A stretch of DNA of 64,000 bases from Lysobacter sp. MMG2 (GTDB lineage: Bacteria > Pseudomonadota > Gammaproteobacteria > Xanthomonadales > Xanthomonadaceae). The stretch is taken from positions 248,001 through 312,000 of the forward strand of contig NZ_JAERQY020000004.1 in assembly GCF_016735495.2 (NCBI RefSeq), given 5' to 3'. Each line of letters starts with the position of its first letter. Within the stretch, counting starts at the first letter, position 1. The notes beneath the pieces were generated by a model. That model was given only the letters and a program-made list of their open reading frames with translations. It was not told the origin of the DNA and did not search any database. This document shows, piece after piece, positions 1-64,000 of the stretch. The translations under genes and the position numbers were made by a program.

Positions 1-1151
1 TCCAGCGCCCGGACATCCTGTTACTGGACGAGCCGACCAATCACCTGGACAGAGCCCGGCGGCAGCGATTTCGCGAAGTCCTGGCGGACTGGCCCGGCTG
101 TGTGGTGGTCGCAAGCCATGATCGCGAACTGCTCAACGACATGGATCAGATCGCCGAACTCCAGAGCACCGGCCTGCGCCTGCACGGCGGAGGTTTCGAT
201 GCGTACCTGCGCGCCGCCGTGGTCGAACGCCAGGCGGCCGAGCAGCGCGTGCGCAACCTGCGTGGCGAAGTGGACCGCGAGAAGCGCGAGCGGCAACAGG
301 CCCATGAGCGCGCGGAGCGTCGCATGGGCAATGCGGCGAAAAACCTCGCCAGCTCGGGCCTGCCCCGGATCGTGGCCGGCAATCGCGAACGCGCCGCACA
401 GCAATCCGCAGGCAAGGCCAGGAACGTCCATGCCGCTCGCCTGGCGAGCGTGGGAGCGCAACTGCAGGACGCCACACGGACGTTGGTGGAAGTCGATCCG
501 GTGGATTTCAGCCTGCCCGCCACGCGTGTAGCGTCCGACCGCTTGCTGTTCTGCGCCGATGGACTGCGCATCCGCCAGGGTGATCGCGTGCTGTTTGGCG
601 AGCGAGGCCTGTCGTTGAGCGTCCGGGGTCCGGAACGGATCGCGCTGACCGGCGCCAACGGTGTCGGCAAGACCACGCTGTTGAAAGTCCTCGCGGGGAT
701 GCTGGGCCCCGACGGAGGCACCATCAGGAGCGGCAGCGGACGCGTGGCCTATCTGTCGCAGCGCCTGGAGGGGCTGGACCCTTCGCGGTCGGTGCGCGAG
801 AACCTGGACCGTGCCATCCCCGGCATGCCGGCCAATGAAAGAGCCCGCCTGCTGGCCAGGTTGCACTTCCGCGGCGAGCGCATGCACCTGCCCGTGGCTT
901 CCTTGTCGGGTGGCGAGCGCGTGCGCGTGGTGCTCGCCTGCGTGCTGCATGCCATCCCGGCGCCGCATCTTCTGCTGCTCGACGAACCCACCAACCACCT
1001 CGATCTGGAGGCGGTGCGCCAGCTCGAACACGCGTTGAGTGCGTACGAGGGCGCGATGATCGTGGTCAGTCACGACGAGACGTTCCTCGCCTCGATTGCG
1101 CCCACGCGAAGATGGGAGCTGACCGCCGACGACCTCCGTGAGATCGGGTGA
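1..1151 (+). CDS. ABC-F family ATP-binding protein, 5'-truncated by the window edge
   Basis: The open frame enters at base 3 with no start codon in the window, so only the C-terminal part is present. It opens on the Walker B of the first nucleotide-binding domain (DILLLDEPTNHLD), followed by the switch histidine (SHDRELL). A charged, Arg/Glu-rich linker covers roughly bases 200–480. The second domain follows: Walker A GANGVGKTT (about 651–677), signature LSGGERVR (about 902–925), Walker B LLLLDEPTNHLD (about 970–1008) and a final switch histidine (SHDETFL). Two soluble ABC domains with no membrane segments and EPTNHLD in both define the ABC-F family of ribosome-associated translation factors and antibiotic-protection ATPases. 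Which subfamily (Uup, EttA, YheS or resistance type) cannot be decided from the part visible. Confidence 0.9.
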   Translation, partial: QRPDILLLDEPTNHLDRARRQRFREVLADWPGCVVVASHDRELLNDMDQIAELQSTGLRLHGGGFDAYLRAAVVERQAAEQRVRNLRGEVDREKRERQQAHERAERRMGNAAKNLASSGLPRIVAGNRERAAQQSAGKARNVHAARLASVGAQLQDATRTLVEVDPVDFSLPATRVASDRLLFCADGLRIRQGDRVLFGERGLSLSVRGPERIALTGANGVGKTTLLKVLAGMLGPDGGTIRSGSGRVAYLSQRLEGLDPSRSVRENLDRAIPGMPANERARLLARLHFRGERMHLPVASLSGGERVRVVLACVLHAIPAPHLLLLDEPTNHLDLEAVRQLEHALSAYEGAMIVVSHDETFLASIAPTRRWELTADDLREIG

Positions 1152-1240
1152 ACGATCCGGCTTCGATGGCCGTGCTTGCGCCACGCGCCGCAGCAAGGTG
1201 CACAATCGGGACCGCCACGGCCACGTTGTGAGGGATCGCC

Positions 1241-1744
1241 ATGAAGCGCTTGTATGGCCCGACACTTCGCCGAAGCGTCCTGCCTTCACTGCTGCTGGCC
1301 GGCGCGCTGGCGGCGTGCACGCACGGTCCGGCACTCAGCACGAACGAACGACTGGCGGTCTACCGCGAGCATGCCGGCGCAGCGGTCGGTTCGTTCCAGC
1401 TCGACCAGAGCGCCGGCAAGTTCGAGTGGACGCCGCTCGGGGATCAGGCCCTGGCGATCTGGCCGAGCGCGTTTGGCGGGTACCTGCTGGAATTCCGCAC
1501 GCGCTGCCCGGCCATCCTCACCGCGCCGCATGTCTGGATCACGCATGACGCCGGCCAGGTCGCCGCGCCGTTGGACAGCGTGATGATGCGCAGCGCCTCG
1601 GGAACGGTGACCAGCGCGTGCCGCATCGCCACGATCCGCCCCGTGGACGGCCGATCGTTGTACGAAGCCACGCGGGAGTGGCGCCAGGCCGATGTCATCG
1701 ACCGCAGCCAGCTGCCGCCCGAGCAGGCCACGCCGTTGCCCTGA
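1241..1744 (+). CDS. Predicted lipoprotein, DUF6491-like
   Basis: 167-residue protein. The N-terminus has basic residues, a hydrophobic stretch (VLPSLLLAGAL) and a lipobox LAAC with Cys26, so export and lipidation are predicted. The mature part has two further cysteines, in a TRCPA segment and a SACRIATIRPVD segment; the latter resembles the conserved end of DUF6491 proteins, which are common in Lysobacter and Xanthomonas and have no known function. The start is set by the signal peptide and a GAGGG element 8–12 bases upstream. It stands alone between the ABC-F gene and the serine hydrolase. Lipoprotein nature is fairly secure; the family name is tentative. Confidence 0.7.
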   Translation: MKRLYGPTLRRSVLPSLLLAGALAACTHGPALSTNERLAVYREHAGAAVGSFQLDQSAGKFEWTPLGDQALAIWPSAFGGYLLEFRTRCPAILTAPHVWITHDAGQVAAPLDSVMMRSASGTVTSACRIATIRPVDGRSLYEATREWRQADVIDRSQLPPEQATPLP

Positions 1745-1930
1745 ATGTCAGCGAGGTGAGCTAATGTCCGCATTCGCCCGATAGCGAACGCGATCATCGG
1801 TGTTCGTCGCCGAGTTCGGCATGACGCCTGGCGCGTTCCGGCGACTCGCCCTGAGGGCAGGGCAGAGGTTTCGCGGGTACAAGATGGGCGAGCGCGCGGG
1901 CGATAGAATCGCTGAAACCGGGGGACTTCC

Positions 1931-2983
1931 ATGAAACGAGCGCTTCTTTGCCTTTGCCTCGCCACGGCCTCGTGCGCCGTGGCCGCTGCCGATCGAGAGC
2001 CGTTCCAGCAGGCCCAACAGGCGGTCGAGAAAGGCGAGTACAAGGCCATCACCAGCATCCTGGTCGCGCAGGACGGCAAGGTCGTCTACGAGCACTACTT
2101 CGACGAGGCCGGAGCGCAAGGGCGCCGCAACACGCGTTCGGTGACCAAGACGGTGGCGGGAATGCTCGCCGGGCTGGCGATCGAGGACGGCAGGCTGGTC
2201 GGCGCGTCCGCGCGCATCTTCGACGTGCTCCCGCCCGATCGCCGGCAGAAGATGCTCAACCCCGATCCGCGCAAGGAGGCGATCCGGGTCGAAGACCTGA
2301 TGACGATGTCGTCCATCGTGGAATGCAACGACGACGATCAGTTCTCGCGCGGCAACGAAGAGCGGATGTATCTGATCGAGGACTGGGTGCAGTTCTACGC
2401 CGATCTTCCGGTGCAGGGCTTTCCTGGCTGGATGCCGAAACCGGCCGATTCGCCGCACGGCCGCAGCTTCCGTTACTGCACCGCCGGCGTGAGCGCGCTG
2501 GGCGAGGTGATCCAGACCGCCGTGCGCGAGCCGCTGCCGTCCTACGCGCAACGACGCCTGTTCGATCCGCTCGGCATCCAGGCGCCCGAGTGGCAGTTCT
2601 CGCCGCTGGGCCTGGCCCAGGCCGGTGGTGGCCTGGGGCTGCGCACGCGCGATCTGTGGAAGCTGGGCCAGCTGTATCTCGACGACGGGCGCGCCGGCGG
2701 CAAGCAGGTGGTTCCCGCGGCATGGGTGCGTCAATCGCTGTCGCCGCAAGCGACCGCGCGCGACGATGCCGATTACGGCTACCTGTGGTGGCTGATGAAG
2801 ATTCCCGACGGCAATGGCGGCGTCATCACGGCGCCCACGATGGCCGGCACCGGCGGCAATGCGGTGTACCTGCTTCCGCCGAAGCGGGCCGTGGTGGTCA
2901 TCACCACGACCAATTACCGCGAACGGCAATCGCATGCGCTGACGCTCAAGCTGCTCACGCAGGAATTGATGCCCGGCCTGTAA
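1931..2983 (+). CDS. Serine hydrolase of the class C beta-lactamase / penicillin-binding-protein-like family
   Basis: 350 residues with an N-terminal signal peptide (cleavage near AVAAA, about residue 20), so probably periplasmic. The catalytic SxxK motif is RSVTKT (Ser70, Lys73). The second-motif tyrosine is in RYCTAG (Tyr182), and a GTGG near residue 305 stands where KTG/HTG is expected. This is the fold shared by AmpC, DD-peptidases and esterases of the beta-lactamase superfamily. The third motif lacks Lys or His before TG (it reads AGTGG), which argues against a true beta-lactamase and for an esterase or peptidase, though substrate cannot be read from sequence. Single gene, with no ampR-like regulator beside it. 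Confidence 0.85.
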   Translation: MKRALLCLCLATASCAVAAADREPFQQAQQAVEKGEYKAITSILVAQDGKVVYEHYFDEAGAQGRRNTRSVTKTVAGMLAGLAIEDGRLVGASARIFDVLPPDRRQKMLNPDPRKEAIRVEDLMTMSSIVECNDDDQFSRGNEERMYLIEDWVQFYADLPVQGFPGWMPKPADSPHGRSFRYCTAGVSALGEVIQTAVREPLPSYAQRRLFDPLGIQAPEWQFSPLGLAQAGGGLGLRTRDLWKLGQLYLDDGRAGGKQVVPAAWVRQSLSPQATARDDADYGYLWWLMKIPDGNGGVITAPTMAGTGGNAVYLLPPKRAVVVITTTNYRERQSHALTLKLLTQELMPGL

Positions 2984-3118
2984 CGGACCCGCTCGAAACG
3001 CTGCGTGCGAATGCGCACGCAAGCGTGGCCGGCCCCGGCATGCATGAGCTCACCCGAACTTTCATCGTGCAATGGCAGCTGCGCTGACGGCCAACCCTCC
3101 ATCACAGGTGCTCAGGGA

Positions 3119-3511
3119 ATGAAGAGACTCCACCTTCTTGTTCTGGTCGTTTCGATGCTTGCCACCGCCGCCTGCGGCCGGGCCTCTTCGCTCCATGGCC
3201 AGTGGGCCGTGGACGTCGAGGCGACGATCGAAAAGGCGAAGGACGCCGGCATCCCGGCTTCGCAGTCGCCTCGCATTCGGGAAATCTACGACGGGGGGCA
3301 GCTGGAGATAACGCGCGAAACGCTGGTCATGAGGGTCGCCGGCTATCCGGAGGCCGTTGCCCGCCATTACAAGGTCTTCGCCGAGGCGGGCCCCTGTTAC
3401 ATGCTGGAGATCGACGGCGCGCCCGGCGTGCACAACTACTGCGTCGAGAACGGCCGTCTGATCGTGAACGACCCCGGCGCGAAGATGGCGATTGTCTTCA
3501 AGCAGGCGTAG
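3119..3511 (+). CDS. Small predicted lipoprotein of unknown function
   Basis: 130 residues from the ATG at 3119; the frame is open further upstream but only this start gives a clean signal peptide (MKRLHLLVLVVSMLATAACG) with a lipobox ending at Cys19. The mature region begins HGQWAVDVEATIEKAK, has two Cys (CYMLEI and NYCVENG) and ends in a beta-rich segment. The HGQW…D opening recalls small DUF-type lipoproteins that start with a 'GxW…D' strand, but I cannot name the family. Preceded by the serine hydrolase and followed by a membrane protein, all on the same strand with separate gaps. Confidence 0.7.
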   Translation: MKRLHLLVLVVSMLATAACGRASSLHGQWAVDVEATIEKAKDAGIPASQSPRIREIYDGGQLEITRETLVMRVAGYPEAVARHYKVFAEAGPCYMLEIDGAPGVHNYCVENGRLIVNDPGAKMAIVFKQA

Positions 3512-3645
3512 TGCATCCGTGCGAAGCCGCGGGCGCACTTCGCAGTCAGCGTAGCCGGCACGGGACACATGTTCCGGGGACTGTGGCTCGCGCCCCTTCC
3601 CGGGTTACGCTTGCCGCGAACCTTGGCGAGGTGAGGAGAGATCCC

Positions 3646-4074
3646 ATGGCTGAAGATGTTGCCGCTGCCAACGTCAACCGCTCGTACCAGCTCGCGGCGT
3701 CGAGCATCGCGATCTTCACGTTCCTGCTGTTCTTCCTGTATCCCAAGTACACGGCCGGCCAGATCGACGGGTTCGTATACCAGGCCGCGTTGATCGCGAT
3801 GGGCGTGGCGACGTTCGGGTTCGCGTTCTCGTCCTTCTACTACTACGGCGCATCGCTGGCCGGTCGTATCGACGATGACGAACGCGCCCGCTACTCGCGT
3901 CGGGGCGATCGCCTGTGGCTGATCGGCTGCATCCTGCTGTTCCTCACGCCGAGCCTGATCCTCTACACGGTCGGGCTGCTGATCGTCGCGGCGGCATGGT
4001 TCGCTCTGTGGCTGGTGTACGTGCTCTTCGTGATGCGTCATTTCCCGCGCATCCAGAGTGCGGGAAAGGACTGA
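3646..4074 (+). CDS. Small integral membrane protein, unknown function
   Basis: 142 residues starting at 3646, five bases after a strong GAGGAGAG ribosome-binding site; a longer in-frame opening upstream lacks one. Four hydrophobic stretches are visible: IAIFTFLLFFLYP, AALIAMGVATFGFAF, LWLIGCILLFLTP and LIVAAAWFALWLVYVLFVM. A basic, acidic-rich loop (RIDDDERARYSRRGD) lies between helices 2 and 3. No catalytic motif is recognised. Similar small four-helix proteins are common and unassigned. Confidence 0.75.
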   Translation: MAEDVAAANVNRSYQLAASSIAIFTFLLFFLYPKYTAGQIDGFVYQAALIAMGVATFGFAFSSFYYYGASLAGRIDDDERARYSRRGDRLWLIGCILLFLTPSLILYTVGLLIVAAAWFALWLVYVLFVMRHFPRIQSAGKD

Positions 4075-4192
4075 GGGCGCAGGCGCAGGCAGTCCGATGC
4101 CTGAATGCGCCCGTGTTGTTCGCGAAGATCGCATTCACCGCTCCGGCACGGAGCCTTCAGTAGGGTGCCTGCTTCTCCGGGAGGCACCCACG

Positions 4193-4873
4193 ATGACCAG
4201 GCCATTCGTACTCACTGTCGCCGCGCTCGCGTTGATGCTCGTGGGCGTCGCGCAGGCGCAGGTTCGTACCGAGCGCGTGCAGTTCGCCAAGGGCGCGTCC
4301 TCGAAGACGATCACCGGCAGCATCAAGGGCGACGAGAGTGTCGATTACCTCGTGGGCGCCCGTGCCGGCCAGACGCTCTCGGTCACCTTGAAGCCGGGCA
4401 ATGCATCGAACTACTTCAACGTGCTGCCGCCCGGCTCGGACACGGCGCTGTTCGTCGGCTCCTCGTCGGGAAACACGTACAGCGGGCGCCTTCCGGCCAA
4501 TGGCGACTATCGGGTCCGCGTGTATCTGATGCGCAACGCCGCACGCCGCAACGAGGCGGCCAACTACACGCTGACGATCGGCGTGACGGGCGCTGCGGCA
4601 TCGGCGGCACCCGCGGTGCCCGCGGCACCGGCCGGCAGCGCGGTGGTGACGCCCGGCAACATGCCGGCGTTCTGCCGCGGCGAAGTGGCCGGCAACTACG
4701 GCACGCGGCCGGCCTACGTGAAGACCGATCCGGTCGTGCGACGCAAGGATGGAGGCAGCTCCATCACCGGCACCGTCGACAAGGGCAACGAAGGCATGAA
4801 GCGGTTCGAATGCCGGTTCGACGCGAAAGGTCGCTTCATCGACGTCATGGCGCTGACCAGCGACGGCGAATGA
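4193..4873 (+). CDS. Secreted two-domain beta-rich protein, PliG/PPC-like N-terminal domain
   Basis: 226 residues. Start at 4193 follows GGGAGG and gives a signal peptide ending in AQA (about residue 22). The first domain (about 23–140) reads RVQFAKGASSKTITGSIKGD, then LVGARAGQTLSVTL and a final GDYRVRVYLMRNAARR. This pattern is typical of PPC-type and g-type-lysozyme-inhibitor (PliG)-like periplasmic beta domains. An Ala/Pro linker (about 141–160) leads to a small C-terminal domain with two cysteines (AFCRGE and FECRFD). Periplasmic location is inferred; an inhibitor role is only suggested by the fold pattern. Confidence 0.7.
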   Translation: MTRPFVLTVAALALMLVGVAQAQVRTERVQFAKGASSKTITGSIKGDESVDYLVGARAGQTLSVTLKPGNASNYFNVLPPGSDTALFVGSSSGNTYSGRLPANGDYRVRVYLMRNAARRNEAANYTLTIGVTGAAASAAPAVPAAPAGSAVVTPGNMPAFCRGEVAGNYGTRPAYVKTDPVVRRKDGGSSITGTVDKGNEGMKRFECRFDAKGRFIDVMALTSDGE

Positions 4874-4970
4874 AGCGGCGCGACATGCCCGCTCGGCGGC
4901 GAGGGTAGCGGCCCCCACGACCCGGCGACGAACCGACTAGACTCGGCATCCATCGCTCATGGGGGGAGCC

Positions 4971-5435
4971 ATGGACCCGTACCAGTCGCCGACCCGAAAC
5001 ATCACCGTCGCCGAGATGCCACCGCTTCGGTGGCGAAGAATGCTGGTATGGGCCGTGCTGATCTTTGCCGCTGCGATGAGCATCGCGACGATCAGCGGCC
5101 TGAGCATGGCGTACTGGCCGCTGTACGGTGGCTCCATGGAGGAGGCCGTGGCCAACGCGCGGCTCGTTCGTCGGATCCTGTACGTCGTGGTGGGGGCGTT
5201 CCTCTACTGGCGATTCGCCGCCCCCATCCACTCCCGGCGACTGTTGCACGTGGTCGTGCTCTACCTCCTGGTCCAGCTCGTCGACATGGGCGTCATGCGG
5301 TTCTTCATGGGGGCCACGCTGCGCGAATTATTCGATGTGGGGGCCCTGGGTCGTAGCCTGATGGCGGCCGCGCTGGGATACGCCGCGGCCCGTCTGGGAT
5401 CGGGCCGGCGATCGGCCGCGCTTTCCGCCCGCTGA
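4971..5435 (+). CDS. Small integral membrane protein, unknown function
   Basis: 154 residues from ATG 4971, which follows GGGGGGAG; an ATG at 4959 is in frame but lies inside that ribosome-binding site. The N-terminus starts MDPYQSPT, a proline-containing cytoplasmic tail often seen on small predicted membrane proteins. Hydrophobic segments: MLVWAVLIFAAAMSIAT, ILYVVVGAFLYWRF, LLHVVVLYLLVQLVDMGV and SLMAAALGYAAARLG, i.e. four predicted helices. No functional motif is seen. Confidence 0.7.
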   Translation: MDPYQSPTRNITVAEMPPLRWRRMLVWAVLIFAAAMSIATISGLSMAYWPLYGGSMEEAVANARLVRRILYVVVGAFLYWRFAAPIHSRRLLHVVVLYLLVQLVDMGVMRFFMGATLRELFDVGALGRSLMAAALGYAAARLGSGRRSAALSAR

Positions 5436-5656
5436 GCAGGCCGCCCGACTCGGCACATTCCTGCGCGCCGGAACCCCGGCGCCCGAGGACGTACTCCACA
5501 GTTCGGACTTCGTCGTGCCTCCGGGCACGCGCATCTAGTCCGTTCGTCACTTGACGCCCCCCGATCCGGCTCCCCACAGTCGGCGAGTTCTTGTCTCGTT
5601 CGTTCGCCCGCCGCGCCGCACCGGCGCCACCGGGCCCATTTGGGGGTACGACAACA

Positions 5657-7285
5657 GTGGATAGACGCTCCTTCCTTACGATGTCCGGCATTGGCGTGGC
5701 CGGCTTGATGATGCCGTTCGGCAAGTCCATCGCCGCCGAAGCCCTGCTCACCACGATGGACGTGGGCAAGAAGAAGGCCCTGGCCGACGCCGCGCTGCAG
5801 TCCGCCACGTCCGCCGGCGCGACCTACTGCGACGTGCGCATCGGCCGTTACCTGCGCCAGTTCGTGATCACCCGCGAGGACAAGGTCCAGAACGTGGTGA
5901 ATACCGAGTCCACCGGCATCGGCGTGCGCGTGCTCGTCAACGGCGCGTGGGGCTTCTCCGCCACCAACGATCTGAGCACGCAGGGCGTGGTCAAGGCCGC
6001 GCAGCAGGCCGCCGCGATCGCCAAGGCCAACGCGAAGATGCAGAGCGCGCCGGTGCAACTGGCCAAGACGCCGGGCGTGGGCGAAGTGTCGTGGAAGACG
6101 CCCATCCGGAAGAACTCGATGGAAGTGCCGCTCAAGGACAAGGCCGACCTGCTGCTGGGCGTGAACGCCGCGGCCATAAACGCAGGCGCGAACTTCGTCA
6201 ACTCCATGCTGTTCCTGGTGAACGAGCAGAAGTACTTCGCCTCCACCGATGGCAGCTACATCGACCAGGACGTGCACCGCATCTGGGCGCCGATGACCGT
6301 CACCGCCATCGACAAGGCCACCGGCAAGTTCCGCACGCGCGACGGTCTGTCCTCGCCGATGGGCATGGGCTTCGAATACCTGGACGGCGCGGCTTCGGGC
6401 AAGGTCGTTTCGCCCAACGGCGTGGTCAACTACGGTCTGTCGTACGACATGATGGAAGACGCCGTCGCTTCGGCGAAGCAGGCACGCGCCAAGCTCAGCG
6501 CGCCGTCGGTGAAGCCGGGCAAGTACGACCTCGTGCTCGATCCGTCGCACACCTGGCTCACCATCCACGAGTCCATCGGCCACCCGCTGGAACTGGACCG
6601 CGTGCTCGGCTACGAAGCCAACTACGCCGGCACCAGTTTCGCCACGCTGGACAAGCAGCGCGAGAAGTTCCAGTACGGCAGCGGCAACGTCAACGTCTTC
6701 GCCGACAAGACGCAGGTCGGCAGCCTGGGCGCCGTCGGTTACGACGACGAAGGCGTGAAGACCAAGAAGTGGGACCTCATCAGCAACGGCAAGCTGGTGG
6801 ACTACCAGACCATCCGCGACCAGGCCCACATCCTGGGCAAGACCGAATCCGACGGCTGCTGCTACGCCGACTCGTGGTCGAGCGTGCAGTTCCAGCGCAT
6901 GGCCAACGTGTCGCTCGCCCCGGGCAAGAACAAGCTGTCGGTCGCCGACATGATCAAGGACGTCGAGAACGGCATCTACATCATCGGCGACGGCTCGTTC
7001 TCCATCGACCAGCAGCGCTACAACGCGCAGTTCGGCGGCCAGCTGTTCTACGAGATCAAGAACGGCAAGATCACCCAGCAGATCGAGGACGTGGCCTACC
7101 AGATCCGCACGCCGGAATTCTGGAACGCCTGCGTCGCCGTCTGCGACGAAAGCGACTACCGCCTGGGCGGTTCGTTCTTCGACGGCAAGGGCCAGCCGGG
7201 CCAGGTCTCGGCGGTCTCGCACGGTTCGAGCACGGCGCGCTTCAACGGCATCAACGTCATCAACACCGCCCGCAGCCTCGGCTGA
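5657..7285 (+). CDS. TldD-like metallopeptidase with twin-arginine signal (first paralogue)
   Basis: 542 residues if translation starts at GTG 5657; this start puts a twin-arginine signal at the very N-terminus (DRRSFLTMSG, then a hydrophobic GIGVAGLMM stretch) and matches the GTG start of the second paralogue at 8661. An in-frame ATG at 5591 would bury the signal. The TldD zinc motif HESIGH (His304, Glu305, His309) is followed by PLELDRVLGYEANYAG. TldD/TldE(PmbA) proteins form heterodimeric peptidases that trim ribosomal peptides and unfolded substrates in the cytoplasm; a Tat signal implies this one is exported folded. The PmbA-like partner follows 22 bases later. Confidence 0.9.
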   Translation: MDRRSFLTMSGIGVAGLMMPFGKSIAAEALLTTMDVGKKKALADAALQSATSAGATYCDVRIGRYLRQFVITREDKVQNVVNTESTGIGVRVLVNGAWGFSATNDLSTQGVVKAAQQAAAIAKANAKMQSAPVQLAKTPGVGEVSWKTPIRKNSMEVPLKDKADLLLGVNAAAINAGANFVNSMLFLVNEQKYFASTDGSYIDQDVHRIWAPMTVTAIDKATGKFRTRDGLSSPMGMGFEYLDGAASGKVVSPNGVVNYGLSYDMMEDAVASAKQARAKLSAPSVKPGKYDLVLDPSHTWLTIHESIGHPLELDRVLGYEANYAGTSFATLDKQREKFQYGSGNVNVFADKTQVGSLGAVGYDDEGVKTKKWDLISNGKLVDYQTIRDQAHILGKTESDGCCYADSWSSVQFQRMANVSLAPGKNKLSVADMIKDVENGIYIIGDGSFSIDQQRYNAQFGGQLFYEIKNGKITQQIEDVAYQIRTPEFWNACVAVCDESDYRLGGSFFDGKGQPGQVSAVSHGSSTARFNGINVINTARSLG

Positions 7286-7307
7286 TCGCGCGCTGGAGAA
7301 TCACTAA

Positions 7308-8642
7308 ATGAGCATCTTCACCGAAGAACAGTCCAAGGCCATCCTGGACAAGGTCATCAAGCTGTCCAAGGCGGACCAGATCAGCGCCACGCTGTCGGGC
7401 TCCATCGACGGCAACATCCGTTTCGCGCTGAACAACATCTCCACCAGCGGCATCGTGGACAACACCGAACTCGCCGTGGAAGTCGCCTTCGGCAACCGCG
7501 TCGGCACGGCGACCATCAACGAGTTCGACGACGCCGCGCTGGAACGCGTGGTGCGTCGTGCCGAAGACCTCGCCCGCCTGGCGCCGGAAAACCCGGAGTT
7601 CATGCCGGCCATCGAGAAGCAGACCTACAAGCCCAGCCCGACCTTCAGCGAATCCACGGCGGCCATCACGCCGGAATACCGCGCGAAAGTGGCGGCCGAT
7701 TCGATCGGTCCGTGCAAGGGCGAGAAGCTGATCGCGGCGGGCTTCCTGGAAGACGGCCAGAACTTCGTGGCCATCGCCAACAGCAACGGCAACTTCGCCT
7801 ACCAGCGCGGCGGCACGTTCAACTACACCTGCACCGTGCGCACCGAAGACGGTCGCGGTTCGGGCTGGGTCGGCCGAAACCTCAAGGACGCATCGGACTT
7901 CAAGGCCGACGCCGACATCCGCACCGCCATGCGCAAGGCCACCGAATCGGCCGAAGCCAAGGCGCTGGAGCCGGGCAAGTACACGGTGATCCTGGAACCG
8001 GCGGCCGCCGCGGGCCTGATCTCGTTCATGATGAATTTCTTCGACGCGCGCCAGGCCGATGAAGGCCGCAGCTTCCTGTCGAAGAAGGGCGGTGGCAACA
8101 AGCTGGGCGAACAGGTCTACGACTCGCGCGTGAACATCAGCGCCGATCCGTGGGACCCGCGCGCGCCGGTGCTGCCGTGGGATTCGGAAGGCCTGCCGCG
8201 CGAGAAGATGGCGATTGTCGAGAACGGCAAGGTCGTCGCGCTGAACTACTCGCGCTACTGGGCCAAGAAGCAGGGCAAGCGCGCCGTGGGCGAGCCGGGC
8301 AACCTGCTGGTGGCCGGCGGCGACAAGTCCACCGCCGACCTCGTTCGCGGCACGCAGAAGGGCATCCTGGTCACGCGCACCTGGTACATCCGCATGGTCG
8401 ATCCGCAGACCGTGCTGCTGACCGGCCTCACGCGCGACGGCACGTTCTACATCGAGAACGGCCAGATCAAGCACCCGGTGAAGAATTTCCGCTTCAACGA
8501 GTCGCCGGTGATCATGCTCAACAACATCGAGGAACTCGGACGCCCGGTGCGCGTGGCCGGCGATGAATCCTCGTTCGTGATGATGATCCCGCCGATGAAG
8601 CTGCGCGATTTCACCTTCACCTCGCTGTCGGATGCGGTTTGA
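7308..8642 (+). CDS. TldD/PmbA-family partner protein without signal peptide
   Basis: 444 residues beginning MSIFTEEQSKAILDKVIKLS, with no export signal. The protein has the general TldD/PmbA architecture: an N-terminal repeat domain, then EPAAAAGLISFMMNFFDARQ where TldD proteins carry the HExxxH zinc motif. The zinc histidines are absent here, as in PmbA (TldE), the non-catalytic partner. It lies between two Tat-type TldD genes on the same strand, with 22- and 18-base gaps, so co-production is expected. If it pairs with them it must either act before export or travel with a partner through Tat. Confidence 0.88.
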   Translation: MSIFTEEQSKAILDKVIKLSKADQISATLSGSIDGNIRFALNNISTSGIVDNTELAVEVAFGNRVGTATINEFDDAALERVVRRAEDLARLAPENPEFMPAIEKQTYKPSPTFSESTAAITPEYRAKVAADSIGPCKGEKLIAAGFLEDGQNFVAIANSNGNFAYQRGGTFNYTCTVRTEDGRGSGWVGRNLKDASDFKADADIRTAMRKATESAEAKALEPGKYTVILEPAAAAGLISFMMNFFDARQADEGRSFLSKKGGGNKLGEQVYDSRVNISADPWDPRAPVLPWDSEGLPREKMAIVENGKVVALNYSRYWAKKQGKRAVGEPGNLLVAGGDKSTADLVRGTQKGILVTRTWYIRMVDPQTVLLTGLTRDGTFYIENGQIKHPVKNFRFNESPVIMLNNIEELGRPVRVAGDESSFVMMIPPMKLRDFTFTSLSDAV

Positions 8643-8660
8643 CGCAAAGGGTGTTCGATC

Positions 8661-10298
8661 GTGCAGCGTCGTGATTTCCTCCACCTGACCGGTGCAAGCG
8701 TCGCCGGCATGCTGTTGCCCCATAGCTCTGCATGGGGCAACAACATCGCCGCGGAGGCCTTGCTGGAGCCGGTCGACACCGTGCGCCGTCGGCAACTCGC
8801 CGACGCCGCGCTCACCACCGCCCGCGCCGGCGGCGCGCAGTACTGCGACGTGCGCGTGGGCCGTTACCTGCGCCAGTCGGTCATCACGCGCGAGTCGCGT
8901 GTGGAGAACGTGGTCAACGGCGAGTCCTCGGGCGTCGGCGTGCGCGTGCTCGCCGACGGCGCGTGGGGTTTCGCCGCCACGCACGTGCAGACGCCGGACG
9001 CCGTGGCCCAGGCCACGCGCACCGCGCTGTCCATCGCCAAGGCGAATGCGCGCAACCAGACCCGGAAGGTCGAACTGGCGCCCACGCCCGGCCTGGGCGA
9101 AGTGCGCTGGGCCACGCCGATCCGCAAGAACGGCATGGAAGTTCCGATCAAGGACAAGGTCGACCTGCTGCTGTCGGTGAACGCCGCGGCGATGAAGGCC
9201 GGTGCGGATTTCTTCAACTCCACGCTGTTCCTGATCAACGAGCAGAAGTACTTCGCCTCCAGCGACGGCAGCTACATCGACCAGGACATCCACCGCATCT
9301 GGCTGCCCGTCACCGCCACCGCGGTGGACAAGGCCAGCGGCAAGTTCCGCACGCGCAACGGCCTGTCCGCGCCGATGGGCATGGGCTACGAGTACCTGGA
9401 CGGTGCGAAGTCGGGCAAGTTCGCGCTGCCCGGCGGCATCACCGCTTACGGCACCAGTTACGACGTGATGGAAGACGCGGTGGCCGCCGCGCGCGACGCA
9501 CGCGCCAAGCTCAAGGCGCCGTCGGTGAAGCCGGGCAAGTACGATCTCGTCATCGACCCGAGCAACCTGTTCCTCACCATCCACGAGAACGTGGGTCACC
9601 CGCTCGAACTCGACCGCGTGCTCGGCTACGAAGCCAACTACGCCGGCACCAGCTTCGCCACGCTCGACAAGCGCGATGCGGGCTACAAGTGGGGCAGCGA
9701 CATCGTCAACTTCGTCGCCGACAAGACGCGTCCGGGCAGCCTGGGCGCGGTGGGTTACGACGACGAAGGCGTGAAGACGAAGCAGTGGGACCTGGTGCGC
9801 GACGGCGTCCTTGTCGACTACCAGGCCACGCGCGATGAAGCGCACATCCTGGGTCATGCGCAATCGCACGGTTGCAGCTACGCCGATTCGTGGTCGAGCG
9901 TGCAGTTCCAGCGCATGGCCAACGTCTCGCTGATGCCGGGCAAGACGCCGCTCAGCGTCGCCGACATGGTCAAGGACGTGGAAAACGGCCTGTATATCCA
10001 CGGCCGCGGCTCGTACTCCATCGACCAGCAACGCTACAACGCGCAGTTCGGCGGTCAGCTGTTCTACGAGATCAAGAACGGAAAGATCACCGGCCTCGTC
10101 GAAGACGGCGCGTACCAGATCCGCACGCCGGAATTCTGGAACGCCTGCGTGGGCATCTGCGACGAGCGCGACTTCCGCCTCTACGGTTCGTTCTTCGACG
10201 GCAAGGGCCAGCCGAGCCAGGTCTCGGCGGTTTCGCACGGCGCGGCCACGGCACGGTTCAACGGCGTCAACGTCATCAATACCGCGCGGTCGATATGA
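8661..10298 (+). CDS. TldD-like metallopeptidase with twin-arginine signal (second paralogue)
   Basis: 545 residues from GTG 8661. The N-terminus (QRRDFLHLTGASVAGMLL) is a twin-arginine signal. The zinc motif is HENVGH (His308, Glu309, His313), in the same context as in the first paralogue (PLELDRVLGYEANYAG). The two proteins are nearly identical over long stretches, e.g. SVQFQRMANVSL and SIDQQRYNAQFGGQLFYEIK, which points to duplication around the PmbA-like gene. Differences cluster at the signal, the region just before the zinc motif and a loop with NVFADKTQ in one and NFVADKTR in the other. Its stop overlaps the start of the DUF4159 gene (ATGA). Confidence 0.9.
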   Translation: MQRRDFLHLTGASVAGMLLPHSSAWGNNIAAEALLEPVDTVRRRQLADAALTTARAGGAQYCDVRVGRYLRQSVITRESRVENVVNGESSGVGVRVLADGAWGFAATHVQTPDAVAQATRTALSIAKANARNQTRKVELAPTPGLGEVRWATPIRKNGMEVPIKDKVDLLLSVNAAAMKAGADFFNSTLFLINEQKYFASSDGSYIDQDIHRIWLPVTATAVDKASGKFRTRNGLSAPMGMGYEYLDGAKSGKFALPGGITAYGTSYDVMEDAVAAARDARAKLKAPSVKPGKYDLVIDPSNLFLTIHENVGHPLELDRVLGYEANYAGTSFATLDKRDAGYKWGSDIVNFVADKTRPGSLGAVGYDDEGVKTKQWDLVRDGVLVDYQATRDEAHILGHAQSHGCSYADSWSSVQFQRMANVSLMPGKTPLSVADMVKDVENGLYIHGRGSYSIDQQRYNAQFGGQLFYEIKNGKITGLVEDGAYQIRTPEFWNACVGICDERDFRLYGSFFDGKGQPSQVSAVSHGAATARFNGVNVINTARSI

Positions 10299-10996
10299 AC
10301 CGCGCGCAGTTCCTCCGCCTGATGCTGGGGGGCGCGGCAGCGGCGCTGCTGCCTCCTCTGGCACGGGCGGCGGGCGCGGAGTACGACTTCTGGCTGACCC
10401 GCCTGAAGTACGACTCCGGCGACTGGGACGTGGACCAGCGCATGCCGGCGAACCTGGTCACCTCGCTGATCGACTACACCACCCTGCGCGTGGACCCGAA
10501 GGAGCATGTGATCGCGCTGGCCGATCCGAAGATGCTCACCGCGCCGTTCTGCTACCTCGCCGGCCACAAGCTGGTCGAGTTCAACCCGGCCGAGCGGCGC
10601 AACTTCGAACGCTACGTGCGCAACGGCGGCTTCGTGTTCGTGGACGATTGCAACCACGACATCGACGGCTTGTTCGCCAAGTCGTTCGAAGAGCAGATGG
10701 CGTCGATCTTCGGGCCGAAGGCCTTGAAGAAGCTGCCGAACAACCACGCGCTGTACCGCAGCTTCTTCCAGTTCAAGGACGGCCCGCCGGCCACGACCTT
10801 CGAGCTCAATGGTTGGGGCGACGACCTGGTGCACGATTATCTGAAGGGCATCGAGATCGACGGCCGCCTGAGCGTGCTCTACAGCAACAAGGACTACGGT
10901 TGCGAGTGGGACTACGACTGGCGCAACAAGCGTTTCCTGGCCGAGGACAACACGAAGTTCGCGGTCAATATCGTGATGTATGCGTTGAATAGCTGA
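10295..10996 (+). CDS. DUF4159 domain protein
   Basis: 233 residues. The ATG at 10295 overlaps the TldD stop by four bases, which fixes the start. The N-terminus (MNRAQFLRLMLGGAAAALLP…RAAG) is a signal sequence resembling a Tat leader but with only one arginine before the FLR stretch. The body reads YDFWLTRLKYDSGDWDVD near residue 30, then RNGGFVFVDDCNHD and NNHALYRSFFQF, the pattern of DUF4159, a glutamine-amidotransferase-like domain usually found with MoxR/BatA clusters. Its role is unknown; position between TldD and MoxR suggests an exported partner. Confidence 0.85.
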   Translation: MNRAQFLRLMLGGAAAALLPPLARAAGAEYDFWLTRLKYDSGDWDVDQRMPANLVTSLIDYTTLRVDPKEHVIALADPKMLTAPFCYLAGHKLVEFNPAERRNFERYVRNGGFVFVDDCNHDIDGLFAKSFEEQMASIFGPKALKKLPNNHALYRSFFQFKDGPPATTFELNGWGDDLVHDYLKGIEIDGRLSVLYSNKDYGCEWDYDWRNKRFLAEDNTKFAVNIVMYALNS

Positions 10997-11005
10997 CACC
11001 CCGGT

Positions 11006-11033
11006 CGTCATTCCCGCTTTCGCGGGAATGACG
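11006..11033. repeat. Perfect 12-bp hairpin of the GTCATTCCCGC family
   Basis: Two 12-base arms (CGTCATTCCCGC and its complement) around a TTTC loop, between the DUF4159 stop and moxR. The same element with 15-base arms occurs at 61655–61688, and degenerate copies lie near 34.8–34.9 kb, so this is a dispersed repeat rather than a dedicated site. Inside the operon it could act as an mRNA processing or stabilising hairpin; no T-run follows it on the plus strand. Confidence 0.85.
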
Positions 11034-11062
11034 AGCAACGAGCGAAGGCGGACCGAAACGAC

Positions 11063-12058
11063 ATGAACGACACCCTCACCGAAGCCGACCTCAAGGCGCA
11101 GCTCGAGAAGCTCGGCACGCTGCGCAACGCCATCGCCCAGGCCATCGTCGGCCAGGACGCCGTGGTCGAGCAGCTGCTCATCGGCCTGCTGGCCGGCGGC
11201 CATTGTTTGCTCGAAGGCGTGCCGGGCCTGGGCAAGACGCTGCTGGTGCGCTCGCTCGGGCAGGCGCTGGAGCTGCAGTTCCGCCGCGTGCAGTTCACGC
11301 CGGACCTGATGCCCAGCGACATCCTCGGCACCGAACTGCTGGAAGAGGACCACGGCACCGGCCATCGCCACTTCCGCTTCCAGCCGGGCCCGATCTTCAC
11401 CAACCTGCTGCTCGCCGACGAGCTCAACCGCACGCCGCCCAAGACGCAGGCCGCGCTGCTGGAGGCGATGCAGGAGCGCACCGTCAGCTACGCGGGCGTG
11501 ACGCATTCGCTGCCGGCGCCGTTCTTCGTGCTCGCCACGCAGAACCCGATCGAACAGGCCGGCACGTACCCGCTGCCGGAGGCGCAGCTCGACCGCTTCC
11601 TGCTGCACATCCGCGTCGACTACCCGACCGAGCGCGAGGAGCGCGACATCCTCGCCCAGACCACCGGCACGCACTCGGCGCATGTGCCCAGCGTGATGCA
11701 CGGTGAGGAAGTGCTGGCGTTGCAGGCACGCGTGCGCGAAGTGCATTTCGGCGAAGACCTGCTCGGCTGGGTGACGCGACTGGTGCGCGCCACACGCCCG
11801 GGTGAGGCGTCGCCCGTGGAAGTGAAGCAGTGGGTGAAGTGGGGCGCCGGCCCGCGTGCGGGCCAGTCGCTGGTGCTCGCCGCCAAGGCGCGCGCGTTGC
11901 TGCACGGACGCCTTGCTGCCACGCGCGAGGACATCGCCGCGCTCGCCGCGCCCGTGATGCGTCATCGCCTGCTGCTGTCCTTCGCTGCCGAAGCCGAACA
12001 GAAGAGCGCCGACGACGTGATCGCCGCGCTGCTGCGCGCCGTGCCGTTCAACGCCTGA
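11063..12058 (+). CDS. MoxR-family AAA+ ATPase
   Basis: 331 residues. Walker A GVPGLGKT (residues 52–59) and a Walker B/sensor region (LLADELNRTPPKTQAALLEAMQE) identify the MoxR branch of AAA+ ATPases. Sensor-1 is represented by LATQNPIEQAGTYPLPEAQ, a MoxR hallmark. MoxR proteins are chaperone-like ATPases that work with von Willebrand factor-type partners; here the downstream DUF58 and BatA-like genes supply the candidate partners. The gene starts 66 bases after DUF4159, with a perfect hairpin in the gap, and is followed by DUF58 after 13 bases. Confidence 0.95.
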   Translation: MNDTLTEADLKAQLEKLGTLRNAIAQAIVGQDAVVEQLLIGLLAGGHCLLEGVPGLGKTLLVRSLGQALELQFRRVQFTPDLMPSDILGTELLEEDHGTGHRHFRFQPGPIFTNLLLADELNRTPPKTQAALLEAMQERTVSYAGVTHSLPAPFFVLATQNPIEQAGTYPLPEAQLDRFLLHIRVDYPTEREERDILAQTTGTHSAHVPSVMHGEEVLALQARVREVHFGEDLLGWVTRLVRATRPGEASPVEVKQWVKWGAGPRAGQSLVLAAKARALLHGRLAATREDIAALAAPVMRHRLLLSFAAEAEQKSADDVIAALLRAVPFNA

Positions 12059-12071
12059 TCGAAACGCACGC

Positions 12072-12986
12072 GTGAACACGCCCGGCACCCGCATCGCCGA
12101 CTTCATTCCGCCGCAGGTGCGCGCGCGGTTGAAGGACCTGCGCCTGACCTCGCGACGCGCGGTCGGATTGCAGGGGCTGGGCCTGCATCACAGCCGCAGT
12201 CGCGGCGCCGGACTGGAATTCGCCCAGTACCGCGCGTACGAACCCGGCGACGAACTGCGCCAGATCGACTGGAAGCTCTACGCGCGCTCGGACCGCTTCT
12301 TCGTGCGCGAGGCAGAGCGCGAAAGCCCGCTGGCCGTATGGCTGCTCATCGATGCCAGCGCGTCGATGGCGCAGGAAGACAAGGCGCGGCCGGGCTGGTC
12401 GCGGCTTGCGGCGGCGAAGGGACTGGCGGCGTGCATCGCCGAACTCGCGCTGAAACAGGGCGATCGTTTCGGCCTCGTCGCGTTGCGCGACGACGGCGTG
12501 CGCCTGCTCGCGCCCGGCGCCGGATTGCGCCAGCGCGACCGCTTCCTGCTGGAGCTGCACGGCTTGCAGGCACGCGGCCGCTGGCCGTCGCCGGAGCAGT
12601 TGCGCCCGTTGTGGGAGCGCATCGGCGCGGGGGATCTGGTCGCATTGCTCAGCGACGGTTTCGATGACGGCGCGATCGAGGTGATGACGCGACTGGCCGC
12701 CGCGCGCCGCGAAGTGCTGGCGGTGCGCATCCTCACCGCCGAGGAGCGCGACTTCCCGTTCCATGGCGGCCACCGCTTCCACGATCCGGAAACCGGCGAG
12801 GAACTGCTCGGCGACGGCGCGGCGATGCGCGCCGACTTCCTCACGCGCTTCGTGCAGGCGCGACGCGAACTCGATGCGCGGCTGGACGCCAGCGGCATCC
12901 GCCATGCCGAATACGTCCTCGACCAGCCGCTGGACCTGCCGCTGCGTCGGCTGTTCGGCGCACGCGACGCGGCGGAGTACGCGTGA
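12072..12986 (+). CDS. DUF58 domain protein (von Willebrand factor-like)
   Basis: 304 residues from GTG 12072. The DUF58 core is clear: GLHHSRSRGAGLEFAQYRAY, then EPGDELRQIDWKLYARSDRFFVREAE, then LLIDASASMAQED, whose DASAS is the MIDAS-like metal site of a VWA fold. DUF58 proteins are the usual partners of MoxR ATPases. No membrane segment is seen, so it is probably cytoplasmic or peripheral. Its stop overlaps the start of the next gene by four bases (GTGA), suggesting translational coupling. Confidence 0.93.
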   Translation: MNTPGTRIADFIPPQVRARLKDLRLTSRRAVGLQGLGLHHSRSRGAGLEFAQYRAYEPGDELRQIDWKLYARSDRFFVREAERESPLAVWLLIDASASMAQEDKARPGWSRLAAAKGLAACIAELALKQGDRFGLVALRDDGVRLLAPGAGLRQRDRFLLELHGLQARGRWPSPEQLRPLWERIGAGDLVALLSDGFDDGAIEVMTRLAAARREVLAVRILTAEERDFPFHGGHRFHDPETGEELLGDGAAMRADFLTRFVQARRELDARLDASGIRHAEYVLDQPLDLPLRRLFGARDAAEYA

Positions 12987-14152
12987 GCCTGGCGTTCCTG
13001 ATCCCTGCCGCACTGGCCGCGCTCGCGGCGCTGCTGCTGCCGCTGCTCATCCACCTGGCGCGGCGCAGCGAGCAGCGTCCCACCGAATTCGCCGCGCTGC
13101 GCTGGCTGCGGCAGAAGCCCAAGCCGCGCCACCGCATCCGCTTCGACGAATGGCCGCTGCTGCTGGTCCGCCTGCTGCTGGTGGCGTTGATGGCGGCGTT
13201 GCTGGCGCGGCCTGTGTTGCACGGCGGCGAGAGCGAGGCGCCGTATGTCGCGGTCGTTCCGGGTGTGGATGCCGCGCAGGTGCGAGCGTCCGTGCCGGTC
13301 GCGGCAAACGCGCGCTGGCATTGGCTGGCGCCGGAGTTCCCGCAGATCGACACGCAGCCCGCCGCCTCGAACGCGTCCATCAGCAGCCTGCTGCGCGACC
13401 TCGATGCCCATCTGCCGCCGGGCGTTGCGCTCACGGTGATCGCGCCCGAACGCTTGCAGGGCGCGGACGCACAGCGCGTCGTGCTGTCGCGTCGCGTCGA
13501 CTGGCGCGTGGCGCCCGGTGCGATGCCCGCGCCTGCGGCCTTGCCCGCCACGCGGGCGCCCGACCTCGTGGTGCGCCATGGAGTGGGCGCGGAGTCCGCG
13601 TTGCCCTATCTGCGTGCCGCCGTCGCCGCGTGGCAGCCGCCGGGCAACGTGCCGGTTGCGCTCGATACTGCGCCCGTCGCGCAGGCATGGCCCGGCAAGA
13701 CGAAGCATCTGGTGTGGCTCGCTCCCGGCACGGTGCCGGCGAACGTGCGCGACTGGACTCGCGCGGGCGGAACGTTGCTGCTGGCTGCGAACGCCAGGCT
13801 CGAAGACGCACCGCCCATGGCCGCGCTGTGGCGCGACGAGGCGGGCGATGCGTTGATCGAAGGTGCCGCGTACGGACACGGCCGCGTGCTGCGCTTCACG
13901 CGCGCGCTGGTGCCGCAGGCGATGCCGGCGTTGCTCGATGCCGACTTCGCGCAGCATCTGCGCCGCGCGCTCGAACCCGCCGGGCCGCCGCCCACACGCG
14001 TACTGGCGAAGGCCCATGCGCCCGCCGACGGCGGCGCCGCATTCCCGATCGCGCCGCGTGACGTGCAGCCGTGGCTGGCCCTTGCGATCGCGCTGTTGTT
14101 TCTCGTCGAACGCTGGCTGGCGACGGGCCCGCGCAGGGCGGTGGCGCCATGA
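12983..14152 (+). CDS. BatA-like membrane protein
   Basis: 389 residues from GTG 12983. The N-terminus (LAFLIPAALAALAALLLPLLIHLARR, read here in parts) is the two-helix BatA N-terminal module, continued by RPTEFAALRWLRQKPKPRHR and a second helix LLLVRLLLVALMAALLARPV. A large periplasmic region follows with LVVRHGVGAESALPYLRAAV and WLAPGTVPANVRDW, and a final helix is near the end (WLALAIALLFLVERWL). The architecture matches the membrane subunits of MoxR/Bat operons. The start and stop each overlap a neighbour by four bases. Confidence 0.88.
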   Translation: MSLAFLIPAALAALAALLLPLLIHLARRSEQRPTEFAALRWLRQKPKPRHRIRFDEWPLLLVRLLLVALMAALLARPVLHGGESEAPYVAVVPGVDAAQVRASVPVAANARWHWLAPEFPQIDTQPAASNASISSLLRDLDAHLPPGVALTVIAPERLQGADAQRVVLSRRVDWRVAPGAMPAPAALPATRAPDLVVRHGVGAESALPYLRAAVAAWQPPGNVPVALDTAPVAQAWPGKTKHLVWLAPGTVPANVRDWTRAGGTLLLAANARLEDAPPMAALWRDEAGDALIEGAAYGHGRVLRFTRALVPQAMPALLDADFAQHLRRALEPAGPPPTRVLAKAHAPADGGAAFPIAPRDVQPWLALAIALLFLVERWLATGPRRAVAP

Positions 14153-16338
14153 GTGCGGCGAACCTCCTGCAGCACGCCTGGCAACAGGCACGCACGCGCC
14201 GCGCGCTGGATGCCATCGCGTGCGTGCTGCCGTGGGCGCTGGTCGCATCGACGGTGGCGTGGCGATGGCACGGCGTCGTGCTTGCGTCGACGGTGTTCGT
14301 CGTTGGCGTGGTCGCGGCGATCGCCTTCGGCGTGCAGCGTGCGCGCAAGCTCGACACGCGCTGGCTGGTGCAGCGCCTGGACGCTGCGCGTGCCGACATG
14401 GAGGACAGCGCCGACCTGCTGTTCGCGCCGGATGCCGGGCTGACAACTCTCGAACGCCTGCAACGCGAACGCCTGCAGACGCGCCTTCGGCACGGAGCGG
14501 CGCCCGATCTGCGGCCGCGCTGGTCGCTGCGCGCGATCGTGCTTTCGGCGGCGCTGGCGATGCTGGCCGCGGCGGCGGTGGTCTTCTGGCCCGCGCGACC
14601 GGCGCAGATGTTCGACGACGTCGTCGCGCAACTCAGCGGCGAAGCGGCGGCGCCCACGCACACGCGCATCGTCGAACAGAACCTGCGCGTGACACCGCCC
14701 GCGTATACGCGCCAGGGCGCGCGCGACGAACCCACGCTCGACACGCGCGCTCCGCAGGGAACGCGCCTGCAATGGGCATTGCGACTGGCCCCGCAACCCG
14801 CCGCAGCGGAACTGGTCTTCCACGACGGCCGCCGTGTCGCGTTGCGGCGCGACGGCGAGACATGGCGCGGCGACCACGTGCTCACGCGCTCGGCGCTCTA
14901 CCGCCTTGTGCTGCGCGATGCACCGCCGCTGCGCGAAGCCCGGCCGCACCGCCTCGATGCCATCGCCGACCACCCGCCGCAGGTGCGCGTGATCGAACCC
15001 GATCGCAGCCTCAGCCTCGCCACGCCGGGGCAGAAGCGGTGGCCGGTGGTGTTCGAGGCCAGCGACGACTTCGGCGTCGCGCCCGTGGCCAGGCTGCGCG
15101 TGACGCTTGCACAAGGCAGCGGCGAGAACATCACCTTCCGCGACCAGATCGTGACGCTGCGCGCCACGGGCGGCGCGACGGTGAAGCGCTTCGCGCATCA
15201 CTTGGATCTGGGTGCGCTCGGTTTCGCCGTGGGCGATGACCTGATCGCCCAACTGGAAGTGGAGGACAACCGCACGCCGTCGCCGCAGACCGCGCGCAGC
15301 GCCAGCCTGATCCTGCGCTGGCCGTCCGAGCTGGGCACCGAAACCAGCGACCTGGAAGGCATGGTGCGCAAGGTGATGCCCGCGTATTTCCGCAGCCAAC
15401 GCCAGATCATCATCGACGCCGAGGCATTGCTGAAGGACAAGCGCCGTCTCGATGCCGACGAATACCTGCGCCGCAGCGACGCGATCGGCGTGGACCAGCG
15501 CATCCTGCGCCTGCGTTACGGCCAGTTCCTCGGCGAGGAAGCCGAAGGCGAGCCCAAGCCGCCGCCGACATCGGACGACGTGTCCGCCGTGACCGAATCC
15601 GACACCGAGGCGGCCGGTCACGCTCACGTCGGCGAATCCGCCGCGCCGCAGGACGATCACGCGCACGACGACGCGAAGGGAACGGCCACCTTCGGCCAGG
15701 AAGGCGCGGTGCTGGAGGAATACGGCCACACGCACGACCACGCGGAAGCGGCGACGTTGCTGGATCCGGAAACGCGCGCCACGCTCAAGCTTGCGCTCGA
15801 CGCGATGTGGCAGTCCGAAGGCCATCTGCGACAGGGTCATCCGGAGCGCGCGCTGCCTTACGCGTACACGGCGCTCAAGCACATCAAGCAGGTGCAGCAG
15901 GCCACGCGCATCTACCTGGCACGCGTGGGGCCGGAGCTTCCGCCCATCGACGAGACGCGCCGCATGAGCGGCGACCGTGCCGGCATCGCGCGTCGCGACG
16001 ATGCGTTGGCGCGCGCGACGCCGCCCGATCCCACGCTCGATGCCCTGTGGCGCGCGCTGGACGACACGCCGGGGCGCGAGGCCGCGGCCGAGGTCGATTT
16101 CGCCGCGCTCGAACGCTGGTTGCGCACGAACGAATCGCGCGTTCCCGATCCGTTGTCGTTCATCGCCGCGGTCGATGCGCTGCGCGCGCAGCCCGCGTGC
16201 GTCGCGTGCCGGCATGAATTGCGTGCCAAGCTGTGGCCGCTGTTGCCGCGCCCGCCGGCGGCGGTGCCGCGTCGCGATGCAGGCGACGCGGACGGCCGTC
16301 GCTACCTCGACGCGCTGCGGCGGGAGACGACCCGATGA
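14149..16338 (+). CDS. DUF4175-like membrane protein with a histidine-rich insert
   Basis: 729 residues starting at ATG 14149, overlapping the BatA-like stop (ATGA). Two N-terminal helices (about 20–65: IACVLPWALVASTVAW and VVLASTVFVVGVVAAIAFG) and a third near 125–145 precede a long periplasmic part. A beta-sandwich-like segment around 280–400 includes FEASDDFGVAPVARLRV and LILRWPSELGTETSDL, which resembles DUF4175. An unusual stretch at about residues 490–533 is rich in His, Asp and Glu (GHAHVGES, DDHAHDD, YGHTHDHAE). A cysteine pair (ACVACRHE) is near the C-terminus. Function unknown; expected to work with the MoxR/DUF58 pair. Confidence 0.75.
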   Translation: MSAANLLQHAWQQARTRRALDAIACVLPWALVASTVAWRWHGVVLASTVFVVGVVAAIAFGVQRARKLDTRWLVQRLDAARADMEDSADLLFAPDAGLTTLERLQRERLQTRLRHGAAPDLRPRWSLRAIVLSAALAMLAAAAVVFWPARPAQMFDDVVAQLSGEAAAPTHTRIVEQNLRVTPPAYTRQGARDEPTLDTRAPQGTRLQWALRLAPQPAAAELVFHDGRRVALRRDGETWRGDHVLTRSALYRLVLRDAPPLREARPHRLDAIADHPPQVRVIEPDRSLSLATPGQKRWPVVFEASDDFGVAPVARLRVTLAQGSGENITFRDQIVTLRATGGATVKRFAHHLDLGALGFAVGDDLIAQLEVEDNRTPSPQTARSASLILRWPSELGTETSDLEGMVRKVMPAYFRSQRQIIIDAEALLKDKRRLDADEYLRRSDAIGVDQRILRLRYGQFLGEEAEGEPKPPPTSDDVSAVTESDTEAAGHAHVGESAAPQDDHAHDDAKGTATFGQEGAVLEEYGHTHDHAEAATLLDPETRATLKLALDAMWQSEGHLRQGHPERALPYAYTALKHIKQVQQATRIYLARVGPELPPIDETRRMSGDRAGIARRDDALARATPPDPTLDALWRALDDTPGREAAAEVDFAALERWLRTNESRVPDPLSFIAAVDALRAQPACVACRHELRAKLWPLLPRPPAAVPRRDAGDADGRRYLDALRRETTR

Positions 16339-18179
16339 GCGATCTGTTCTCGCCGACGACGACGGCCGTCGTGCTCGCGCTCGCGGCGATGCTCGGCATC
16401 GTGCGCCTGCTCGTGCGCCATCTGCGCGCGGAGCCGTCGCAACGCTCGCATGCCTGGCGCATCGCGGCGCTGGTGATCGCGCAGCCGCTGTGCGCGGCGC
16501 TGCTGTACTTCGCGCTGTGGCCGCCGACGGTGCTCGGCGAGGCCGGAACCCTGGTGGTCGTCACGGCCGGCGCACCGCGTGCGCAGTTGGCGGCGGGGGA
16601 CGCCGCGGTCGCGCTGCCGGAAGCACCGGCCTGGTCGGACGTGGAGCGCGCGCCCGATCTGGCGACCGCACTTCGCCGCCGTCCCGGAACGCAGCGCGTG
16701 CGCGTGATCGGAGCCGGCCTGGAGCTGCGCGATCTCGATGCGGCGTCGACCATCGCCATCGAGTTCACGCCGCCGCCGCTGCCGCGCGGGCTCGTCGAAC
16801 TCGCCGCGCCGGCCCGCATCGCGGCCGGCGATGAATTCCGTATCTCCGGTCGTGCCGCGCAGTTGGCCGGCGGGCAGGTCGAGCTGCTTGATCCCGCGCG
16901 TCGTCCGGTCGATCGCGTCGCGATTGCGGACGACGGGCGTTTCATGGTCACGGGCACGGCGCGCGGCACGGGAGGAATGCGGTTCCGCCTGCGCCTGCAC
17001 GATGAGCGAAAGCGCGTCGTCGAGGAAGCCGATGTGCCGTTGCAGGTGCAGGAAGCCGCGCCGCCGCGCGTGCTTGTGCTGGCGGGTGCACCCGGGCCGG
17101 AGGTGAAGTTCCTGCGGCGCTGGCTCGACGATGCCGGCCTGCCGATGCACGCACAGATCGCGGTCGGTGGCGGCGTGCAGTTGGGTGATGCGCCGATCTC
17201 GCTGGATGCAGCGAGCCTGTCGCGTTTCGATCTGGCCATCGTCGACGAGCGCGCGTGGTCCGCACTGGGCGAGGGTCAGCGTGCCGCGCTCGAAGCGGCC
17301 GTGCGCGACGGGCTCGGCCTGTTGGTGCGCATCACCGGTCCCTTGTCTGCCGGCGAACGCGGCCGGCTGCGGTCGCTGGGCTTCGCGCTCGACGGTGGAC
17401 GCGATTCGGTTCCGGTGAAGCTGGCTGCGGGCGCGCGCGAGGATGCGATGGAGCGCGCGCGCATCGGCCCGGGAACGCAGGACGCACCGCGTGCGCACGA
17501 CGCGGCGCCGGCAGAGGTGCCGCCGCTGACGCGACGCGACGCGCGGCTGTCCGCGTCCGACGGCGTGGCGCTGCTGCGCGATGCGGACGGCACCGCGCTG
17601 GGCCTGTGGCGCGCGCACGGACGCGGTCGCGTGGGCGTGTGGTTGCTGGCCGACAGCTTCCGCCTGGTGCTGGGCGGACGCGATGACCTGCATGCCGCGC
17701 TGTGGAGCGATGCGGTCTCCGCGCTTGCGCGTGCGCAGGCGGCGGCTGAGTTCGATATCGATGCGGATGCGCGACAGGACCGACGCGTCGCATTGTGCGG
17801 CGTGTCCGACGGCGCAAGGGTGATCACGCCGGACGGCGCTTCGCATGCGCTGCTGCGCGATCCCGTCACCGGCGCGCGCGCATGCGCAGCGTTCTGGCCG
17901 ACATCGGAAGGCTGGCACCTGCTGCGTTCCGGCGATCGCACGCAGGCGTTCTTCGTTCGCGCGACCGATGCGGCGCCGGGGCTGCGGGCGCAGGCATTGC
18001 GCGAGGCCACGCTGCAACGCGCGGCGGATTCGCAACGCAGTATGGCGCAGGCGGACGCCGCGCTGGCGCCGTGTCATCCGACGGCGCGCTGGCCGTGGTG
18101 GCTGGCATGGCTGCTGGCCAGCGGCGCGTTGTGGTGGCTGGAACGTTCGCGGGCCGGGCGACGCCTCAGCGCAGCGTGA
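16335..18179 (+). CDS. Large membrane-anchored protein ending the MoxR cluster, unknown function
   Basis: 614 residues from ATG 16335 (ATGA overlap with the gene before). Helices near residues 10–30 (TAVVLALAAMLGIVRLL) and 45–65 (ALVIAQPLCAALLYFALW), and one at the C-terminus (WWLAWLLASGALWWLERS), enclose a large periplasmic domain. In that domain PPPLPRGLVELAAPARIAAG and RPVDRVAIADDGRFMVTG suggest a carboxypeptidase-regulatory-type beta domain, and PRVLVLAGAPGPEVKFLRRW a glutamine-amidotransferase-like segment, as in other proteins of Bat-type loci. No catalytic residues could be assigned. It ends the operon; the next gene is on the other strand. Confidence 0.65.
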   Translation: MSDLFSPTTTAVVLALAAMLGIVRLLVRHLRAEPSQRSHAWRIAALVIAQPLCAALLYFALWPPTVLGEAGTLVVVTAGAPRAQLAAGDAAVALPEAPAWSDVERAPDLATALRRRPGTQRVRVIGAGLELRDLDAASTIAIEFTPPPLPRGLVELAAPARIAAGDEFRISGRAAQLAGGQVELLDPARRPVDRVAIADDGRFMVTGTARGTGGMRFRLRLHDERKRVVEEADVPLQVQEAAPPRVLVLAGAPGPEVKFLRRWLDDAGLPMHAQIAVGGGVQLGDAPISLDAASLSRFDLAIVDERAWSALGEGQRAALEAAVRDGLGLLVRITGPLSAGERGRLRSLGFALDGGRDSVPVKLAAGAREDAMERARIGPGTQDAPRAHDAAPAEVPPLTRRDARLSASDGVALLRDADGTALGLWRAHGRGRVGVWLLADSFRLVLGGRDDLHAALWSDAVSALARAQAAAEFDIDADARQDRRVALCGVSDGARVITPDGASHALLRDPVTGARACAAFWPTSEGWHLLRSGDRTQAFFVRATDAAPGLRAQALREATLQRAADSQRSMAQADAALAPCHPTARWPWWLAWLLASGALWWLERSRAGRRLSAA

Positions 18180-18711
18180 GCGCGCGCGAGGCCCGCGTGT
18201 CGACGTGGAGCGAATCGCGCAGCAGCTTCAGCGAAGCCTGCTTGCGCCCTGGCGTTTCCGATGCCACGCAGTCCGACGGCACGAACAGCCGGTAGCCGTG
18301 CATGCCGGCGTCGGTCGCCGTCGCGAGCACGCAGACATCAAGCGCGATGCCGGTGAGGATCAGCGTGTCGGCGCCGAGCCGGTCCAGCAGCAGGGGCAAG
18401 GGCGTGTCGTGGAAACCGGAGCGCTCGGGTTTGAGCACGAAGAAGTCATCGTCCTCGGGGTGCAGCAGCCTGACCAGCGGCGCGCCCAGCGATGCGTCCT
18501 GCGCGCACTGCGCGACGACCTGGCGGAAGTCGGAGCGCCATTGGCCGTAGTTGTCGTTGACGTAGATGACCGGAACGCCGCGCGGCTTCAATCGCGCCTT
18601 CAGTCGCGCGATGCGCTGCGCGGCCGGTCGCGCGGATGCGAGCAGCTTCGCGCCCTGCGCAAAGTCGAGCGCGTTGATCATGTCGATGATCAGAAGGGCG
18701 TGGCGTTTCAC
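18166..18711 (-). CDS. Isochorismatase-family cysteine hydrolase
   Basis: 181 residues. The catalytic triad of the family is visible: Asp10 (LLIIDMINAL), Lys94 (FVLKPERSGF) and Cys127 (LTGIALDVCVL), with the cis-peptide-type TGIA segment just before the Cys. Family members hydrolyse nicotinamide, N-carbamoyl compounds, ureides or isochorismate; the substrate here cannot be told. It converges on the MoxR cluster, with the last codons overlapping by 14 bases, and is monocistronic. Confidence 0.9.
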   Translation of the reverse strand: MKRHALLIIDMINALDFAQGAKLLASARPAAQRIARLKARLKPRGVPVIYVNDNYGQWRSDFRQVVAQCAQDASLGAPLVRLLHPEDDDFFVLKPERSGFHDTPLPLLLDRLGADTLILTGIALDVCVLATATDAGMHGYRLFVPSDCVASETPGRKQASLKLLRDSLHVDTRASRALTLR

Positions 18712-18812
18712 GTCGCGGCTGCCTCCAGCGATGGAAGGCTAGGGTCGGCGAACTTTCGTGAGCGCGATGTCTCGACGCATCCGCGCTTGCCGATGGACGC
18801 CACAACCTTCCA

Positions 18813-18932
18813 CCGTTCGTCCTGAGCGTAGGCCGCAGGCCGAAGTCGAAGGACCCGGCGGGACCGTTGCGTGACCGGCCTGCTCATCCTTCGACTCCGG
18901 GGCTTCGCCCCTACGCTCAGGACGAACGGGAT
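18813..18932. repeat. Long inverted repeat (about 40-bp arms) of a dispersed palindrome family
   Basis: Left arm starts CCGTTCGTCCTGAGCGTAG at 18813 and runs to about 18853; the complementary right arm (TCCTTCGACTCC…CTACGCTCAGGACGAACGG) spans about 18889–18930. The intervening 35 bases are unpaired. The 314-base space between the hydrolase start and the receptor stop consists of this element plus a short hairpin at 18974–19006. Such palindromes are common in Xanthomonadaceae intergenic DNA. Confidence 0.8.
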
Positions 18933-18973
18933 CGGATGGATTCGCCTCGCCGCTCGGGATGAAGTGCAAGGTC

Positions 18974-19006
18974 GGCGCCCCTCTGCCTTGTCGGAGGAGG
19001 GGCGCC
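18974..19006 (-). terminator. Hairpin downstream of the B12-type receptor gene
   Basis: A 10-base stem (GGCGCCCCTC paired with GAGGGGCGCC) about 20 bases past the receptor stop on the minus strand. No clear U-run follows in the minus-strand transcript, so it may be a weak terminator or an mRNA 3'-end protector. Confidence 0.5.
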
Positions 19007-19025
19007 AGTCACTTCGCAGAACGGC

Positions 19026-20897
19026 TCAGTTCACCGGTGCGTAGCGCAGCGTGAGGAACCACTCCCGCCCCGCCTGGTTGTAGAACGCCACCGTCTCGTA
19101 CTCGCGGTCGAAGACGTTGGCCACGCGGGCCTGCAATGTCAGCGCGGGCGTGATGGCGTATTCGGCGCGCAGGTCGATTGTGCCGTAGCCGCCCAGGCGA
19201 CGCGTGTTGGCGACGTCGTCGAAACGCGAGCCTTCGCCCACGGCGGTCAGGCCGATGCGGAAATCGTCGAATGCGCGGTCCACGTCGACACGCGCGCTGT
19301 TCTTCGCGCGGCGGGCGAGTTCGTTGCCTTCGTAGAAGCCGCTGCGGTTCTCGGTGTCGAGGTAGCTGATCGCGCCGGCGATGGTCCATTCGGCGACGGT
19401 CGTGTCCACGCCGAGTTCGGCGCCCTGCATGCGCGCGCGTTCGACGTTGTTGGGCAGGCCCAGCGCGGCGTCGAAGGCGATGAGGTCGTCGACCTCGGTG
19501 CTGAAGGTGTCCAGGCGCACGTTGAGCGCGTCGCCGCGCCAGGCCACGCCCAGTTCCCAGGTGTCGGAATCTTCCGGACGCAGGTTCGCGTTGCCGAAGA
19601 ACGGGAAGTAGAGCTCGTTGAACGTGGGCGCCTTGAACGCGCTGCCGTAGCCGGCGGTGATGCGCCAGTTCTGCGCGAACTCGATGCCGTATGCGGCGCT
19701 GCCGGTGGTGTGGCCGCCGAACTGTTCGTTGTCGTCGCGGCGCACGCTGGCTTCCAGCGATTGCGCTGCGAAGCGACCCTGGTACTGCACGAATGCGGCC
19801 TTGTTATCGCGGCTGCTCTCGTCGTACGGCGTGGTACTGCTCACGCTGTCTTCCAGCCAGTCCAGGCCGACGGTGAGCAGGTGGTGTTGGGCCAGGCCGA
19901 AGTCGCCCTGCAGCGTGGCGCTGTCGCGGTAGGTGCTGAAGTAGTCGAGGTAGGTGTCGCCGAGGTAGTTGTCGGACGCGTCCTGGTTGCGGCCGGCGGT
20001 GAGGTGCAGGTCGACGCGGTCGTTCGGGTGCCAGCGCAGCTTGCCGCCGACGACCTGCTGCACGGTCTTGGCGCGGTCGGTGAAGTCGCCGTCGAACTCG
20101 TTGTCGCCTTCGTTGCGCAACGCGTGGCCTTCCAGGGTCCACTGCTCGTTGAAGTCGACGCCGCCGCGCACGGAGAGTGCGTCACGCGTGTAACCGTCGC
20201 GGTCGGGCTGCGAGTCCGGCGCGATGAAGCAACCGGCACCGTCGAAGGTCACCGGGTCGAAATAACCGTTGCAGGCGTTGATGCCCTGCGTGTGGCTGCG
20301 CGAGTAGTCGGCGCCGAACCAGGCGCGGCCGTTGCCGCCGCCGAAGCCGGTGGCGAATTCGTTGAGGCCGTTGGAACCGCCGCCGACGGTGACGCGCGGA
20401 GCGAAGCCTTCGCGGTCGCGTCGCGTGAACACCTGGATCACGCCGCCGATGGCGTCGGCGCCGTACAGGCTGGAACGCGGGCCGCGGACGATCTCGACGC
20501 GGTCGATCAGATCGACCGGCAGATCCTGCAGCGAGGCCAGGCCGGACGTCGCCGAACCGATGCGGATGCCGTCGACTAGCACCAGCACGTGGTCGGATTC
20601 CGCGCCGCGCAGGAACAGCGTGGTGAGCTTGCCCTGGCCGCCCTGGTTGGACAGCGTGATGCCGGCGCGGCCGCGCAGCAGGTCGGGTAGCGAACGCGCC
20701 TGGCTGCGGCGGATCTGCTCGGCGTCGATCACTTCCACCGGCGCGAGCGCGTCGTTGACCGTCACGGCGGTGCGGTTGGCGGTGACGACGACTTCGTCCA
20801 GATCGGTCGCCTGCGGCGCGGCGTGGGCGAGCGCGGGCAGGGCGAGCGCGCAGGCGAACGCGAGGGCGTGGACGGGGGCATTGCGGCGGAAGGACAT
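19026..20897 (-). CDS. btuB: TonB-dependent outer-membrane receptor, BtuB-like (vitamin B12)
   Basis: 623 residues from ATG 20897. A signal peptide (LAFACALALPALAHAA) is followed by a TonB box in the sequence TDLDEVVVTANR. The plug domain contains SLPDLLRGRAGITLS, LFLRGAESDHVLVLVDGIRI and VEIVRGPRSSLYGADAIGG, all typical of BtuB-class receptors. The remaining part is a 22-strand-type barrel ending in a beta strand with aromatic positions (EWFLTLRYAPVN). The frame is open far upstream, but that stretch is a cobalamin riboswitch, not coding. The riboswitch strongly supports a role in cobalamin uptake with a TonB–ExbBD system elsewhere. Confidence 0.92.
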   Translation of the reverse strand: MSFRRNAPVHALAFACALALPALAHAAPQATDLDEVVVTANRTAVTVNDALAPVEVIDAEQIRRSQARSLPDLLRGRAGITLSNQGGQGKLTTLFLRGAESDHVLVLVDGIRIGSATSGLASLQDLPVDLIDRVEIVRGPRSSLYGADAIGGVIQVFTRRDREGFAPRVTVGGGSNGLNEFATGFGGGNGRAWFGADYSRSHTQGINACNGYFDPVTFDGAGCFIAPDSQPDRDGYTRDALSVRGGVDFNEQWTLEGHALRNEGDNEFDGDFTDRAKTVQQVVGGKLRWHPNDRVDLHLTAGRNQDASDNYLGDTYLDYFSTYRDSATLQGDFGLAQHHLLTVGLDWLEDSVSSTTPYDESSRDNKAAFVQYQGRFAAQSLEASVRRDDNEQFGGHTTGSAAYGIEFAQNWRITAGYGSAFKAPTFNELYFPFFGNANLRPEDSDTWELGVAWRGDALNVRLDTFSTEVDDLIAFDAALGLPNNVERARMQGAELGVDTTVAEWTIAGAISYLDTENRSGFYEGNELARRAKNSARVDVDRAFDDFRIGLTAVGEGSRFDDVANTRRLGGYGTIDLRAEYAITPALTLQARVANVFDREYETVAFYNQAGREWFLTLRYAPVN

Positions 20898-21069
20898 CGG
20901 AATTCTCCAGCGCACGACGGCGCCGACGGCAAAAGGAACGGTTGCCGGGAGAGAGTGGGCCGCGGAATCGGAAGCGGAACGCCGACGTCGCCGCCGCGAC
21001 GCCCTCCGCATCGCAACCAGTGGCGGGTCCATGCTGATTCCAGACGGGCTGTTTCCAGTCGGGACCCTT

Positions 21070-21276
21070 GCGTCGCAGGCCGGTCTCCGGACTCGCGAGT
21101 GGAGGAGGCCCTCCGGCTGCGGCGCCTTCCCGTGCGTGTGCACAGTGGCGGTGTGCCGAGCTCGAACTCGCTTACCGTTGCGGGGGCAGTGCCGGACTGG
21201 CCGCGTGGCGGCGTCACCGGCTTCCCGTTTCAACCCGCCGGCAGGACGCCGCCGGGTCACCTCGAAGCGGGGCGAA
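21070..21276 (-). promoter_or_regulatory. Cobalamin (B12) riboswitch upstream of the BtuB-like gene
   Basis: Read on the minus strand the leader has, in order, a GAGGTG start near 21272, GGGAAGCCGGTGACGCC, the conserved core CACTGCCCCCGCAACGGTAA, a CCACTGTG segment, GGGAAGGCG, and the closing B12 box AGTCCGGAGACCGGCC near 21079–21093. This is the adenosylcobalamin riboswitch consensus. It ends about 170 bases before the receptor ATG, in a leader without other genes. Binding of B12 is expected to reduce expression of the receptor. Confidence 0.93.
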
Positions 21277-21309
21277 GTCTACGGCATTTTCGCGTGGAGG
21301 CTTGGGTTC

Positions 21310-21470
21310 GCGGTGTGCAAAGCCCTCTCACGCTTGCGGGAGAGCGGTGGGAGCGAAGGAAAGCGCGCGGAGCGTTGAAGGGCCCAGCCGAGTCGAAGCC
21401 TCGTCTCCGTTTGCCCTCATCCGCCCTTCGGGCACCTACTCCCGCAAGCGGGAGAAAGGGAGGTGCTCGG
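21310..21470. repeat. Degenerate CTCCCGC-TT-GCGGGAG repeat pair
   Basis: Two imperfect hairpin elements, CCTCTCACGCTTGCGGGAGAG near 21320–21345 and CTCCCGCAAGCGGGAG at about 21439–21454, separated by CCCTCATCCGCCC. The same family occurs at 37925–38035. They lie upstream of the riboswitch, at the 3' end of the TfoX-like gene; no coding capacity is seen. Confidence 0.7.
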
Positions 21471-21487
21471 AGTGCAGACTGTCTCGA

Positions 21488-21865
21488 TCAGTCCCGATCC
21501 GCAGGCTCGTCGAACAGCGTCGGCATCGCGATGGTGTCTTCCTCGCGGGCCATCTGCGTCGTCGTAACCGGCGCGGCGGCCGGCTTGTAGCGCGGCGGCG
21601 GCAGCAGGGCGGTGGCGGCATCGGCGGCCTGGATGAGCTCGCCGCGGCGCTCGTCGGAAATCTCCTGCCAATGGCAGTCCTGCAACGCGCCTTCGATGGC
21701 GTACAGCAGGTTCAACGTCGGCTTGAAGCCGGCGCGCTTGACGCGCATGAAGGCCTCCACCGTGCCCACCGCGGCGAGGTCCTCGCGTGTGCGCAGTCCG
21801 ACCTGGCGCAGCCAGGCGGCGGACTTCGGGCCGATGTTGCGCAGCTTGTCGGTGCTGGTCGTCAT
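21488..21865 (-). CDS. TfoX/Sxy C-terminal-domain protein
   Basis: 125 residues. The N-terminal half matches the C-terminal domain of TfoX/Sxy: LRNIGPKSAAWLRQVGLRT, then VEAFMRVKRAGFKPTLNLLY and LQDCHWQEI. This helix–hairpin–helix-like module is found alone in many bacteria. Full-length TfoX activates competence genes, but the separate domain has no established role. The C-terminal tail is low complexity (Ala/Pro, then LFDEPADRD). The start ATG overlaps the stop of the GAF-protein gene by four bases, so the two form an operon. Confidence 0.85.
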   Translation of the reverse strand: MTTSTDKLRNIGPKSAAWLRQVGLRTREDLAAVGTVEAFMRVKRAGFKPTLNLLYAIEGALQDCHWQEISDERRGELIQAADAATALLPPPRYKPAAAPVTTTQMAREEDTIAMPTLFDEPADRD

Positions 21866-22347
21866 TCCAGTGACTCCACATATGCCCGCGCGATGGACTC
21901 CAGGCCGTGCTGGTCTTCAACGTTGAAACGGTCCAGGACCGGACTGTCGAGGTCGAGCACGCCGATCAGCTCGCCATTGGCGGAGACCAGTGGCACGACC
22001 AGTTCGGAGTTGGAGGCCGAGTCGCAGGCGATGTGGCCGGGGAAGGCGTGCACGTCGGGGACGAGCTGGGTCTGCCGGGTGGAGGCGGCGGCGCCGCACA
22101 CGCCCTTGTCGAGCGGAATGCGCACGCAGGCGGGCAGTCCCTGGAACGGACCCACGACCAGCTCGGTGCCGTCGAAGAAGTAGAAGCCGGCCCAGTTGAG
22201 TTCCGGCACCGCGTTGTAGATCAGCGCGGCCAGGTTGGCGGCGTTGGCGATGCGGTCGCGTTCGCCATGCATGAGCGCACGCGCCTGCGCGAGCAGTTGC
22301 GCATACTGTTCCGACTTCGTGCCGCTTAGACTTTCGCTGGTGAACAT
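21862..22347 (-). CDS. GAF-domain protein, free methionine-(R)-sulfoxide reductase type
   Basis: 161 residues from ATG 22347, covering one GAF domain. The region LNWAGFYFFDGTELVVGPFQG is followed by three cysteines, in PACVRIPL, KGVCGAAA and HIACDSASNSELVVPL, in the order and context of fRMsr (YebR/MsrC) enzymes, which use them to reduce free Met-(R)-sulfoxide. It is translationally coupled to the TfoX-domain gene. The enzyme is cytosolic and belongs to oxidative-damage repair. An alternative is a sensory GAF protein, but the conserved cysteines favour the reductase. Confidence 0.87.
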   Translation of the reverse strand: MFTSESLSGTKSEQYAQLLAQARALMHGERDRIANAANLAALIYNAVPELNWAGFYFFDGTELVVGPFQGLPACVRIPLDKGVCGAAASTRQTQLVPDVHAFPGHIACDSASNSELVVPLVSANGELIGVLDLDSPVLDRFNVEDQHGLESIARAYVESLE

Positions 22348-22416
22348 GAGTGCCTCTTTTCCGCAGTCTACCAGCGTACTTGGGGCCGGCAGGGCCGCTC
22401 CGAAAGGGGCCGCGTC

Positions 22417-23085
22417 GTGAGCCGCGGCTGGTTCGTCACCGGCACCGACACCGGCATCGGCAAATCGCTGGCCAGTGCGACGCTGTTGCATGCGCTGCGC
22501 GCGCGCGGGTTGCGCGCGGTCGGCATGAAGCCGCTTGCCAGTGGCTGCGAGCGCACGCCGGAGGGATGGCGCAACGAAGACGCGCTCGCCCTGCAGGCGG
22601 CAAGCGCGCCGCGCCCTGCGTACGAGGACGTCAATCCATTCGCCCTGCCCAATCCGCTGGCGCCTGAACTGGCTGCCGCCGACGCAGGCATCCGCGTTAC
22701 CCTTGCGCCGATAGAAAGCGCATTCGCACGCCTGTCCTCGCAGGCCGATGCGGTGGTGGTGGAAGGTGTGGGCGGTTGGGCCGCGCCGCTGGCCGCCGAT
22801 CTGGACCAGGCGGACGTGGTGCGCGCGCTGGACCTGCCGGTGGTGATGGTCGTGGGGCTGCGCCTGGGCTGTCTCAACCATGCGCGACTCACCGCGCGGG
22901 CGATCCAGGCCGATGGTCTGCATCTGGTGGGCTGGATCGCCAACGACATCGACCCGGCCATGGAGCGCGCCGATGACAACTTCACGCTGCTGAAGCAGCA
23001 CCTGCCGGTAGCGTGCTGGGGACGGCTCCCGTTCCGCGAAGCGCCCGATCCGGCACAGCTGGCGGCTTTGCTTCAACCGGCCTGA
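22417..23085 (+). CDS. bioD: ATP-dependent dethiobiotin synthetase
   Basis: 222 residues from GTG 22417. The P-loop GTDTGIGKS (residues 9–17) and KPLASGC (substrate-binding Lys at about residue 38) are the BioD signatures; VVEGVGGWAAPL is the second conserved loop, with Trp replacing the more usual residue. The enzyme closes the ureido ring of dethiobiotin from diaminopelargonate, CO2 and ATP, the penultimate step of biotin synthesis. No other bio genes are near, so the pathway is dispersed. Divergent from the GAF gene, 69 bases apart, so the two promoters must lie in that gap. Confidence 0.95.
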   Translation: MSRGWFVTGTDTGIGKSLASATLLHALRARGLRAVGMKPLASGCERTPEGWRNEDALALQAASAPRPAYEDVNPFALPNPLAPELAAADAGIRVTLAPIESAFARLSSQADAVVVEGVGGWAAPLAADLDQADVVRALDLPVVMVVGLRLGCLNHARLTARAIQADGLHLVGWIANDIDPAMERADDNFTLLKQHLPVACWGRLPFREAPDPAQLAALLQPA

Positions 23086-23122
23086 TCGGCGATAGGCGTG
23101 ACCAATGGGAGATGGGCCGCTC

Positions 23123-23151
23123 CCGACAAATGCTAGACTGGGCGGTATAGG
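23123..23151 (+). promoter_or_regulatory. Possible sigma-70 promoter of the RND efflux operon
   Basis: CCGACA (23123–23128) and TATAGG (23146–23151), 17 bases apart, lie 58 bases before the adaptor start. The match is moderate; no regulator gene lies beside the operon. Confidence 0.35.
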
Positions 23152-23208
23152 AATTCGAACCCTACCCGGGCTGCGACGCCCGTCATGAAGGAATTGGAGT
23201 CTTCCCCC

Positions 23209-24396
23209 ATGGTCAAGAACCCGCGCACGGTGGCGATCGCTGCCGCGTTGGCCCTCGTACTGTCCGCCTGCGGCGGCAAGGATCAGCCCCAGGGCGGCGA
23301 GATGCCCCCGCCGGACGTCGGTGTGGTCAAGGTGCAGCCGGGCGACGTGCCGCTGCAGAAGGATCTGGTGGGCCGTCTGGCCGCGTTCCGCAGCGCGGAC
23401 GTGCGTGCGCGCGTTCCGGGCGTGCTGCAGCGCCGGGTCTATGAGGAAGGCAGCGACGTGAAGGCCGGGCAGGTGCTGTTCCTGATCGACCCGGCGCCGT
23501 TGCAGGCCGAAGTCGGCCAGGCCCAGGCCTCGCTGGCCTCGGCGCAGGCCAACTACGCCAACGCCAAGGCCGCCGCCGATCGCGCCCGCCGCCTGGCGCC
23601 GGAGAAGTTCGTCTCGCAGTCCGACCTGGACAACGCCATGGCCGCCGAGCGCAGCTCCGGTGCCGCGGTGAAGCAGGCCGAGGCGGCGCTGGCGAATGCG
23701 CGCATCAACCTGGGCTACGCCACGGTGACCGCGCCGATCAGCGGCCGCGCGAACCAGCAGCAGGTCACCGAAGGCGCGCTGGTCGGGCAGGGCACGCCGA
23801 CGCTGCTCACCACGGTCGACCAGATCGACCAGCTCTACGTGAACTTCTCCCTCAGCGTCACCGAGCTGGAGCAGGTGCGTCGCGCGCAGACCACGCAGGG
23901 CGATTCGAAGGTGACCGTCGTCCTGCCGGACGGCACGCCGTACGAGCGCCAGGGCAAGCTGGACTTCTCCGGCGACGTCGTCGATCCGAGCACCGGCGCG
24001 ATCGCGCTGCGCGCGCTGATCCCCAACCCCGACAAGACGCTGCTGCCGGGCACGTTCGTGACCCTCAAGACGGTGCTGGGCGTGACGCCCAATGCCTACC
24101 TGGTCCCGCAGGCCGGTGTGCAGCGCGATGCCAAGAGCGCCTTCGTGCTGGTCCTCGGCAGCGACGGCAACGTCGCGCGCAAGGACGTCGTGGCCGACCG
24201 CCAGCAAGGCGGCAACTGGGTGGTGACCAAGGGCCTGGCCCCGAACGACCAGGTCATCGTCTCCGGCGTGCAGCGCGCGCAGCCGGGCAAGCCGGCCAAG
24301 GTTTCGCCGGCCGACGCCGCGGGCAAGACCGCCGGCGATGCATCGAAGGCGCCGGCCGCGAAGGCCGCCGGTGAGGAACCGGCCAAGAAGGACTGA
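23209..24396 (+). CDS. RND efflux periplasmic adaptor (membrane-fusion lipoprotein)
   Basis: 395 residues from ATG 23209, preceded by AAGGAATTGGAG; an ATG at 23185 is in frame but would spoil the signal. The signal ends in LVLSAC (lipid-attachment Cys21). Family features: a beta-barrel/lipoyl half motif DVRARVPGVLQRRVYEEGSDVKAG, an alpha-helical hairpin (about 100–165, rich in Ala and Gln), the second lipoyl half NLGYATVTAPISGR, and a C-terminal barrel. It links the inner-membrane pump to an outer-membrane channel. The pump gene follows after 9 bases; no channel gene is present, so a shared OprM/TolC-type protein is needed. Confidence 0.93.
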   Translation: MVKNPRTVAIAAALALVLSACGGKDQPQGGEMPPPDVGVVKVQPGDVPLQKDLVGRLAAFRSADVRARVPGVLQRRVYEEGSDVKAGQVLFLIDPAPLQAEVGQAQASLASAQANYANAKAAADRARRLAPEKFVSQSDLDNAMAAERSSGAAVKQAEAALANARINLGYATVTAPISGRANQQQVTEGALVGQGTPTLLTTVDQIDQLYVNFSLSVTELEQVRRAQTTQGDSKVTVVLPDGTPYERQGKLDFSGDVVDPSTGAIALRALIPNPDKTLLPGTFVTLKTVLGVTPNAYLVPQAGVQRDAKSAFVLVLGSDGNVARKDVVADRQQGGNWVVTKGLAPNDQVIVSGVQRAQPGKPAKVSPADAAGKTAGDASKAPAAKAAGEEPAKKD

Positions 24397-24405
24397 CCCC
24401 ACGCC

Positions 24406-27400
24406 ATGTCCAGATTCTTCATCAACCACCCGGTCTTCGCCTGGGTCATCGCGATCCTGATCTCGCTGTGCGGCGTGCTCGCGATCCTGAACCTCGGCGT
24501 CGAGTCGTATCCCTCCATCGCACCGCCGCAGGTGACGGTGTCCACGTCCTATCCCGGCGCCAGCGCCGAGACGGCCGAGGGCGCGGTCACGCAGGTGATC
24601 GAGCAGCAGCTGACGGGCATCGACAACCTCGTCTACTTCTCCTCGTCCTCCAGCTCCAGCGGCGGTTCCAACATCACCCTGACGTTCACGCCGGGCACCG
24701 ACCCGGACATCGCGCAGGTGCAGGTGCAGAACAAGGTCGCGCTCGCCACGCCGCGCCTGCCCACCGAAGTGGTGCAGCAAGGTGTGGTCGTGGCGAAGGC
24801 CAACGCGGGCTTCCTGAAGGTCGTCGCGCTGCGTTCGGACGACGAGTCGATGGACCGCGATGCCCTCAGCGACATCGTCGGTTCGCGCGTGCTCGACCAG
24901 ATCGCGCGCGTGCCGGGCGTGGGCAGCACCCAGCAGTTCGGCAGCGAATACGCGATGAACATCTGGTTGAACCCCGACCAGCTGCGCGGCTTCGGTCTGT
25001 CGGCCACGCAGGTGCTCACCGCGGTGCGCGGCCAGAACGTGCAGTTCGCGGCCGGCAAGATCGGCTCCGACCCTGCGCCGGCGGAGCAGGGCTTCACTGC
25101 GACCGTGTCCGCCGAAGGTCGCTTCAGCACGCCCGAGCAGTTCGGCAACATCATCCTGCGCACGAACGGCGACGGCACCACGGTGCGGCTGCGTGATGTC
25201 GCGCGGATCGGCCTGGGCGCGACGTCCTACGGTTTCGACAGCCGCTGGGACGGCAAGCCGGCCGCCGGTTTCGCCATCCAGCTGGCGCCGGGCGCCAACG
25301 CGCTGGGCGTGGCGGAGGCCGTCACCAAGCGCATGAACGAACTGCAGGCGACGTTCCCGCAGGGCGTCACCTGGTTCTCGCCGTACGACAGCTCCACCTT
25401 CGTCGCCGTCTCGATCAAGGAAGTGATCAAGACGCTGTTCGAGGCGATCGTGCTCGTGTTCCTGGTGATGCTGATCTTCCTGCAGAACCTGCGCGCGACG
25501 CTGATCCCCACGCTGGTCATTCCCATCGCGCTGCTCGGCACGTTCCTGGGCATGTACTTCATCGGCTTCACGATCAACCAGCTCAGCCTGTTCGGCATGG
25601 TGCTGGCGATCGGCATCGTGGTGGACGACGCGATCGTGGTGATCGAGAACGTCGAACGCATCATGACCGAGGAAGGACTCTCGCCGAAGGCGGCGACACG
25701 CAAGTCGATGAGCCAGATCAGCGGCGCGGTCGTGGCGATTACGGTCGTGCTGGCGGCGGTGTTCATCCCCTCGGCGTTCCAGGGTGGTTCGGCGGGCGAG
25801 ATCTACAAGCAGTTCGCCATCACCATCGCCATGGCGATGTTCTTCTCGGCGTTCCTCGCGCTGGGCTTCACGCCCGCGCTGTGCGCGACGCTGCTCAAGC
25901 CGACGGCCGACCACCACCGCGACAACTTCGTCTTCCGCACCTTCAACAAGTACTACGACAAGATCGCCAAGACCTACGTCGGCCACATCGGCCACGCGAT
26001 CAGCCACGCACCGCGCTGGATGATGGTGTTCGGCGTGCTGGTGGTGCTGTGCGGATTCCTGTTCACGCGCATGCCGGGCAGCTTCCTGCCCGAGGAAGAC
26101 CAGGGCTACGCGATCGCCCTGATCAACCTGCCGCCGGGCGCGACGATCAATCGCACCAACGCCGTGTTGGAAGAAGTGCGCGCGACGATGGCGAAGGAAG
26201 ACGAGTTCGACGGCATCTTCACCGTCGCCGGCTTCAGCTTCGTCGGCCAGGGCGAGAACGTGGGCATCGCGTTCATCCGCCTCAAGCCGTGGGACGAGCG
26301 CAAGGTCACCGCGTCGGAGTTCATCCAGAAGGCCAACGGCGCGTTGTTCGGCATCCGCGACGCGCAGATCTTCGTGATCAACCTGCCGACGGTGAGCGGC
26401 CTGGGCCAGTTCGGCGGCTTCGACATGTACCTGCAGGACCGCCAGGGCCAGGGCCGTGAGGCGCTGACCGAAGCGCGCAACACCCTGCTGGGCAAGGCCG
26501 GTGAGGACAAGGCGCTGACCGGCGTGCGTCCGAACGAACTGGAAGCCTCGCCGCAGCTGCGCCTGGACGTCGACCGTGTGCAGGCGACCTCGATGGGCCT
26601 GTCGGTGGGCGACATCTACAGCGCGATCCAGCTGATGCTGGCGCCGGTGTACGTCAACGACTTCGTCGACGCGGGCCGCGTGAAGCGCGTGACGATGCAG
26701 GCCGACGGCCCGTACCGCACGGGCCCGGAATCGCTGGCGCGCTTCTACACGCCCAGTCCGCTGACGCAGGCGGGCCCGGGCGAAGCGACGTCGATGGTGC
26801 CGCTGTCGAACGTGGTGCGTAACCACTGGATCACCGCGTCGCCGTCGCTCACGCGATACAACGGCTACGCAGCGGTGGAAATCGTGGGTTCGCAGGCACC
26901 GGGCCACAGCTCGGGCGAAGCGATGACCGCGATGGCGAACATCGTCGAGAAGGACCTGCCGCAGGGCTTCGGCTACGACTGGACGGGCCAGTCGTACCAG
27001 GAAATCCTGTCGGGCAACCAGGCGCCTGCGTTGCTGGCGTTGTCGATCCTCGTCGTGTTCCTGTGCCTGGCCGCGTTGTACGAAAGCTGGTCGGTGCCGG
27101 TCGCGGTGCTGCTGGTGGTGCCGCTGGGTGCGCTCGGCGCGGTGCTGTTCTCGCTGCTGCGCGGATTGCCCAACGACATCTACTTCAAGATCGGCCTGAT
27201 CACGGTGATTGGTCTTGCAGCCAAGAACGCGATCCTGATCGTGGAGTTCGCCATCGAGCAGCGCCAGCACGGCAAGACGCTGCGCGAGGCGACGATCGAG
27301 GCCGCGCACCTGCGCTTCCGTCCGATCCTGATGACGTCCTTCGCCTTCATCATGGGCGTGTTCCCGCTGGCGATTTCCAGCGGCGCCGGCGCGAACTCGC

Positions 27401-27579
27401 GTCACGCCATCGGCACCGGTGTGATCGGCGGCATGATGTTCGCGACCTTCCTCGGCCTGCTGTTGATTCCGGTGTTCTACGTCGCGGTGCGTCGCCTGCT
27501 GGGCGACAAGATGGACGAGAAGCCGGTGATCGAACAGGACGACGAGGATGAACACCTGCGGCCGCGACCGGTGAGCTGA
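24406..27579 (+). CDS. RND multidrug efflux pump, AcrB/MexB type (HAE1)
   Basis: 1057 residues, the usual size for HAE1 pumps. The N-terminal helix (MSRFFINHPVFAWVIAILIS) precedes porter domains with the ASAETAEGAVTQVIEQQLTG segment. The proton-relay residues are present at AcrB numbering: Asp407/Asp408 in GIVVDDAIVVIEN and Lys940 in AAKNAILIVEFA. Twelve membrane helices and two large periplasmic loops are expected. Drug specificity cannot be inferred. The C-terminal tail is acidic (KPVIEQDDEDEHLR). It is the last gene of the operon, followed by a terminator 24 bases after the stop. Confidence 0.95.
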   Translation: MSRFFINHPVFAWVIAILISLCGVLAILNLGVESYPSIAPPQVTVSTSYPGASAETAEGAVTQVIEQQLTGIDNLVYFSSSSSSSGGSNITLTFTPGTDPDIAQVQVQNKVALATPRLPTEVVQQGVVVAKANAGFLKVVALRSDDESMDRDALSDIVGSRVLDQIARVPGVGSTQQFGSEYAMNIWLNPDQLRGFGLSATQVLTAVRGQNVQFAAGKIGSDPAPAEQGFTATVSAEGRFSTPEQFGNIILRTNGDGTTVRLRDVARIGLGATSYGFDSRWDGKPAAGFAIQLAPGANALGVAEAVTKRMNELQATFPQGVTWFSPYDSSTFVAVSIKEVIKTLFEAIVLVFLVMLIFLQNLRATLIPTLVIPIALLGTFLGMYFIGFTINQLSLFGMVLAIGIVVDDAIVVIENVERIMTEEGLSPKAATRKSMSQISGAVVAITVVLAAVFIPSAFQGGSAGEIYKQFAITIAMAMFFSAFLALGFTPALCATLLKPTADHHRDNFVFRTFNKYYDKIAKTYVGHIGHAISHAPRWMMVFGVLVVLCGFLFTRMPGSFLPEEDQGYAIALINLPPGATINRTNAVLEEVRATMAKEDEFDGIFTVAGFSFVGQGENVGIAFIRLKPWDERKVTASEFIQKANGALFGIRDAQIFVINLPTVSGLGQFGGFDMYLQDRQGQGREALTEARNTLLGKAGEDKALTGVRPNELEASPQLRLDVDRVQATSMGLSVGDIYSAIQLMLAPVYVNDFVDAGRVKRVTMQADGPYRTGPESLARFYTPSPLTQAGPGEATSMVPLSNVVRNHWITASPSLTRYNGYAAVEIVGSQAPGHSSGEAMTAMANIVEKDLPQGFGYDWTGQSYQEILSGNQAPALLALSILVVFLCLAALYESWSVPVAVLLVVPLGALGAVLFSLLRGLPNDIYFKIGLITVIGLAAKNAILIVEFAIEQRQHGKTLREATIEAAHLRFRPILMTSFAFIMGVFPLAISSGAGANSRHAIGTGVIGGMMFATFLGLLLIPVFYVAVRRLLGDKMDEKPVIEQDDEDEHLRPRPVS

Positions 27580-27601
27580 TCCCCGGAACCGCAGAACGGA
27601 A

Positions 27602-27630
27602 AAGCCCGCCGGATGGCGGGCTTTTTCTTT
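27602..27630 (+). terminator. Rho-independent terminator of the RND efflux operon
   Basis: Stem AAAGCCCGCC / GGCGGGCTTT with loop GGATG, followed by a T-run (TTTTTCTTT). It lies 22 bases after the pump stop and could also stop converging transcription from the RES gene. Confidence 0.9.
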
Positions 27631-27656
27631 GCATCGACGGATGCGGCGATGCAGGA

Positions 27657-28208
27657 TCAGCGGGTGGATATCGGGTTCGAAGGATCCGGCCACGAGCGCC
27701 CGTCCTGCGGCAGCTGACCGTTCGGATCGTGCACGCGCAGCAGGCGCGCGGGCAGCTGGCTGGAGTTGAACAGCACCAGGTTCGTGCCGCCGGTGCGCGC
27801 GGCGGACGGAAAGAGAATGCCGGCCGCGCCGGCATCGAGCGCGAGGTCGCCCAGCACCCAGCTCGGCGGCTCGATGCGTTCGTCGAAGGCGAGGCGACGC
27901 CAGTTGCAGGCGTACTCGGCCCAGATCGGATCCCAGCCGTCGCCCTCGTAGCCGCGCGCGAAATCCACCACGAGCAACGGACCGACCAGGAAAGTCACCA
28001 GCGTGCCGGGCGGCAGCAGTTGCTCGTGCTGGCGGTATTCCTCCACGGCCGTCTCCAGTTCGCGGGACAGGTACAGCGCTTCCAGTCCTGCGCGATTGAA
28101 GCGGCCGCCCTTCAGTGCGGCGCCGGCGCCGGAGGTGGGCGCATGCGACCAGCGCGGGACGATGACGCGGTACAGCGCGTCGCCATCGCCCAACTCGCGC
28201 AGGATCAT
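27657..28208 (-). CDS. RES-domain protein, predicted toxin of an Xre/RES system
   Basis: 183 residues from ATG 28208. RES-fold features are present: YRVIVPRWSH near the start, GGRFNRAGLEALYLSRELETAVEE (conserved Arg, Tyr and Glu) and a serine in NLVLFNSSQL near residue 155. RES toxins of type II systems degrade NAD+ and resemble ADP-ribosyltransferases; this assignment is by family. The start overlaps the stop of the upstream antitoxin-like gene by four bases, the normal order for this system (antitoxin first). It ends close to the efflux-operon terminator. Confidence 0.9.
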   Translation of the reverse strand: MILRELGDGDALYRVIVPRWSHAPTSGAGAALKGGRFNRAGLEALYLSRELETAVEEYRQHEQLLPPGTLVTFLVGPLLVVDFARGYEGDGWDPIWAEYACNWRRLAFDERIEPPSWVLGDLALDAGAAGILFPSAARTGGTNLVLFNSSQLPARLLRVHDPNGQLPQDGRSWPDPSNPISTR

Positions 28209-28585
28209 CCGGTCGCGCCCCCGGCGATGGATTCGATGTAGTCGATGACCACCTGCGCCTTGCCCGCCTGCACCAGCGCGTCGGCGGTGAGGTAGTCGAA
28301 CTCCGGCAGCGGGTCGTTCATGAACCAGAAGATCGCGCGTGCCCGATCGCCGCCGGCCACGTCTTCGGCCGCGGCGAGCACGCGCACGACATCGCGCAGG
28401 TACTGCTGGAGGTGTTCGTTCTGCGGGCGTGCGGTGGGCGTGTTGCGGCTGACGCGGGCGCGCTCGGCCAGGCTCTGGATCTGCAGGCCGAGCGCCTCCC
28501 CGATCCGGCGGGGGGACAGGTAGACCTGCTCGGGCTCGCGCAGGGATTCGGCGAGGCTGGTACGAGGCTTCATGACGGCGTTCAT
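28205..28585 (-). CDS. MbcA/ParS/Xre-type antitoxin
   Basis: 126 residues from ATG 28585, with GGAG ten bases upstream; an ATG at 28573 is an alternative, and 28621 also opens the frame. Two parts are visible: an Xre-like N-terminal helix region (SPRRIGEALGLQIQSLAERARVSRNT) and a C-terminal MbcA/ParS toxin-binding domain, with AIFWFMNDPLPEFDYLTADALVQAG as the conserved core and VIDYIESI at the end. It pairs with the downstream RES toxin through an ATGA overlap. Autoregulation by the antitoxin is usual; no operator was identified in the upstream gap. Confidence 0.9.
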   Translation of the reverse strand: MNAVMKPRTSLAESLREPEQVYLSPRRIGEALGLQIQSLAERARVSRNTPTARPQNEHLQQYLRDVVRVLAAAEDVAGGDRARAIFWFMNDPLPEFDYLTADALVQAGKAQVVIDYIESIAGGATG

Positions 28586-28671
28586 GAGCGGGCTCCGGCA
28601 GTGCGTGCACGGATTATGCACCCGATTCGCCCGAAATACGACCGGCCACCCGCGCCCGGCTCAGGCGCCGG

Positions 28672-28710
28672 GAAAAGAAAAAACCCGGCCGCTTGCGCTG
28701 CCGGGTTTCC
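28672..28710 (-). terminator. Rho-independent terminator after the phasin gene
   Basis: Read on the minus strand: AAACCCGGCAGC, loop GCAAG, then GCCGGGTTT followed by a T-run (TTTTCTTTTC). It lies about 65 bases beyond the phasin stop, before the TA operon. Confidence 0.85.
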
Positions 28711-28774
28711 AGACCGCCGGGAGGGGTGGCGGTAGATCGGAAAAATAAAGCCAGTTAAGGAGAGAGATTCGGAA

Positions 28775-29185
28775 TTACTTGGCAGCGGCCTTCGGGGCGC
28801 CGGTGGCGGCCTTCACGGTCGTTTCGACGCCGGCCTGCACGCCGCGCGCGGCGGTTTCGAACTGCGACTTGGCCAGCTCGGTGATCGCACCGTGGGCCTT
28901 CAGCGTGCGGCCGAAGACTTCCTGGCCGGTGGCGACACCGCGCTCGAAGTTCTCGCGGGCAACCTGCGCGCCCTTCGGCAGCAGCGTCTTGAGGGCCTCG
29001 AAATCACGGGCCTCGGCGGCCTCGCCAAGGAAGGCGAAGGTGGCGTTGACGCGGTCCTCGATGGCCGACAGCTGCAGGCCGAACACGGCCTCGGCGTTGT
29101 CGAGGGCCAGGCGGTTGACCTGCGCGGCCGTCTCCGCGAACTGGCGCGTTGCGGCGGCAAACTGTTCGTTGAACGGCTGGTACAT
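28775..29185 (-). CDS. Phasin-family protein
   Basis: 136 residues from ATG 29185, which follows CAGGAGA; a longer frame to 29284 has no ribosome-binding site. The helical, Ala-rich sequence MYQPFNEQFAAATRQFAETA, then QVNRLALDNAEAVFGLQLSA and a ATGAPKAAAK tail is typical of phasin_2 proteins that coat polyhydroxyalkanoate granules or act as general surface-active helical proteins. No PHA synthase gene lies near, so granule association is not shown. It is monocistronic, with its own terminator. Confidence 0.88.
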   Translation of the reverse strand: MYQPFNEQFAAATRQFAETAAQVNRLALDNAEAVFGLQLSAIEDRVNATFAFLGEAAEARDFEALKTLLPKGAQVARENFERGVATGQEVFGRTLKAHGAITELAKSQFETAARGVQAGVETTVKAATGAPKAAAK

Positions 29186-29371
29186 GCTGGTCTCCTGGGC
29201 AATCCGGGGAAGGGTGGATTGTGCGGTGCAGCATAGCGCTGGTTTTGTTGCAGTGCAACACGTCCGGGAACTCGATTCAGACACCGTTGGGCCTCACAGG
29301 ACCGATGGCAGAATCGGACTGCGCCGGGCTCGGCCGGTGCGCACAGCTTCGCCAACCAGGATGACCGGACG

Positions 29372-31639
29372 ATGATGGATGCGACCGCCCGCTCCCCACT
29401 GCTGCGCCGCCTCGGGCGCGCCCTGTCCGGAGCGGCCCTGGTCGCGGCCGGCCTGACGGCGCTCCCGGCCGCCGCGCAGTCGCCCCCGGCCCGGAATGAA
29501 CCGGCCTGCGTCGGCCTCGTCCTCGGCGGCGGCGGCGCGCGCGGTTCGGCGCACATCGGCGTGCTCAAGGTGCTCGAACGCGAGCGCATCCCCGTGTGCA
29601 AGATGGCCGGCACCAGCATGGGCTCGATCGTCGGCGGCCTGTACGCCACCGGCTACACGCCGGCCGAGATGGAAAACCTGATCGAAACCATCGACTGGGC
29701 CGACATGTTCGTCGACGACCCGCCGCGCCCGGGCCAGCCGATGCGCCGCAAGGACGCCGACTTCCGCTACCTGCTCGACCTGGAGATCGGCTACGTCGAC
29801 GGCCGCGTCGTGCTGCCCGTGGGCATCGTGCAGGGGCAGAAGCTGCTGATGCTGATGCGCCGGCTGACGATCTCGACCTGGAACGTGCACGACTTCGACA
29901 ACCTGCCGATCCCCTTCCGCGCCGTGGCCGCCGACATCGTCACCGGCGACAAGGTGGTGTTCCAGGACGGCGACCTCGCGCTGGCGATTCGCTCGAGCAT
30001 GTCCGTGCCGGGCGCGTTCGCGCCGGTGCGCGTGGGCGATCGCCTGCTGGTGGACGGCGGCATGGTCGACAACGTGCCCGTGGACGTCGTGCGCGAGATG
30101 GGCGCGCATCGCCTCATTGTGGTCGACGTCGGATCGCCGCTGCACAAGGAAGAAGCGCTGACCAATCCGATCGTGATCATGGATCAGATGATCTCGGCGC
30201 TGATGTCCAACAAGACCGAGCGCACGCTCGCCACGCTCGGTCCCGGCGACGTGCTGATCCGCCCCGAGCTGGGCGACATCACCGCGGCGGAATTCAACCG
30301 CGGCGCCGAGGCCATCGCGATCGGCGAGCGCGCCGCCGAAGCCGCGCTGCCGCGGCTGCGCGCGCTGTCGGTGGACGAGGCGACCTACGCCGCTTACCGC
30401 GAGCGCCAGCGCAAGCGCGATTTCGATCCCAAGCTGGTGTCGTTCCTCGACGTGGTCGAAGGCCGCTCGCCCTCGGCGACGCGCCAGGTCGAGCGCGCCG
30501 TGGCCGACAACCTCGACAAACCGTTCGACGCCGAGCGCCTGGAGAAGGACATCGGCACGGCCTATGGCGACGGGCGCTTCCAGCAGATCGACTACCGGCT
30601 CGTCGAGCGCGATGGCGAACGCGGACTGCAGATCATCCCGGCGGAAAAACCGTGGTCGGCCTTCGGCAAGCTGGGCTTCCAGCTCGACGACAACTTCAAC
30701 GGGCGCAACAGTTACATGGTCTCGGCGGAGCTGACGTTCAACGACGTCAACACGCTGGGCGCGGAGTGGCGCAACGTGATGCGACTGGGCCGCATCACCG
30801 GCCTGCGCTCGGAGTTCTACCAGCCCTTCGGCGAGACCGGGGCCTTCTATCTGCAACCTTCACTGGAGCTGCGCAACGAATCGCTGCCGTTGTGGCGCGA
30901 CGGCAACCAGCTTGCCGAGTTCCGCATCAACCGGCGCCAGCTCGCGCTGCAGGCGGGCTTCACGCCGCAACCGGAATGGCGCATCAGCGCGGAGCTGCTG
31001 CGCGGTCGCGATCGCGGCGACCTGCTGATCGGCAACCCCGCCGACTTCAGCGGCGCGCAGGAGGAGTACGCCGGCATCATGTACAACGCGACGTGGGACA
31101 CGCTGGACAGCATCAACTTCCCCACGCGCGGTGTGCGCGTCAGCGCGGACCTGGAGACCTACTACGAAACGATGGGCGCGAACGTGGAAGGCAACGTCGC
31201 GCGGCTCACCGGAGACTGGGCGCAGGCATGGGGCCGCTATCACCTGCTGCTCGGCGCGCGCCTCACCAGCGCGCTGGAGGACGACAACTTCTTCCAGGCG
31301 CAGGGATTCCTGGGCGGGTTCCTCAACCTGTCGGGCTTCGACGAACGCGCGCTGGCCGGCAACCAGACCGCGCTGGCACGCGCGGTGATGTACCGCCGCA
31401 CCGGCAACACGAGCCGATTGTTCTCGCTGCCGATGTACGTCGGCGCGAGCCTGGAAACGGGCAATGCGTGGACGAGCAAGGACGCGGTGGACGCCGACGA
31501 TCTGATCCTCGCCGGCAGCCTGTTCGTCGGATTCAGCACGCCACTGGGGCCGATGTTCCTGGCCTACGGCGGCAACGACGAAGGCGAGAGCTCGTGGTAC
31601 CTGACGTTCGGCTCGCTGCTGCGGCCGGAGGTGAAGTGA
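29372..31639 (+). CDS. PlpD-like patatin phospholipase with C-terminal outer-membrane barrel (type Vd)
   Basis: 755 residues. Signal peptide to about residue 37 (LTALPAAAQS). Patatin domain (about 45–245): oxyanion loop GGGGARG (52–58), nucleophile elbow GTSMG with Ser82, and catalytic Asp228 in LLVDGGMVDN. A POTRA-like linker follows (about 330–405: AVADNLDKPFDAERLEKDIG, then YGDGRFQQIDYRLVE), and the rest is a Gly/Tyr-rich 16-strand-type barrel ending SSWYLTFGSLL. The order patatin–POTRA–barrel is that of Pseudomonas PlpD, a lipolytic type Vd autotransporter. ATG 29375 is an equal start. A secreted or surface lipase is expected. Confidence 0.92.
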   Translation: MMDATARSPLLRRLGRALSGAALVAAGLTALPAAAQSPPARNEPACVGLVLGGGGARGSAHIGVLKVLERERIPVCKMAGTSMGSIVGGLYATGYTPAEMENLIETIDWADMFVDDPPRPGQPMRRKDADFRYLLDLEIGYVDGRVVLPVGIVQGQKLLMLMRRLTISTWNVHDFDNLPIPFRAVAADIVTGDKVVFQDGDLALAIRSSMSVPGAFAPVRVGDRLLVDGGMVDNVPVDVVREMGAHRLIVVDVGSPLHKEEALTNPIVIMDQMISALMSNKTERTLATLGPGDVLIRPELGDITAAEFNRGAEAIAIGERAAEAALPRLRALSVDEATYAAYRERQRKRDFDPKLVSFLDVVEGRSPSATRQVERAVADNLDKPFDAERLEKDIGTAYGDGRFQQIDYRLVERDGERGLQIIPAEKPWSAFGKLGFQLDDNFNGRNSYMVSAELTFNDVNTLGAEWRNVMRLGRITGLRSEFYQPFGETGAFYLQPSLELRNESLPLWRDGNQLAEFRINRRQLALQAGFTPQPEWRISAELLRGRDRGDLLIGNPADFSGAQEEYAGIMYNATWDTLDSINFPTRGVRVSADLETYYETMGANVEGNVARLTGDWAQAWGRYHLLLGARLTSALEDDNFFQAQGFLGGFLNLSGFDERALAGNQTALARAVMYRRTGNTSRLFSLPMYVGASLETGNAWTSKDAVDADDLILAGSLFVGFSTPLGPMFLAYGGNDEGESSWYLTFGSLLRPEVK

Positions 31640-31732
31640 GGCGTGTGAGCGACGCGTAGCCGTTACCCGGGCCCGGCCATTCTGACCGGGCGTTCGGCAG
31701 GACACGCGGCCGTGCCGCGTAAGCGAACCGCC

Positions 31733-32086
31733 TCACCCTTTGTAACTGCACCCCGACGTGCAGGTCTCGTGCACGACGACCTCCGACAACAGCGGCAGCG
31801 CCGGCTTCAGACGCTCCCAGATCCACACCGCCAGTCGCTCGCTGGTGGGGTTCTCGAGGCCTTCGATGTCGTTGAGGTAGTGGTGGTCGAGCCGGTCGTA
31901 GAGCGGCTTGAAGGCCGCCTTCACGTCGGCGAAGTCCATCACCCAGCCGGCGTGCGGGTCGATGTCGCCCTCGACGTGGAGTTCGATGCGGAAGCTGTGC
32001 CCGTGCAGGCGCGCGCACTTGTGGCCTTCCGGGACGTTCGGAAGGCGGTGCGCGGCTTCCAGCGTGAATGCCTTGAAGATCTTCAT
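31733..32086 (-). CDS. queD: 6-carboxy-5,6,7,8-tetrahydropterin synthase
   Basis: 117 residues. The zinc ligands His13 (EAAHRL), His28 and His30 (RLHGHSF) and the catalytic Cys24 (HKCARL) are in the positions of QueD. The substrate-binding segment is [12 protein letters not shown], followed by DHHYLND, with a further acid in [11 protein letters not shown]. The enzyme converts dihydroneopterin triphosphate to CPH4 in queuosine/preQ0 synthesis. No other que genes are in the window. It converges with the PlpD-like gene and lies back-to-back with the S41 peptidase. Confidence 0.95.
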
Positions 32087-32174
32087 GCGCGCAGTTTACC
32101 GCCTGCGGCGGCGGTCGCTGCGACCCCCGGGCCGCCCGCGGCATCCAGACAGGAAAGCCTCCGGAACGCCGCCC

Positions 32175-33110
32175 ATGCCGAACCTGCTCCGCATCGCCGC
32201 CCTCCTGCTGCTGTCCGCCTCGGCGGCCGTGCACGCCACGCCCGCGTCCCGCGTGCACGTCGACGCCGTGGCCGCCGCGATCGCCGACCGCTACTTCGAC
32301 CCCGAGCGCGGCAAGCGCATCGCCGACGACCTGCGCCGCGACGCCGCCACTGGCGCCTACGACGCGCTCCAGGCGCAGGCACTGGCCGACGCGCTCACCG
32401 CGCGCCTGCGCCCGCTCGACCGCCATTTCCGCGTGCGATGGAGCGCACCGGGCGACGCCGCGCGCCCGCCCGCGCCGCGCAGGACGCCGCGGACTTCATC
32501 GCCCAACGGCATCGTCGAAATCGACGTCCTGCCCGGCGACATCGGCTACCTGCGCCTGGACGGCTTCGCGCACTTCGAGCCCGACGACACCGATGCGCCT
32601 GCGCGCGTCGCCATCGACGCCGCGCTGGCAACGCTCTCCGGCACCGGCGTGAACGTGATCGACCTGCGCGGCAACCGCGGTGGATCGCCGAGCATGGTCG
32701 GCTATCTCGCCAGCGCGTTCGTCGAACCGGACGCCGACGTCTACAACGCCTTCCACACGCGCACCGATACGTTCAGCGAGGCGCCCCTGCATCCCTACGC
32801 GCACCCGCGCACGCGCGTGCCCGTGTACGTGCTCATCGACGGCGGCACCGCCTCGGCGGCCGAAGCGTTCACCTACACGTTGCAGAGCGCACGCCGCGCG
32901 ACCGTCATCGGCGAGCGCAGCGCGGGCGCGGCCAATCCCGGTGGCGAGGTCGACGTGGGCGCGGGCTTTCGCGTGTTCGTATCCGACGGAACGCCGGTCA
33001 ATCCCATCACGCGCACCAACTGGGAAGGCAGCGGCGTCGCGCCTGACGTGGCGGTCGCCGCTTCCGATGCGCTGGACGAAGCACTGCAACGCGCCCGTCG
33101 ATCGCCCTGA
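32175..33110 (+). CDS. S41-family peptidase-like protein, exported
   Basis: 311 residues from ATG 32175 (signal LLRIAALLLLSASAAVHA). No PDZ domain is present. The S41 core reads GDIGYLRLDGFAHFEPDD, then NVIDLRGNRGGSPSMVGYLA, and the nucleophile serine is in IDGGTASAAEAFTYTLQ. The C-terminal GEVDVGAGFRVFVSDGTPVN and KGSGVAPDV-like ends complete the fold. This resembles the interphotoreceptor-retinoid-binding/tricorn-core type of S41 rather than CtpA. Probably periplasmic; substrate unknown. Opposite the queD start, 88 bases apart. Confidence 0.87.
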   Translation: MPNLLRIAALLLLSASAAVHATPASRVHVDAVAAAIADRYFDPERGKRIADDLRRDAATGAYDALQAQALADALTARLRPLDRHFRVRWSAPGDAARPPAPRRTPRTSSPNGIVEIDVLPGDIGYLRLDGFAHFEPDDTDAPARVAIDAALATLSGTGVNVIDLRGNRGGSPSMVGYLASAFVEPDADVYNAFHTRTDTFSEAPLHPYAHPRTRVPVYVLIDGGTASAAEAFTYTLQSARRATVIGERSAGAANPGGEVDVGAGFRVFVSDGTPVNPITRTNWEGSGVAPDVAVAASDALDEALQRARRSP

Positions 33111-33244
33111 ACACGCCGCGCGCGTTTACACCGGATTCGCATCCGTGAACGCAGGCCCTGCGCGAACTGCGCGATATCGGTGATTTCACGCGGGGATACA
33201 CGCCGACAACGAAAGCTGTCGGCACTTTCCAGTGGAGGACTCGC

Positions 33245-33601
33245 ATGAAGATCCATACCAACGCGAAGCTGTTTGCCGCCATTCTCGGCGCCGTGGCGAT
33301 CATCTCCACGCCGATGATCGTGCTCGCGCAGGATCGCGCCCAGGCCGAAGCGGAAGAGGAAGGCTCCGCGCAGCCCGTCAACGACACCTGGATCACCACC
33401 AAGGTGAAGGCCGACCTCATGGCGACGTCGGACGTGCCGGGCACGGAGATCGACGTCGACACCGTCAACGGCACGGTGAAACTGTCGGGCACGGTCGACA
33501 GCAAGGCCAAGCACGACAAGGCCATCGCGGTGGCGAAGGGCATCAAGGGCGTCAAGAGCGTCGATGCCAGTGGTCTGGCCGTCGCCAAGACGGGCAAGTA
33601 A
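33245..33601 (+). CDS. BON-domain periplasmic protein (OsmY-like)
   Basis: 118 residues. Signal peptide ends near VLAQDRA. One BON domain (about 45–115): DTWITTKVKADLMATSD, then EIDVDTVNGTVKLSGTVDSKAK and AVAKGIKGVKSVDASGL. BON domains bind membranes, and OsmY-type proteins respond to osmotic or envelope stress; the function here is inferred from family. Preceded by a promoter-bearing gap and followed by a terminator, so it is monocistronic. Confidence 0.93.
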   Translation: MKIHTNAKLFAAILGAVAIISTPMIVLAQDRAQAEAEEEGSAQPVNDTWITTKVKADLMATSDVPGTEIDVDTVNGTVKLSGTVDSKAKHDKAIAVAKGIKGVKSVDASGLAVAKTGK

Positions 33602-33638
33602 TCCTGCGTCGGCCTTTCAGCGGCCGCATGCAGGCACG

Positions 33639-33670
33639 AGCGCCCGGGTGTCCGCACCCGGGCGTTCTTG
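33639..33670 (+). terminator. Terminator of the BON-domain gene
   Basis: Stem CGCCCGGGTG (33641–33650) with CACCCGGGCG (33655–33664), loop TCCG, followed by TTCTTGT. About 40 bases past the stop. Confidence 0.8.
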
Positions 33671-33694
33671 TCATCGGTAGCGGAGGACACGGGC

Positions 33695-34699
33695 ATGGCG
33701 ATGGAGAAGAAGCCGGCGTCGAAGGCCGCCGGCACCGCAGCGAAGCAACGGGCGATCCAGAAGAAGGTCGAGGCGAAGGACGCCAGGCAGGCCAAATCGC
33801 CCGCGAAGAAGGCATCGTCCAGGAAGGCCGTGCAGGCCGGCACACGGCGGCAACCGGAAAACCCGCTTCCCGCGCAGCACCAGCAAAAGCCGGGCCGCGA
33901 GCGCGACCTCGACCCGCAGCCGCGCTACATGGCGCCCGACTACAAAGGCAGCGAGAAGCTGCTCGACCGCGTCGCCATCGTGACGGGCGGAGATTCCGGC
34001 ATCGGGCGCGCGGTGGCGGTGCTGTTCGCGCGCGAAGGCGCCGACGTCGCCATCGTCTACCTCGACGAACACGAGGACGCCGAGCAAACGCGCGCCGCAG
34101 TGGAAAAGGAAGGCCGGCGCTGCCTGGTGATTCCCGGCGACGTGAAGGATTCCACCTTCTGCAACGGCGCCGTCGCCGCGACCGTCCAGGCGTTCGGGCG
34201 GCTGGACATCCTCGTCAACAACGCCGCTTTCCAATTGCACGCCAAGAAGCTGGAAGACCTCACCGACGAACACCTGCAGGAAACCTTGCAGACCAACATC
34301 GCCGGCTACTTCCACATGGCACGCGCCGCACTGCCGCACCTCAAGCGCGGCGCGTGCATCATCAATTCCGGCTCCGAGACCGGCCTGTTCGGCTCGCCGC
34401 ACCTGCTCGACTATTCGGCGACCAAGGGTGCGATCCACGCCTTCACGATGTCGCTGGCGAGCAACCTGCTCGAACGCGGCATCCGCGTGAACGCGGTGGC
34501 GCCGGGGCCCGTGTGGACACCGCTCAATCCGGCCGACAAGGCGGCGAAGGACGTGGCGAAGTTCGGTGCGTCCAGCGACATGGGGCGGCCGGCGCAACCG
34601 GAGGAACTGTCACCGGCCTACGTGTTCCTGGCTGCGCCGGTGTGCTCGTCCTACATCAGCGGCATCGTGCTGCCGGTGATGGGTGGGCCGCATGGGTGA
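33695..34699 (+). CDS. SDR oxidoreductase with a lysine/alanine-rich N-terminal tail
   Basis: 334 residues from ATG 33695 with GGAGGAC upstream. The first ~60 residues are Lys/Ala/Arg-rich (KKPASKAAGTAAKQ, then AKSPAKKASSRKA), resembling histone-H1-like tails. The SDR part begins near 90: nucleotide loop VTGGDSGIGRA, NNAAFQ, catalytic Ser in INSGSETG, YSATKGA with Tyr and Lys, and the PG motif VAPGPVWTPL. The arrangement is that of YghA-type 'glucose/ribitol dehydrogenase' SDRs. Substrate unknown. Such tails occur on several SDRs of this type; possible DNA or membrane contact is a guess. Confidence 0.9.
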   Translation: MAMEKKPASKAAGTAAKQRAIQKKVEAKDARQAKSPAKKASSRKAVQAGTRRQPENPLPAQHQQKPGRERDLDPQPRYMAPDYKGSEKLLDRVAIVTGGDSGIGRAVAVLFAREGADVAIVYLDEHEDAEQTRAAVEKEGRRCLVIPGDVKDSTFCNGAVAATVQAFGRLDILVNNAAFQLHAKKLEDLTDEHLQETLQTNIAGYFHMARAALPHLKRGACIINSGSETGLFGSPHLLDYSATKGAIHAFTMSLASNLLERGIRVNAVAPGPVWTPLNPADKAAKDVAKFGASSDMGRPAQPEELSPAYVFLAAPVCSSYISGIVLPVMGGPHG

Positions 34700-34734
34700 G
34701 CAGGAACGCGCGCAAGACGAAGGCAAGGTCACTC

Positions 34735-35007
34735 TCAAATTCCGTCATCCCGGCGAAGGCCGGGACCCAGGCCCTCAGCGTGCGGGCACTCCCTCTGCGG
34801 TGAATATCCTCATCGTCATTCCCGCGTAGGCGGGGCTTGGGGGCCGTCGCATGGCACGCTTTCGTGTTGCCTGTGTGCAGCAACAGCAAAATGGATTCCC
34901 GCTTTCGCTGGAATGACGTGATGGGGCGGATGGCGTGACGGCCTGGATCCCGGCCTTCGCCGGGATGACGGCTTCGGGAAGGTGATGGGCGACTCCTTGC
35001 CGCACCG
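34735..35007. repeat. Cluster of GTCATTCCCGC/GTCATCCCGGC palindromic repeats
   Basis: The 374-base gap after the SDR gene holds no gene. It contains CGTCATCCCGGCGAAGGCC (about 34743–34761), CGTCATTCCCGCGTAGGCGG (about 34814), ATTCCCGCTTTCGCTGGAAT (about 34897), and GGATCCCGGCCTTCGCCGGG (about 34947). The outer copies are inverted relative to each other. This is a composite of the same family as 11006–11033. Confidence 0.75.
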
Positions 35008-35080
35008 CGCATCACACCACGCATCACGCATCACGCATCAAACCACGCATCGCATCCCGCATCACATCCCGCATCACACC
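35008..35080. repeat. CGCATCA short tandem array at the 3' end of the hydrolase gene
   Basis: Eight or so imperfect copies of CGCATCA, some expanded to 12 bases (CGCATCACACCA, GCATCACATCCC). The array covers the stop codon of the minus-strand hydrolase (35074–35076) and continues about 65 bases beyond it. Confidence 0.85.
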
Positions 35081-35889
35081 CCTTCCTCCTCCTCCGGAAT
35101 CCGCCGCTCCCGCAGCTTCGCCAGCGCTGCTTCCTCGCGCGCGCCCATGATCATCTCGGCCAGCCACTTGATCAGGATCGCGGTATAGGCCTTCTGCGCG
35201 GGCTTCTGCGAGAACGCGTGGTCGGCGCCCTCGACGATGCGGCGCGTCAGCGAGCGCGTGCGGTGGAATGCGTTGGCGTAGTTGTCGATGACCGGATGCG
35301 GCACCACCGTGTCGTGCTCGGCCGCGACCAGCAACGCGTGGCCCCGATATGCCGCACATGCGCGCAGCACGCGGTTGTCCTGCATGTCGATCCGGCGCTG
35401 GCGATAGGCGTTCAGATCCGTGTCGATGTGCAGCTGGAGCTTGGGCAGTTCCCAGCCCTCGTCCATGTAGATCGCCGGCGAACGCAACGCCAGCCAGCGC
35501 ACCGGCCGCTGCGCCGTCATCAAGGCCGCCAGGTATCCGCCGTAACTGATGCCGACGACCGCCATCGCGGTGGGATCCACGTTCGGTCGCGCGGCCAGCC
35601 AGTCGTAGGCGGCGAGCAGGTCGGCCAGGTTCTGCGGGCGATTCACCTTCTCCCAGTGACGCGCCGTGCGCTCGTGGCCGCGCAGGTCGAAGGTGAGGCA
35701 CACGCAGCCGATGCCGGCCGCTTCGCGTGCGCGCACCAGATCGTGTTCCTGGCTGCCGCCCCAACCGTGCACGAACAGCACGCCCGGCATCCGCGAAGGC
35801 GGCGAGAGCACCGTGCCGCACACACGATCCTGCTCCACTGCCAGCTCGATGCTTTCGAGGCTAACGTCCATGCGCATCGTCCTGCGCAT
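35074..35889 (-). CDS. Alpha/beta hydrolase (dienelactone hydrolase/S9-like)
   Basis: 271 residues; ATG 35889 or ATG 35871 could start it, and both lie within or next to the end of the DUF3182 gene, so it is translationally linked. The fold is clear: VLFVHGWGGSQEHD (oxyanion HGxxG), nucleophile elbow GISYGG with the catalytic Ser at about residue 125, an Asp in LLVAAEHDTVVPH, and His in GADHAFSQ. No signal peptide, so cytosolic. The C-terminus is acidic (RRIPEEEEGV). Substrate is not evident; the operon with DUF3182 does not help. Confidence 0.88.
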   Translation of the reverse strand: MRRTMRMDVSLESIELAVEQDRVCGTVLSPPSRMPGVLFVHGWGGSQEHDLVRAREAAGIGCVCLTFDLRGHERTARHWEKVNRPQNLADLLAAYDWLAARPNVDPTAMAVVGISYGGYLAALMTAQRPVRWLALRSPAIYMDEGWELPKLQLHIDTDLNAYRQRRIDMQDNRVLRACAAYRGHALLVAAEHDTVVPHPVIDNYANAFHRTRSLTRRIVEGADHAFSQKPAQKAYTAILIKWLAEMIMGAREEAALAKLRERRIPEEEEGV

Positions 35890-37039
35890 CGAGTACGGCG
35901 TACTTCGTCATCGGGCCGACGGCGGGGTCTTCGCCGTGGAAGTACACCTGCGCGCCGAGCGGCGCGTCGATCAGTTCGTAGGTTTCGTGCGTGGAGACAT
36001 GCACCTGCGACAACCTGGGATCACGGTGCATCGCTTCCAGCGCTAGGATCTCCGCCGGTGTCGCGCCGCCGATGCGCCAGGACTGCTCCAGCACGCCCGT
36101 GCGCGGCACGCCCGACGGATCCACGCCGAGCGCCACGTCGTAATTGCGCCTGGAGGCGAAGAACTCCGGATACGCGCGCGAAACCTCCGCGTCGTAGCGG
36201 ATCGCACAACGCAGCACGCGACGTTCGGCCTCGTCCTGCAATGTCGCCATCACGTCCTCCAGGCCGCCACGCAGGCAGGCCAGGCTCGATCCGCCGTACA
36301 CCGCCACGCCGTGCCGGTTGCGCGTGAGCCGCTGCATTCCGAAGTAGGCGATGCGCTGCTCGCCCACCGCCACCGTACCGACGCTGTAGGTCTTCACCGG
36401 CTTGAGGTTGAGTTCCACCACCGCGCCCAGGCGTTCCAGGCAGTCCACGTCCAGATGCGCCAGCGCGGCGTCGAGCGTCTTGCGATCGGTGGCGACCGAT
36501 TGGCCGACGCCGCCGATGCCGTCGGCGCGCTTGATGCGGGCCGGCAGGCCCTGTTCGAACAACTGTTTCGCGGCGCGCGCCACGTCGTCCACGCTGAAAG
36601 CGGCGAAGCCGGGCAGGGTGACCTCGTCGAGCGCGGCGCCCAGCGCGTGAGACCAGCCCACGGGCACGACGCGCGCGCCGTCGACGAGCCGATGCGTGAT
36701 CGACTTGGTCGCCACGAACGGATGCGGCACGACGCCGCCCAGCAACTGCTCCGGCCCGTGGATGTGCAGCGCACGCGCGTCGGCGGTGGACAGCGTGCTG
36801 TCGGGCAGGAAGTACCGCTCCGGCGGCGCGGCATCCGCGTCCGTGTCGGGTGCATGCACGCCGCCGTACTCGTAGCCGAGCAGGCCGGCCAGTCGTTCGC
36901 CGATCCAGCGTCCGGTGGCCGCCTCATGCTCGGTTCGACGCGCGCGCCGCAACAGTTCGACGACGCAGCCGGCACCCTGCGCGCATGTCGCGCGCCCGGT
37001 GTCCGATGCGGTGGATGCCCAGGCTCCGCCGGCCGCCAT
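35861..37039 (-). CDS. DUF3182 family protein
   Basis: 392 residues from ATG 37039; the frame stays open to 37441 but upstream residues are Arg/Pro-rich non-coding translation across another gene. The sequence has PARIKRADGIGGVGQSVATD and LGAVVELNLKPVKTYSVG, a pattern resembling an ATP-grasp-like core, and GVLEQSWRIGGATPAEILAL near the end, which matches DUF3182. No function has been established for the family. Between a small conserved gene upstream (stop 37048, nine bases away) and the hydrolase it overlaps downstream: a three-gene minus-strand operon. Confidence 0.8.
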   Translation of the reverse strand: MAAGGAWASTASDTGRATCAQGAGCVVELLRRARRTEHEAATGRWIGERLAGLLGYEYGGVHAPDTDADAAPPERYFLPDSTLSTADARALHIHGPEQLLGGVVPHPFVATKSITHRLVDGARVVPVGWSHALGAALDEVTLPGFAAFSVDDVARAAKQLFEQGLPARIKRADGIGGVGQSVATDRKTLDAALAHLDVDCLERLGAVVELNLKPVKTYSVGTVAVGEQRIAYFGMQRLTRNRHGVAVYGGSSLACLRGGLEDVMATLQDEAERRVLRCAIRYDAEVSRAYPEFFASRRNYDVALGVDPSGVPRTGVLEQSWRIGGATPAEILALEAMHRDPRLSQVHVSTHETYELIDAPLGAQVYFHGEDPAVGPMTKYAVLDAQDDAHGR

Positions 37040-37047
37040 CGCGCGCG

Positions 37048-37329
<282 letters not shown>

Positions 37330-37425
37330 TCACGTGAAGTCGGCGTGTGTTCACGCGGAATTTGCGTTGCGCGGCGGAAGGTCTTCCCGCGGCGACGGGC
37401 CGCGCGGCGCGTACGCAAAGTCGCC

Positions 37426-37854
37426 ATGAGCCTGCACGCAAAGTTCACGGTCTTCGCCAAGGCGGCCTCGCGCTGGACGGGCAACGCCACGGCCTTCGGG
37501 CTGGCGGTGCTGGTGATCCTGGCCTGGCTGGTCAGCGGCCCGATGTTCGGGTTCAGCGACACCTGGCAACTGATCATCAACACCGGCACGACGATCATCA
37601 CCTTCCTGATGGTGTTCCTGATCCAGAACACGCAGAACCGCGACACCGAGGCGATGCAGATCAAGCTGGACGAACTGATCCGCGCCACGCGCCGTGCCGA
37701 GAACGCGCTGCTGGACCTGGAGGAAATGGACCAGGACGAACTCGATCGCATGCGCAAGCGCTACGAAGAGCTGGCGCGCGTCGCGCGCGATCACGTCGAG
37801 GCGCGACAGCGCGGCTCGACTACGCGCAAGCCGCCGCACGATGCGTCGGGGTGA
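37426..37854 (+). CDS. Low-affinity iron permease family protein
   Basis: 142 residues from ATG 37426. Two hydrophobic helices (AFGLAVLVILAWLVSGPMF, then WQLIINTGTTIITFLMVFLI) are followed by the family hallmark IQNTQNRDTEAMQIKLDELI and a charged coiled-coil tail (EMDQDELDRMRKRYEELARV). The family takes its name from fungal Fet4; bacterial members have not been shown to transport iron. Divergent from the EETFPASDP gene. A terminator follows the stop. Confidence 0.85.
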   Translation: MSLHAKFTVFAKAASRWTGNATAFGLAVLVILAWLVSGPMFGFSDTWQLIINTGTTIITFLMVFLIQNTQNRDTEAMQIKLDELIRATRRAENALLDLEEMDQDELDRMRKRYEELARVARDHVEARQRGSTTRKPPHDASG

Positions 37855-37858
37855 AGTG

Positions 37859-37890
37859 CGCCTCTTCTGGATGCGGAAGAGGGGTTTTCT
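37859..37890 (+). terminator. Terminator of the iron-permease-family gene
   Basis: Stem CCTCTTC / GAAGAGG around TGGATGCG, followed by GGTTTTCT. Four to ten bases past the stop at 37854. Confidence 0.75.
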
Positions 37891-37924
37891 CCGTTACGGG
37901 ACGGCGCATGTCGCGTGCGCATTG

Positions 37925-38035
37925 AGCCCCTCTCCCGCTTGCGGGAGAGGGGTTGGGGTGAGGGCAGGTGGCCGCATTCGCGCGCCTCGCCCTCATCCGC
38001 CTGCCGGCACCTTCTCCCGCGCGCGGGAGAAGGGC
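37925..38035. repeat. Pair of CTCCCGC hairpin repeats
   Basis: A perfect 12-base stem (CCCCTCTCCCGC 37927–37938 with GCGGGAGAGGGG 37941–37952) and a second stem CCTTCTCCCGC/GCGGGAGAAGG at about 38010–38033, with CCCTCATCCGCC between them. Same dispersed family as near 21.32–21.46 kb. Confidence 0.85.
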
Positions 38036-38049
38036 TTCCACTGATACGC

Positions 38050-38352
38050 CACAGGTACTGCGCCACCCTCGCGCGGGCAGTGAGTCACCCTCGCGAGGGC
38101 AGCCCTCCACCCTCGAACGAGTCGCGGCGAGGATCGCGAGGCTGCGCGGCAGGGTCGCGAAGGCGCAACAACGCCCTCGCGCTGCGAGCAAGTCGTATCG
38201 CGAGGGTGTTCCGACACCCGCACGAGGGCATCGTCGTACCCGTGCGAGGGCGCCGGAGATTCGATCGAGGGCGCCCGCATGCCCACGCGATGCGACCAAG
38301 CAGCAGCGCGAGGGTATTCCGCACCCCGCGCGCGGGCATCGCCACGCCTGTG
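38050..38352. repeat. Degenerate 21–22 bp phased repeat array (about 14 units)
   Basis: Units start at 38050, 38072, 38094, 38116, 38137, 38158, 38180, 38201, 38223, 38245, 38266, 38288, 38309 and 38331, so each is 21 or 22 bases. Most begin CGAGGG (or CGCGGG) and several end CCCTCG or CCCGCG, making palindromic junctions such as CCCTCGCGAGGG at 38088–38099. A higher-order period of 108 bases is visible: units at 38180/38201 match 38288/38309. The array fills most of the 3'–3' gap between two convergent genes and ends 11 bases before the stop codon of the minus-strand gene. No open frame is conserved across it. Confidence 0.85.
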
Positions 38353-38363
38353 GAAGCTTGCAA

Positions 38364-39317
38364 TCAGAACGCGATGGTCGCCGTCACCATCAACGGATCG
38401 CCCTTGAGCCGCCGCTTCACGTTGAACTCGGAAAGCCAGCGGGCCGCGAACTCGACCTGTCCGCCTTCCCACTTCTTCGTGTAGTTGACGGTCGGTCCCA
38501 GCGCCAGCGCGTGGCCCTTGAAGCCGTCGAGGCGATCGGCGGTCGGGCCTTCGTCGTCTTCCAGCTGCTCGATCCACCCGCCGATGCCGCCCACGCCCCA
38601 GCCGTTGGCGAAGCGCTTGACCAGTTGCGCGTCGAGGCGGAACACGGCGCCGTTCTTGTAATCGGTCGCGTCGTTGCGCGTGTAGAAGTCCACCGCGCCG
38701 ACGGCGGTGAATTCCAGCGTGCCCTTCTGCATCAGCTGCGTGTAGCCGACCGTGGGCGAGTAGGTCCAGTTGTTGAGGCTCAGGTTCGCCAGGCGGTCGG
38801 GGTCGTAGCTGCCCCAGTCGCTGTAGATGTACAGCGCCAGCGTCATGTGATGCGTCTGGTCGAAGTGGTAGCCGGCGATGATCGGCGCGAAGAAGGGATC
38901 GAACACGTCCCAGTCGGCCTTGTCCTTGACCTGGCCCGTGCGCGGGCCGAGCGCGACGTTCGCGGTGACGTCCACGGTGGCGAACGGCAGCGTCGCCATC
39001 GAGGCGAAATTCCAGCGCCCTTCGCCGGTGTCCCACACGTACAGGCCGGTCACGCTGACCATGTCGAAGTCCGCGTCCAGGCCGAGCGTGAGCAGGTTGT
39101 TCACCGGCGTTTCGCGCGAGCCGCCGATCTCGCCGGAGTAGTGCACGAAGCCGATGGCCGCGTTGAAGCCCGGCGTCGGCGGAACCACGCCCGCGAAGGA
39201 CTGCACGGTGGTGCCGGTGATGGTGCGGCCCAGCGCGCCTTCGGTGGCCAACGCAGGCGGCGCGAGGCCGAGCGTGGCCAGCACGATGCAGGACGCGGAC
39301 AGGTTGCGTGTGTTCAT
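38364..39317 (-). CDS. Outer-membrane transporter-like protein, phenol-degradation MetA family
   Basis: 317 residues from ATG 39317 with AGGGAGAG upstream. Signal peptide to about residue 25 (LGLAPPALATEG). The family pattern is seen: GALGRTITGTTVQSFAGVVPP, FNAAIGFVHYSGE, YLYIYSDWGSYDP-like strands, and a C-terminal phenylalanine (TATIAF) expected of an outer-membrane barrel. Members are predicted hydrophobic-compound channels found beside degradation genes; no such genes are here. The phased array begins right after its stop. Confidence 0.82.
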   Translation of the reverse strand: MNTRNLSASCIVLATLGLAPPALATEGALGRTITGTTVQSFAGVVPPTPGFNAAIGFVHYSGEIGGSRETPVNNLLTLGLDADFDMVSVTGLYVWDTGEGRWNFASMATLPFATVDVTANVALGPRTGQVKDKADWDVFDPFFAPIIAGYHFDQTHHMTLALYIYSDWGSYDPDRLANLSLNNWTYSPTVGYTQLMQKGTLEFTAVGAVDFYTRNDATDYKNGAVFRLDAQLVKRFANGWGVGGIGGWIEQLEDDEGPTADRLDGFKGHALALGPTVNYTKKWEGGQVEFAARWLSEFNVKRRLKGDPLMVTATIAF

Positions 39318-39424
39318 CGATCTCTCCCTGGCAATGAAGCGGGCCATCGCGTACTCGCCGGCCCATCGCGGGGCCGTGCGTGGCGGCGGGCGTTGTAGCG
39401 CCGCCGCCGCGCGATGACGGAATG

Positions 39425-42034
39425 TCAGCGTCGGCGGCCGCCGCCGCCGCGGAAGCCGCCTCCACCCAGGCCCGGACGGAAGCCGCCAACCGGCCGTTGA
39501 TAACCGCCGGCCGGGCGCTGCATGCCGCCGCCACCACCGGCCGGACGATCGAATCCGCCGCCCTGGCGCTGGAAGGCGGCGGGATTCAGCGCGCCCGAGC
39601 TGCGCTGGTCGCCGCGTTCGCGCGCGAAGCGGTCGCGGTCGAGGGTGGAGGGATCGATGTTCTGGCGCGTCTGTCCGGACACGTTCTGCGAACGGTCGGG
39701 ACGGTCCACTTCGCTCCAGCCGTTTTCGTCGTGCTTGTAGACCTCGCCGTTGCGTCCGGCGTAGACGTTGTCGTTCACCTCGACCACGCCTCCACGGTTC
39801 AACGTGCCGCTGTCGGCGTTGTAGTGGAATCCACCCGCGCCGCGGGCCTCGTTGCCGCCCGGTCCCTGCGTGTTGAACGCACCGCCCGCGGCCGCGCCGC
39901 CGGGGCCGACCGCTGCGCCGCCCGCCGCCTGCGTCACGCGGCCCGTGTTGGTGTTCACCACCGTGCGTTCGCCCGCGCGCGCGGCCTGGCCGGTGTACGG
40001 ATTGACCGCCGCCGCGCCGCCGCCCGCGACCACGCGCCCGGTTTCCGGGTTGTAGCGGATGCCCTGCGCGCCGGCCGAGGTGGTGCCGGTGTAAATGTTG
40101 GTGTTGACGCCCGCGCGGCCGATGCCGCGTCCGCCGGTGGCTTCGTTGTAGTAACCGCCGCGCGCGCCGCGCCCGACGTTGCCCGTCCACGGATCGGCCC
40201 ATGCCGCGGCGGTACCGCGCACGGCCGCGTTGCCCCAGTGGCCGTAGACATTCCACGCCGCCGCGCCGCCGCCCCACCAGCCGTAGGGATACACGGGGCC
40301 GTACCAGGGACCCCACCACGGGCTGTACGGCCCGTACCAGCCGTCGTACCAGCCCCAGCCCCAGCCGAAGGTCCAGCCGACCCACGGATTCCAGCCGAAG
40401 TACGCGCCCATGCCGTAGGTGGCCGGGCAGCCGTACCAGTACGCGCCGACCCACGGCGTGCACGCGTAGCCGGTGCCGTAGACGACGACATCGTCGGTCA
40501 CCACAGTGCCGTAATAGCCCGGCGTGTAGCCCACGTACACCTCGTCGCCGCTGCCGCCGTACACGCGCGCGTAGGTGACGTAGTGCAACGGCGAGCTGGT
40601 CGGGATCGCGTAAATCTCCGCCGGCACGCTGGTGGCCACCGACCACGGGCCGGTCGCCGCCTTCGCCGTGAACCACACGCCCTTGTCGACCGCGTAGTAA
40701 CCGCCGTCGGCCACGCGGATCACCGGCACCGCGGTGTTGCGCGCGTACTGCAACTGCGTGCCTTCGATCGGCGCGAACTGCGGCGCGCCGTCGTAGGCGA
40801 CGGTCAACTTCGCCTGACTCTTGTTCACCGACGCGGTCTGCGGGATGTCGTTGGCGATCAGCGCTTCCCTGGACTCGGGCGTGCCGGGAATGGACGCGAG
40901 CACGCCGCTCTTGTCGCTGTCGGGCGGGATCTTCGCGAACTCCGCCGGCAGCGCGCCCGGCGCGACGTACTTCCACGGGCCCTTGCTGCCGGGCGCGGTG
41001 AACCAGCGGCCGGACACCAGCACGTACCACGCGTTGTCGGCGCCGCCGTCGACGAACACGTCCGCGCCGGTGTTGGCGATGTAGCTCAGCTTCGTGCCCG
41101 GCACCGCCGCGAACTGCGGCTCGCCCTGCACGGTGATGAGCTCGGCTGGACGCGTGCTGACATGGATTTCGGGAACGCCGCCGTTGGCGAAGGCCTGCTT
41201 GAGCGCATCGGGCGGATTGTCGAGCGTGTCCACCTGCTTGGACGACACCGCCTGCCGCATCGCGTTGGTCAATGCGGCATCCACCGTCGCGACCGCGCTC
41301 CACGGGCCGGCCAGCGACGACGCTTTCGCCCAGTGCCCGCCGAGGTAGGTGTAGTACTGCCCGCCCTGTTGCAGCAGCAGCGAGCGGCTGTTGATCACGC
41401 GCTGCACGCCGGCGACGCCGCTGGGCTTCAGTGCCGGCGGGCCATCGACCAGGATCAGCACCGCCGCCTGCGTGCTGAAGAGGATGTCCGGCGGATCGTT
41501 GCGCACCGGCAGCGACGCGGGCGTCTTCGCATCGACTGCGGCGATCGCCATCGCCGATTCGAGCTGGTCCAGCGAAACGGTGAGCGTGGAGCGCTGCTTG
41601 AGCTGCGCGCGCGCCAGTTCCAGGTACTGCGCCTGCTTCGCCGTCGCGGTGGGGAAGGTGGCGCCGGTGAGTTGCAGGTCGGTGAGCACGACCGCGCGCG
41701 CGTCCTTGTCGATCTGCGTGCGCGCCTGGAAGGTCACCACGCCGTAATCGGCGGTGTCTTCGGGCTTGCCGTCGGGACCGTTGTGCGTGCCGGTCTTGAC
41801 CGACATCGCGAAGCGGCCCTTGAGCTGGTTGCCTTCCCAGCTGTCGTACTGCGGCTGGTGCACGCTGAAACTCGTGCCCTGCTGGGTGAACTGACGCGGG
41901 AACGGGCGCGCGTCGATGTTCGCCGCCGCGCCCGCGGCCGGTGCCTGTGCGAGCGCGAATCCCGGTTCGACCGACATCGCGGGACACATCGCAAACGCCA
42001 GCGTCGCGGCGAGCACCAACGAGTGAATACGCAT
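39425..42034 (-). CDS. Large secreted protein with Trp/Gly-rich and RGG-like C-terminal region
   Basis: 869 residues from ATG 42034 (GGAG upstream); upstream frame to 42103 is read-through. Signal peptide to about residue 25 (AMCPAMSVEPGFALAQ). The N-terminal 530 residues contain repeated modules with PPDILFSTQAAVLILVDGPP, GGHWAKASSLAGPW, WFTAPGSKGPWKYV and WFTAKAATGPWSV; the 'W(F)…GPW' pattern recurs three times. Then comes a Tyr/Trp/Gly-rich stretch (PWVGWTFGWGWGWYDGWYG) and an Asn/Gly-rich tail ending in repeated GGGGFRGGGGRRR. Function unknown; seems to be an exported, surface or matrix-type protein. First and second genes upstream are related by location. Confidence 0.75.
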   Translation of the reverse strand: MRIHSLVLAATLAFAMCPAMSVEPGFALAQAPAAGAAANIDARPFPRQFTQQGTSFSVHQPQYDSWEGNQLKGRFAMSVKTGTHNGPDGKPEDTADYGVVTFQARTQIDKDARAVVLTDLQLTGATFPTATAKQAQYLELARAQLKQRSTLTVSLDQLESAMAIAAVDAKTPASLPVRNDPPDILFSTQAAVLILVDGPPALKPSGVAGVQRVINSRSLLLQQGGQYYTYLGGHWAKASSLAGPWSAVATVDAALTNAMRQAVSSKQVDTLDNPPDALKQAFANGGVPEIHVSTRPAELITVQGEPQFAAVPGTKLSYIANTGADVFVDGGADNAWYVLVSGRWFTAPGSKGPWKYVAPGALPAEFAKIPPDSDKSGVLASIPGTPESREALIANDIPQTASVNKSQAKLTVAYDGAPQFAPIEGTQLQYARNTAVPVIRVADGGYYAVDKGVWFTAKAATGPWSVATSVPAEIYAIPTSSPLHYVTYARVYGGSGDEVYVGYTPGYYGTVVTDDVVVYGTGYACTPWVGAYWYGCPATYGMGAYFGWNPWVGWTFGWGWGWYDGWYGPYSPWWGPWYGPVYPYGWWGGGAAAWNVYGHWGNAAVRGTAAAWADPWTGNVGRGARGGYYNEATGGRGIGRAGVNTNIYTGTTSAGAQGIRYNPETGRVVAGGGAAAVNPYTGQAARAGERTVVNTNTGRVTQAAGGAAVGPGGAAAGGAFNTQGPGGNEARGAGGFHYNADSGTLNRGGVVEVNDNVYAGRNGEVYKHDENGWSEVDRPDRSQNVSGQTRQNIDPSTLDRDRFARERGDQRSSGALNPAAFQRQGGGFDRPAGGGGGMQRPAGGYQRPVGGFRPGLGGGGFRGGGGRRR

Positions 42035-42104
42035 GAGGACTCCGTGTTGCATGCGGCACGTCGCAGCGTGCGTGGAAGGCCGGATGTGCCGACAGCGGCG
42101 CACC

Positions 42105-42641
42105 TCAGCCCGGCGGGTTCACCACGACGTACTGCACGGTCGTTCCGGCGTACTGCGGCTGGTACCAGGTGCTCCCGCACTGCTGGTAGGCCACGCCGTT
42201 GACCACTGTGGTCACGCAGCTGGGCGGCACCGAGTACACGACCGAGCCGATCGCCGCCGCGGTCACCGCCACCGCCGTCGTCACCGCCGCCGCGGTCGCG
42301 ATGGGATGGTCGTCGTACCAGCCGCCGTGCCAGTGGTCGTCCACGTCGATGTCGATGTCGTTGTGGATGTTCACGTCGCGGTTGATGTTGGTGTTGCGGT
42401 TCACGTTCGTGTTGCGGTTGACGTTCGTGTTGCGATTGACGTTGCCGCCGTGGCTGACGTTCGCACCGCGGTTCGCCGCCGCGGCATGGCCGCCGCCACC
42501 GGCGTGGTTGACGCTGGTGCGTGCGCCGCCGCGCGCACGCGGTCCGGCCTCCGCGTCGAAACTCACGCAAAGCAGGGCGGTGGTGCCCGCGAGCAGACCC
42601 AGGCAGGCACCGAGCGGAATGGCATGGCGAGCTGCGTTCAT
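42105..42641 (-). CDS. Small exported Asn-rich repeat protein
   Basis: 178 residues from ATG 42641, overlapping the DUF2092 stop by four bases (ATGA). Signal-like N-terminus (IPLGACLGLLAGTTALLCVSF). The middle has a tandem NVNRNT repeat (at least three copies, then NINRDVNIHNDIDIDVDD), followed by DDHWHGGWYDDH, a hydrophobic VTTAVAVTAAAIGSVVY, and a C-terminal domain with two cysteines (PSCVTTVVNG, QQCGSTWYQPQ). No family recognised. It sits in an operon with DUF2092 before it and the large Trp-rich secreted protein 70 bases after it. Confidence 0.72.
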   Translation of the reverse strand: MNAARHAIPLGACLGLLAGTTALLCVSFDAEAGPRARGGARTSVNHAGGGGHAAAANRGANVSHGGNVNRNTNVNRNTNVNRNTNINRDVNIHNDIDIDVDDHWHGGWYDDHPIATAAAVTTAVAVTAAAIGSVVYSVPPSCVTTVVNGVAYQQCGSTWYQPQYAGTTVQYVVVNPPG

Positions 42642-43438
42642 TTCGCGTCCTCCACGGCGACGACATCGACTTCCACGAGCTTGATGCGACCGGCGTCCTT
42701 GGGGGGCGTGAAGGCGAAGTCGGCATCGCGGACCGCGGCGTTGGTGTTCCAGGTCAAGGTGCTTGCGAACTGCGGCTGCGTCGGATCGTCGGTGGTGGTG
42801 ATCACCAGCCGGCGCGGCAGCGGCTTGTCGCCCGCTTCGATCCACAGCTGCCAGTCCACGCCGTCCTGGCGGAAGGCGTACTGGTCGGTGACGCTGCCAT
42901 CGATGCGCGCCGGGCCGACGAAGACCGCCGACTTGAGCGCGGACACCGGCGCCTTGTCGGTGCCCCACAGGAACAGGTCGGCCAGCGGCAGTTCGATGCC
43001 GTACTTGTCCTCGGCCACGGCGAGCAGCTTTGCGATCGTCGGCGGCGCATCGGTCTGCGCGTAGAGCTTGTTCTTGGGGCCGTAGACCGTCAGCGTCTTG
43101 CCGTCGTAGAACAGCTGGCGCTCCTTGCGGTCGGTCTTCATGTCGATGCGAAGGCCGTTGGGAACGCGCACCTTGTAGTCGATCGTGCCGGGGAACTGCA
43201 GCTTCTGGTCGTCTTCGGTGACCAGGTCCAGCGTGGTGTCGGCGCGCAGGCCGAAGCTCTTCAGGCTGCGCAGGTACTTGGCCATCCTGTCGAGCGCGGC
43301 GAGGGCTTCGGGCTGCACCTTGGCCGCGGCGGCGACGGCCGCCGAAGGCGGTACATCCGCCTGGCCCTCGGCCATGACCGGAGCGGCCGTCGTGCACGAC
43401 AACAGCGCGATGGCAGCGAACAAGGACGAACGACGCAT
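42638..43438 (-). CDS. DUF2092 family periplasmic protein (LolA-like fold)
   Basis: 266 residues. Signal peptide to about residue 23 (TAAPVMAEGQ). The body has EALAALDRMAKYLRSLKSFG, then NGLRIDMKTDRKERQLFYDGKTLTVYGPKNK read in parts, and PRRLVITTTDDPTQPQFASTLTW, matching DUF2092, which has a LolA-type fold. No role is known for the family. It starts the minus-strand operon 42105–43438, with GGAGATGC upstream of its ATG. Confidence 0.85.
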   Translation of the reverse strand: MRRSSLFAAIALLSCTTAAPVMAEGQADVPPSAAVAAAAKVQPEALAALDRMAKYLRSLKSFGLRADTTLDLVTEDDQKLQFPGTIDYKVRVPNGLRIDMKTDRKERQLFYDGKTLTVYGPKNKLYAQTDAPPTIAKLLAVAEDKYGIELPLADLFLWGTDKAPVSALKSAVFVGPARIDGSVTDQYAFRQDGVDWQLWIEAGDKPLPRRLVITTTDDPTQPQFASTLTWNTNAAVRDADFAFTPPKDAGRIKLVEVDVVAVEDAK

Positions 43439-43908
43439 GGCGCATCTCCTCGATGTGACGGCCCCGACCGATGCCGGACCCGGTGCCGCGTGCAGGACGC
43501 GACGTATGGCGCAGCCCTACCGTCCGGCGTGTGCCGGTGCGGTGTTCGGATGGCTGTGGACGGTGGAACCCAGGCCCGGTGGCCCGTGGCCGACATCACG
43601 AGGTGCGTCGTGCGCCCGCTCATTCGTGCGCCGCGCATGGCGGCGACACGGCATGGGTTGCGCGCTCGACATCGTCCCTCCCTCCCGACGGTCCGTTTCC
43701 GCTGGCGAATGACGCGTGCGATGGACGACATCGATGGCCGTGCGCCGGCCTGGGGTCACCGCCGACACATTTCCGGCCGGCTGGCGTGAAACCACCGTGA
43801 TGACGCGGCCTGCACTTCATCGTTCAGGCTGAACGAAACACCGTCGGACGCGGTGTCGCCCGCGTCGCGCAAAGCGTCCGGTGCGGCGGATCGGATCGCG
43901 CGCAGGGG
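43439..43908. other. Gene-free gap between the DUF2092 operon and bphP
   Basis: 470 bases between the start of DUF2092 and the stop of bphP. No tRNA, repeat or credible reading frame was seen; the upstream part should carry the DUF2092 promoter. A small inverted repeat (GTTCAGGCTGAAC, near 43823) stands just beyond the bphP stop, but no T-run is evident. Confidence 0.6.
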
Positions 43909-45618
43909 TCAGCGATCGCCGCTGTTGTCCTCGCGGTCGCCACGATGCGTGATGCTGCGCATGTGCAGCTCCAGTTCGGCGATCTGCTCGGCCAGATACC
44001 GCGTCTGCGCCTCGTCCAGATGCTGCATGTCGCCCAGCATTGCCGCCAGTCGCGACAGGCGTTCGCTCTCCTCGCGCACGTTCTGGCGCTGGCGCAGCGT
44101 CTGCTGTTCGTCGGCGTTGACGGTGCTGCGACGATGCAGGTCGATGAGGATGTCGTACAGGCGCTCGGCGATGCGTCGGTCGCTGTCGCTCCACTGCACG
44201 CTCTGGCCGCGCACGGTCTCGCGCCAGGCCGCGAAACTGCGACGCGGTGCGATGCGCGTGCCGTCGTCGGTGGGCACGGTCGCCTTGTGCGGCGTGCCGG
44301 CCCAGGTGACCTCCTCGATCTGCTCCTTGCGGAAGCAGTACAGGCCGTCGCCGTCGCGGCCGAAGGCCATCGCCAGCACGCCGGCAAGCCCGTCGGCGGG
44401 GTGCGACTGGCTGCGCCAGTCCTCTCGCCGGTGGGTCATCGCCACGGCGCCCGCGCGCGCGGCGCCCCAGGCGCACAGTTCCGACAACGACTCCCCGCCC
44501 GGCACCGGGCCGATGCTGGCCTGGCGCGAGCCGAGGATCATCAGCACGCCGTCGGCGTCGAGCAGGCGCGCGACCACGCGCAGATAGATCGGCAGCACGT
44601 CGGCCAGCGACTGGCCTTTCAGCGTCGACTCGCGCAGCACGTCGCCGAGCTGCTGGCTCTGGTCGAACAACGCCATCGTCGTGGCCTGCTCATGCCCGGC
44701 CACGCGCATCGAAACGTACATGCCGAACAGGTCCGCCGTGGCGCGCATGCCGGGCGGCACCGGGCGCGGCGTGCGGTGGTGGCAGGCGATCAGGCCCCAC
44801 AGGCGGCCGCCGCTGACGATGGAGATCGACATCGACGCGCCCACGCCCATGTTGCGCAGGTATTCCACGTGCACCGGGGAGACGCTGCGCAGTGCGTGGT
44901 GCGTCAGGTCCAGCGGGGCGCCGCCGACGTGCAGCGCAGGCTCGATCGGCACCGGCGCGTATTGCGCATCCGGAATCACGCGCAGGCGGTTGAGCAGGTA
45001 AAGGTGACGCGCCTGTGCCGGAATGTCGGAGGCCGGATAGCGCAGGCCCAGGTACGGTTCGACTTCGTCGGAGCGCGCCTCGGCGATCACTTCGCCGGCG
45101 TCGTCGGCGCGGAAGCGGTAGACCATGACGCGGTCGTAGTCGGTCAGTTCGCGCACCAGCGAGGCGACCTGCTGGAAGAAGCCCGGCGCGGGGTCCTGCC
45201 CCGCGATGCGCCCGATCATCGCGTTGGCGGTGAGGCCCGTGCTGCCGTCCGCGGTGGTCTGCGGCTCGATTTCGATATGCACCAGGCCCTGATGCAGGTG
45301 CGTGCTGACGTCGCACAGCGCGCCGTCCCGGCCGAGGTTGACGGTGGCCACGCGTTGCGCGGCCAGTCCAGGTTCGATGAACCGCAATGCGTCGGCGATG
45401 GCTTCCAGGAAGCTGCCATCGACATGCTCGCGCAACGACGTGCCGAGCAGGGCGCGCGGCGGCAGGTCGAGCAGTTCGGCCACGTTCGCCGAGACATGCC
45501 GCACCGTCCAGTCGGGCCAACTGCAACTGATCAGGAAGCCGTGCGGCTGGATCGCGCCGGACAGGTGGATCGGCTCGCGCGCGCAGACCTCGGCCTCGGT
45601 GGTGACGTTGACGTTCAT
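43909..45618 (-). CDS. bphP: Bacteriophytochrome photosensory core without output domain
   Basis: 569 residues from ATG 45618. Order: PAS (about 10–120) with chromophore-attachment Cys12 and EPIHLSGAIQPHGFLI; GAF (about 140–310) with the DIP motif at Asp198–Pro200 (RYPASDIPAQARHL); PHY (about 325–498) with WAG (EVTWAGTP) and PRRSF (IAPRRSFAAW) of the tongue. After PHY only about 70 residues remain: a charged helical tail (QNVREESERLSRLAAMLGDM). No histidine-kinase, GGDEF or PAS9-type output is present. Biliverdin comes from the coupled heme oxygenase gene (ATGA overlap). The tail may be a coiled-coil dimer contact. Confidence 0.92.
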   Translation of the reverse strand: MNVNVTTEAEVCAREPIHLSGAIQPHGFLISCSWPDWTVRHVSANVAELLDLPPRALLGTSLREHVDGSFLEAIADALRFIEPGLAAQRVATVNLGRDGALCDVSTHLHQGLVHIEIEPQTTADGSTGLTANAMIGRIAGQDPAPGFFQQVASLVRELTDYDRVMVYRFRADDAGEVIAEARSDEVEPYLGLRYPASDIPAQARHLYLLNRLRVIPDAQYAPVPIEPALHVGGAPLDLTHHALRSVSPVHVEYLRNMGVGASMSISIVSGGRLWGLIACHHRTPRPVPPGMRATADLFGMYVSMRVAGHEQATTMALFDQSQQLGDVLRESTLKGQSLADVLPIYLRVVARLLDADGVLMILGSRQASIGPVPGGESLSELCAWGAARAGAVAMTHRREDWRSQSHPADGLAGVLAMAFGRDGDGLYCFRKEQIEEVTWAGTPHKATVPTDDGTRIAPRRSFAAWRETVRGQSVQWSDSDRRIAERLYDILIDLHRRSTVNADEQQTLRQRQNVREESERLSRLAAMLGDMQHLDEAQTRYLAEQIAELELHMRSITHRGDREDNSGDR

Positions 45619-46172
45619 GCAGGGACTCGTTCGAGGCGAAGGGCGTGCAGCAGCGCGGCTTCCACCGCGGCGAAGGCGGTGTTGCTGGCGGCGACGAGGC
45701 GGTGCAGTGCGTCGGCGTCGGGCGCGGAGGACTCCAGTTGCGCGAGCAGCGCGGGCCATTGCGGCGATGCGGCGTGCTCATGGAGGTAGCGCGCGCCGGA
45801 GGCGGCATTGAAACCCAGCCCTTGTGCCTGCCGCAGCAGCATGCGCGCGCCGAGTGACGAACCTTCGAAGACGTAGGCCCAGCCCAGGCGTTCGTAGGGA
45901 TCGTGCGAAGCGACGGCGGGGCGTGCGATTGCATCGGGGTCGATGCCCAGCGCGTGCAGGTCGGCGCGCAGCAGCGGCAGGTAGCGTTCGCGCGTCCCTT
46001 CCGGGAGGCTGGCACTGGCGACGAAGCGGTGCATCGCACGCAGGTAGGCGGCGTAGTCGTCGCGCCGGCCAACGCCGTGCGGCAGCAATGCGTCGACGCG
46101 CTCGTGCGCAGGCGCGGTGGCCTGGCGGAGGTGACTGCGGAGGGTGCCCAGCGACATCGAGATGGCTTCCAC
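45615..46172 (-). CDS. bphO: Heme oxygenase of the bacteriophytochrome operon
   Basis: 185 residues from ATG 46172 (ATG 46157 is an alternative). The proximal heme ligand is His23 (APAHERVDALL), and the distal helix glycine segment is VFEGSSLGARMLLRQ. These match BphO-type heme oxygenases, which cleave heme to biliverdin, CO and iron. The next gene is the phytochrome that uses biliverdin, overlapping by four bases. Upstream, 51 bases away, a response-regulator gene runs in the same direction, so the three form a likely operon. Confidence 0.92.
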   Translation of the reverse strand: MEAISMSLGTLRSHLRQATAPAHERVDALLPHGVGRRDDYAAYLRAMHRFVASASLPEGTRERYLPLLRADLHALGIDPDAIARPAVASHDPYERLGWAYVFEGSSLGARMLLRQAQGLGFNAASGARYLHEHAASPQWPALLAQLESSAPDADALHRLVAASNTAFAAVEAALLHALRLERVPA

Positions 46173-46223
46173 CGCTCAGGGGCGCCAAGCCTAACCCATC
46201 GGTGGAAGCACCGTGGGCGTCGC

Positions 46224-46967
46224 CTAGCCCCGCATGGCGACCTCGCGCTGGTTGCGCGAAGCGGTGAACGCGGAGGGATGTTCGCCGATGCGGAAGCCCA
46301 TGCCGGGGATCGTCTGCAGCAGCGGCGTGTCGAAGCCGCGGTCGATCGACTTGCGCAGGATATAGAGATGGCTGCGCAGCGAGTCGGAGTCCGGCAACTC
46401 ATCGCGCCACACTTCGCGCTGGATCTCCTCGCGGCTGACCACGCGCGGCGCTTCGCGCATCAGCAATTGCAGGATCTGGAAGCCGATCGGCGTGAGATGA
46501 ATGGCCACGCCTGCACGCTCCACCGTCATCGACTGCGGGTCCAGCAGCAGGTCGCCCACGCGGATGGGCTCGCTCGCGGCCCTGTGCGAGCGACGCATCA
46601 GCCCGCGCAGGCGCGCCTCCAGCTCTTCGATGGAGAAGGGCTTGGTCAGGTAGTCGTCGGCGCCGGCCTCCAGGCCCGACACGCGGTCCTCGATGCTGTC
46701 GCGCGCGGTGAGCATGAGGATGGGCGTGGCGCGACGCTGCTCCTGGCGGATGCGGCGGCAGACTTCCACGCCGTCGATGCGCGGCAGGTTGCGGTCGAGC
46801 AGGATCGCATCGTAGGGGTTGTTCGCCGACAGGCTCAACGCTTCGGCGCCGTCGCGGGCGAAGTCCACCTCGTAGCCGCTGGCTTCGAAGAAGCCGCCCA
46901 GCATTTCCGCGATGGGAAGGTGATCCTCCACGATCAGGATGAGTCGGCCGTTGTTGTTCATGTTCAT
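46224..46967 (-). CDS. OmpR/PhoB-type response regulator, orphan
   Basis: 247 residues from ATG 46967 (46961 is possible). Receiver: LILIVEDHLPIAEML, phospho-acceptor Asp58 in AILLDRNLPRIDG, Thr/Lys in MLTARDS and DDYLTKPFS. DNA-binding winged helix from about 140: LTPIGFQILQLLMREAPRVV, then REVWRDELPDSDSLRSHLYILRKSID. No histidine kinase lies nearby. It sits upstream of bphO–bphP on the same strand, so either light sensing feeds into it by another kinase or the operon has no direct phosphorelay. Divergent from the PA2169-type gene, with about 160 bases between. Confidence 0.93.
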   Translation of the reverse strand: MNMNNNGRLILIVEDHLPIAEMLGGFFEASGYEVDFARDGAEALSLSANNPYDAILLDRNLPRIDGVEVCRRIRQEQRRATPILMLTARDSIEDRVSGLEAGADDYLTKPFSIEELEARLRGLMRRSHRAASEPIRVGDLLLDPQSMTVERAGVAIHLTPIGFQILQLLMREAPRVVSREEIQREVWRDELPDSDSLRSHLYILRKSIDRGFDTPLLQTIPGMGFRIGEHPSAFTASRNQREVAMRG

Positions 46968-47123
46968 GTCCGAAGTCGCTTGATGCTTGATTGGAAGACT
47001 CGGTGAACATTCGTGATGCGAACGTGACAATCGCGCGAAGGAATGCATCGCGCAGCGCTAATTCACGACATCGTCGCCGCGACGAACACAAGATCGGCCC
47101 TCGTCTTTACACGGAGCAATCCC

Positions 47124-47579
47124 ATGGCAACAACGAATCATGAACTGCGCGTCATCAACGGTCTGATCGAAACCACCATCGACAGCGTGGAGGGCTATCG
47201 CGATGCCGCCCAGGACGTGCAGAACAGCACGTTCCGCACGATGTTCGAGCGCCGCGCCAGCGAACGGCAGGCGGCGGTCGCGGGCTTGCAGGCTTACGTC
47301 GTGTTGCACGGCGGCAAGGCCGAGGACTCGGGCACCGTGCTCGCCTCCGCGCATCGCGTGTTCGTGGATCTTCGCGCGGCGCTCTCCAAGGGCGACGAGG
47401 CGGTGGTGAAGGAAGTCGAACGCGGCGAGGACCACATCAAGCACAAGTACGAGGACGCGCTGAAGGACGTGGAGCTGTCTCCTTCCGCACGCGATACCGT
47501 CGACAAGGCCTTCGCTTCGGTCCGCGCCGGCCACGACGAGATGAGCCGGCTCAAGCACGGCCTGGAAGGCCTGCACTGA
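47124..47579 (+). CDS. PA2169/DUF2383-type four-helix protein
   Basis: 151 residues from ATG 47124 (the frame opens at 47043, without support). The helical pattern TNHELRVINGLIETTIDSVEGYRDAAQDV, read in parts, then FERRASERQAAVAGLQAYV, and EVERGEDHIKHKYEDALKDV matches DUF2383/PA2169, a ferritin-like or four-helix-bundle stress protein. No metal-ligand set is complete. Divergent from the response regulator. Confidence 0.9.
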   Translation: MATTNHELRVINGLIETTIDSVEGYRDAAQDVQNSTFRTMFERRASERQAAVAGLQAYVVLHGGKAEDSGTVLASAHRVFVDLRAALSKGDEAVVKEVERGEDHIKHKYEDALKDVELSPSARDTVDKAFASVRAGHDEMSRLKHGLEGLH

Positions 47580-47619
47580 CAGGCGCGGCCGCGCGCGGCG
47601 GACTTCGGGGCACAGACGG

Positions 47620-47901
47620 ATGAATCCCGACGTGATCGGCTGGCTCGCGTCGGCCGTCCTGCTGGCGACGCTGGTGCGCCAGATCCTCGCCACGGCGCGC
47701 GACCCCGACGCGAAGGGCGTATCGCGCTGGCTCTTCGTGGGCCAGTGCGTCGCGTCGCTGGGGTTCGTGGTCTACAGCGTGATGGTGGGGAACCCGGTCT
47801 TCGTCGCCACCAACGCGGCCATCCTGGTCACGGCCGTGGTCGGACAGTGGGTCGTGGCGCGGCGGAAGTCGCGCCACGACGCGCAGCAAGGGCATGGCTG
47901 A
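47620..47901 (+). CDS. Small three-helix membrane protein, SemiSWEET/PQ-loop-like
   Basis: 93 residues. Helices: IGWLASAVLLATLVRQILATA, KGVSRWLFVGQCVASLGFVVYS and NAAILVTAVVGQWVVARR, with a KGVSRW loop that recalls the PQ-loop position in SemiSWEET half-transporters. Family size is right. Transport is unproven; the Pro-Gln pair itself is not present. Two bases before the FAD oxidoreductase start, so co-expressed. Confidence 0.7.
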   Translation: MNPDVIGWLASAVLLATLVRQILATARDPDAKGVSRWLFVGQCVASLGFVVYSVMVGNPVFVATNAAILVTAVVGQWVVARRKSRHDAQQGHG

Positions 47902-47903
47902 GG

Positions 47904-49106
47904 ATGGATCTGAAGAGCGGTTATCCGTTCTGGGCCGTCAAGAACGGCCTGATGCAGTCCTTCGCCCCTTTGCGCGAAGAGCTTCGCTGCGAAGTGGCGG
48001 TGATCGGCGGTGGCATCACCGGCGCGATCATCGCCGACGCGCTCGCCAATGCAGGGCACGAGGTCGCCGTGTTCGAACAGCGCGATGTGGGGTGGGGCAG
48101 CAGCGCGGCGAGCACCGCGCTGTTGCAGTACGAGATCGACACCCATCTGACGGATTTGTCGCGGCAGATCGGGCTTGCGCAGGCGACGCGCGCCTACCGC
48201 GCCTGCCAGGACGCGATCGGCACGTTGGGCGAACTGGCGCGCGGCGTGCGCGATGTCGACTTCGATCGCAGCGACAGCCTTTACTTCGCCAGTCATCGCT
48301 GGCACGTCAGACGGCTGAAGGACGAGTTCCAGGCGCGTCGCCGCGCGGGACTGGACACGCACTGGCTGGAGCGTGAGGACATCGCCGAGCGCTACGGTTT
48401 CGATGCGCCCGCGGGACTGCTCACGTCCACGGCGGCGCGGCTGGACCCTTACCGTCTCGCGCATCGCCTGCTGCAACGCCTGCGCCGCCGCGGTGCGGGC
48501 GTGTATGGCCGCACGCGTCTCGAGCCGGTGGACGTGGGCTCGCGTCAGGTCGTGCTCGCCGGCGAGGACGGCGTGCGCGTGACGGCGCGGCATGTCGTCG
48601 TCGCCACGGGCTATGAAGCGCAGCGCTGGATTTCCCGGGACGTGGCGAAGAATCGCAGCAGCTACGCCTGCATCAGCGAGCCCGTCGACCTTGGTGCGCT
48701 CGCCGACACGATGCTGTGGGAGACCGCGCGTCCGTACCTTTACATGCGTGCCACTGGCGAGTCGCGCCTGCTGGTGGGCGGTGAAGACGATGCGATCGAT
48801 GTTCCCAAACGCCGCGACGCGCGCGTGGAGAAGAAGGCCGCGCGCTTGATGAAGCGCGTGGAAGGATTGTTTCCCGGGCTTTCGCTCAAGCCCGCCTTCA
48901 GCTGGGGCGGCACCTTCGCCGAAACTTCGGACGGATTGCCCTTCTTCGGTCCGCACCCGCAATGGGGGCCGCGCCTGCTGTTCGCGATGGCCTACGGCGG
49001 CAACGGCATCGTGTACAGCATGATCGGAGCGGACCTGCTGCGCGCATGGCTGGAGCGGCGTGCGCACCCGTTGAAAGGTTTGTTCGGATTCGAGCGGCTG
49101 CGCTGA
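47904..49106 (+). CDS. FAD-dependent oxidoreductase (D-amino-acid oxidase type)
   Basis: 400 residues from ATG 47904, two bases after the small membrane gene. Rossmann motif VAVIGGGITGAIIADAL (from about residue 31), then FEQRDVGWGSSAASTALLQYE, the DAO-type flavin region, and a second FAD contact VVVATGYEAQRW. The C-terminal GNGIVYSMIGADLLRAW is also typical. The enzyme class oxidises amines or amino acids; the substrate is unknown. No signal peptide, so cytosolic. Confidence 0.9.
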   Translation: MDLKSGYPFWAVKNGLMQSFAPLREELRCEVAVIGGGITGAIIADALANAGHEVAVFEQRDVGWGSSAASTALLQYEIDTHLTDLSRQIGLAQATRAYRACQDAIGTLGELARGVRDVDFDRSDSLYFASHRWHVRRLKDEFQARRRAGLDTHWLEREDIAERYGFDAPAGLLTSTAARLDPYRLAHRLLQRLRRRGAGVYGRTRLEPVDVGSRQVVLAGEDGVRVTARHVVVATGYEAQRWISRDVAKNRSSYACISEPVDLGALADTMLWETARPYLYMRATGESRLLVGGEDDAIDVPKRRDARVEKKAARLMKRVEGLFPGLSLKPAFSWGGTFAETSDGLPFFGPHPQWGPRLLFAMAYGGNGIVYSMIGADLLRAWLERRAHPLKGLFGFERLR

Positions 49107-49118
49107 GGCGCGCTTCGC

Positions 49119-49307
49119 TCAACGCTTGCGTTCGCGCCTGAGCCACGCGCGGATCACCAGCCCGATCAGCGAGGCGAACACCAGCCACGACACGACGTCG
49201 AACACACCGTCGCCCACGAGCGCGCTGACGAGGCCGACGACGCTGGCAAGCGCGATCCAAGCCGGAACGATGAAGGGATTGCGCGGTGTGGCGGCGGAGC
49301 GGTTCAC
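49119..49307 (-). CDS. Small membrane protein coupled to the PepSY gene
   Basis: 62 residues from GTG 49307, overlapping the PepSY-gene stop (GTGA). Two hydrophobic stretches (IVPAWIALASVVGLVSALV and VSWLVFASLIGLVIRAWL) suggest two helices; the C-terminus is basic. No family recognised. Last gene of the receptor–PepSY operon. Confidence 0.65.
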   Translation of the reverse strand: MNRSAATPRNPFIVPAWIALASVVGLVSALVGDGVFDVVSWLVFASLIGLVIRAWLRRERKR

Positions 49308-50476
49308 GACGCGGCTCCGGCGTTGCGGGCGTGTGCGAGGCCGTTCTCCGGCAGGCCGCTGCGTTCGATCTCGGCGATGCGCGTGTCGGTGCTGCCGCGC
49401 TTGAACCACAGGTACAGGCCGCTCACCAGGACCGCGATCGTCAGCAGGTCGAGCAGCGCCCACAGGAACTTCAGCGGCAGACCGCCGTAGTCGCCGAAAT
49501 GCAGCGGCTGCGACAGCAGCAGCGTGGTCATGTAGCCGGGCAGTTGCGGCCGTGCGGTGAGTTCACCGGTTTCGGCGTCGATCAGCACCGGGCGGTACAG
49601 GCGCTCGGTCAACGGCGTGTCGCCGTGCATGAAGACGCCGTAATGATGGTCGCCGCTGTAGCCGGTACCGGGGAAGCTCACGAACGCCGGCGTCATGCCC
49701 GGCTCCGCCGCGCGCGCGGTGGCGATGGCGGCGTCGAGCGAGGCCAGGCGTTCGGGACGCGGGCGGCCTTCGTATCGCCGGGCGAACTCGCCCAGTTGCT
49801 CGGACTGCCAGGCCTGTTCCAGTGGTTGTGCCAGCGTGTTGATCGCGCCGGTGATGCCGACGACGAAGGCCCAGCCCAGCGTCACGATGCCGAGCACGTT
49901 GTGCAGGTCCAGCCACGCAAGCCGCCGGCTGCGTCCCGTTCGCAGCGTGCCGAAGGAGAGCTTGCGCATGAACGGCCCGTAGAGCACGAGGCCGGACACG
50001 ATCGCCACCGCGAACAGCAGCGCCATCGCGCCGAGGAACAGCATGCCCGGCAGGCCAACGAACACGTCGGTGTGCAGCCGGTAGAGGAAATACATCACGC
50101 CTTCGTTGAACTGCGCGACCGGCAGCACCTCGCCCGTGTACTGGTGCATGACGGCGGTGTGCATCTCCGGCGGCGGTGTGTCGGGACGCGCACCGGTGTT
50201 CACGTAGACGCTGGGCGAGTGGTCGTCCCAACCGAAGAACAACGGCACGTCGCCCGGGTATTGGGCGAGCGCCTTCGTCACGAGGTCATCGACGTTGGCC
50301 GCTTGCATGCCGGGCGGCGCCGGAGCCACCTCGGCCTCCGCGCCGGTGAGGTGGGAGATCTCTTCCCAGAACACCAGCGGAAGGCCGGTCACGCACAGCA
50401 GCAGGAGGAACAGCGTGCACACCAGGCTGGTCCACTTGTGGACCAGGAACCAGGCCTTGAGTGTGCTTCGCTGCAT
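49304..50476 (-). CDS. PepSY-associated transmembrane protein
   Basis: 390 residues. Helices: WTSLVCTLFLLLLCVTGLPLVF at about 15–36, one near 150 (MLFLGAMALLFAVAIVSGLVL), one near 195 (VLGIVTLGWAFVVGITGAI) and one near 350 (FLWALLDLLTIAVLVSGLYLWF). PepSY periplasmic loops lie between them (YTGEVLPVAQFNEGVMYFLYRLHTDVFVG in parts). Such proteins follow siderophore receptors and are thought to take part in iron release. Here it is 7 bases downstream of the truncated receptor, which fits the usual operon. Confidence 0.9.
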   Translation of the reverse strand: MQRSTLKAWFLVHKWTSLVCTLFLLLLCVTGLPLVFWEEISHLTGAEAEVAPAPPGMQAANVDDLVTKALAQYPGDVPLFFGWDDHSPSVYVNTGARPDTPPPEMHTAVMHQYTGEVLPVAQFNEGVMYFLYRLHTDVFVGLPGMLFLGAMALLFAVAIVSGLVLYGPFMRKLSFGTLRTGRSRRLAWLDLHNVLGIVTLGWAFVVGITGAINTLAQPLEQAWQSEQLGEFARRYEGRPRPERLASLDAAIATARAAEPGMTPAFVSFPGTGYSGDHHYGVFMHGDTPLTERLYRPVLIDAETGELTARPQLPGYMTTLLLSQPLHFGDYGGLPLKFLWALLDLLTIAVLVSGLYLWFKRGSTDTRIAEIERSGLPENGLAHARNAGAAS

Positions 50477-50483
50477 GGCGTCC

Positions 50484-51758
50484 TCAGAAGCGGTAGGTGA
50501 CGGTGCCCACGACGGTGCGCGTGTTGCCGCTGAAGCAGTCGCCGAAGTTGCGGCAAGGCGCGAAGTATTCCTTGTCGAACAGGTTGGTCACGTTGAGCGA
50601 GAAGATCCACGACGGCATCTGCAGTTCCAGCAGTGCGTCGACTAGGGTGTAGTCCGGCGTGCGCACCGTGCTGGCGGCGCCGGTAGAGACGGTGCCGCCG
50701 ACATAGCGGCCGCCCAGGCCCGCGCGCAGCAGCGTGTCGTCGCCGAGCTGGAAGCCCTTTGCCAGCCACAGCGATGCCAGATCCTGCGGCGTGTCGTTGA
50801 GGCGCTGGCCGACTTCCGGCGCGAAGTTGCTCTTGGTCACTTCGGCTTCGTTGTGGCTGTAGCTGGCGGTGACGGTGAAGTCGTTGTCGAAGACGTACGC
50901 GCCTTCGAACTCGATGCCCTTGGACTCGATCTCGCCGGTCTGCACGACGTTGAGCACGTTGTCCGGATCGTTGGTCTGGCGGTTGGTCTCGGTGATCCTG
51001 TACAGCGCCGCGGTGAACATGGCGTTGCGGGTGGGCTGCCACTTCACGCCGGTTTCGACCTGGTGGCCGCGCATCGGATCGAACGAATTGCCGAACAGGT
51101 CCTGGCCCGGCACCGGCAGGAACGACTCGGTGTAGGTCACGTAGGGCGAGACGTTCGCGCCGACATCGCCGATCAGGCCGACGCGGTAGGTCGTGGCGTT
51201 GTCGGTCTGATCCGGCAGGCCCTGCGTTTCGGACACGGCGCGGTCGCGACGCGCGCCCAGCACCAGCGAGACACGGTCGGCGTAGCGGATCTGGTCCTGC
51301 ACGTACACGCCGGTCTGCGTGGTGCGCTGGTCGGGAAGTTGCGTGTATTCCGGCACCGTCACGCCGGTGGAGACCGGGTTGTAGATGTCGATGGGCGTAG
51401 CGAGGCCTGAGAACGTCGACGACTCCTCGCGGAAATCGGTGTAATCCACGCCCGCCAGCAGCACGTGCCGGAACGCGCCGGTGGCGAAGTCGAACTGCAG
51501 CGAGTTGTCGGCGGTGAGGATGCGGTCGTGCGGCTTCACGCCGTAGCTCAGGCGGTTCAGCACGCGGCCGTCTTCGTCGATGAAGGGGTTTTCCGGATTG
51601 CTGTAGGTGTCCGGGAACAGCTCGCGGAAGTCGGTCTTGGAATCGATGTAGCGCAGGTTCGAGCGCCAGGTCACGACATCGTTGAAGGCATGGTCGAACA
51701 GCACCGTCGCGCTGGCCACGCGTGCATCGAGCTTGTCGAAGTCCGCTGCGCCTGCCAT
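50484..51758 (-). pseudogene. Truncated TonB-dependent siderophore receptor (plug and signal missing)
   Basis: 424 residues, all barrel: RHVLLAGVDYTDFREESSTF, YVQDQIRYADRVSLVLGARRD, SPYVTYTESFLPVPGQDLFG and a final barrel strand NTRTVVGTVTYRF. A normal receptor has about 700 residues; the signal peptide, TonB box and plug are absent. Homology appears to start near DFDKLDARVAS (about 51745). Just beyond, the sequence changes character and a stop (51777–51779) lies in frame. The remaining frame could be translated from ATG 51758 but would not function. Upstream lies acquired DNA, so the loss is explained by the island boundary. PepSY follows downstream. Confidence 0.85.
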
Positions 51759-52102
51759 CCATGTCGATGCCCAGGCTCAACCAAAAGTCCGAGCACGCCT
51801 ACACCTCGCCAGCACGCCTAATGCTCCACGTTGTCACCGCCAAGCGGATGGTGAAGGTGATATGGAACGGCAGCCGTAGGTGGAATGCGCTCGGCGGCAT
51901 CACGACGGTTCTGGACAACGGCGATCTACTTATCGGCGGCGTGTTCTCGATCAAGCGCGTAAGAGCCGGATCTGGAAAAACATCCGCACCCGCTCAATGA
52001 CCGCTCTGGGTCGAAAGCGGACATTAGCAGCCCGGCCGTGGGCCGTCCCGGCCGAACGTCCGCTATCGGCCAGAGGCGGACATGGTCACCACGGGTCGAG
52101 GT
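51759..52102. other. Island-edge DNA without recognised genes
   Basis: 344 bases between the truncated receptor and the NmrA gene. The first part (to about 51990) is less GC-rich than its neighbours and holds no convincing frame; fragments such as NGDLLIGGVFSIKRV in one frame are not recognised. From about 51998 to 52083 it carries two copies of a GCGGACAT motif (GGTCGAAAGCGGACATTAGC and GGCCAGAGGCGGACATGGTC) around a GGCCGTCCCGGCC palindrome. Confidence 0.6.
51996..52083 (-). repeat. GCGGACATT-type repeat, left copy
   Basis: On the minus strand it reads AATGTCCGCTTTCGACCC. A related copy in the opposite orientation is at 53843–53874 (ATGTCCGCTTTTGGATCGG). The two flank the NmrA/TetR pair as inverted repeats, about 1.8 kb apart. 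Confidence 0.6.
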
Positions 52103-53029
52103 TCAGCCGATGACGAAGTTGCTGCGGTTCTGCTCAACGAACTCGTCAAGCGCTGTGAGCGGAACCCGCCAGCGCCGAACAGCATCCAGGTCAACTTTGT
52201 AGCCTTCGACGTTGGTCCACTCCTCGTGCTTGTACATCAGCTCGCCGTAGGGCTTTGCCAGCGTCTCTTCTTCCGACAGGGTGACTGCGGAAACCTGCTT
52301 TCCGGTCGCTTTGGTGATCTTCGCCGCGACCTCGGGCAACGTGGCGGTTTCGGCTGCGAGGTCAACCTCATGGCCGTGAAAGCGCTCCGGATCGGCGAAG
52401 GCGGCCGCGGCGAACGCGCCGATGTCCCTCGCTGCGATCCAGTCGATGCCCGTGTCGGCTGCAATCGCCGTCTCGAACTGACCGCGTTCTCGGAGCGAGG
52501 GCCACATGGTCTCGACCATCGGCGGCACCAGGTTCTCCATGATCATCGCCGTCTTCAAGACGACCCAGTGGCGGAAGCCCTGCGCCTTGACCATATCGAT
52601 CACAGCTGCCTTGTTGTTCCAGTAGAGCGGCTCCCAGCGCCCCTCGTCCCAGCCGACGAAGTTCGTCTGGTCGCCTGCGCGGGCAACGGAGGTGTGGACG
52701 ATCGTATCGACACCCGCCCGGCCAGCGGCCTCGATCAGCGCTTTGCCAGTCACAACCTCGGTGTCAGGGTCTGCGGGCTGCGATCCCATCTGCATTGAGA
52801 ACACGCCGTCCACCCCGGCCAACGCCGCATCGAGGCTCGCCGGATCATTGAAGTCGCCTCGGACGACCTCCACGCCCCGCGCTGCGAGCGCCTGCGCCGC
52901 CGCCGAGGAGGTGTCGCGGGTCATGGCACGGACGGGACGTCCGACCTCGAGCAAGGCGCGAACGACGGCACCGCCCTGCTTGCCGGTGGCGCCGGTCACC
53001 AGGATCGGGCGATTGATGGGGTTTGACAT
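52103..53029 (-). CDS. NmrA/SDR-like NAD(P)-binding protein
   Basis: 308 residues. Nucleotide loop GATGKQGGAVVRAL (from about residue 12), then DFNDPASLDAALAGVDGVF and the VHTSVARAGDQTNFVGWDEG region; the tyrosine–lysine pair of classic SDRs is not in place, which fits the atypical NmrA-like group (redox sensing or quinone-type reductases). Codon use is less GC-biased than in the core genes around it. Divergent from a TetR-type regulator, which probably controls it. Confidence 0.9.
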   Translation of the reverse strand: MSNPINRPILVTGATGKQGGAVVRALLEVGRPVRAMTRDTSSAAAQALAARGVEVVRGDFNDPASLDAALAGVDGVFSMQMGSQPADPDTEVVTGKALIEAAGRAGVDTIVHTSVARAGDQTNFVGWDEGRWEPLYWNNKAAVIDMVKAQGFRHWVVLKTAMIMENLVPPMVETMWPSLRERGQFETAIAADTGIDWIAARDIGAFAAAAFADPERFHGHEVDLAAETATLPEVAAKITKATGKQVSAVTLSEEETLAKPYGELMYKHEEWTNVEGYKVDLDAVRRWRVPLTALDEFVEQNRSNFVIG

Positions 53030-53090
53030 GGTGAGCCTCTCGAAGGTGCAGGCGCGGTGCGCCGCGGTCCACCCATGATCGGGGCCTCTA

Positions 53091-53130
53091 TTACGAAACG
53101 AAAGAGTTTCGGTAATCCTCCGTTTCGTAA
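53091..53130. promoter_or_regulatory. Inverted repeat between NmrA and TetR genes, likely operator
   Basis: TTACGAAACG (53091–53100) and CGTTTCGTAA (53121–53130) form a perfect 10-base inverted repeat with a 20-base spacer; within it GAAAC…GTTTC (53095–53110) adds a second, nested palindrome. Possible −10 element TATAGC at about 53141. The site lies in the divergent intergenic region, where a TetR regulator normally binds. Confidence 0.7.
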
Positions 53131-53150
53131 CTTAGGGCACTATAGCTGGT

Positions 53151-53777
53151 ATGACCGAACAAGCTGAACGACTCCAGCGCCGCCTGCCCCCGTCCGAGCG
53201 AGGGCGAACGCAGGACCGAAGCCGCGACGACCTCATCGTGGGCGCCGCGCTCGCGCTCCTCGCCGAGAAGGGGTATGGCGATCTAACGATGACCGATGTG
53301 GCGACCCGCGCCGGTGTGTCGAAAGCAACGCTGTATAGGCGTTGGACGAACAAGGCGGATCTGGTGGCCGACGCCGTGGCCACGCTCAATCCCATGAAGC
53401 TGCCGCTTTATCCCGGTACGTCGCTACGGGACGACCTGCTCGCGCTGATGGAACAGGCGGGCACATGCGACGGACGGCCTGACATCGTGGTTACGACAAT
53501 GGAGATGGCACGGTCGCAGCCGGATCTGTACAGAACGCTCGCGAAGAGCTTCGCCACGCTGGTTCGCGCGGAACTCGGCAAGCTCGTCAAGCGGGCCGCG
53601 GATGAGGGCGACGCTGCACTGTCGGAACTGGAACTCGATGTCGTGGCGGATACGGCTGTCGCGTTGCTTGCTCATCACGCCGGACCGGTTGGCGAGTCGG
53701 TCCCACGCGAACGACTGATCAGCATGGTGGACAACGTGCTGATGGTTCTGATTACAGGTAAGCGCGGCGCTGGATAA
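53151..53777 (+). CDS. TetR/AcrR-type transcriptional regulator
   Basis: 208 residues. The N-terminal helix-turn-helix reads DLIVGAALALLAEKGYGDLT, then DVATRAGVSKATLYRRWTNKADLV (about 25–70), typical TetR. The C-terminal ligand-binding part has TMEMARSQPDLYRTLAKSF. It is transcribed away from NmrA with the inverted-repeat operator between, so it probably represses both genes; the ligand is unknown. The pair lies within the acquired segment. Confidence 0.92.
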   Translation: MTEQAERLQRRLPPSERGRTQDRSRDDLIVGAALALLAEKGYGDLTMTDVATRAGVSKATLYRRWTNKADLVADAVATLNPMKLPLYPGTSLRDDLLALMEQAGTCDGRPDIVVTTMEMARSQPDLYRTLAKSFATLVRAELGKLVKRAADEGDAALSELELDVVADTAVALLAHHAGPVGESVPRERLISMVDNVLMVLITGKRGAG

Positions 53778-53842
53778 GCGATATCACTTCCATGCGGTTG
53801 GCCTGAGCTGCGCGAAAGATGACGTCGCCCTTCCTGCTGCTA

Positions 53843-53874
53843 TGTCCGCTTTTGGATCGGAAGCGCACATTGCC
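53843..53874 (+). repeat. GCGGACATT-type repeat, right copy
   Basis: ATGTCCGCTTTTGGATCGG followed by AAGCGCACATT, an imperfect hairpin related to the copy at 51996–52083 but inverted with respect to it. It lies in the 135-base gap between the TetR and integrase genes. Confidence 0.6.
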
Positions 53875-53912
53875 ATTTGCGCCGCGCTCGGCACCCTCGG
53901 CCGCAGTTGGCA

Positions 53913-55553
53913 TCAGATCGGAAGCGAAATGAGCTTCACGACTTCAGCAAGGCGCTGGATGTCGGTGGTTGTTCCGTAGCGCCCGGTGCTCATGCTCTCG
54001 TTCTCGTGCCCGAGGATGTCTGCGATCTGGTACTCCGGGACGCTGAGCGCCTTCAGGCGGGCGGGAATCGTATGGCGGAAGCTGTGCGCAGCTGTCTTTT
54101 TCGGATCTGTGATGCCGGCGCGGCGCAGATGACGGGCCAGCAGCTTCTGAAGCTTGTCTACGGCGCTGCGGGTCGGGTCTGCCGGCGTGCGCATGTCCGC
54201 GGGCCACAGAAATCCGGGAGGCAGCTGGGAAATGTGCTCGAGTAGCCCAAGCTCTACAAGACGAGGATGAACCGGGACGAGGCGCGGACTCGACTCGTTC
54301 TTCAAGCGTCTGCCCTCAGCCTCGTTGATATCGAAGACCCAGAGGCCGCTCTCCTGACGAATATCTTGCTTGCGCAGCTGCGCTGCTTCGCCGAGGCGGC
54401 AGCCGCTGAAGGCGAGGATGTAGGGAATCCAGTACAGGAACGGACGCTTCTCGCGCTCCAGCTTCAGCATCGCGAAGTAGGCAGAGAGGTCGGCATCATC
54501 GAATGGCTTCCGATCTTCCGAGGCGCGGCCGCGCTTCACATCCTTCAAGACCGTGGCCGGGCTGGAGCGAACGTGGTCGTGTAGTTCGACCCATGCGAAA
54601 AAGCTTCGGATCGCTTGGTAGTAGGCGTTTACGCTGTTCGCCGCGAGGCGAGGGATGTCGGAGGCATCGCCCGCTTCGGCGACAGCCTGCGAAGGTGTCA
54701 TTCCAGGGAAGCGCTTCGTCAGGTTGGCGGGTAGCTTGATCAAGGTAAGGCCCAACCGTCGCATGTCGTCCTTTGTGACAGCCGCAACTTCCGGGTCACC
54801 GAGTAGGTCGGCCAGAACCGCGAGATAGCCCCGATACTGGTGTTCCGTGCGAGGCGACCAGCTCTTGATTGCCACGCGTTCGTCGCCGTAGAGCTTCGCG
54901 AGCTCGGAGACCTTGGGCGAATGCTTGAGCGTCGAAGGGACGCTTGACGGGCGCTCGGAGATCACGACGGGCTGACGTAAGGGCTCGCCGGACAATGCAA
55001 CCAGTTCGGCTTTGATGGCGTCGAGCTTTGCCTCCATCAGGCGCCTGGCGAGCCGACGCAACACCTCGTCCTCCGCCTTCGGAAGCATGGAGCGTGCCCA
55101 CGGAAGGCCGAGGTGGTAGTCGACGTTAGCCAAGCCTGCGGTCAGCGCCTCGGCCTCTTCAGCGAGGTCCCAGCGGTGAACGTCCAAGCCCGTCTCGGAC
55201 CAGTCCATCGAGAGTCTCTCCTCGATCTCGTCGAACGAGGCCGAAAGGAAGCGGTCACGAAGAAGGTCGAGCTGTTCCCTTGTCATTCCGGCTCCCCGCC
55301 GATGGATCTTGTTTAGGTACATCCCCACGTGCGTTTCCCACAGCACGAGGCGACGGAGCGCCTCGCGGCGGTCACCTGTGCGCAAGCTGCGGGTGATCTC
55401 GACCCGGCCCATCAGGGGCTGCAGGTCGGTGGGGATGATGATCCGTGAGGTGTATCGACTGCCACGTCGCTGTAGCACTTTCTGTAGCACTAGCGCGGGC
55501 GCTGGGAGGCTTCGGAAACGCTGACTGGCACGCCCCGTAGGGCTTCTCCGCAA
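53913..55553 (-). CDS. Tyrosine-type site-specific integrase
   Basis: Up to 546 residues. Catalytic residues of tyrosine recombinases: Arg in FSGCRLGEAAQL, His-x-x-Arg in HSFRHTIP, His in LGHENESM and Tyr in TGRYGTTT near the C-terminus. The N-terminal part has LQRRGSRYTSRIIIPTDLQP, as in DUF6538-type integrases, and an SAM-like core domain DIPRLAANSVNAYYQAIR. ATG 55553 is four bases from the tRNA; GTG 55490 (VLQKVLQRRG) gives a more usual N-terminus. Its 5' end faces the 3' end of tRNA-Met, the usual arrangement of an island integrated in that tRNA. Confidence 0.93.
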   Translation of the reverse strand: MRRSPTGRASQRFRSLPAPALVLQKVLQRRGSRYTSRIIIPTDLQPLMGRVEITRSLRTGDRREALRRLVLWETHVGMYLNKIHRRGAGMTREQLDLLRDRFLSASFDEIEERLSMDWSETGLDVHRWDLAEEAEALTAGLANVDYHLGLPWARSMLPKAEDEVLRRLARRLMEAKLDAIKAELVALSGEPLRQPVVISERPSSVPSTLKHSPKVSELAKLYGDERVAIKSWSPRTEHQYRGYLAVLADLLGDPEVAAVTKDDMRRLGLTLIKLPANLTKRFPGMTPSQAVAEAGDASDIPRLAANSVNAYYQAIRSFFAWVELHDHVRSSPATVLKDVKRGRASEDRKPFDDADLSAYFAMLKLEREKRPFLYWIPYILAFSGCRLGEAAQLRKQDIRQESGLWVFDINEAEGRRLKNESSPRLVPVHPRLVELGLLEHISQLPPGFLWPADMRTPADPTRSAVDKLQKLLARHLRRAGITDPKKTAAHSFRHTIPARLKALSVPEYQIADILGHENESMSTGRYGTTTDIQRLAEVVKLISLPI

Positions 55554-55556
55554 GAC

Positions 55557-55580
55557 TGGTGGCTATGGGTGGACTCGAAC
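55557..55580. other. Probable attachment site of the island (tRNA-Met 3' end)
   Basis: The tRNA 3' end faces the integrase, the standard attB position. A second copy should close the island on the other side; none was seen by eye near the truncated receptor (51.7–52.1 kb), so the left end may be deleted. Confidence 0.5.
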
Positions 55581-55633
55581 CACCGACCCCAGCATTATGA
55601 GTGCTGTGCTCTAACCGGCTGAGCTACATAGCC
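55557..55633 (-). tRNA. tRNA-Met (CAT anticodon, elongator type)
   Basis: 77 bases on the minus strand, 5' GGCTATG at 55633, with acceptor pairing to CATAGCC, D arm TAGCTCAGCCGGTTAGAGC, anticodon loop with CAT, T arm GGTTCGAGTCC and encoded CCA at 55557–55559. The body resembles E. coli elongator tRNA-Met rather than the initiator. Not obviously an Ile2 (lysidine) tRNA, though that cannot be excluded without a model. Confidence 0.95.
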
Positions 55634-55752
55634 CCGCGGAGAACCGCGAATTATTCATGCCGAAGGGGTTGTCGTCAATCGCCTCGCGCCGGGTTGTCGT
55701 TGCGGGCGAGGGCGTGGCAGAGTCGGGGGCAGTGAATTCAGGAGTCCGCATC

Positions 55753-56349
55753 GTGATCGATCCGGACGGCTACCGACCCAATGTCGGCATCGTCCTGATG
55801 CACCCGGACGGACGCGTGTTCTGGGCGCGCCGCGTGCATCGGGATGGCTGGCAGTTCCCGCAGGGCGGGATGAACAGCGACGAGACGCCGCTGGAGGCCA
55901 TGTATCGCGAGCTTCGCGAGGAAACCGGCCTGCTGCCCGAGCATGTCGAGGTCCTCGGCGCGACCCCGGGCTGGCTGCGATACCGCCTGCCGCAGCGGGC
56001 GATCCGCCGGAATGACCGGCTGGTGTGCATCGGGCAGAAGCAGGTCTGGTTCTTGTTGCGCCTGACCGGCCAGGAGTCCGACCTGCGCCTGGACCTCACC
56101 GACAAACCTGAATTCGACCACTGGCGGTGGGTGGACTTCTGGTACCCGGTGGAACACGTCGTGATCTTCAAACGGGGCGTCTACGATCGGGCGCTGCGCC
56201 ATCTGGCGCCGGCCGCGCGGCAGGTGGCGGGGGTGCAGGCGGTGCCGACGCCCGGTCCGGAGTTCCGCGGCCAGGACCGTTCAGGCCGCATCCGGCGGCC
56301 GCGCTGGCGCGATGCCAAGCCGGTGCGCGGTCAGGATCCGGTTAATTGA
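55753..56349 (+). CDS. rppH: RNA 5'-pyrophosphohydrolase (RppH)
   Basis: 198 residues from GTG 55753, set by an AGGAGT site and by the family start ([14 protein letters not shown]). Nudix box [17 protein letters not shown], continuing REETGLL. WLRYRLP and the [15 protein letters not shown] segment are RppH-type. It removes pyrophosphate from the 5' end of mRNA, starting RNase E-dependent decay. The C-terminal 40 residues are Arg/Pro-rich ([15 protein letters not shown]), longer than the E. coli protein. First core gene to the right of tRNA-Met. Confidence 0.94.
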
Positions 56350-56365
56350 CAATCATTCTCATTCA
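56346..56365. promoter_or_regulatory. Fur-box-like sequence upstream of bfd
   Basis: The 20 bases TTGACAATCATTCTCATTCA at the end of rppH carry repeated ATTCT/AATCATT elements close to the Fur consensus (hexamers of the NATWAT kind). It lies about 50 bases before the bfd start, where an iron-controlled operator is expected. Confidence 0.6.
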
Positions 56366-56416
56366 TGGCGAAATGGCCCTGCAGCCGATCCGGCTGCTTT
56401 GTCCGATACCGCCGCC

Positions 56417-56620
56417 GTGTACGTCTGCATCTGCAATGGGGTCACCGATCACGACATCCGCGCCGCCGCCGACGCGGGCTGCCGCAGCGTGACCGAACTG
56501 ACCATGCGCACCGGCGCTGGCGCCAATTGCGGCAGCTGCCTCGACATGGCCTCCTCGCTGCTCGACGCCCATCACGCCGTGCGCGAGCTGCCCTTCGCGG
56601 TGCTGCAGGAAGCCGCCTGA
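56417..56620 (+). CDS. bfd: Bacterioferritin-associated ferredoxin
   Basis: 67 residues from GTG 56417. The [2Fe-2S]-binding cysteines are in the family pattern C-x-C near residues 4 and 6 (VCICNGVTDHDIR) and C-x2-C near residues 38–41 (GANCGSCLDMA). Bfd reduces bacterioferritin so that stored iron is released. The bacterioferritin gene follows after 114 bases, and a Fur-like site is in front. Confidence 0.92.
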   Translation: MYVCICNGVTDHDIRAAADAGCRSVTELTMRTGAGANCGSCLDMASSLLDAHHAVRELPFAVLQEAA

Positions 56621-56734
56621 GCTTCTTTCCCAATCGAGACTGATTCTCGGACGCGGGCGCACCCGATTCGCGTTCCGTCATCGTCCGCCTGAACGGGCTA
56701 GAGTGCCGCCATCCCACGTTTACGGAGGCCGGCC

Positions 56735-57205
56735 ATGAAGGGCGACGCCAAGGTCATCGAATTCCTCAACAAGGCGCTCTACAACGAGCTGACCGCCATC
56801 AACCAGTACTTCCTGCACGCCAAGATGCTGAAGAACTGGGGCCTGAAGGAACTCGCCGAGCACGAGTACAAGGAATCCATCGACGAGATGAAGCACGCCG
56901 ACAAGCTGTCGGAGCGCATCCTCTTCCTCGAAGGCCTTCCGAACTTCCAGGCGCTGGGCAAGCTGCGCATCGGCGAGAATCCGCGCGAGTTGCTCGCCTG
57001 CGATCTCGCTCTGGAGCTTGAAGGCCTGCCGGTGCTGCGCGAGGCCATCAAGTACTGCGAATCGGTGAACGACTACGTCAGTCGCAAGCTGTTCGCCGAC
57101 ATCCTGGATTCCGAGGAAGAACACATCGACTGGATCGAGACCCAGCTGTCGCTGATCGAGCGCCTGGGCGAGCAGAACTACCTGCTGACCAAGATCGAGG
57201 AGTAA
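56735..57205 (+). CDS. bfr: Bacterioferritin
   Basis: 156 residues. Heme-ligand Met52 ([11 protein letters not shown]) and the ferroxidase ligands Glu18 ([12 protein letters not shown]), Glu51, His54, Glu94 and the late pair in [12 protein letters not shown] are all in the Bfr positions. Twenty-four subunits form an iron-storage shell with heme. The gene follows bfd; a terminator shared with the converging DUF4126 gene lies beyond. A possible second Fur-like site (CGAGACTGATTCTCG, about 56633) is near its start. Confidence 0.96.
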
Positions 57206-57245
57206 GCACGCCCGCGGCTTCATTCCCGCGCGTGCGATGAAGTAG

Positions 57246-57273
57246 AACGCCGCCGTTTCCGGCGGCGTTTTCG
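57246..57273. terminator. Bidirectional terminator between bfr and DUF4126
   Basis: Stem AACGCCGCC (57246–57254) with GGCGGCGTT (57261–57269), loop GTTTCC, followed by TTTCG on the plus strand. Lies in the gap between two convergent genes. Confidence 0.85.
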
Positions 57274-57292
57274 TGTCGGTGCAATGCTCGTT

Positions 57293-57874
57293 TCAGACCG
57301 GTCCGGGCCGTGGCGCGCGCCGGAACAGCATCCGCCAGACCCACCACAGCAGCAGCGCCAGTGTCACGCTGATCAGCACGACGATGGACAGCGCGATCCA
57401 CGGATGCGCGAACACCAGCGCCAGCCCGCCGACGGTGGCGACGTCCTCGGTGATGGATGCCGTCCAGTTGCTCACCGGCTCGGGTGAGGTGTTGAGCAAC
57501 GCCCGCGAGCCGGACTTGAGCACATGGCTGGTCAGCGCCACGCCCGCGCCGGCCGCCAATGCGCCCGCGCCGAGGTGCCCGTCGGGCGACAACGTGGCCG
57601 CGGCCAGGAAGGCGCCGGCCGGAATGCGAAGCAGCGTGTGCAGCAGATCCCAGCCGGAGTCCACGCCCGGGATCTTGTCGGCGAAAAATTCGCCGGCGGC
57701 GAGGACGCCCGAAACACCCAAGACCCACGGCGACGCCGTAACCTGCAGCGCCTGCGGCAGGTCCAGCCAGCCGAAGTAGCCCGCCAGGCCCACGCCGAAC
57801 ACGGTCAGGTACACCCGGATGCCCGCCAACCAGGCCAGGACTACCCCAATTGCGAACAGGTGCGCATCCGACAT
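57293..57874 (-). CDS. DUF4126 membrane protein
   Basis: 193 residues. About six hydrophobic stretches, including IGVVLAWLAGIRVYLTVFGV, VLGVSGVLAAGEFFADKIPG, LAAGAGVALTSHVLKSGSRAL and ALVFAHPWIALSIVVLISVT. The FADKIPGVDSGWD loop is typical of DUF4126. Unknown function. Divergent from the DUF6776 gene. Confidence 0.87.
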   Translation of the reverse strand: MSDAHLFAIGVVLAWLAGIRVYLTVFGVGLAGYFGWLDLPQALQVTASPWVLGVSGVLAAGEFFADKIPGVDSGWDLLHTLLRIPAGAFLAAATLSPDGHLGAGALAAGAGVALTSHVLKSGSRALLNTSPEPVSNWTASITEDVATVGGLALVFAHPWIALSIVVLISVTLALLLWWVWRMLFRRAPRPGPV

Positions 57875-57950
57875 GTCGCTCCCTCGCTAGACTGTCCATC
57901 GAAGTATAGGGGCTGGGGAAACCGGCGACCGCATCGCCGGAAACAAGCGT

Positions 57951-58685
57951 ATGAACAAGCCGCCGCGCAGGGCGCCGCCACCGCGCTTCACGATCGTCCA
58001 GCAGCGTCCGGACCGCCGGCCGCTGATCATCGCCGTGCTCGCGGTGGTCTGGATCGCCTCGCTGGTGGGCGTGTGGATCGGCGCCGAGCGCCATGCCGCG
58101 CCCAGGCTTCCGGCGGTCACCGCCGAGCTCGACGCGGCCAACGACGAACTCCACCGCTGGCGCGCCCAGGCCGAACAGCTGGCACAGCGCGAGGCCACGC
58201 TCGCCCGCTCCGACCAGATCAGCCGCGCCGCCAACAAGGAAGTGCAGGGCGAACTGGCGGAAAGGGAGGAGGAGATCTCCGACCTGCGCGCCAACCTCGC
58301 CTTCTACGAGCGCCTGGTCGGCGCGACCGGACAGCCCAAGGGGCTGAGCGTGCACTCGGCACGTTTCGACGCCGAAACCGGCGGCACCTGGCGGTACCAG
58401 ATCGTGCTGACCCAGAGCCTCAACAAGGGCGCCATCAGCCGCGGCCGCCTGCGCTTCACCGTGGAAGGCGTGCGCAACGGCAAGCTCGCCATCGTGAGCT
58501 GGGACGAGCTGCACCAGCGCGCAGGCGTCCCGGCACAGGATTATTCCTTCCGCTACTTCCAGCAGCTGGGCGGCAGCGTCATGCTGCCGGCCGGCTTCAC
58601 TCCGCAGCGCGTCCGCGTCTCGCTGGACGGCGGCGACGTCGCCATCGAGCAGACGCTGGGCTGGCAAAGCGGCACCGCCACTTAA
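57951..58685 (+). CDS. DUF6776-type membrane-anchored coiled-coil protein (first copy)
   Basis: 244 residues. One N-terminal helix (LIIAVLAVVWIASLVGVWIG), then a coiled coil of about 70 residues (ELDAANDELHRWRAQAEQLA) and a beta-rich periplasmic domain with YERLVGATGQPKGLSVHSAR and SFRYFQQLGGSVMLP. A related protein, at 59208–60014, shares the same order. The bactofilin gene lies between the two. Function unknown. Confidence 0.75.
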   Translation: MNKPPRRAPPPRFTIVQQRPDRRPLIIAVLAVVWIASLVGVWIGAERHAAPRLPAVTAELDAANDELHRWRAQAEQLAQREATLARSDQISRAANKEVQGELAEREEEISDLRANLAFYERLVGATGQPKGLSVHSARFDAETGGTWRYQIVLTQSLNKGAISRGRLRFTVEGVRNGKLAIVSWDELHQRAGVPAQDYSFRYFQQLGGSVMLPAGFTPQRVRVSLDGGDVAIEQTLGWQSGTAT

Positions 58686-58738
58686 TCGTTGAAATCCCAT
58701 CCGCCGGAATGCCCGGCGGCGCAACCGGAAGTACCCCG

Positions 58739-59155
58739 ATGTTCAAGAGCAAACCCGCCCAGATCGACGGCCAGGTCGACACCCTCATCGGCGCGCAGGT
58801 CGTCATCCACGGCGACCTGGTCTTCAGCGGCGGCCTGTACGTGGAAGGACGCATCGTCGGCAAGGTCATCGCCGAGGAAGGGCAGCGCGCGACCCTCACC
58901 CTGGCCGAGCAGGGCAGCATCGAAGGCGAGGTGCGCGCGCCGGTGGTCATCCTCAACGGACGCCTCGACGGCAATGTCTACGCCAGCGAGCGCGTGGAAC
59001 TGGCCGCCAAGGCCCGGGTGCAGGGCAACGTGCATTACCAGGTGGTCGAGATGCTGGCCGGTTCGGTCCTCACGGGCCGCCTGATCCACGCCGGCGCCCA
59101 CGAGGCCCACTCTCTGTCTGAAGCGCATCTGGACGCGGCCGCCGCTCTGCGCTGA
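58739..59155 (+). CDS. Bactofilin (polymer-forming cytoskeletal protein)
   Basis: 138 residues from ATG 58739; an upstream ATG at 58709 is less likely. Right-handed beta-helix repeats are obvious (VVIHGDLVFSGGLYVEGRIVG, then VVILNGRLDGNVYASERVELAAKARVQGN, read in parts). Bactofilins make filaments that shape the cell or position other proteins. The placement between two membrane-anchored coiled-coil proteins suggests that these are partners. Confidence 0.9.
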   Translation: MFKSKPAQIDGQVDTLIGAQVVIHGDLVFSGGLYVEGRIVGKVIAEEGQRATLTLAEQGSIEGEVRAPVVILNGRLDGNVYASERVELAAKARVQGNVHYQVVEMLAGSVLTGRLIHAGAHEAHSLSEAHLDAAAALR

Positions 59156-59207
59156 CCGTTCCCCCCGCACGCGGTAGGCTGGGCGCCGGCTTCCCACGGC
59201 GACCGGC

Positions 59208-60014
59208 ATGACCCCGAGCGACCCCGAGCAGTCCGCGCCCATCCCGGCGTCCATGGGAGAGGCCCCCGGCCACCCGGTCGAGGCCGTCGCCGCACCGTCG
59301 TCGGTGCGCGACGGGCTGATCGGACGGCGTGGGCCGCTGATGCTCGCTCTGGTCGCGGTGTCGATGCTGTTCGGCCTGTGGGGCGCGTGGCGCGTGTTCG
59401 CGCCGGCCCCGGACAGCCCCGCTGCGAAGCTGGAAGACAGCCAGCGCGAAAGCCGCGGCCAGCAGCGCCAGATCGAACAGCTGCAGCAGCGCGTGGCAAC
59501 GCTCAGTCGCTCCGACCAGATCAGCCGCGACGCCAACCGCGACCTGCAAAGCACCTTGGCCGAACGCGACGAGGAAGTCGCCGGCCTGCGCGCCGACGTC
59601 GCCTTTTACGAACGCCTGGTCGGCAGCACCGCGCAGCGCCGCGGCCTGGCCGTGCACTCGCTGCGCCTGCAGCCGCAGAACGACACCGCCTGGCACTTCA
59701 CCGGCACGCTGACCCAGAACCTCAACCGCGGCGCCGTCAGCTCCGGCCAGCTCACGCTGTCGATCGAAGGCACCCGCGCCGGCAAGCTGGAAAAGCTCTC
59801 CTGGCCGCTCCTGCGCCAGCAGCCCAACGCCCCGGGCGTCGCGTACTCGTTCAAGTATTTCCAGCAGGTCGAAGGCGACGTCTTCCTGCCGCCGGACTTC
59901 TCCCCGGTGCGCGTGGCCGTGCGGCTGGTGCCGCGCTCGGGCGCGGCGATCGAGCAATCCTTCACCTGGGCCGACGCCACGCGCGACGTCGCGCCCGCCA
60001 CCGCGTCCCCCTGA
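59208..60014 (+). CDS. DUF6776-type membrane-anchored coiled-coil protein (second copy)
   Basis: 268 residues with an N-terminal extension of about 45 residues rich in Pro/Glu, then a helix ([19 protein letters not shown]), a coiled coil ([19 protein letters not shown]) and a beta domain with [20 protein letters not shown] and [18 protein letters not shown]. These last blocks align with the first copy. Clearly a paralogue, likely produced by duplication around the bactofilin gene. Confidence 0.75.
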
Positions 60015-60096
60015 GCAGCCCCTCGCGGCGTCCGCAGGACGCAGCAACCCGTCGCGCGGCTTGAACAACGCGCCCGCGCGCCCCATCCTTTTTGGC

Positions 60097-60471
60097 ATGG
60101 AACTGCCCACTATCGACGCCGCGCCGGACTACCAGTCCCTCGACCGCCCCCTGCAGTTCTCCGTCGCCGCCGCCCACAAGGTGCGCGAGCTGATCGCGGA
60201 GGAGGGCAACGACGCCCTCAAGTTGCGGGTCTACATCCAGGGCGGCGGCTGCTCCGGCTTCCAGTACGGCTTCGAGTTCGACGAACAGCAGGGCGAGGAC
60301 GACCTGTCCATCCAGACCGACGGCGTCACCCTGCTGGTCGACCCGCTGAGCCTGCAGTACCTGATGGGCGCGGAAGTCGACTACACCGAAAGCCTGCACG
60401 GCGCGCAGTTCGTGATCCGCAATCCGAACGCGAAGACCACCTGCGGCTGCGGCTCGTCCTTCGCGGTGTGA
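60097..60471 (+). CDS. erpA: Iron–sulfur cluster insertion protein ErpA
   Basis: 124 residues from ATG 60097; a TTG at 60061 would add 12 residues. The three cysteines of A-type carriers are present: [11 protein letters not shown] and CGCGSSF at the C-terminus. The family delivers [Fe-S] clusters to targets such as IspG. Its stop overlaps the GTG start of nudC, which suggests coupling. No obvious ribosome-binding site in front of ATG 60097. Confidence 0.93.
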
Positions 60472-61427
60472 GCGACACCCCGGCACCCTTCGCCTTCGTC
60501 GAGGCCGGCGCGGACGCCGCTTGCCGCGGTGCACTCGACCGTGCCGATCGCCTGCGCGACGACCCGGACGCGATCAAGGCGCTGTGGCCCCGCGCCCGCG
60601 TCGTCCTGCTCGACGACAAGGGCAACGCCTACGCCGACGAAGACGGCAACCTGCGCGCGCCGTTGGGCGATGAAATCAGCGAAGGCCCGGGCGGCGTGGG
60701 CGCTGCGGTGTTCCTCGGCCTGGATGCGCAAGGCGGCGGCTGGTTCGCGCTCGAAGGCGCGCTGACGGCGTTCGATGCGCCGAACCGTGTCGACCTGCGT
60801 CGCGCCGCCGTACTGTGGCCCGCGTTCGACGCCAGCGTGTTCGCACAGGCGCGCGCGCTGCAGCATTGGCGCAGCCGCCATCGCTTCTGCGGCGTGTGCG
60901 GCGGCGAAGTCGCGCTGTCGCGTGCGGGCTGGCAGGGCAAGTGCACCAAGTGCGGCACCGAACATTACCCGCGCACCGATCCGGCCGTGATCGTCGCCGT
61001 CAGCGACGGCACCCGCCTGCTGCTGGGCCGCCAGGCCATGTGGCCGGCGCGTCGCTATTCGGTGATCGCCGGCTTCGTGGAACCGGGCGAATCGCTGGAG
61101 CAGACCGTTGCGCGCGAAGTGCTCGAGGAAGCCGGCGTGCGCGTGCGTCGATGCCGTTACCAGGCCTCGCAGCCGTGGCCGTTCCCCGGTTCGCTGATGA
61201 TCGGCTTCGCTGCAGAAGCCGACGCCGATGACCCGCAAGTCGGCGACGAACTGGAAGACGCGCGCTGGTTCACTGCCGAGGAAGTGCGTCGTGCGCGCAC
61301 GCGTGGAGAGTGGGGCAGCACGCAGGATGACGGCGAAGGCCCGGTGCTGTCGCCGAGCATTTCGATCTCGCGCTGGCTGATCGAACAGTGGCTGGCGGAG
61401 CAGACGTCGGAGCGGCCGGGCGGCTAA
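60468..61427 (+). CDS. nudC: NADH pyrophosphatase NudC
   Basis: 319 residues from GTG 60468 (GTGA overlap with erpA). Zinc ribbon: [10 protein letters not shown] and [11 protein letters not shown]. Nudix box [18 protein letters not shown], continuing EEAGVRV. The substrate motif [11 protein letters not shown], diagnostic of NudC, is complete. The enzyme cleaves NADH and removes NAD caps from RNA. It is followed by a 12-base tandem array. Confidence 0.96.
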
Positions 61428-61450
61428 GCGCGGCCGCGCGATGACGTGCG

Positions 61451-61546
61451 CATCGAGGTGTGCATCGAGGTGTGCATCGAGGTGTGCATCGAGGTGTGCA
61501 TCGAGGTGTGCATCGAGGTGTGCATCGAGGTGTGCATCGAGGTGCG
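61451..61546. repeat. 12-base tandem repeat, eight copies
   Basis: Eight contiguous units of CATCGAGGTGTG, the last with CATCGAGGTGCG; the seven first are exact. The array starts 24 bases after the nudC stop. The 556-base gap to ampE also holds a palindrome (61655–61688) and no gene. The unit length is a multiple of three, so all frames stay open, but no start or ribosome-binding site is associated. Confidence 0.97.
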
Positions 61547-61654
61547 CGGACGCACGCCACCCCATCCGTCCTCCCGGCAAAGGCCGGGGCCCAGCCCCGC
61601 AACGTACGCACGGGGCCCCGCAACGCACGGGCACTCCTCTCCGGCAAGCCATCC

Positions 61655-61688
61655 CACCGTCATTCCCGCCTTCGCGGGAATGACGGTG
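61655..61688. repeat. Hairpin of the GTCATTCCCGC family, second perfect copy
   Basis: 15-base arms (CACCGTCATTCCCGC and complement) around a CTTC loop; the core matches 11006–11033. Confidence 0.9.
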
Positions 61689-61983
61689 AAGTGGCTCACC
61701 CTGGACAGAGTGCCCGAACGCAGCGGACCCGGTCCCGACCTTCCCCATGATGAGGTGGGTCGAGCCGCCGCTGTTGCCCTATCACCCGCCGCATGACGCC
61801 GCCATCGCCGCGTTTCACGCACGGCACGCCCGCGCCAACACCCCACACCCGCGCAGCACCGCCACGTGACCCCGTGCCGCCGCCAGCGAGACCCACCCGA
61901 CACAACCTCCCACCAACGCCTTCACGCCGTCACCGCCAAGCTAGAATCGGCCCAGCCCCTCGCGAGCCGGAGCCGATCGCGCA

Positions 61984-62928
61984 ATGTCCGCCACTCTGAT
62001 CGCCGTCGTTGTCGCGCTGGTGCTGGGGCACATGGCCCCGACGCTGGCGTCGTCGGTGCGCCACTTCGGCTGGTACCGCGACTGGCTGCGCTGGCTGGAT
62101 TCGCGCTTTCCCGAAGGCAGCTTCTGGCGCGGCCGCTGGGGCCTCGCCATCGCGCTCGTGCCGCCGCTGCTGCTGGTCTCGCTGTTCCAGCTGGCCCTGC
62201 ACGATGCGCTGTTCGGACTCGCAAGCCTGATCTTCGGCGTGGCCGTGCTTTTCTACGCATGGGGCCCGCGCGATCTGGACCTCGACGTGGAGGCCGTCGC
62301 CAACGCACCCGATCCCGTTGCCCGTCGCGCCGCCGCGCAACGCCTGTGGCCCGAAGGCGGCATGCCGGCCGTGCTCGACGGCGGCAGCCTGGTGGAAGCC
62401 GTGTTCCGCAATGCACAGCACCGCTGGTTCGGCGTGCTGTTCTGGTTCCTCCTGCTCGGCCCCGCGGGCGCGCTGCTGTACCGCCTCGTCGCGCAGTCGG
62501 CGGAAGGCGAAGCATCCACGGCATTGCCGGGCGAGACGAACGAAGGCGCACGCTACTTCTTCGCCATCCTCGATTGGCCCGTCGCCCAGCTGATGACGCT
62601 GGCGCTCGCGCTGGTGGGCAACTTCGACACCGTGCTGGGTGCATGGCGCGATGCCGGCGGCGCGTCGTTCGATGTGCGCCGTCCGTTCCTCGGCGCCGTG
62701 GCGCGCGCCAGCGTGACCTGCGAACTGGCCGACGAGGCCGCCGACTACGCCGACGACAACCTCGGCGCCGATGCCGGCGAAGCCGGCCTGGCGCCGCCGC
62801 CGATTCCCGCGCCCGTGCTGACCGGCGAAGTACCGGAACTGCGCGACGCCATGAGCCTGGTCTGGCGCAGCCTGCTGGTGTGGCTGGCGGTGCTGGCATT
62901 GTTCGTCATCGCCGGCTGGGTGGCCTGA
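61984..62928 (+). CDS. ampE: AmpE-like membrane protein
   Basis: 314 residues. N-terminal helix LIAVVVALVLGHMAPTLASS, and others at LAIALVPPLLLVSLFQLAL, FGLASLIFGVAVLFYAWGPRDLDLDV, FGVLFWFLLLGPAGALLYRL and the C-terminal LLVWLAVLALFVIAGWV. The NQHRWFGVLFWFLLLGP-like block (NAQHRWFGVLFWF) and ARYFFAILDWPVAQLM follow the AmpE/CobD-like pattern. AmpE is a proposed regulatory signal modulator in the ampD–ampE operon controlling beta-lactamase induction; ampD is not adjacent here. Confidence 0.88.
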   Translation: MSATLIAVVVALVLGHMAPTLASSVRHFGWYRDWLRWLDSRFPEGSFWRGRWGLAIALVPPLLLVSLFQLALHDALFGLASLIFGVAVLFYAWGPRDLDLDVEAVANAPDPVARRAAAQRLWPEGGMPAVLDGGSLVEAVFRNAQHRWFGVLFWFLLLGPAGALLYRLVAQSAEGEASTALPGETNEGARYFFAILDWPVAQLMTLALALVGNFDTVLGAWRDAGGASFDVRRPFLGAVARASVTCELADEAADYADDNLGADAGEAGLAPPPIPAPVLTGEVPELRDAMSLVWRSLLVWLAVLALFVIAGWVA

Positions 62929-62945
62929 CGGCGGAACGCCGCCCT

Positions 62946-63028
62946 GCGTAGCCCGGGTAAGCGAAGCGCACCCGGGGAACCGATCGCCACTGCCACCCGG
63001 GTGCACTTCGCTTACCCGAGCTACGCGA
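62946..63028. repeat. Long palindrome between ampE and DUF2752
   Basis: GTAGCCCGGGTAAGCGAAGCGCACCCGG (about 62948) pairs with CACCCGGGTGCACTTCGCTTACCCGAGCTAC (about 62996–63026). A dispersed family; here it sits in a convergent gap and may act as a transcription stop for both sides. Confidence 0.8.
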
Positions 63029-63031
63029 ATG

Positions 63032-63460
63032 TCAGCCCGGCGCCATCCACGCGAACGGCGCATAAGGCAGATTGCGCAGCACGCCGAACACCACCAGCGC
63101 CGCGATCCACCACCGCCCGTCATGCGCGCGCCGGCTCAACCACGCCGGCATCAGCGGCCGCGAAACCCACCACTGCGCCAGCATCATCGCCAGCAACGGC
63201 AGCGCGATCATCGCCAGCGGATTCATCGCCCATGCGCGCGCGATGTCGCCATGCACCAACGCATGCAACGCACGCGTGAGCCCGCAGCCGGGGCAGTGCA
63301 GCCCCGTGATGGCATGGAACGCGCACGGCCACAAACCGCCCGCGTTCGGATCCAGCGCCCGCAGCACCGCCACACCGCCCAACGCCGACACCGCCGTGGC
63401 CGCGGCCACGACGGTGCGCGGGGTCAGCAAGCGCGATGCGAAGGCGGGCGCGACGCTCAC
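63032..63460 (-). CDS. DUF2752 protein
   Basis: 142 residues from GTG 63460, overlapping the dispanin-like gene stop (GTGA). The CPGCGLTRA motif (HCPGCGLTRALHALVHGD) after an LWPCAFH segment is diagnostic of DUF2752. Two or three helices (LAMIALPLLAMMLAQWW, WWIAALVVFGVL). No role known. Its partner gene upstream encodes a CD225-type protein; DUF2752 and CD225 genes are often found together. Confidence 0.9.
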   Translation of the reverse strand: MSVAPAFASRLLTPRTVVAAATAVSALGGVAVLRALDPNAGGLWPCAFHAITGLHCPGCGLTRALHALVHGDIARAWAMNPLAMIALPLLAMMLAQWWVSRPLMPAWLSRRAHDGRWWIAALVVFGVLRNLPYAPFAWMAPG

Positions 63461-63810
63461 GACTGCACGCGCTGCGCCTGTTCCAGTTCCTGCAGCATCT
63501 GCTGGTACTGCGACATGCCGCCGGACGTGAAGAAGTAGATCGTCCAGCACAGGCCGAGGATGGTCAGGCCCGTGGTGATCCAGCACCACAGCTTGGCGCG
63601 GCCCGAGGCCACCCATGCGCCGGCCTCATCGCCCGCGGCCAGCTTGCTGTTGACCTGCGCCGCGAACACGATCGCGACGATGCCCGGAATGGTGCCGATG
63701 ATGCAGCAGAACAGAACGGAGGCGATCGTGATGAGGATCGCCCAGATCAGGTAGTTCGGAACACGCGGCGCCAACGAAGGCGACGGCGGGACGGGTGGCG
63801 GCACGTTCAT
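63457..63810 (-). CDS. CD225/dispanin family protein
   Basis: 117 residues. Pro-rich N-terminus (MNVPPPVPPSPSL), then helix YLIWAILITIASVLFCCIIG and the dispanin core with IPGIVAIVFAAQVNSKLAAGD, and a second helix LWCWITTGLTILGLCWTIYFF. Bacterial CD225 proteins resemble interferon-induced transmembrane proteins; function unknown. First gene of a two-gene operon. Confidence 0.92.
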   Translation of the reverse strand: MNVPPPVPPSPSLAPRVPNYLIWAILITIASVLFCCIIGTIPGIVAIVFAAQVNSKLAAGDEAGAWVASGRAKLWCWITTGLTILGLCWTIYFFTSGGMSQYQQMLQELEQAQRVQS

Positions 63811-63889
63811 GGCGGTCCTTCGGAGTGTGCCGCCGGAACAGCGGCACGGTCGATCCTAGCAGCGCGCCATGCAGGCCGTCATCGCAGGA

Positions 63890-64000
63890 TCAGGGGGCGT
63901 CCCCGCGCAATTGCCTCACCCGGGTTTCCAGCATCGCAGCGTCCACACCCGCGCCATCGACGGGCGCATCGGCCACCACCTCCACCGGCGCGCGGAAGCG
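63890..64000 (-). CDS. 3' end of a gene cut by the window edge, not identified
   Basis: The minus-strand frame enters at 64000 and stops at 63890–63892; the 36 visible residues read RFRAPVEVVADAP, then VDGAGVDAAMLETRVRQLRGDAP. No family can be named from so little. Direction suggests it is in tandem with the dispanin–DUF2752 pair. 76 bases separate its stop from the dispanin start. Confidence 0.6.
   Translation of the reverse strand, partial: RFRAPVEVVADAPVDGAGVDAAMLETRVRQLRGDAP

Follow-up and report, generated by a model that had tools for sequence, protein, structure and literature searches.

The repeat array described here occupies an intergenic interval of the window, by which we mean the whole 64,000-nucleotide stretch of Lysobacter sp. 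MMG2 DNA that was analysed. We read it as one of a set of dispersed intergenic strips of putative phased binding sites for a symmetric DNA-binding protein, evolving by gain and loss of whole units, and give this reading a probability of roughly 0.45. In function the array resembles a phased binding-site strip, and in its evolution a minisatellite. Arrays of ~21 bp pitch, belonging to at least three sequence families that each have their own core, are scattered over this one bacterial genus, which we take to be today's Noviluteimonas; among the matches listed from the open-licence literature, judged by title and the start of the abstract, such arrays are undescribed in this group.

An earlier note on this DNA had described about 14 units following each other at 21 or 22 bases, close to two turns of the helix, with a superperiod of five units or about 108 bases, and this description is borne out. 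We count about 15 cores, with nine core-to-core spacings of 22 bp and five of 21 bp. The array was scored with a circular profile HMM of 22 states, trained on seven other arrays with the window array, its conspecific copy and the copy at the porin locus of genome G009 excluded. It reached 111.6 bits (122.7 bits when the array itself was in the training set), compared with 18.7 bits for the runner-up segment in the 64 kb; the top held-out score in control DNA (forty 20-kb stretches, 800 kb, from six genomes) was 22.1 bits. The HMM favours 21-22 bp by design, since its 22 states allow single skips and stays, and the symmetry of its profile is partly imposed because it was trained on both strands; exact palindromes are directly visible in the array sequence. 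Self-matching of the array peaks at lags of 22 (0.43), 43 (0.39), 64 (0.38), 86 (0.38) and 108 (0.54). Judged against the maximum over lags 10-129 in 1000 dinucleotide shuffles (mean 0.37, SD 0.014, top 0.437), the peak at lag 108 stands above all shuffles and lag 22 alone (0.434) falls slightly below the top one. TRF detects only 38062-38115 within the array, at period 22. The 108-bp superperiod is real: its two copies are 72% identical, differing at 8/48 core and 16/39 spacer positions, and the conspecific genome G059 carries an additional 108-bp block.

Most of the repeating units had been described as starting with CGAGGG, with palindromic junctions; the palindromes stand, and a more fitting description of the unit is that of a 12-bp palindromic core, CCCKCGCGMGGG (CCC[TG]CGCG[AC]GGG), followed by a spacer of 9-10 nt. 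We refer to arrays of this type as family F1. Pooled over nine arrays, information content is 0.37-0.79 bits in the core, 0.35-0.57 bits at the spacer edges and 0.02-0.03 bits at the four central spacer positions. Unit lengths in nine arrays (n=134) are 21 (70), 22 (58), 20 (5) and 23 (1). Ten arrays with 11-18 cores each gave 144 core-to-core spacings of 21 (75), 22 (68) and 20 bp (1), and in none of the ten (0/10 at P<0.05) did the order of 21- and 22-bp steps show extra regularity over permuted orders; lattice phasing beyond the unit spacing was considered and not seen among ten arrays. By eye, variants resembling the core listed in Table 1 at 38110 recur close to an end of several other arrays, and their reverse complement is seen close to the opposite end.

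Table 1. Features of the array, its surroundings in the window, and the second array family
Feature	Position	Strand	Remarks
Low-affinity iron permease gene	37426..37854	+	Pfam PF04120; left neighbour
Terminator-like hairpin	37861..37882	+	between permease gene and array; consensus match only
Dispersed repeat (CCCCTCTCCCGC...GCGGGAGAAGG)	~37912..38044	.	abuts the array, unrelated to it; many copies in genus genomes
Phased array, family F1 (whole)	38050..38356	.	profile HMM and autocorrelation; ends approximate
Two 22-bp units	38066..38109	.	cores CCCTCGCGCGGG (38066-38077) and CCCTCGCGAGGG (38088-38099); HMM segmentation, exact core matches
Variant core CCCTCGAACGAGTC	38110..38123	+	sequence and unit segmentation
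Superperiod (108 bp, 5 units), copy one	38158..38244	.	
Composite inverted repeat over two units	38170..38210	.	18-nt arms, 83% complementary, separated by 5 nt
Superperiod, copy two	38266..38352	.	compared with copy one in the text
Phenol_MetA_deg gene	38364..39317	-	Pfam PF13557; right neighbour; 'porin' is a name given by eye
Family F2 arrays in G003	L244:18465-18830; L267; L268; L271		

A gap of 7 nt separates the end of the array from the stop codon of the PF13557 gene, which is on the minus strand. A promoter scan of 37800-38450 found none, and a Pfam search with the three ORFs that cross the array gave no match. In the dispersed repeat that abuts the array, CCCCTCTCCCGC forms inverted arms. 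The convergent-gene setting that had been pointed out for the array is correct at the window locus and does not extend to the arrays in general. Neighbours are convergent there (L223) and at L220, and by the listed ORFs also at L221, where the left one is ~1 kb off. They are divergent at L212 and L224 (the POT locus, its POT transporter named by eye) and co-directional at L217 and L218; the L218 array begins right behind a stop codon, its neighbours resembling creC and creD (by eye; the left gene from sequence). One neighbour each was resolved at L219 and L222. No gene context common to F1 arrays was found among the loci examined.

Related arrays occur at many loci. Searching 12 genus genomes with model R2, combined with HMM scores, yielded at least 14 F1 arrays in six of them (two each in G059, G002 and the window's own genome, G000, four in G009, three in G007 and one in G004), which answers the question raised by the earlier note of whether related copies exist and disposes of the idea that the array is unique to its locus. 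The count is a lower bound because models R1 and R2 are blurred, which in turn is because alignments A1 and A2 slipped; whole arrays aligned with MAFFT were likewise displaced by units, and that alignment served for viewing only. Thirteen of these arrays score 62-164 bits, and L212 (G007:C7) is weak at 34.7 bits (42.9 held out). The other six genus genomes yielded no F1 array (best R2 E-values 0.002-0.055, located matches at most 19.3 bits). A DNA search with the L041 array (the same place as L045) matched four of the 12, its own genome included. Across 395 genomes of the family, model R1 matched nine at E<=0.001, namely the six of the genus plus G073, G227 and G086. G073, from another genus, has a real array at 47.5 bits (54.3 held out), and G227, also from another genus, a borderline score of 26.5 bits (23.8 held out). 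The match in G086 (L062; 27.8 bits with the F1 profile) looked coding and was dropped and, because it scores about the same as G227, the call for the latter rests on reading the sequence. L063:1-190 of G227, in another genus of the family, is an AT-richer array of TCGCGA units (TCGCGAGATGTTTT...).

At the window locus itself, the porin-permease interval scores 108.0 bits in G009 and at most 15.3 bits in G007, G001, G004, G002, G008 and G003. No array was seen at the loci retrieved from L. lactosilyticus, from L. dokdonensis and from a Variovorax. The pattern TCGCGA x3 was found in 8/395 family genomes, including G073 and G227, compared with two genomes for the reversed control. Judged from the matched letters only, its matches in G001, G154 and G135 look coding and those in G123, G340 and G276 look made of 7-bp units. 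In genus g16 of the family, L088, L089 and L090 have TCGCGA sites 21 bp apart that are apparently made of 7-bp GGATTCG-like units.

Whole units have been gained or lost between close relatives. The window array differs from its conspecific copy in G059 (L047) by one 108-bp block and by either 4 or 15 substitutions, according to the position that the aligner gives to the block. At the POT locus (L160 versus L161), two 22-bp units, a single 1-nt gap and 4 substitutions separate this pair of genomes. Six array alignments contained gaps of 1, 2 or 3 nt, of 22 nt (two of them) and of 108 nt, and one each of 21 and 16 nt. Random drift of spacing in neighbouring strains, named beforehand as an observation that would speak against a phased array, did not appear, conspecifics differing mainly by whole units. 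The one clear dispersed full-length pair comprises the G009 arrays L045 and L049, which lie ~569 kb apart on one contig and are 77% identical over 329 columns. They align in a single register (237 bits, against 40 for the next) and their similarity ends at the array edges; being confined to the array, it indicates that whole arrays get copied. The POT locus holds arrays in G007 and G004 and other sequence in G009, G001, G008 and G003; a few F2-like units can be made out by eye in G003. A templated or hypermutated origin of the divergence between G007 and G004 was rejected, since transitions within the array (27/63) resemble those in the flanks (149/308).

To compare cores with spacers, we used states from held-out profiles and ranked the true phase among 22 offsets. 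Between the window array and its G009 orthologue, 36/161 core and 57/123 spacer positions differ (P printed as 0.0, rank 1/22). The dispersed pair L045/L049 gave 31/181 versus 46/143 (P 0.0013, rank 2) and L046/L048 35/149 versus 39/116 (P 0.046, rank 3). L046/L061 (G007 versus G004) points in the opposite direction, with 39/178 core and 23/144 spacer differences (one-sided P 0.93, true phase last of 22), and this array has diverged more (63/324) than the 4-fold sites of the adjoining gene (32/246). In the 108-bp blocks of L047, core versus spacer differences were 3/60 versus 8/48 and 19/60 versus 26/48. Cores are thus likely to be under constraint, though unevenly, changing more slowly than spacers in three of the four informative comparisons.

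The two halves of a core vary independently. Over 125 units from 11 arrays, the six symmetric core pairs show no excess complementarity (P>=0.115), nor do they under within-array shuffling. Such independence is expected where a symmetric protein contacts duplex DNA, unlike in an RNA stem. It is for this reason, together with the slower cores in three of four comparisons, that we favour a putative DNA-binding role, which had already been listed among the possibilities for this array. The 12-bp core and its free 9-10 nt spacer would put sites every 21-22 bp on one face of the helix, where a symmetric, presumably dimeric, protein might occupy adjacent cores side by side and build a cooperative nucleoprotein patch of ~300 bp. 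It is tempting to speculate that such a patch would act on the chromosome, through its folding, topology or segregation, and not on a single gene. Read in this way, the arrays are natural strips of aligned sites for testing phased multi-site chromosome organisation in bacteria.

Several readings from the earlier note can be narrowed further. That the array is neither a CRISPR array nor coding is supported. It shares regular repeat spacing with CRISPR arrays and differs from them in its degenerate 12-bp core, 9-10 nt spacers and 21-22 bp pitch; near-identical repeats of 24-48 bp, the CRISPR range given in PMC3733652, with unique spacers between them, are not found in it. No coding frame is conserved in F1, in which 21- and 22-bp steps are mixed and orthologous arrays differ by 1-nt gaps, in line with the lack of Pfam matches to the crossing ORFs. 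Intrinsic curvature, computed for arrays and their shuffles with Bolshoy wedge values, exceeded shuffles at P<0.05 in 3/13 arrays (the window array at P 0.033, L170 and L231). The bend suggested for the window array may exist there, and with 3/13 arrays above shuffles it is not a property common to the arrays.

The palindromes might instead act in RNA, as hairpins of terminators, attenuators or mRNA stabilisers, or as a transcript end, and this we consider unlikely. Predicted folding is strong, with energy z values of -6.4 for the window array and -5.0 for L045, and weak covariation is seen in four of the eight pairs that span the spacer (pooled P 0.0012-0.0092; P 0.0027-0.061 within arrays), a signal also expected from a hairpin and so a point against the binding strip; one cross-spacer pair is strongly anti-complementary. 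In two of four folds compared between G007 and G004, broken pairs fell below the null (G004 plus strand, 22/118, null 30, P 0.003, 5 compensatory; G007 minus strand, 24/116, null 29.5, P 0.043, 1 compensatory), whereas the other two gave no such signal and 0 compensatory changes each (G007 plus strand, 34/117, null 30; G004 minus strand, 24/112, null 26.7). The RNA reading also has to contend with the missing covariation of symmetric core pairs, with a distinct terminator-like site already ahead of the array, and with Rfam, where nothing reached the cut-off over the array and eight sub-threshold matches lay in or near it. Arrays between divergent as well as co-directional genes leave the transcript-end element that had been considered unsupported as a general role. 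Integrated plasmids, islands or phages could have left iterons or centromere repeats behind, which is the most improbable origin of those weighed here. In plasmid iterons and partition centromere arrays, numerous short sites lie at intervals of about two helical turns, which the ~22 bp spacing resembles; F1, however, sits at several chromosomal loci, and no gene beside it was recognised as serving replication or partition (the window neighbours being PF04120 and PF13557 by Pfam, the others read as ORFs). The window array has no match among the 72,556 plasmid records of our PLSDB copy or 50,697 phage records, L045 has two short plasmid matches only (50 and 36 bases), and one exact two-unit pattern found nothing in viral contigs. 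A REP/BIME-type element moved by a REP-associated tyrosine transposase is scarcely more credible. Such elements in E. coli, Pseudomonas, Stenotrophomonas and X. campestris are, like F1, short intergenic palindromes that are dispersed, clustered and regularly spaced, and the arrays match the BIMEs of Stenotrophomonas and X. campestris, as described in PMC2817692, in being intergenic, palindromic, clustered and dispersed. The same paper reports that BIMEs bind gyrase and IHF, and that Stenotrophomonas REP palindromes are preserved in a way suggesting complementary mutations, unlike the half-sites here. F1 differs in its 12-bp core at 21-22 bp pitch and 11-18 cores per array (ten arrays), REPs measuring 20-40 bp according to PMC3733652. 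Of the REP hallmarks, extragenic dispersed clustered palindromes are present and the tag and transposase are lacking: GTAG/CGTC counts on both strands are unsystematic (window 0/1, L045 2/3, L049 1/3, L046 0/2, with 15-16 cores each), and Y1_Tnp (PF01797) matched 0/12 genus genomes while 5/14 control genomes were positive.

A neutral or selfish minisatellite is the alternative that we take most seriously, and it is quite possible, if short of an even chance. Slippage or unequal exchange would duplicate and delete units, arrays would occasionally be copied, no protein would bind, and the 21-22 bp phase would persist only because changes come as whole units. The strain differences fit: F1 resembles bacterial minisatellites or VNTRs in having tandem units whose number varies between conspecifics (window versus G059, by one 108-bp block, and L160 versus L161, by two single 22-bp units). 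So do the G007/G004 orthologues, which outpace 4-fold sites with no core constraint, the orthologous sites of other species that lack arrays, and the further dispersed repeats that occupy the same intergenic regions. Several of these observations count directly against a binding strip, to which may be added that half of the 12 genus genomes yielded no F1 array, that the arrays have no gene context in common, that the step order is as irregular as in permutations, and that no binding protein was identified. The slower cores in three of four comparisons, in contrast, are not what a minisatellite predicts; nor is the persistence of cores and spacing beside randomised spacer centres, or the almost identical period of families with different cores. 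F1 is further unlike minisatellites in that units within an array have diverged save for the palindromic core, and in that one core recurs at dispersed loci while several core families keep a nearly equal pitch. If neutral, the arrays would lend themselves well to measuring how units turn over and how tandem DNA evolves in concert in bacteria.

Two further families have nearly this pitch, about 21 bp. Family F2 has the core CTTGCGCGCAAG with a spacing of 21 in 47/54 intervals at four G003 loci; its units were chosen by core, so that its core figure is inflated. The four arrays have a common core and differing spacer consensus, which speaks for binding sites, yet L267 and L271 agree at 8/9 spacer positions. 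A search for F2 matched 2/12 genomes, the only match outside G003 being a short one of 57 bases in G000; L279 (G003) looked coding and was left out. F3 (GAGCTC/GCTCGG type) matched 8/12 genus genomes, for example at four loci in G000 and five in G059, with best periods of 20.9-21.4 at the 20 loci examined. To this family belongs a near-exact 21-bp tandem array of the GGGTTCGGAGCTCGGCGTTCC type in the window's own genome, at L231:12950-13200 (G000:C4:132950-133200). A pitch of 21 is divisible by 3, which leaves open frames in several arrays of F2 and F3, and individual ones may be coding.

Scans blind to sequence recovered part of this set. The first covered 464 kb (the window, 200 kb of G000 and 200 kb of G003) in 22,843 scan windows with a 99.9% quantile of 0.404; the window array scored 0.604 and L236 0.622, with L244 (0.405) and L231 (0.393) near the quantile. 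It misses some arrays because known F1 arrays score 0.30-0.77. A wider scan (864 kb, six genomes, periods 14.5-36) returned 15 matches at >=0.42, five of which read as non-coding with period 21-21.5 (the window array, L231, L232, L244 and L236). L232 looks made of 7-bp units. The sixth non-coding match is a 12-bp repeat at 61446-61544, read as period 24, and nine look coding: one of period 18 in the window (checked) and, by eye, seven of 27 and one of 21 (L253). That F1, F2 and F3 are due to one cause would be a conjecture. It would have the genus carry a multi-family chromosomal system of phased-palindrome arrays, in which the core differs between families (CCCTCGCGAGGG, CTTGCGCGCAAG and GAGCTC/GCTCGG types) but is common to the dispersed arrays of one genome, and the two-turn pitch stays constant. 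Such a system would be the footprint of undescribed DNA-binding proteins that form arrays and change their specificity from species to species, comparable in bacteria to rapidly evolving satellite DNA and the proteins that bind it. We hold this broader proposal to be less likely than not.

Other features of the window were noted in passing. The 12-bp tandem repeat at 61446-61544 (GTGTGCATCGAG, 8.2 copies, 98% matches) lies behind an ORF ending at 61427, and another of 12 bp is found at 35003-35080 (CACCACGCATCA, 6.3 copies, 79% matches). The tRNA scan gave a single tRNA-Met, away from the array, and a Cobalamin riboswitch (RF00174, 85.9 bits) lies on the minus strand at 21061-21278. The motif GTAGCCCGGGT at 62948-62958 also occurs near the arrays at L050, L052, L160, L161, L267 and L268.
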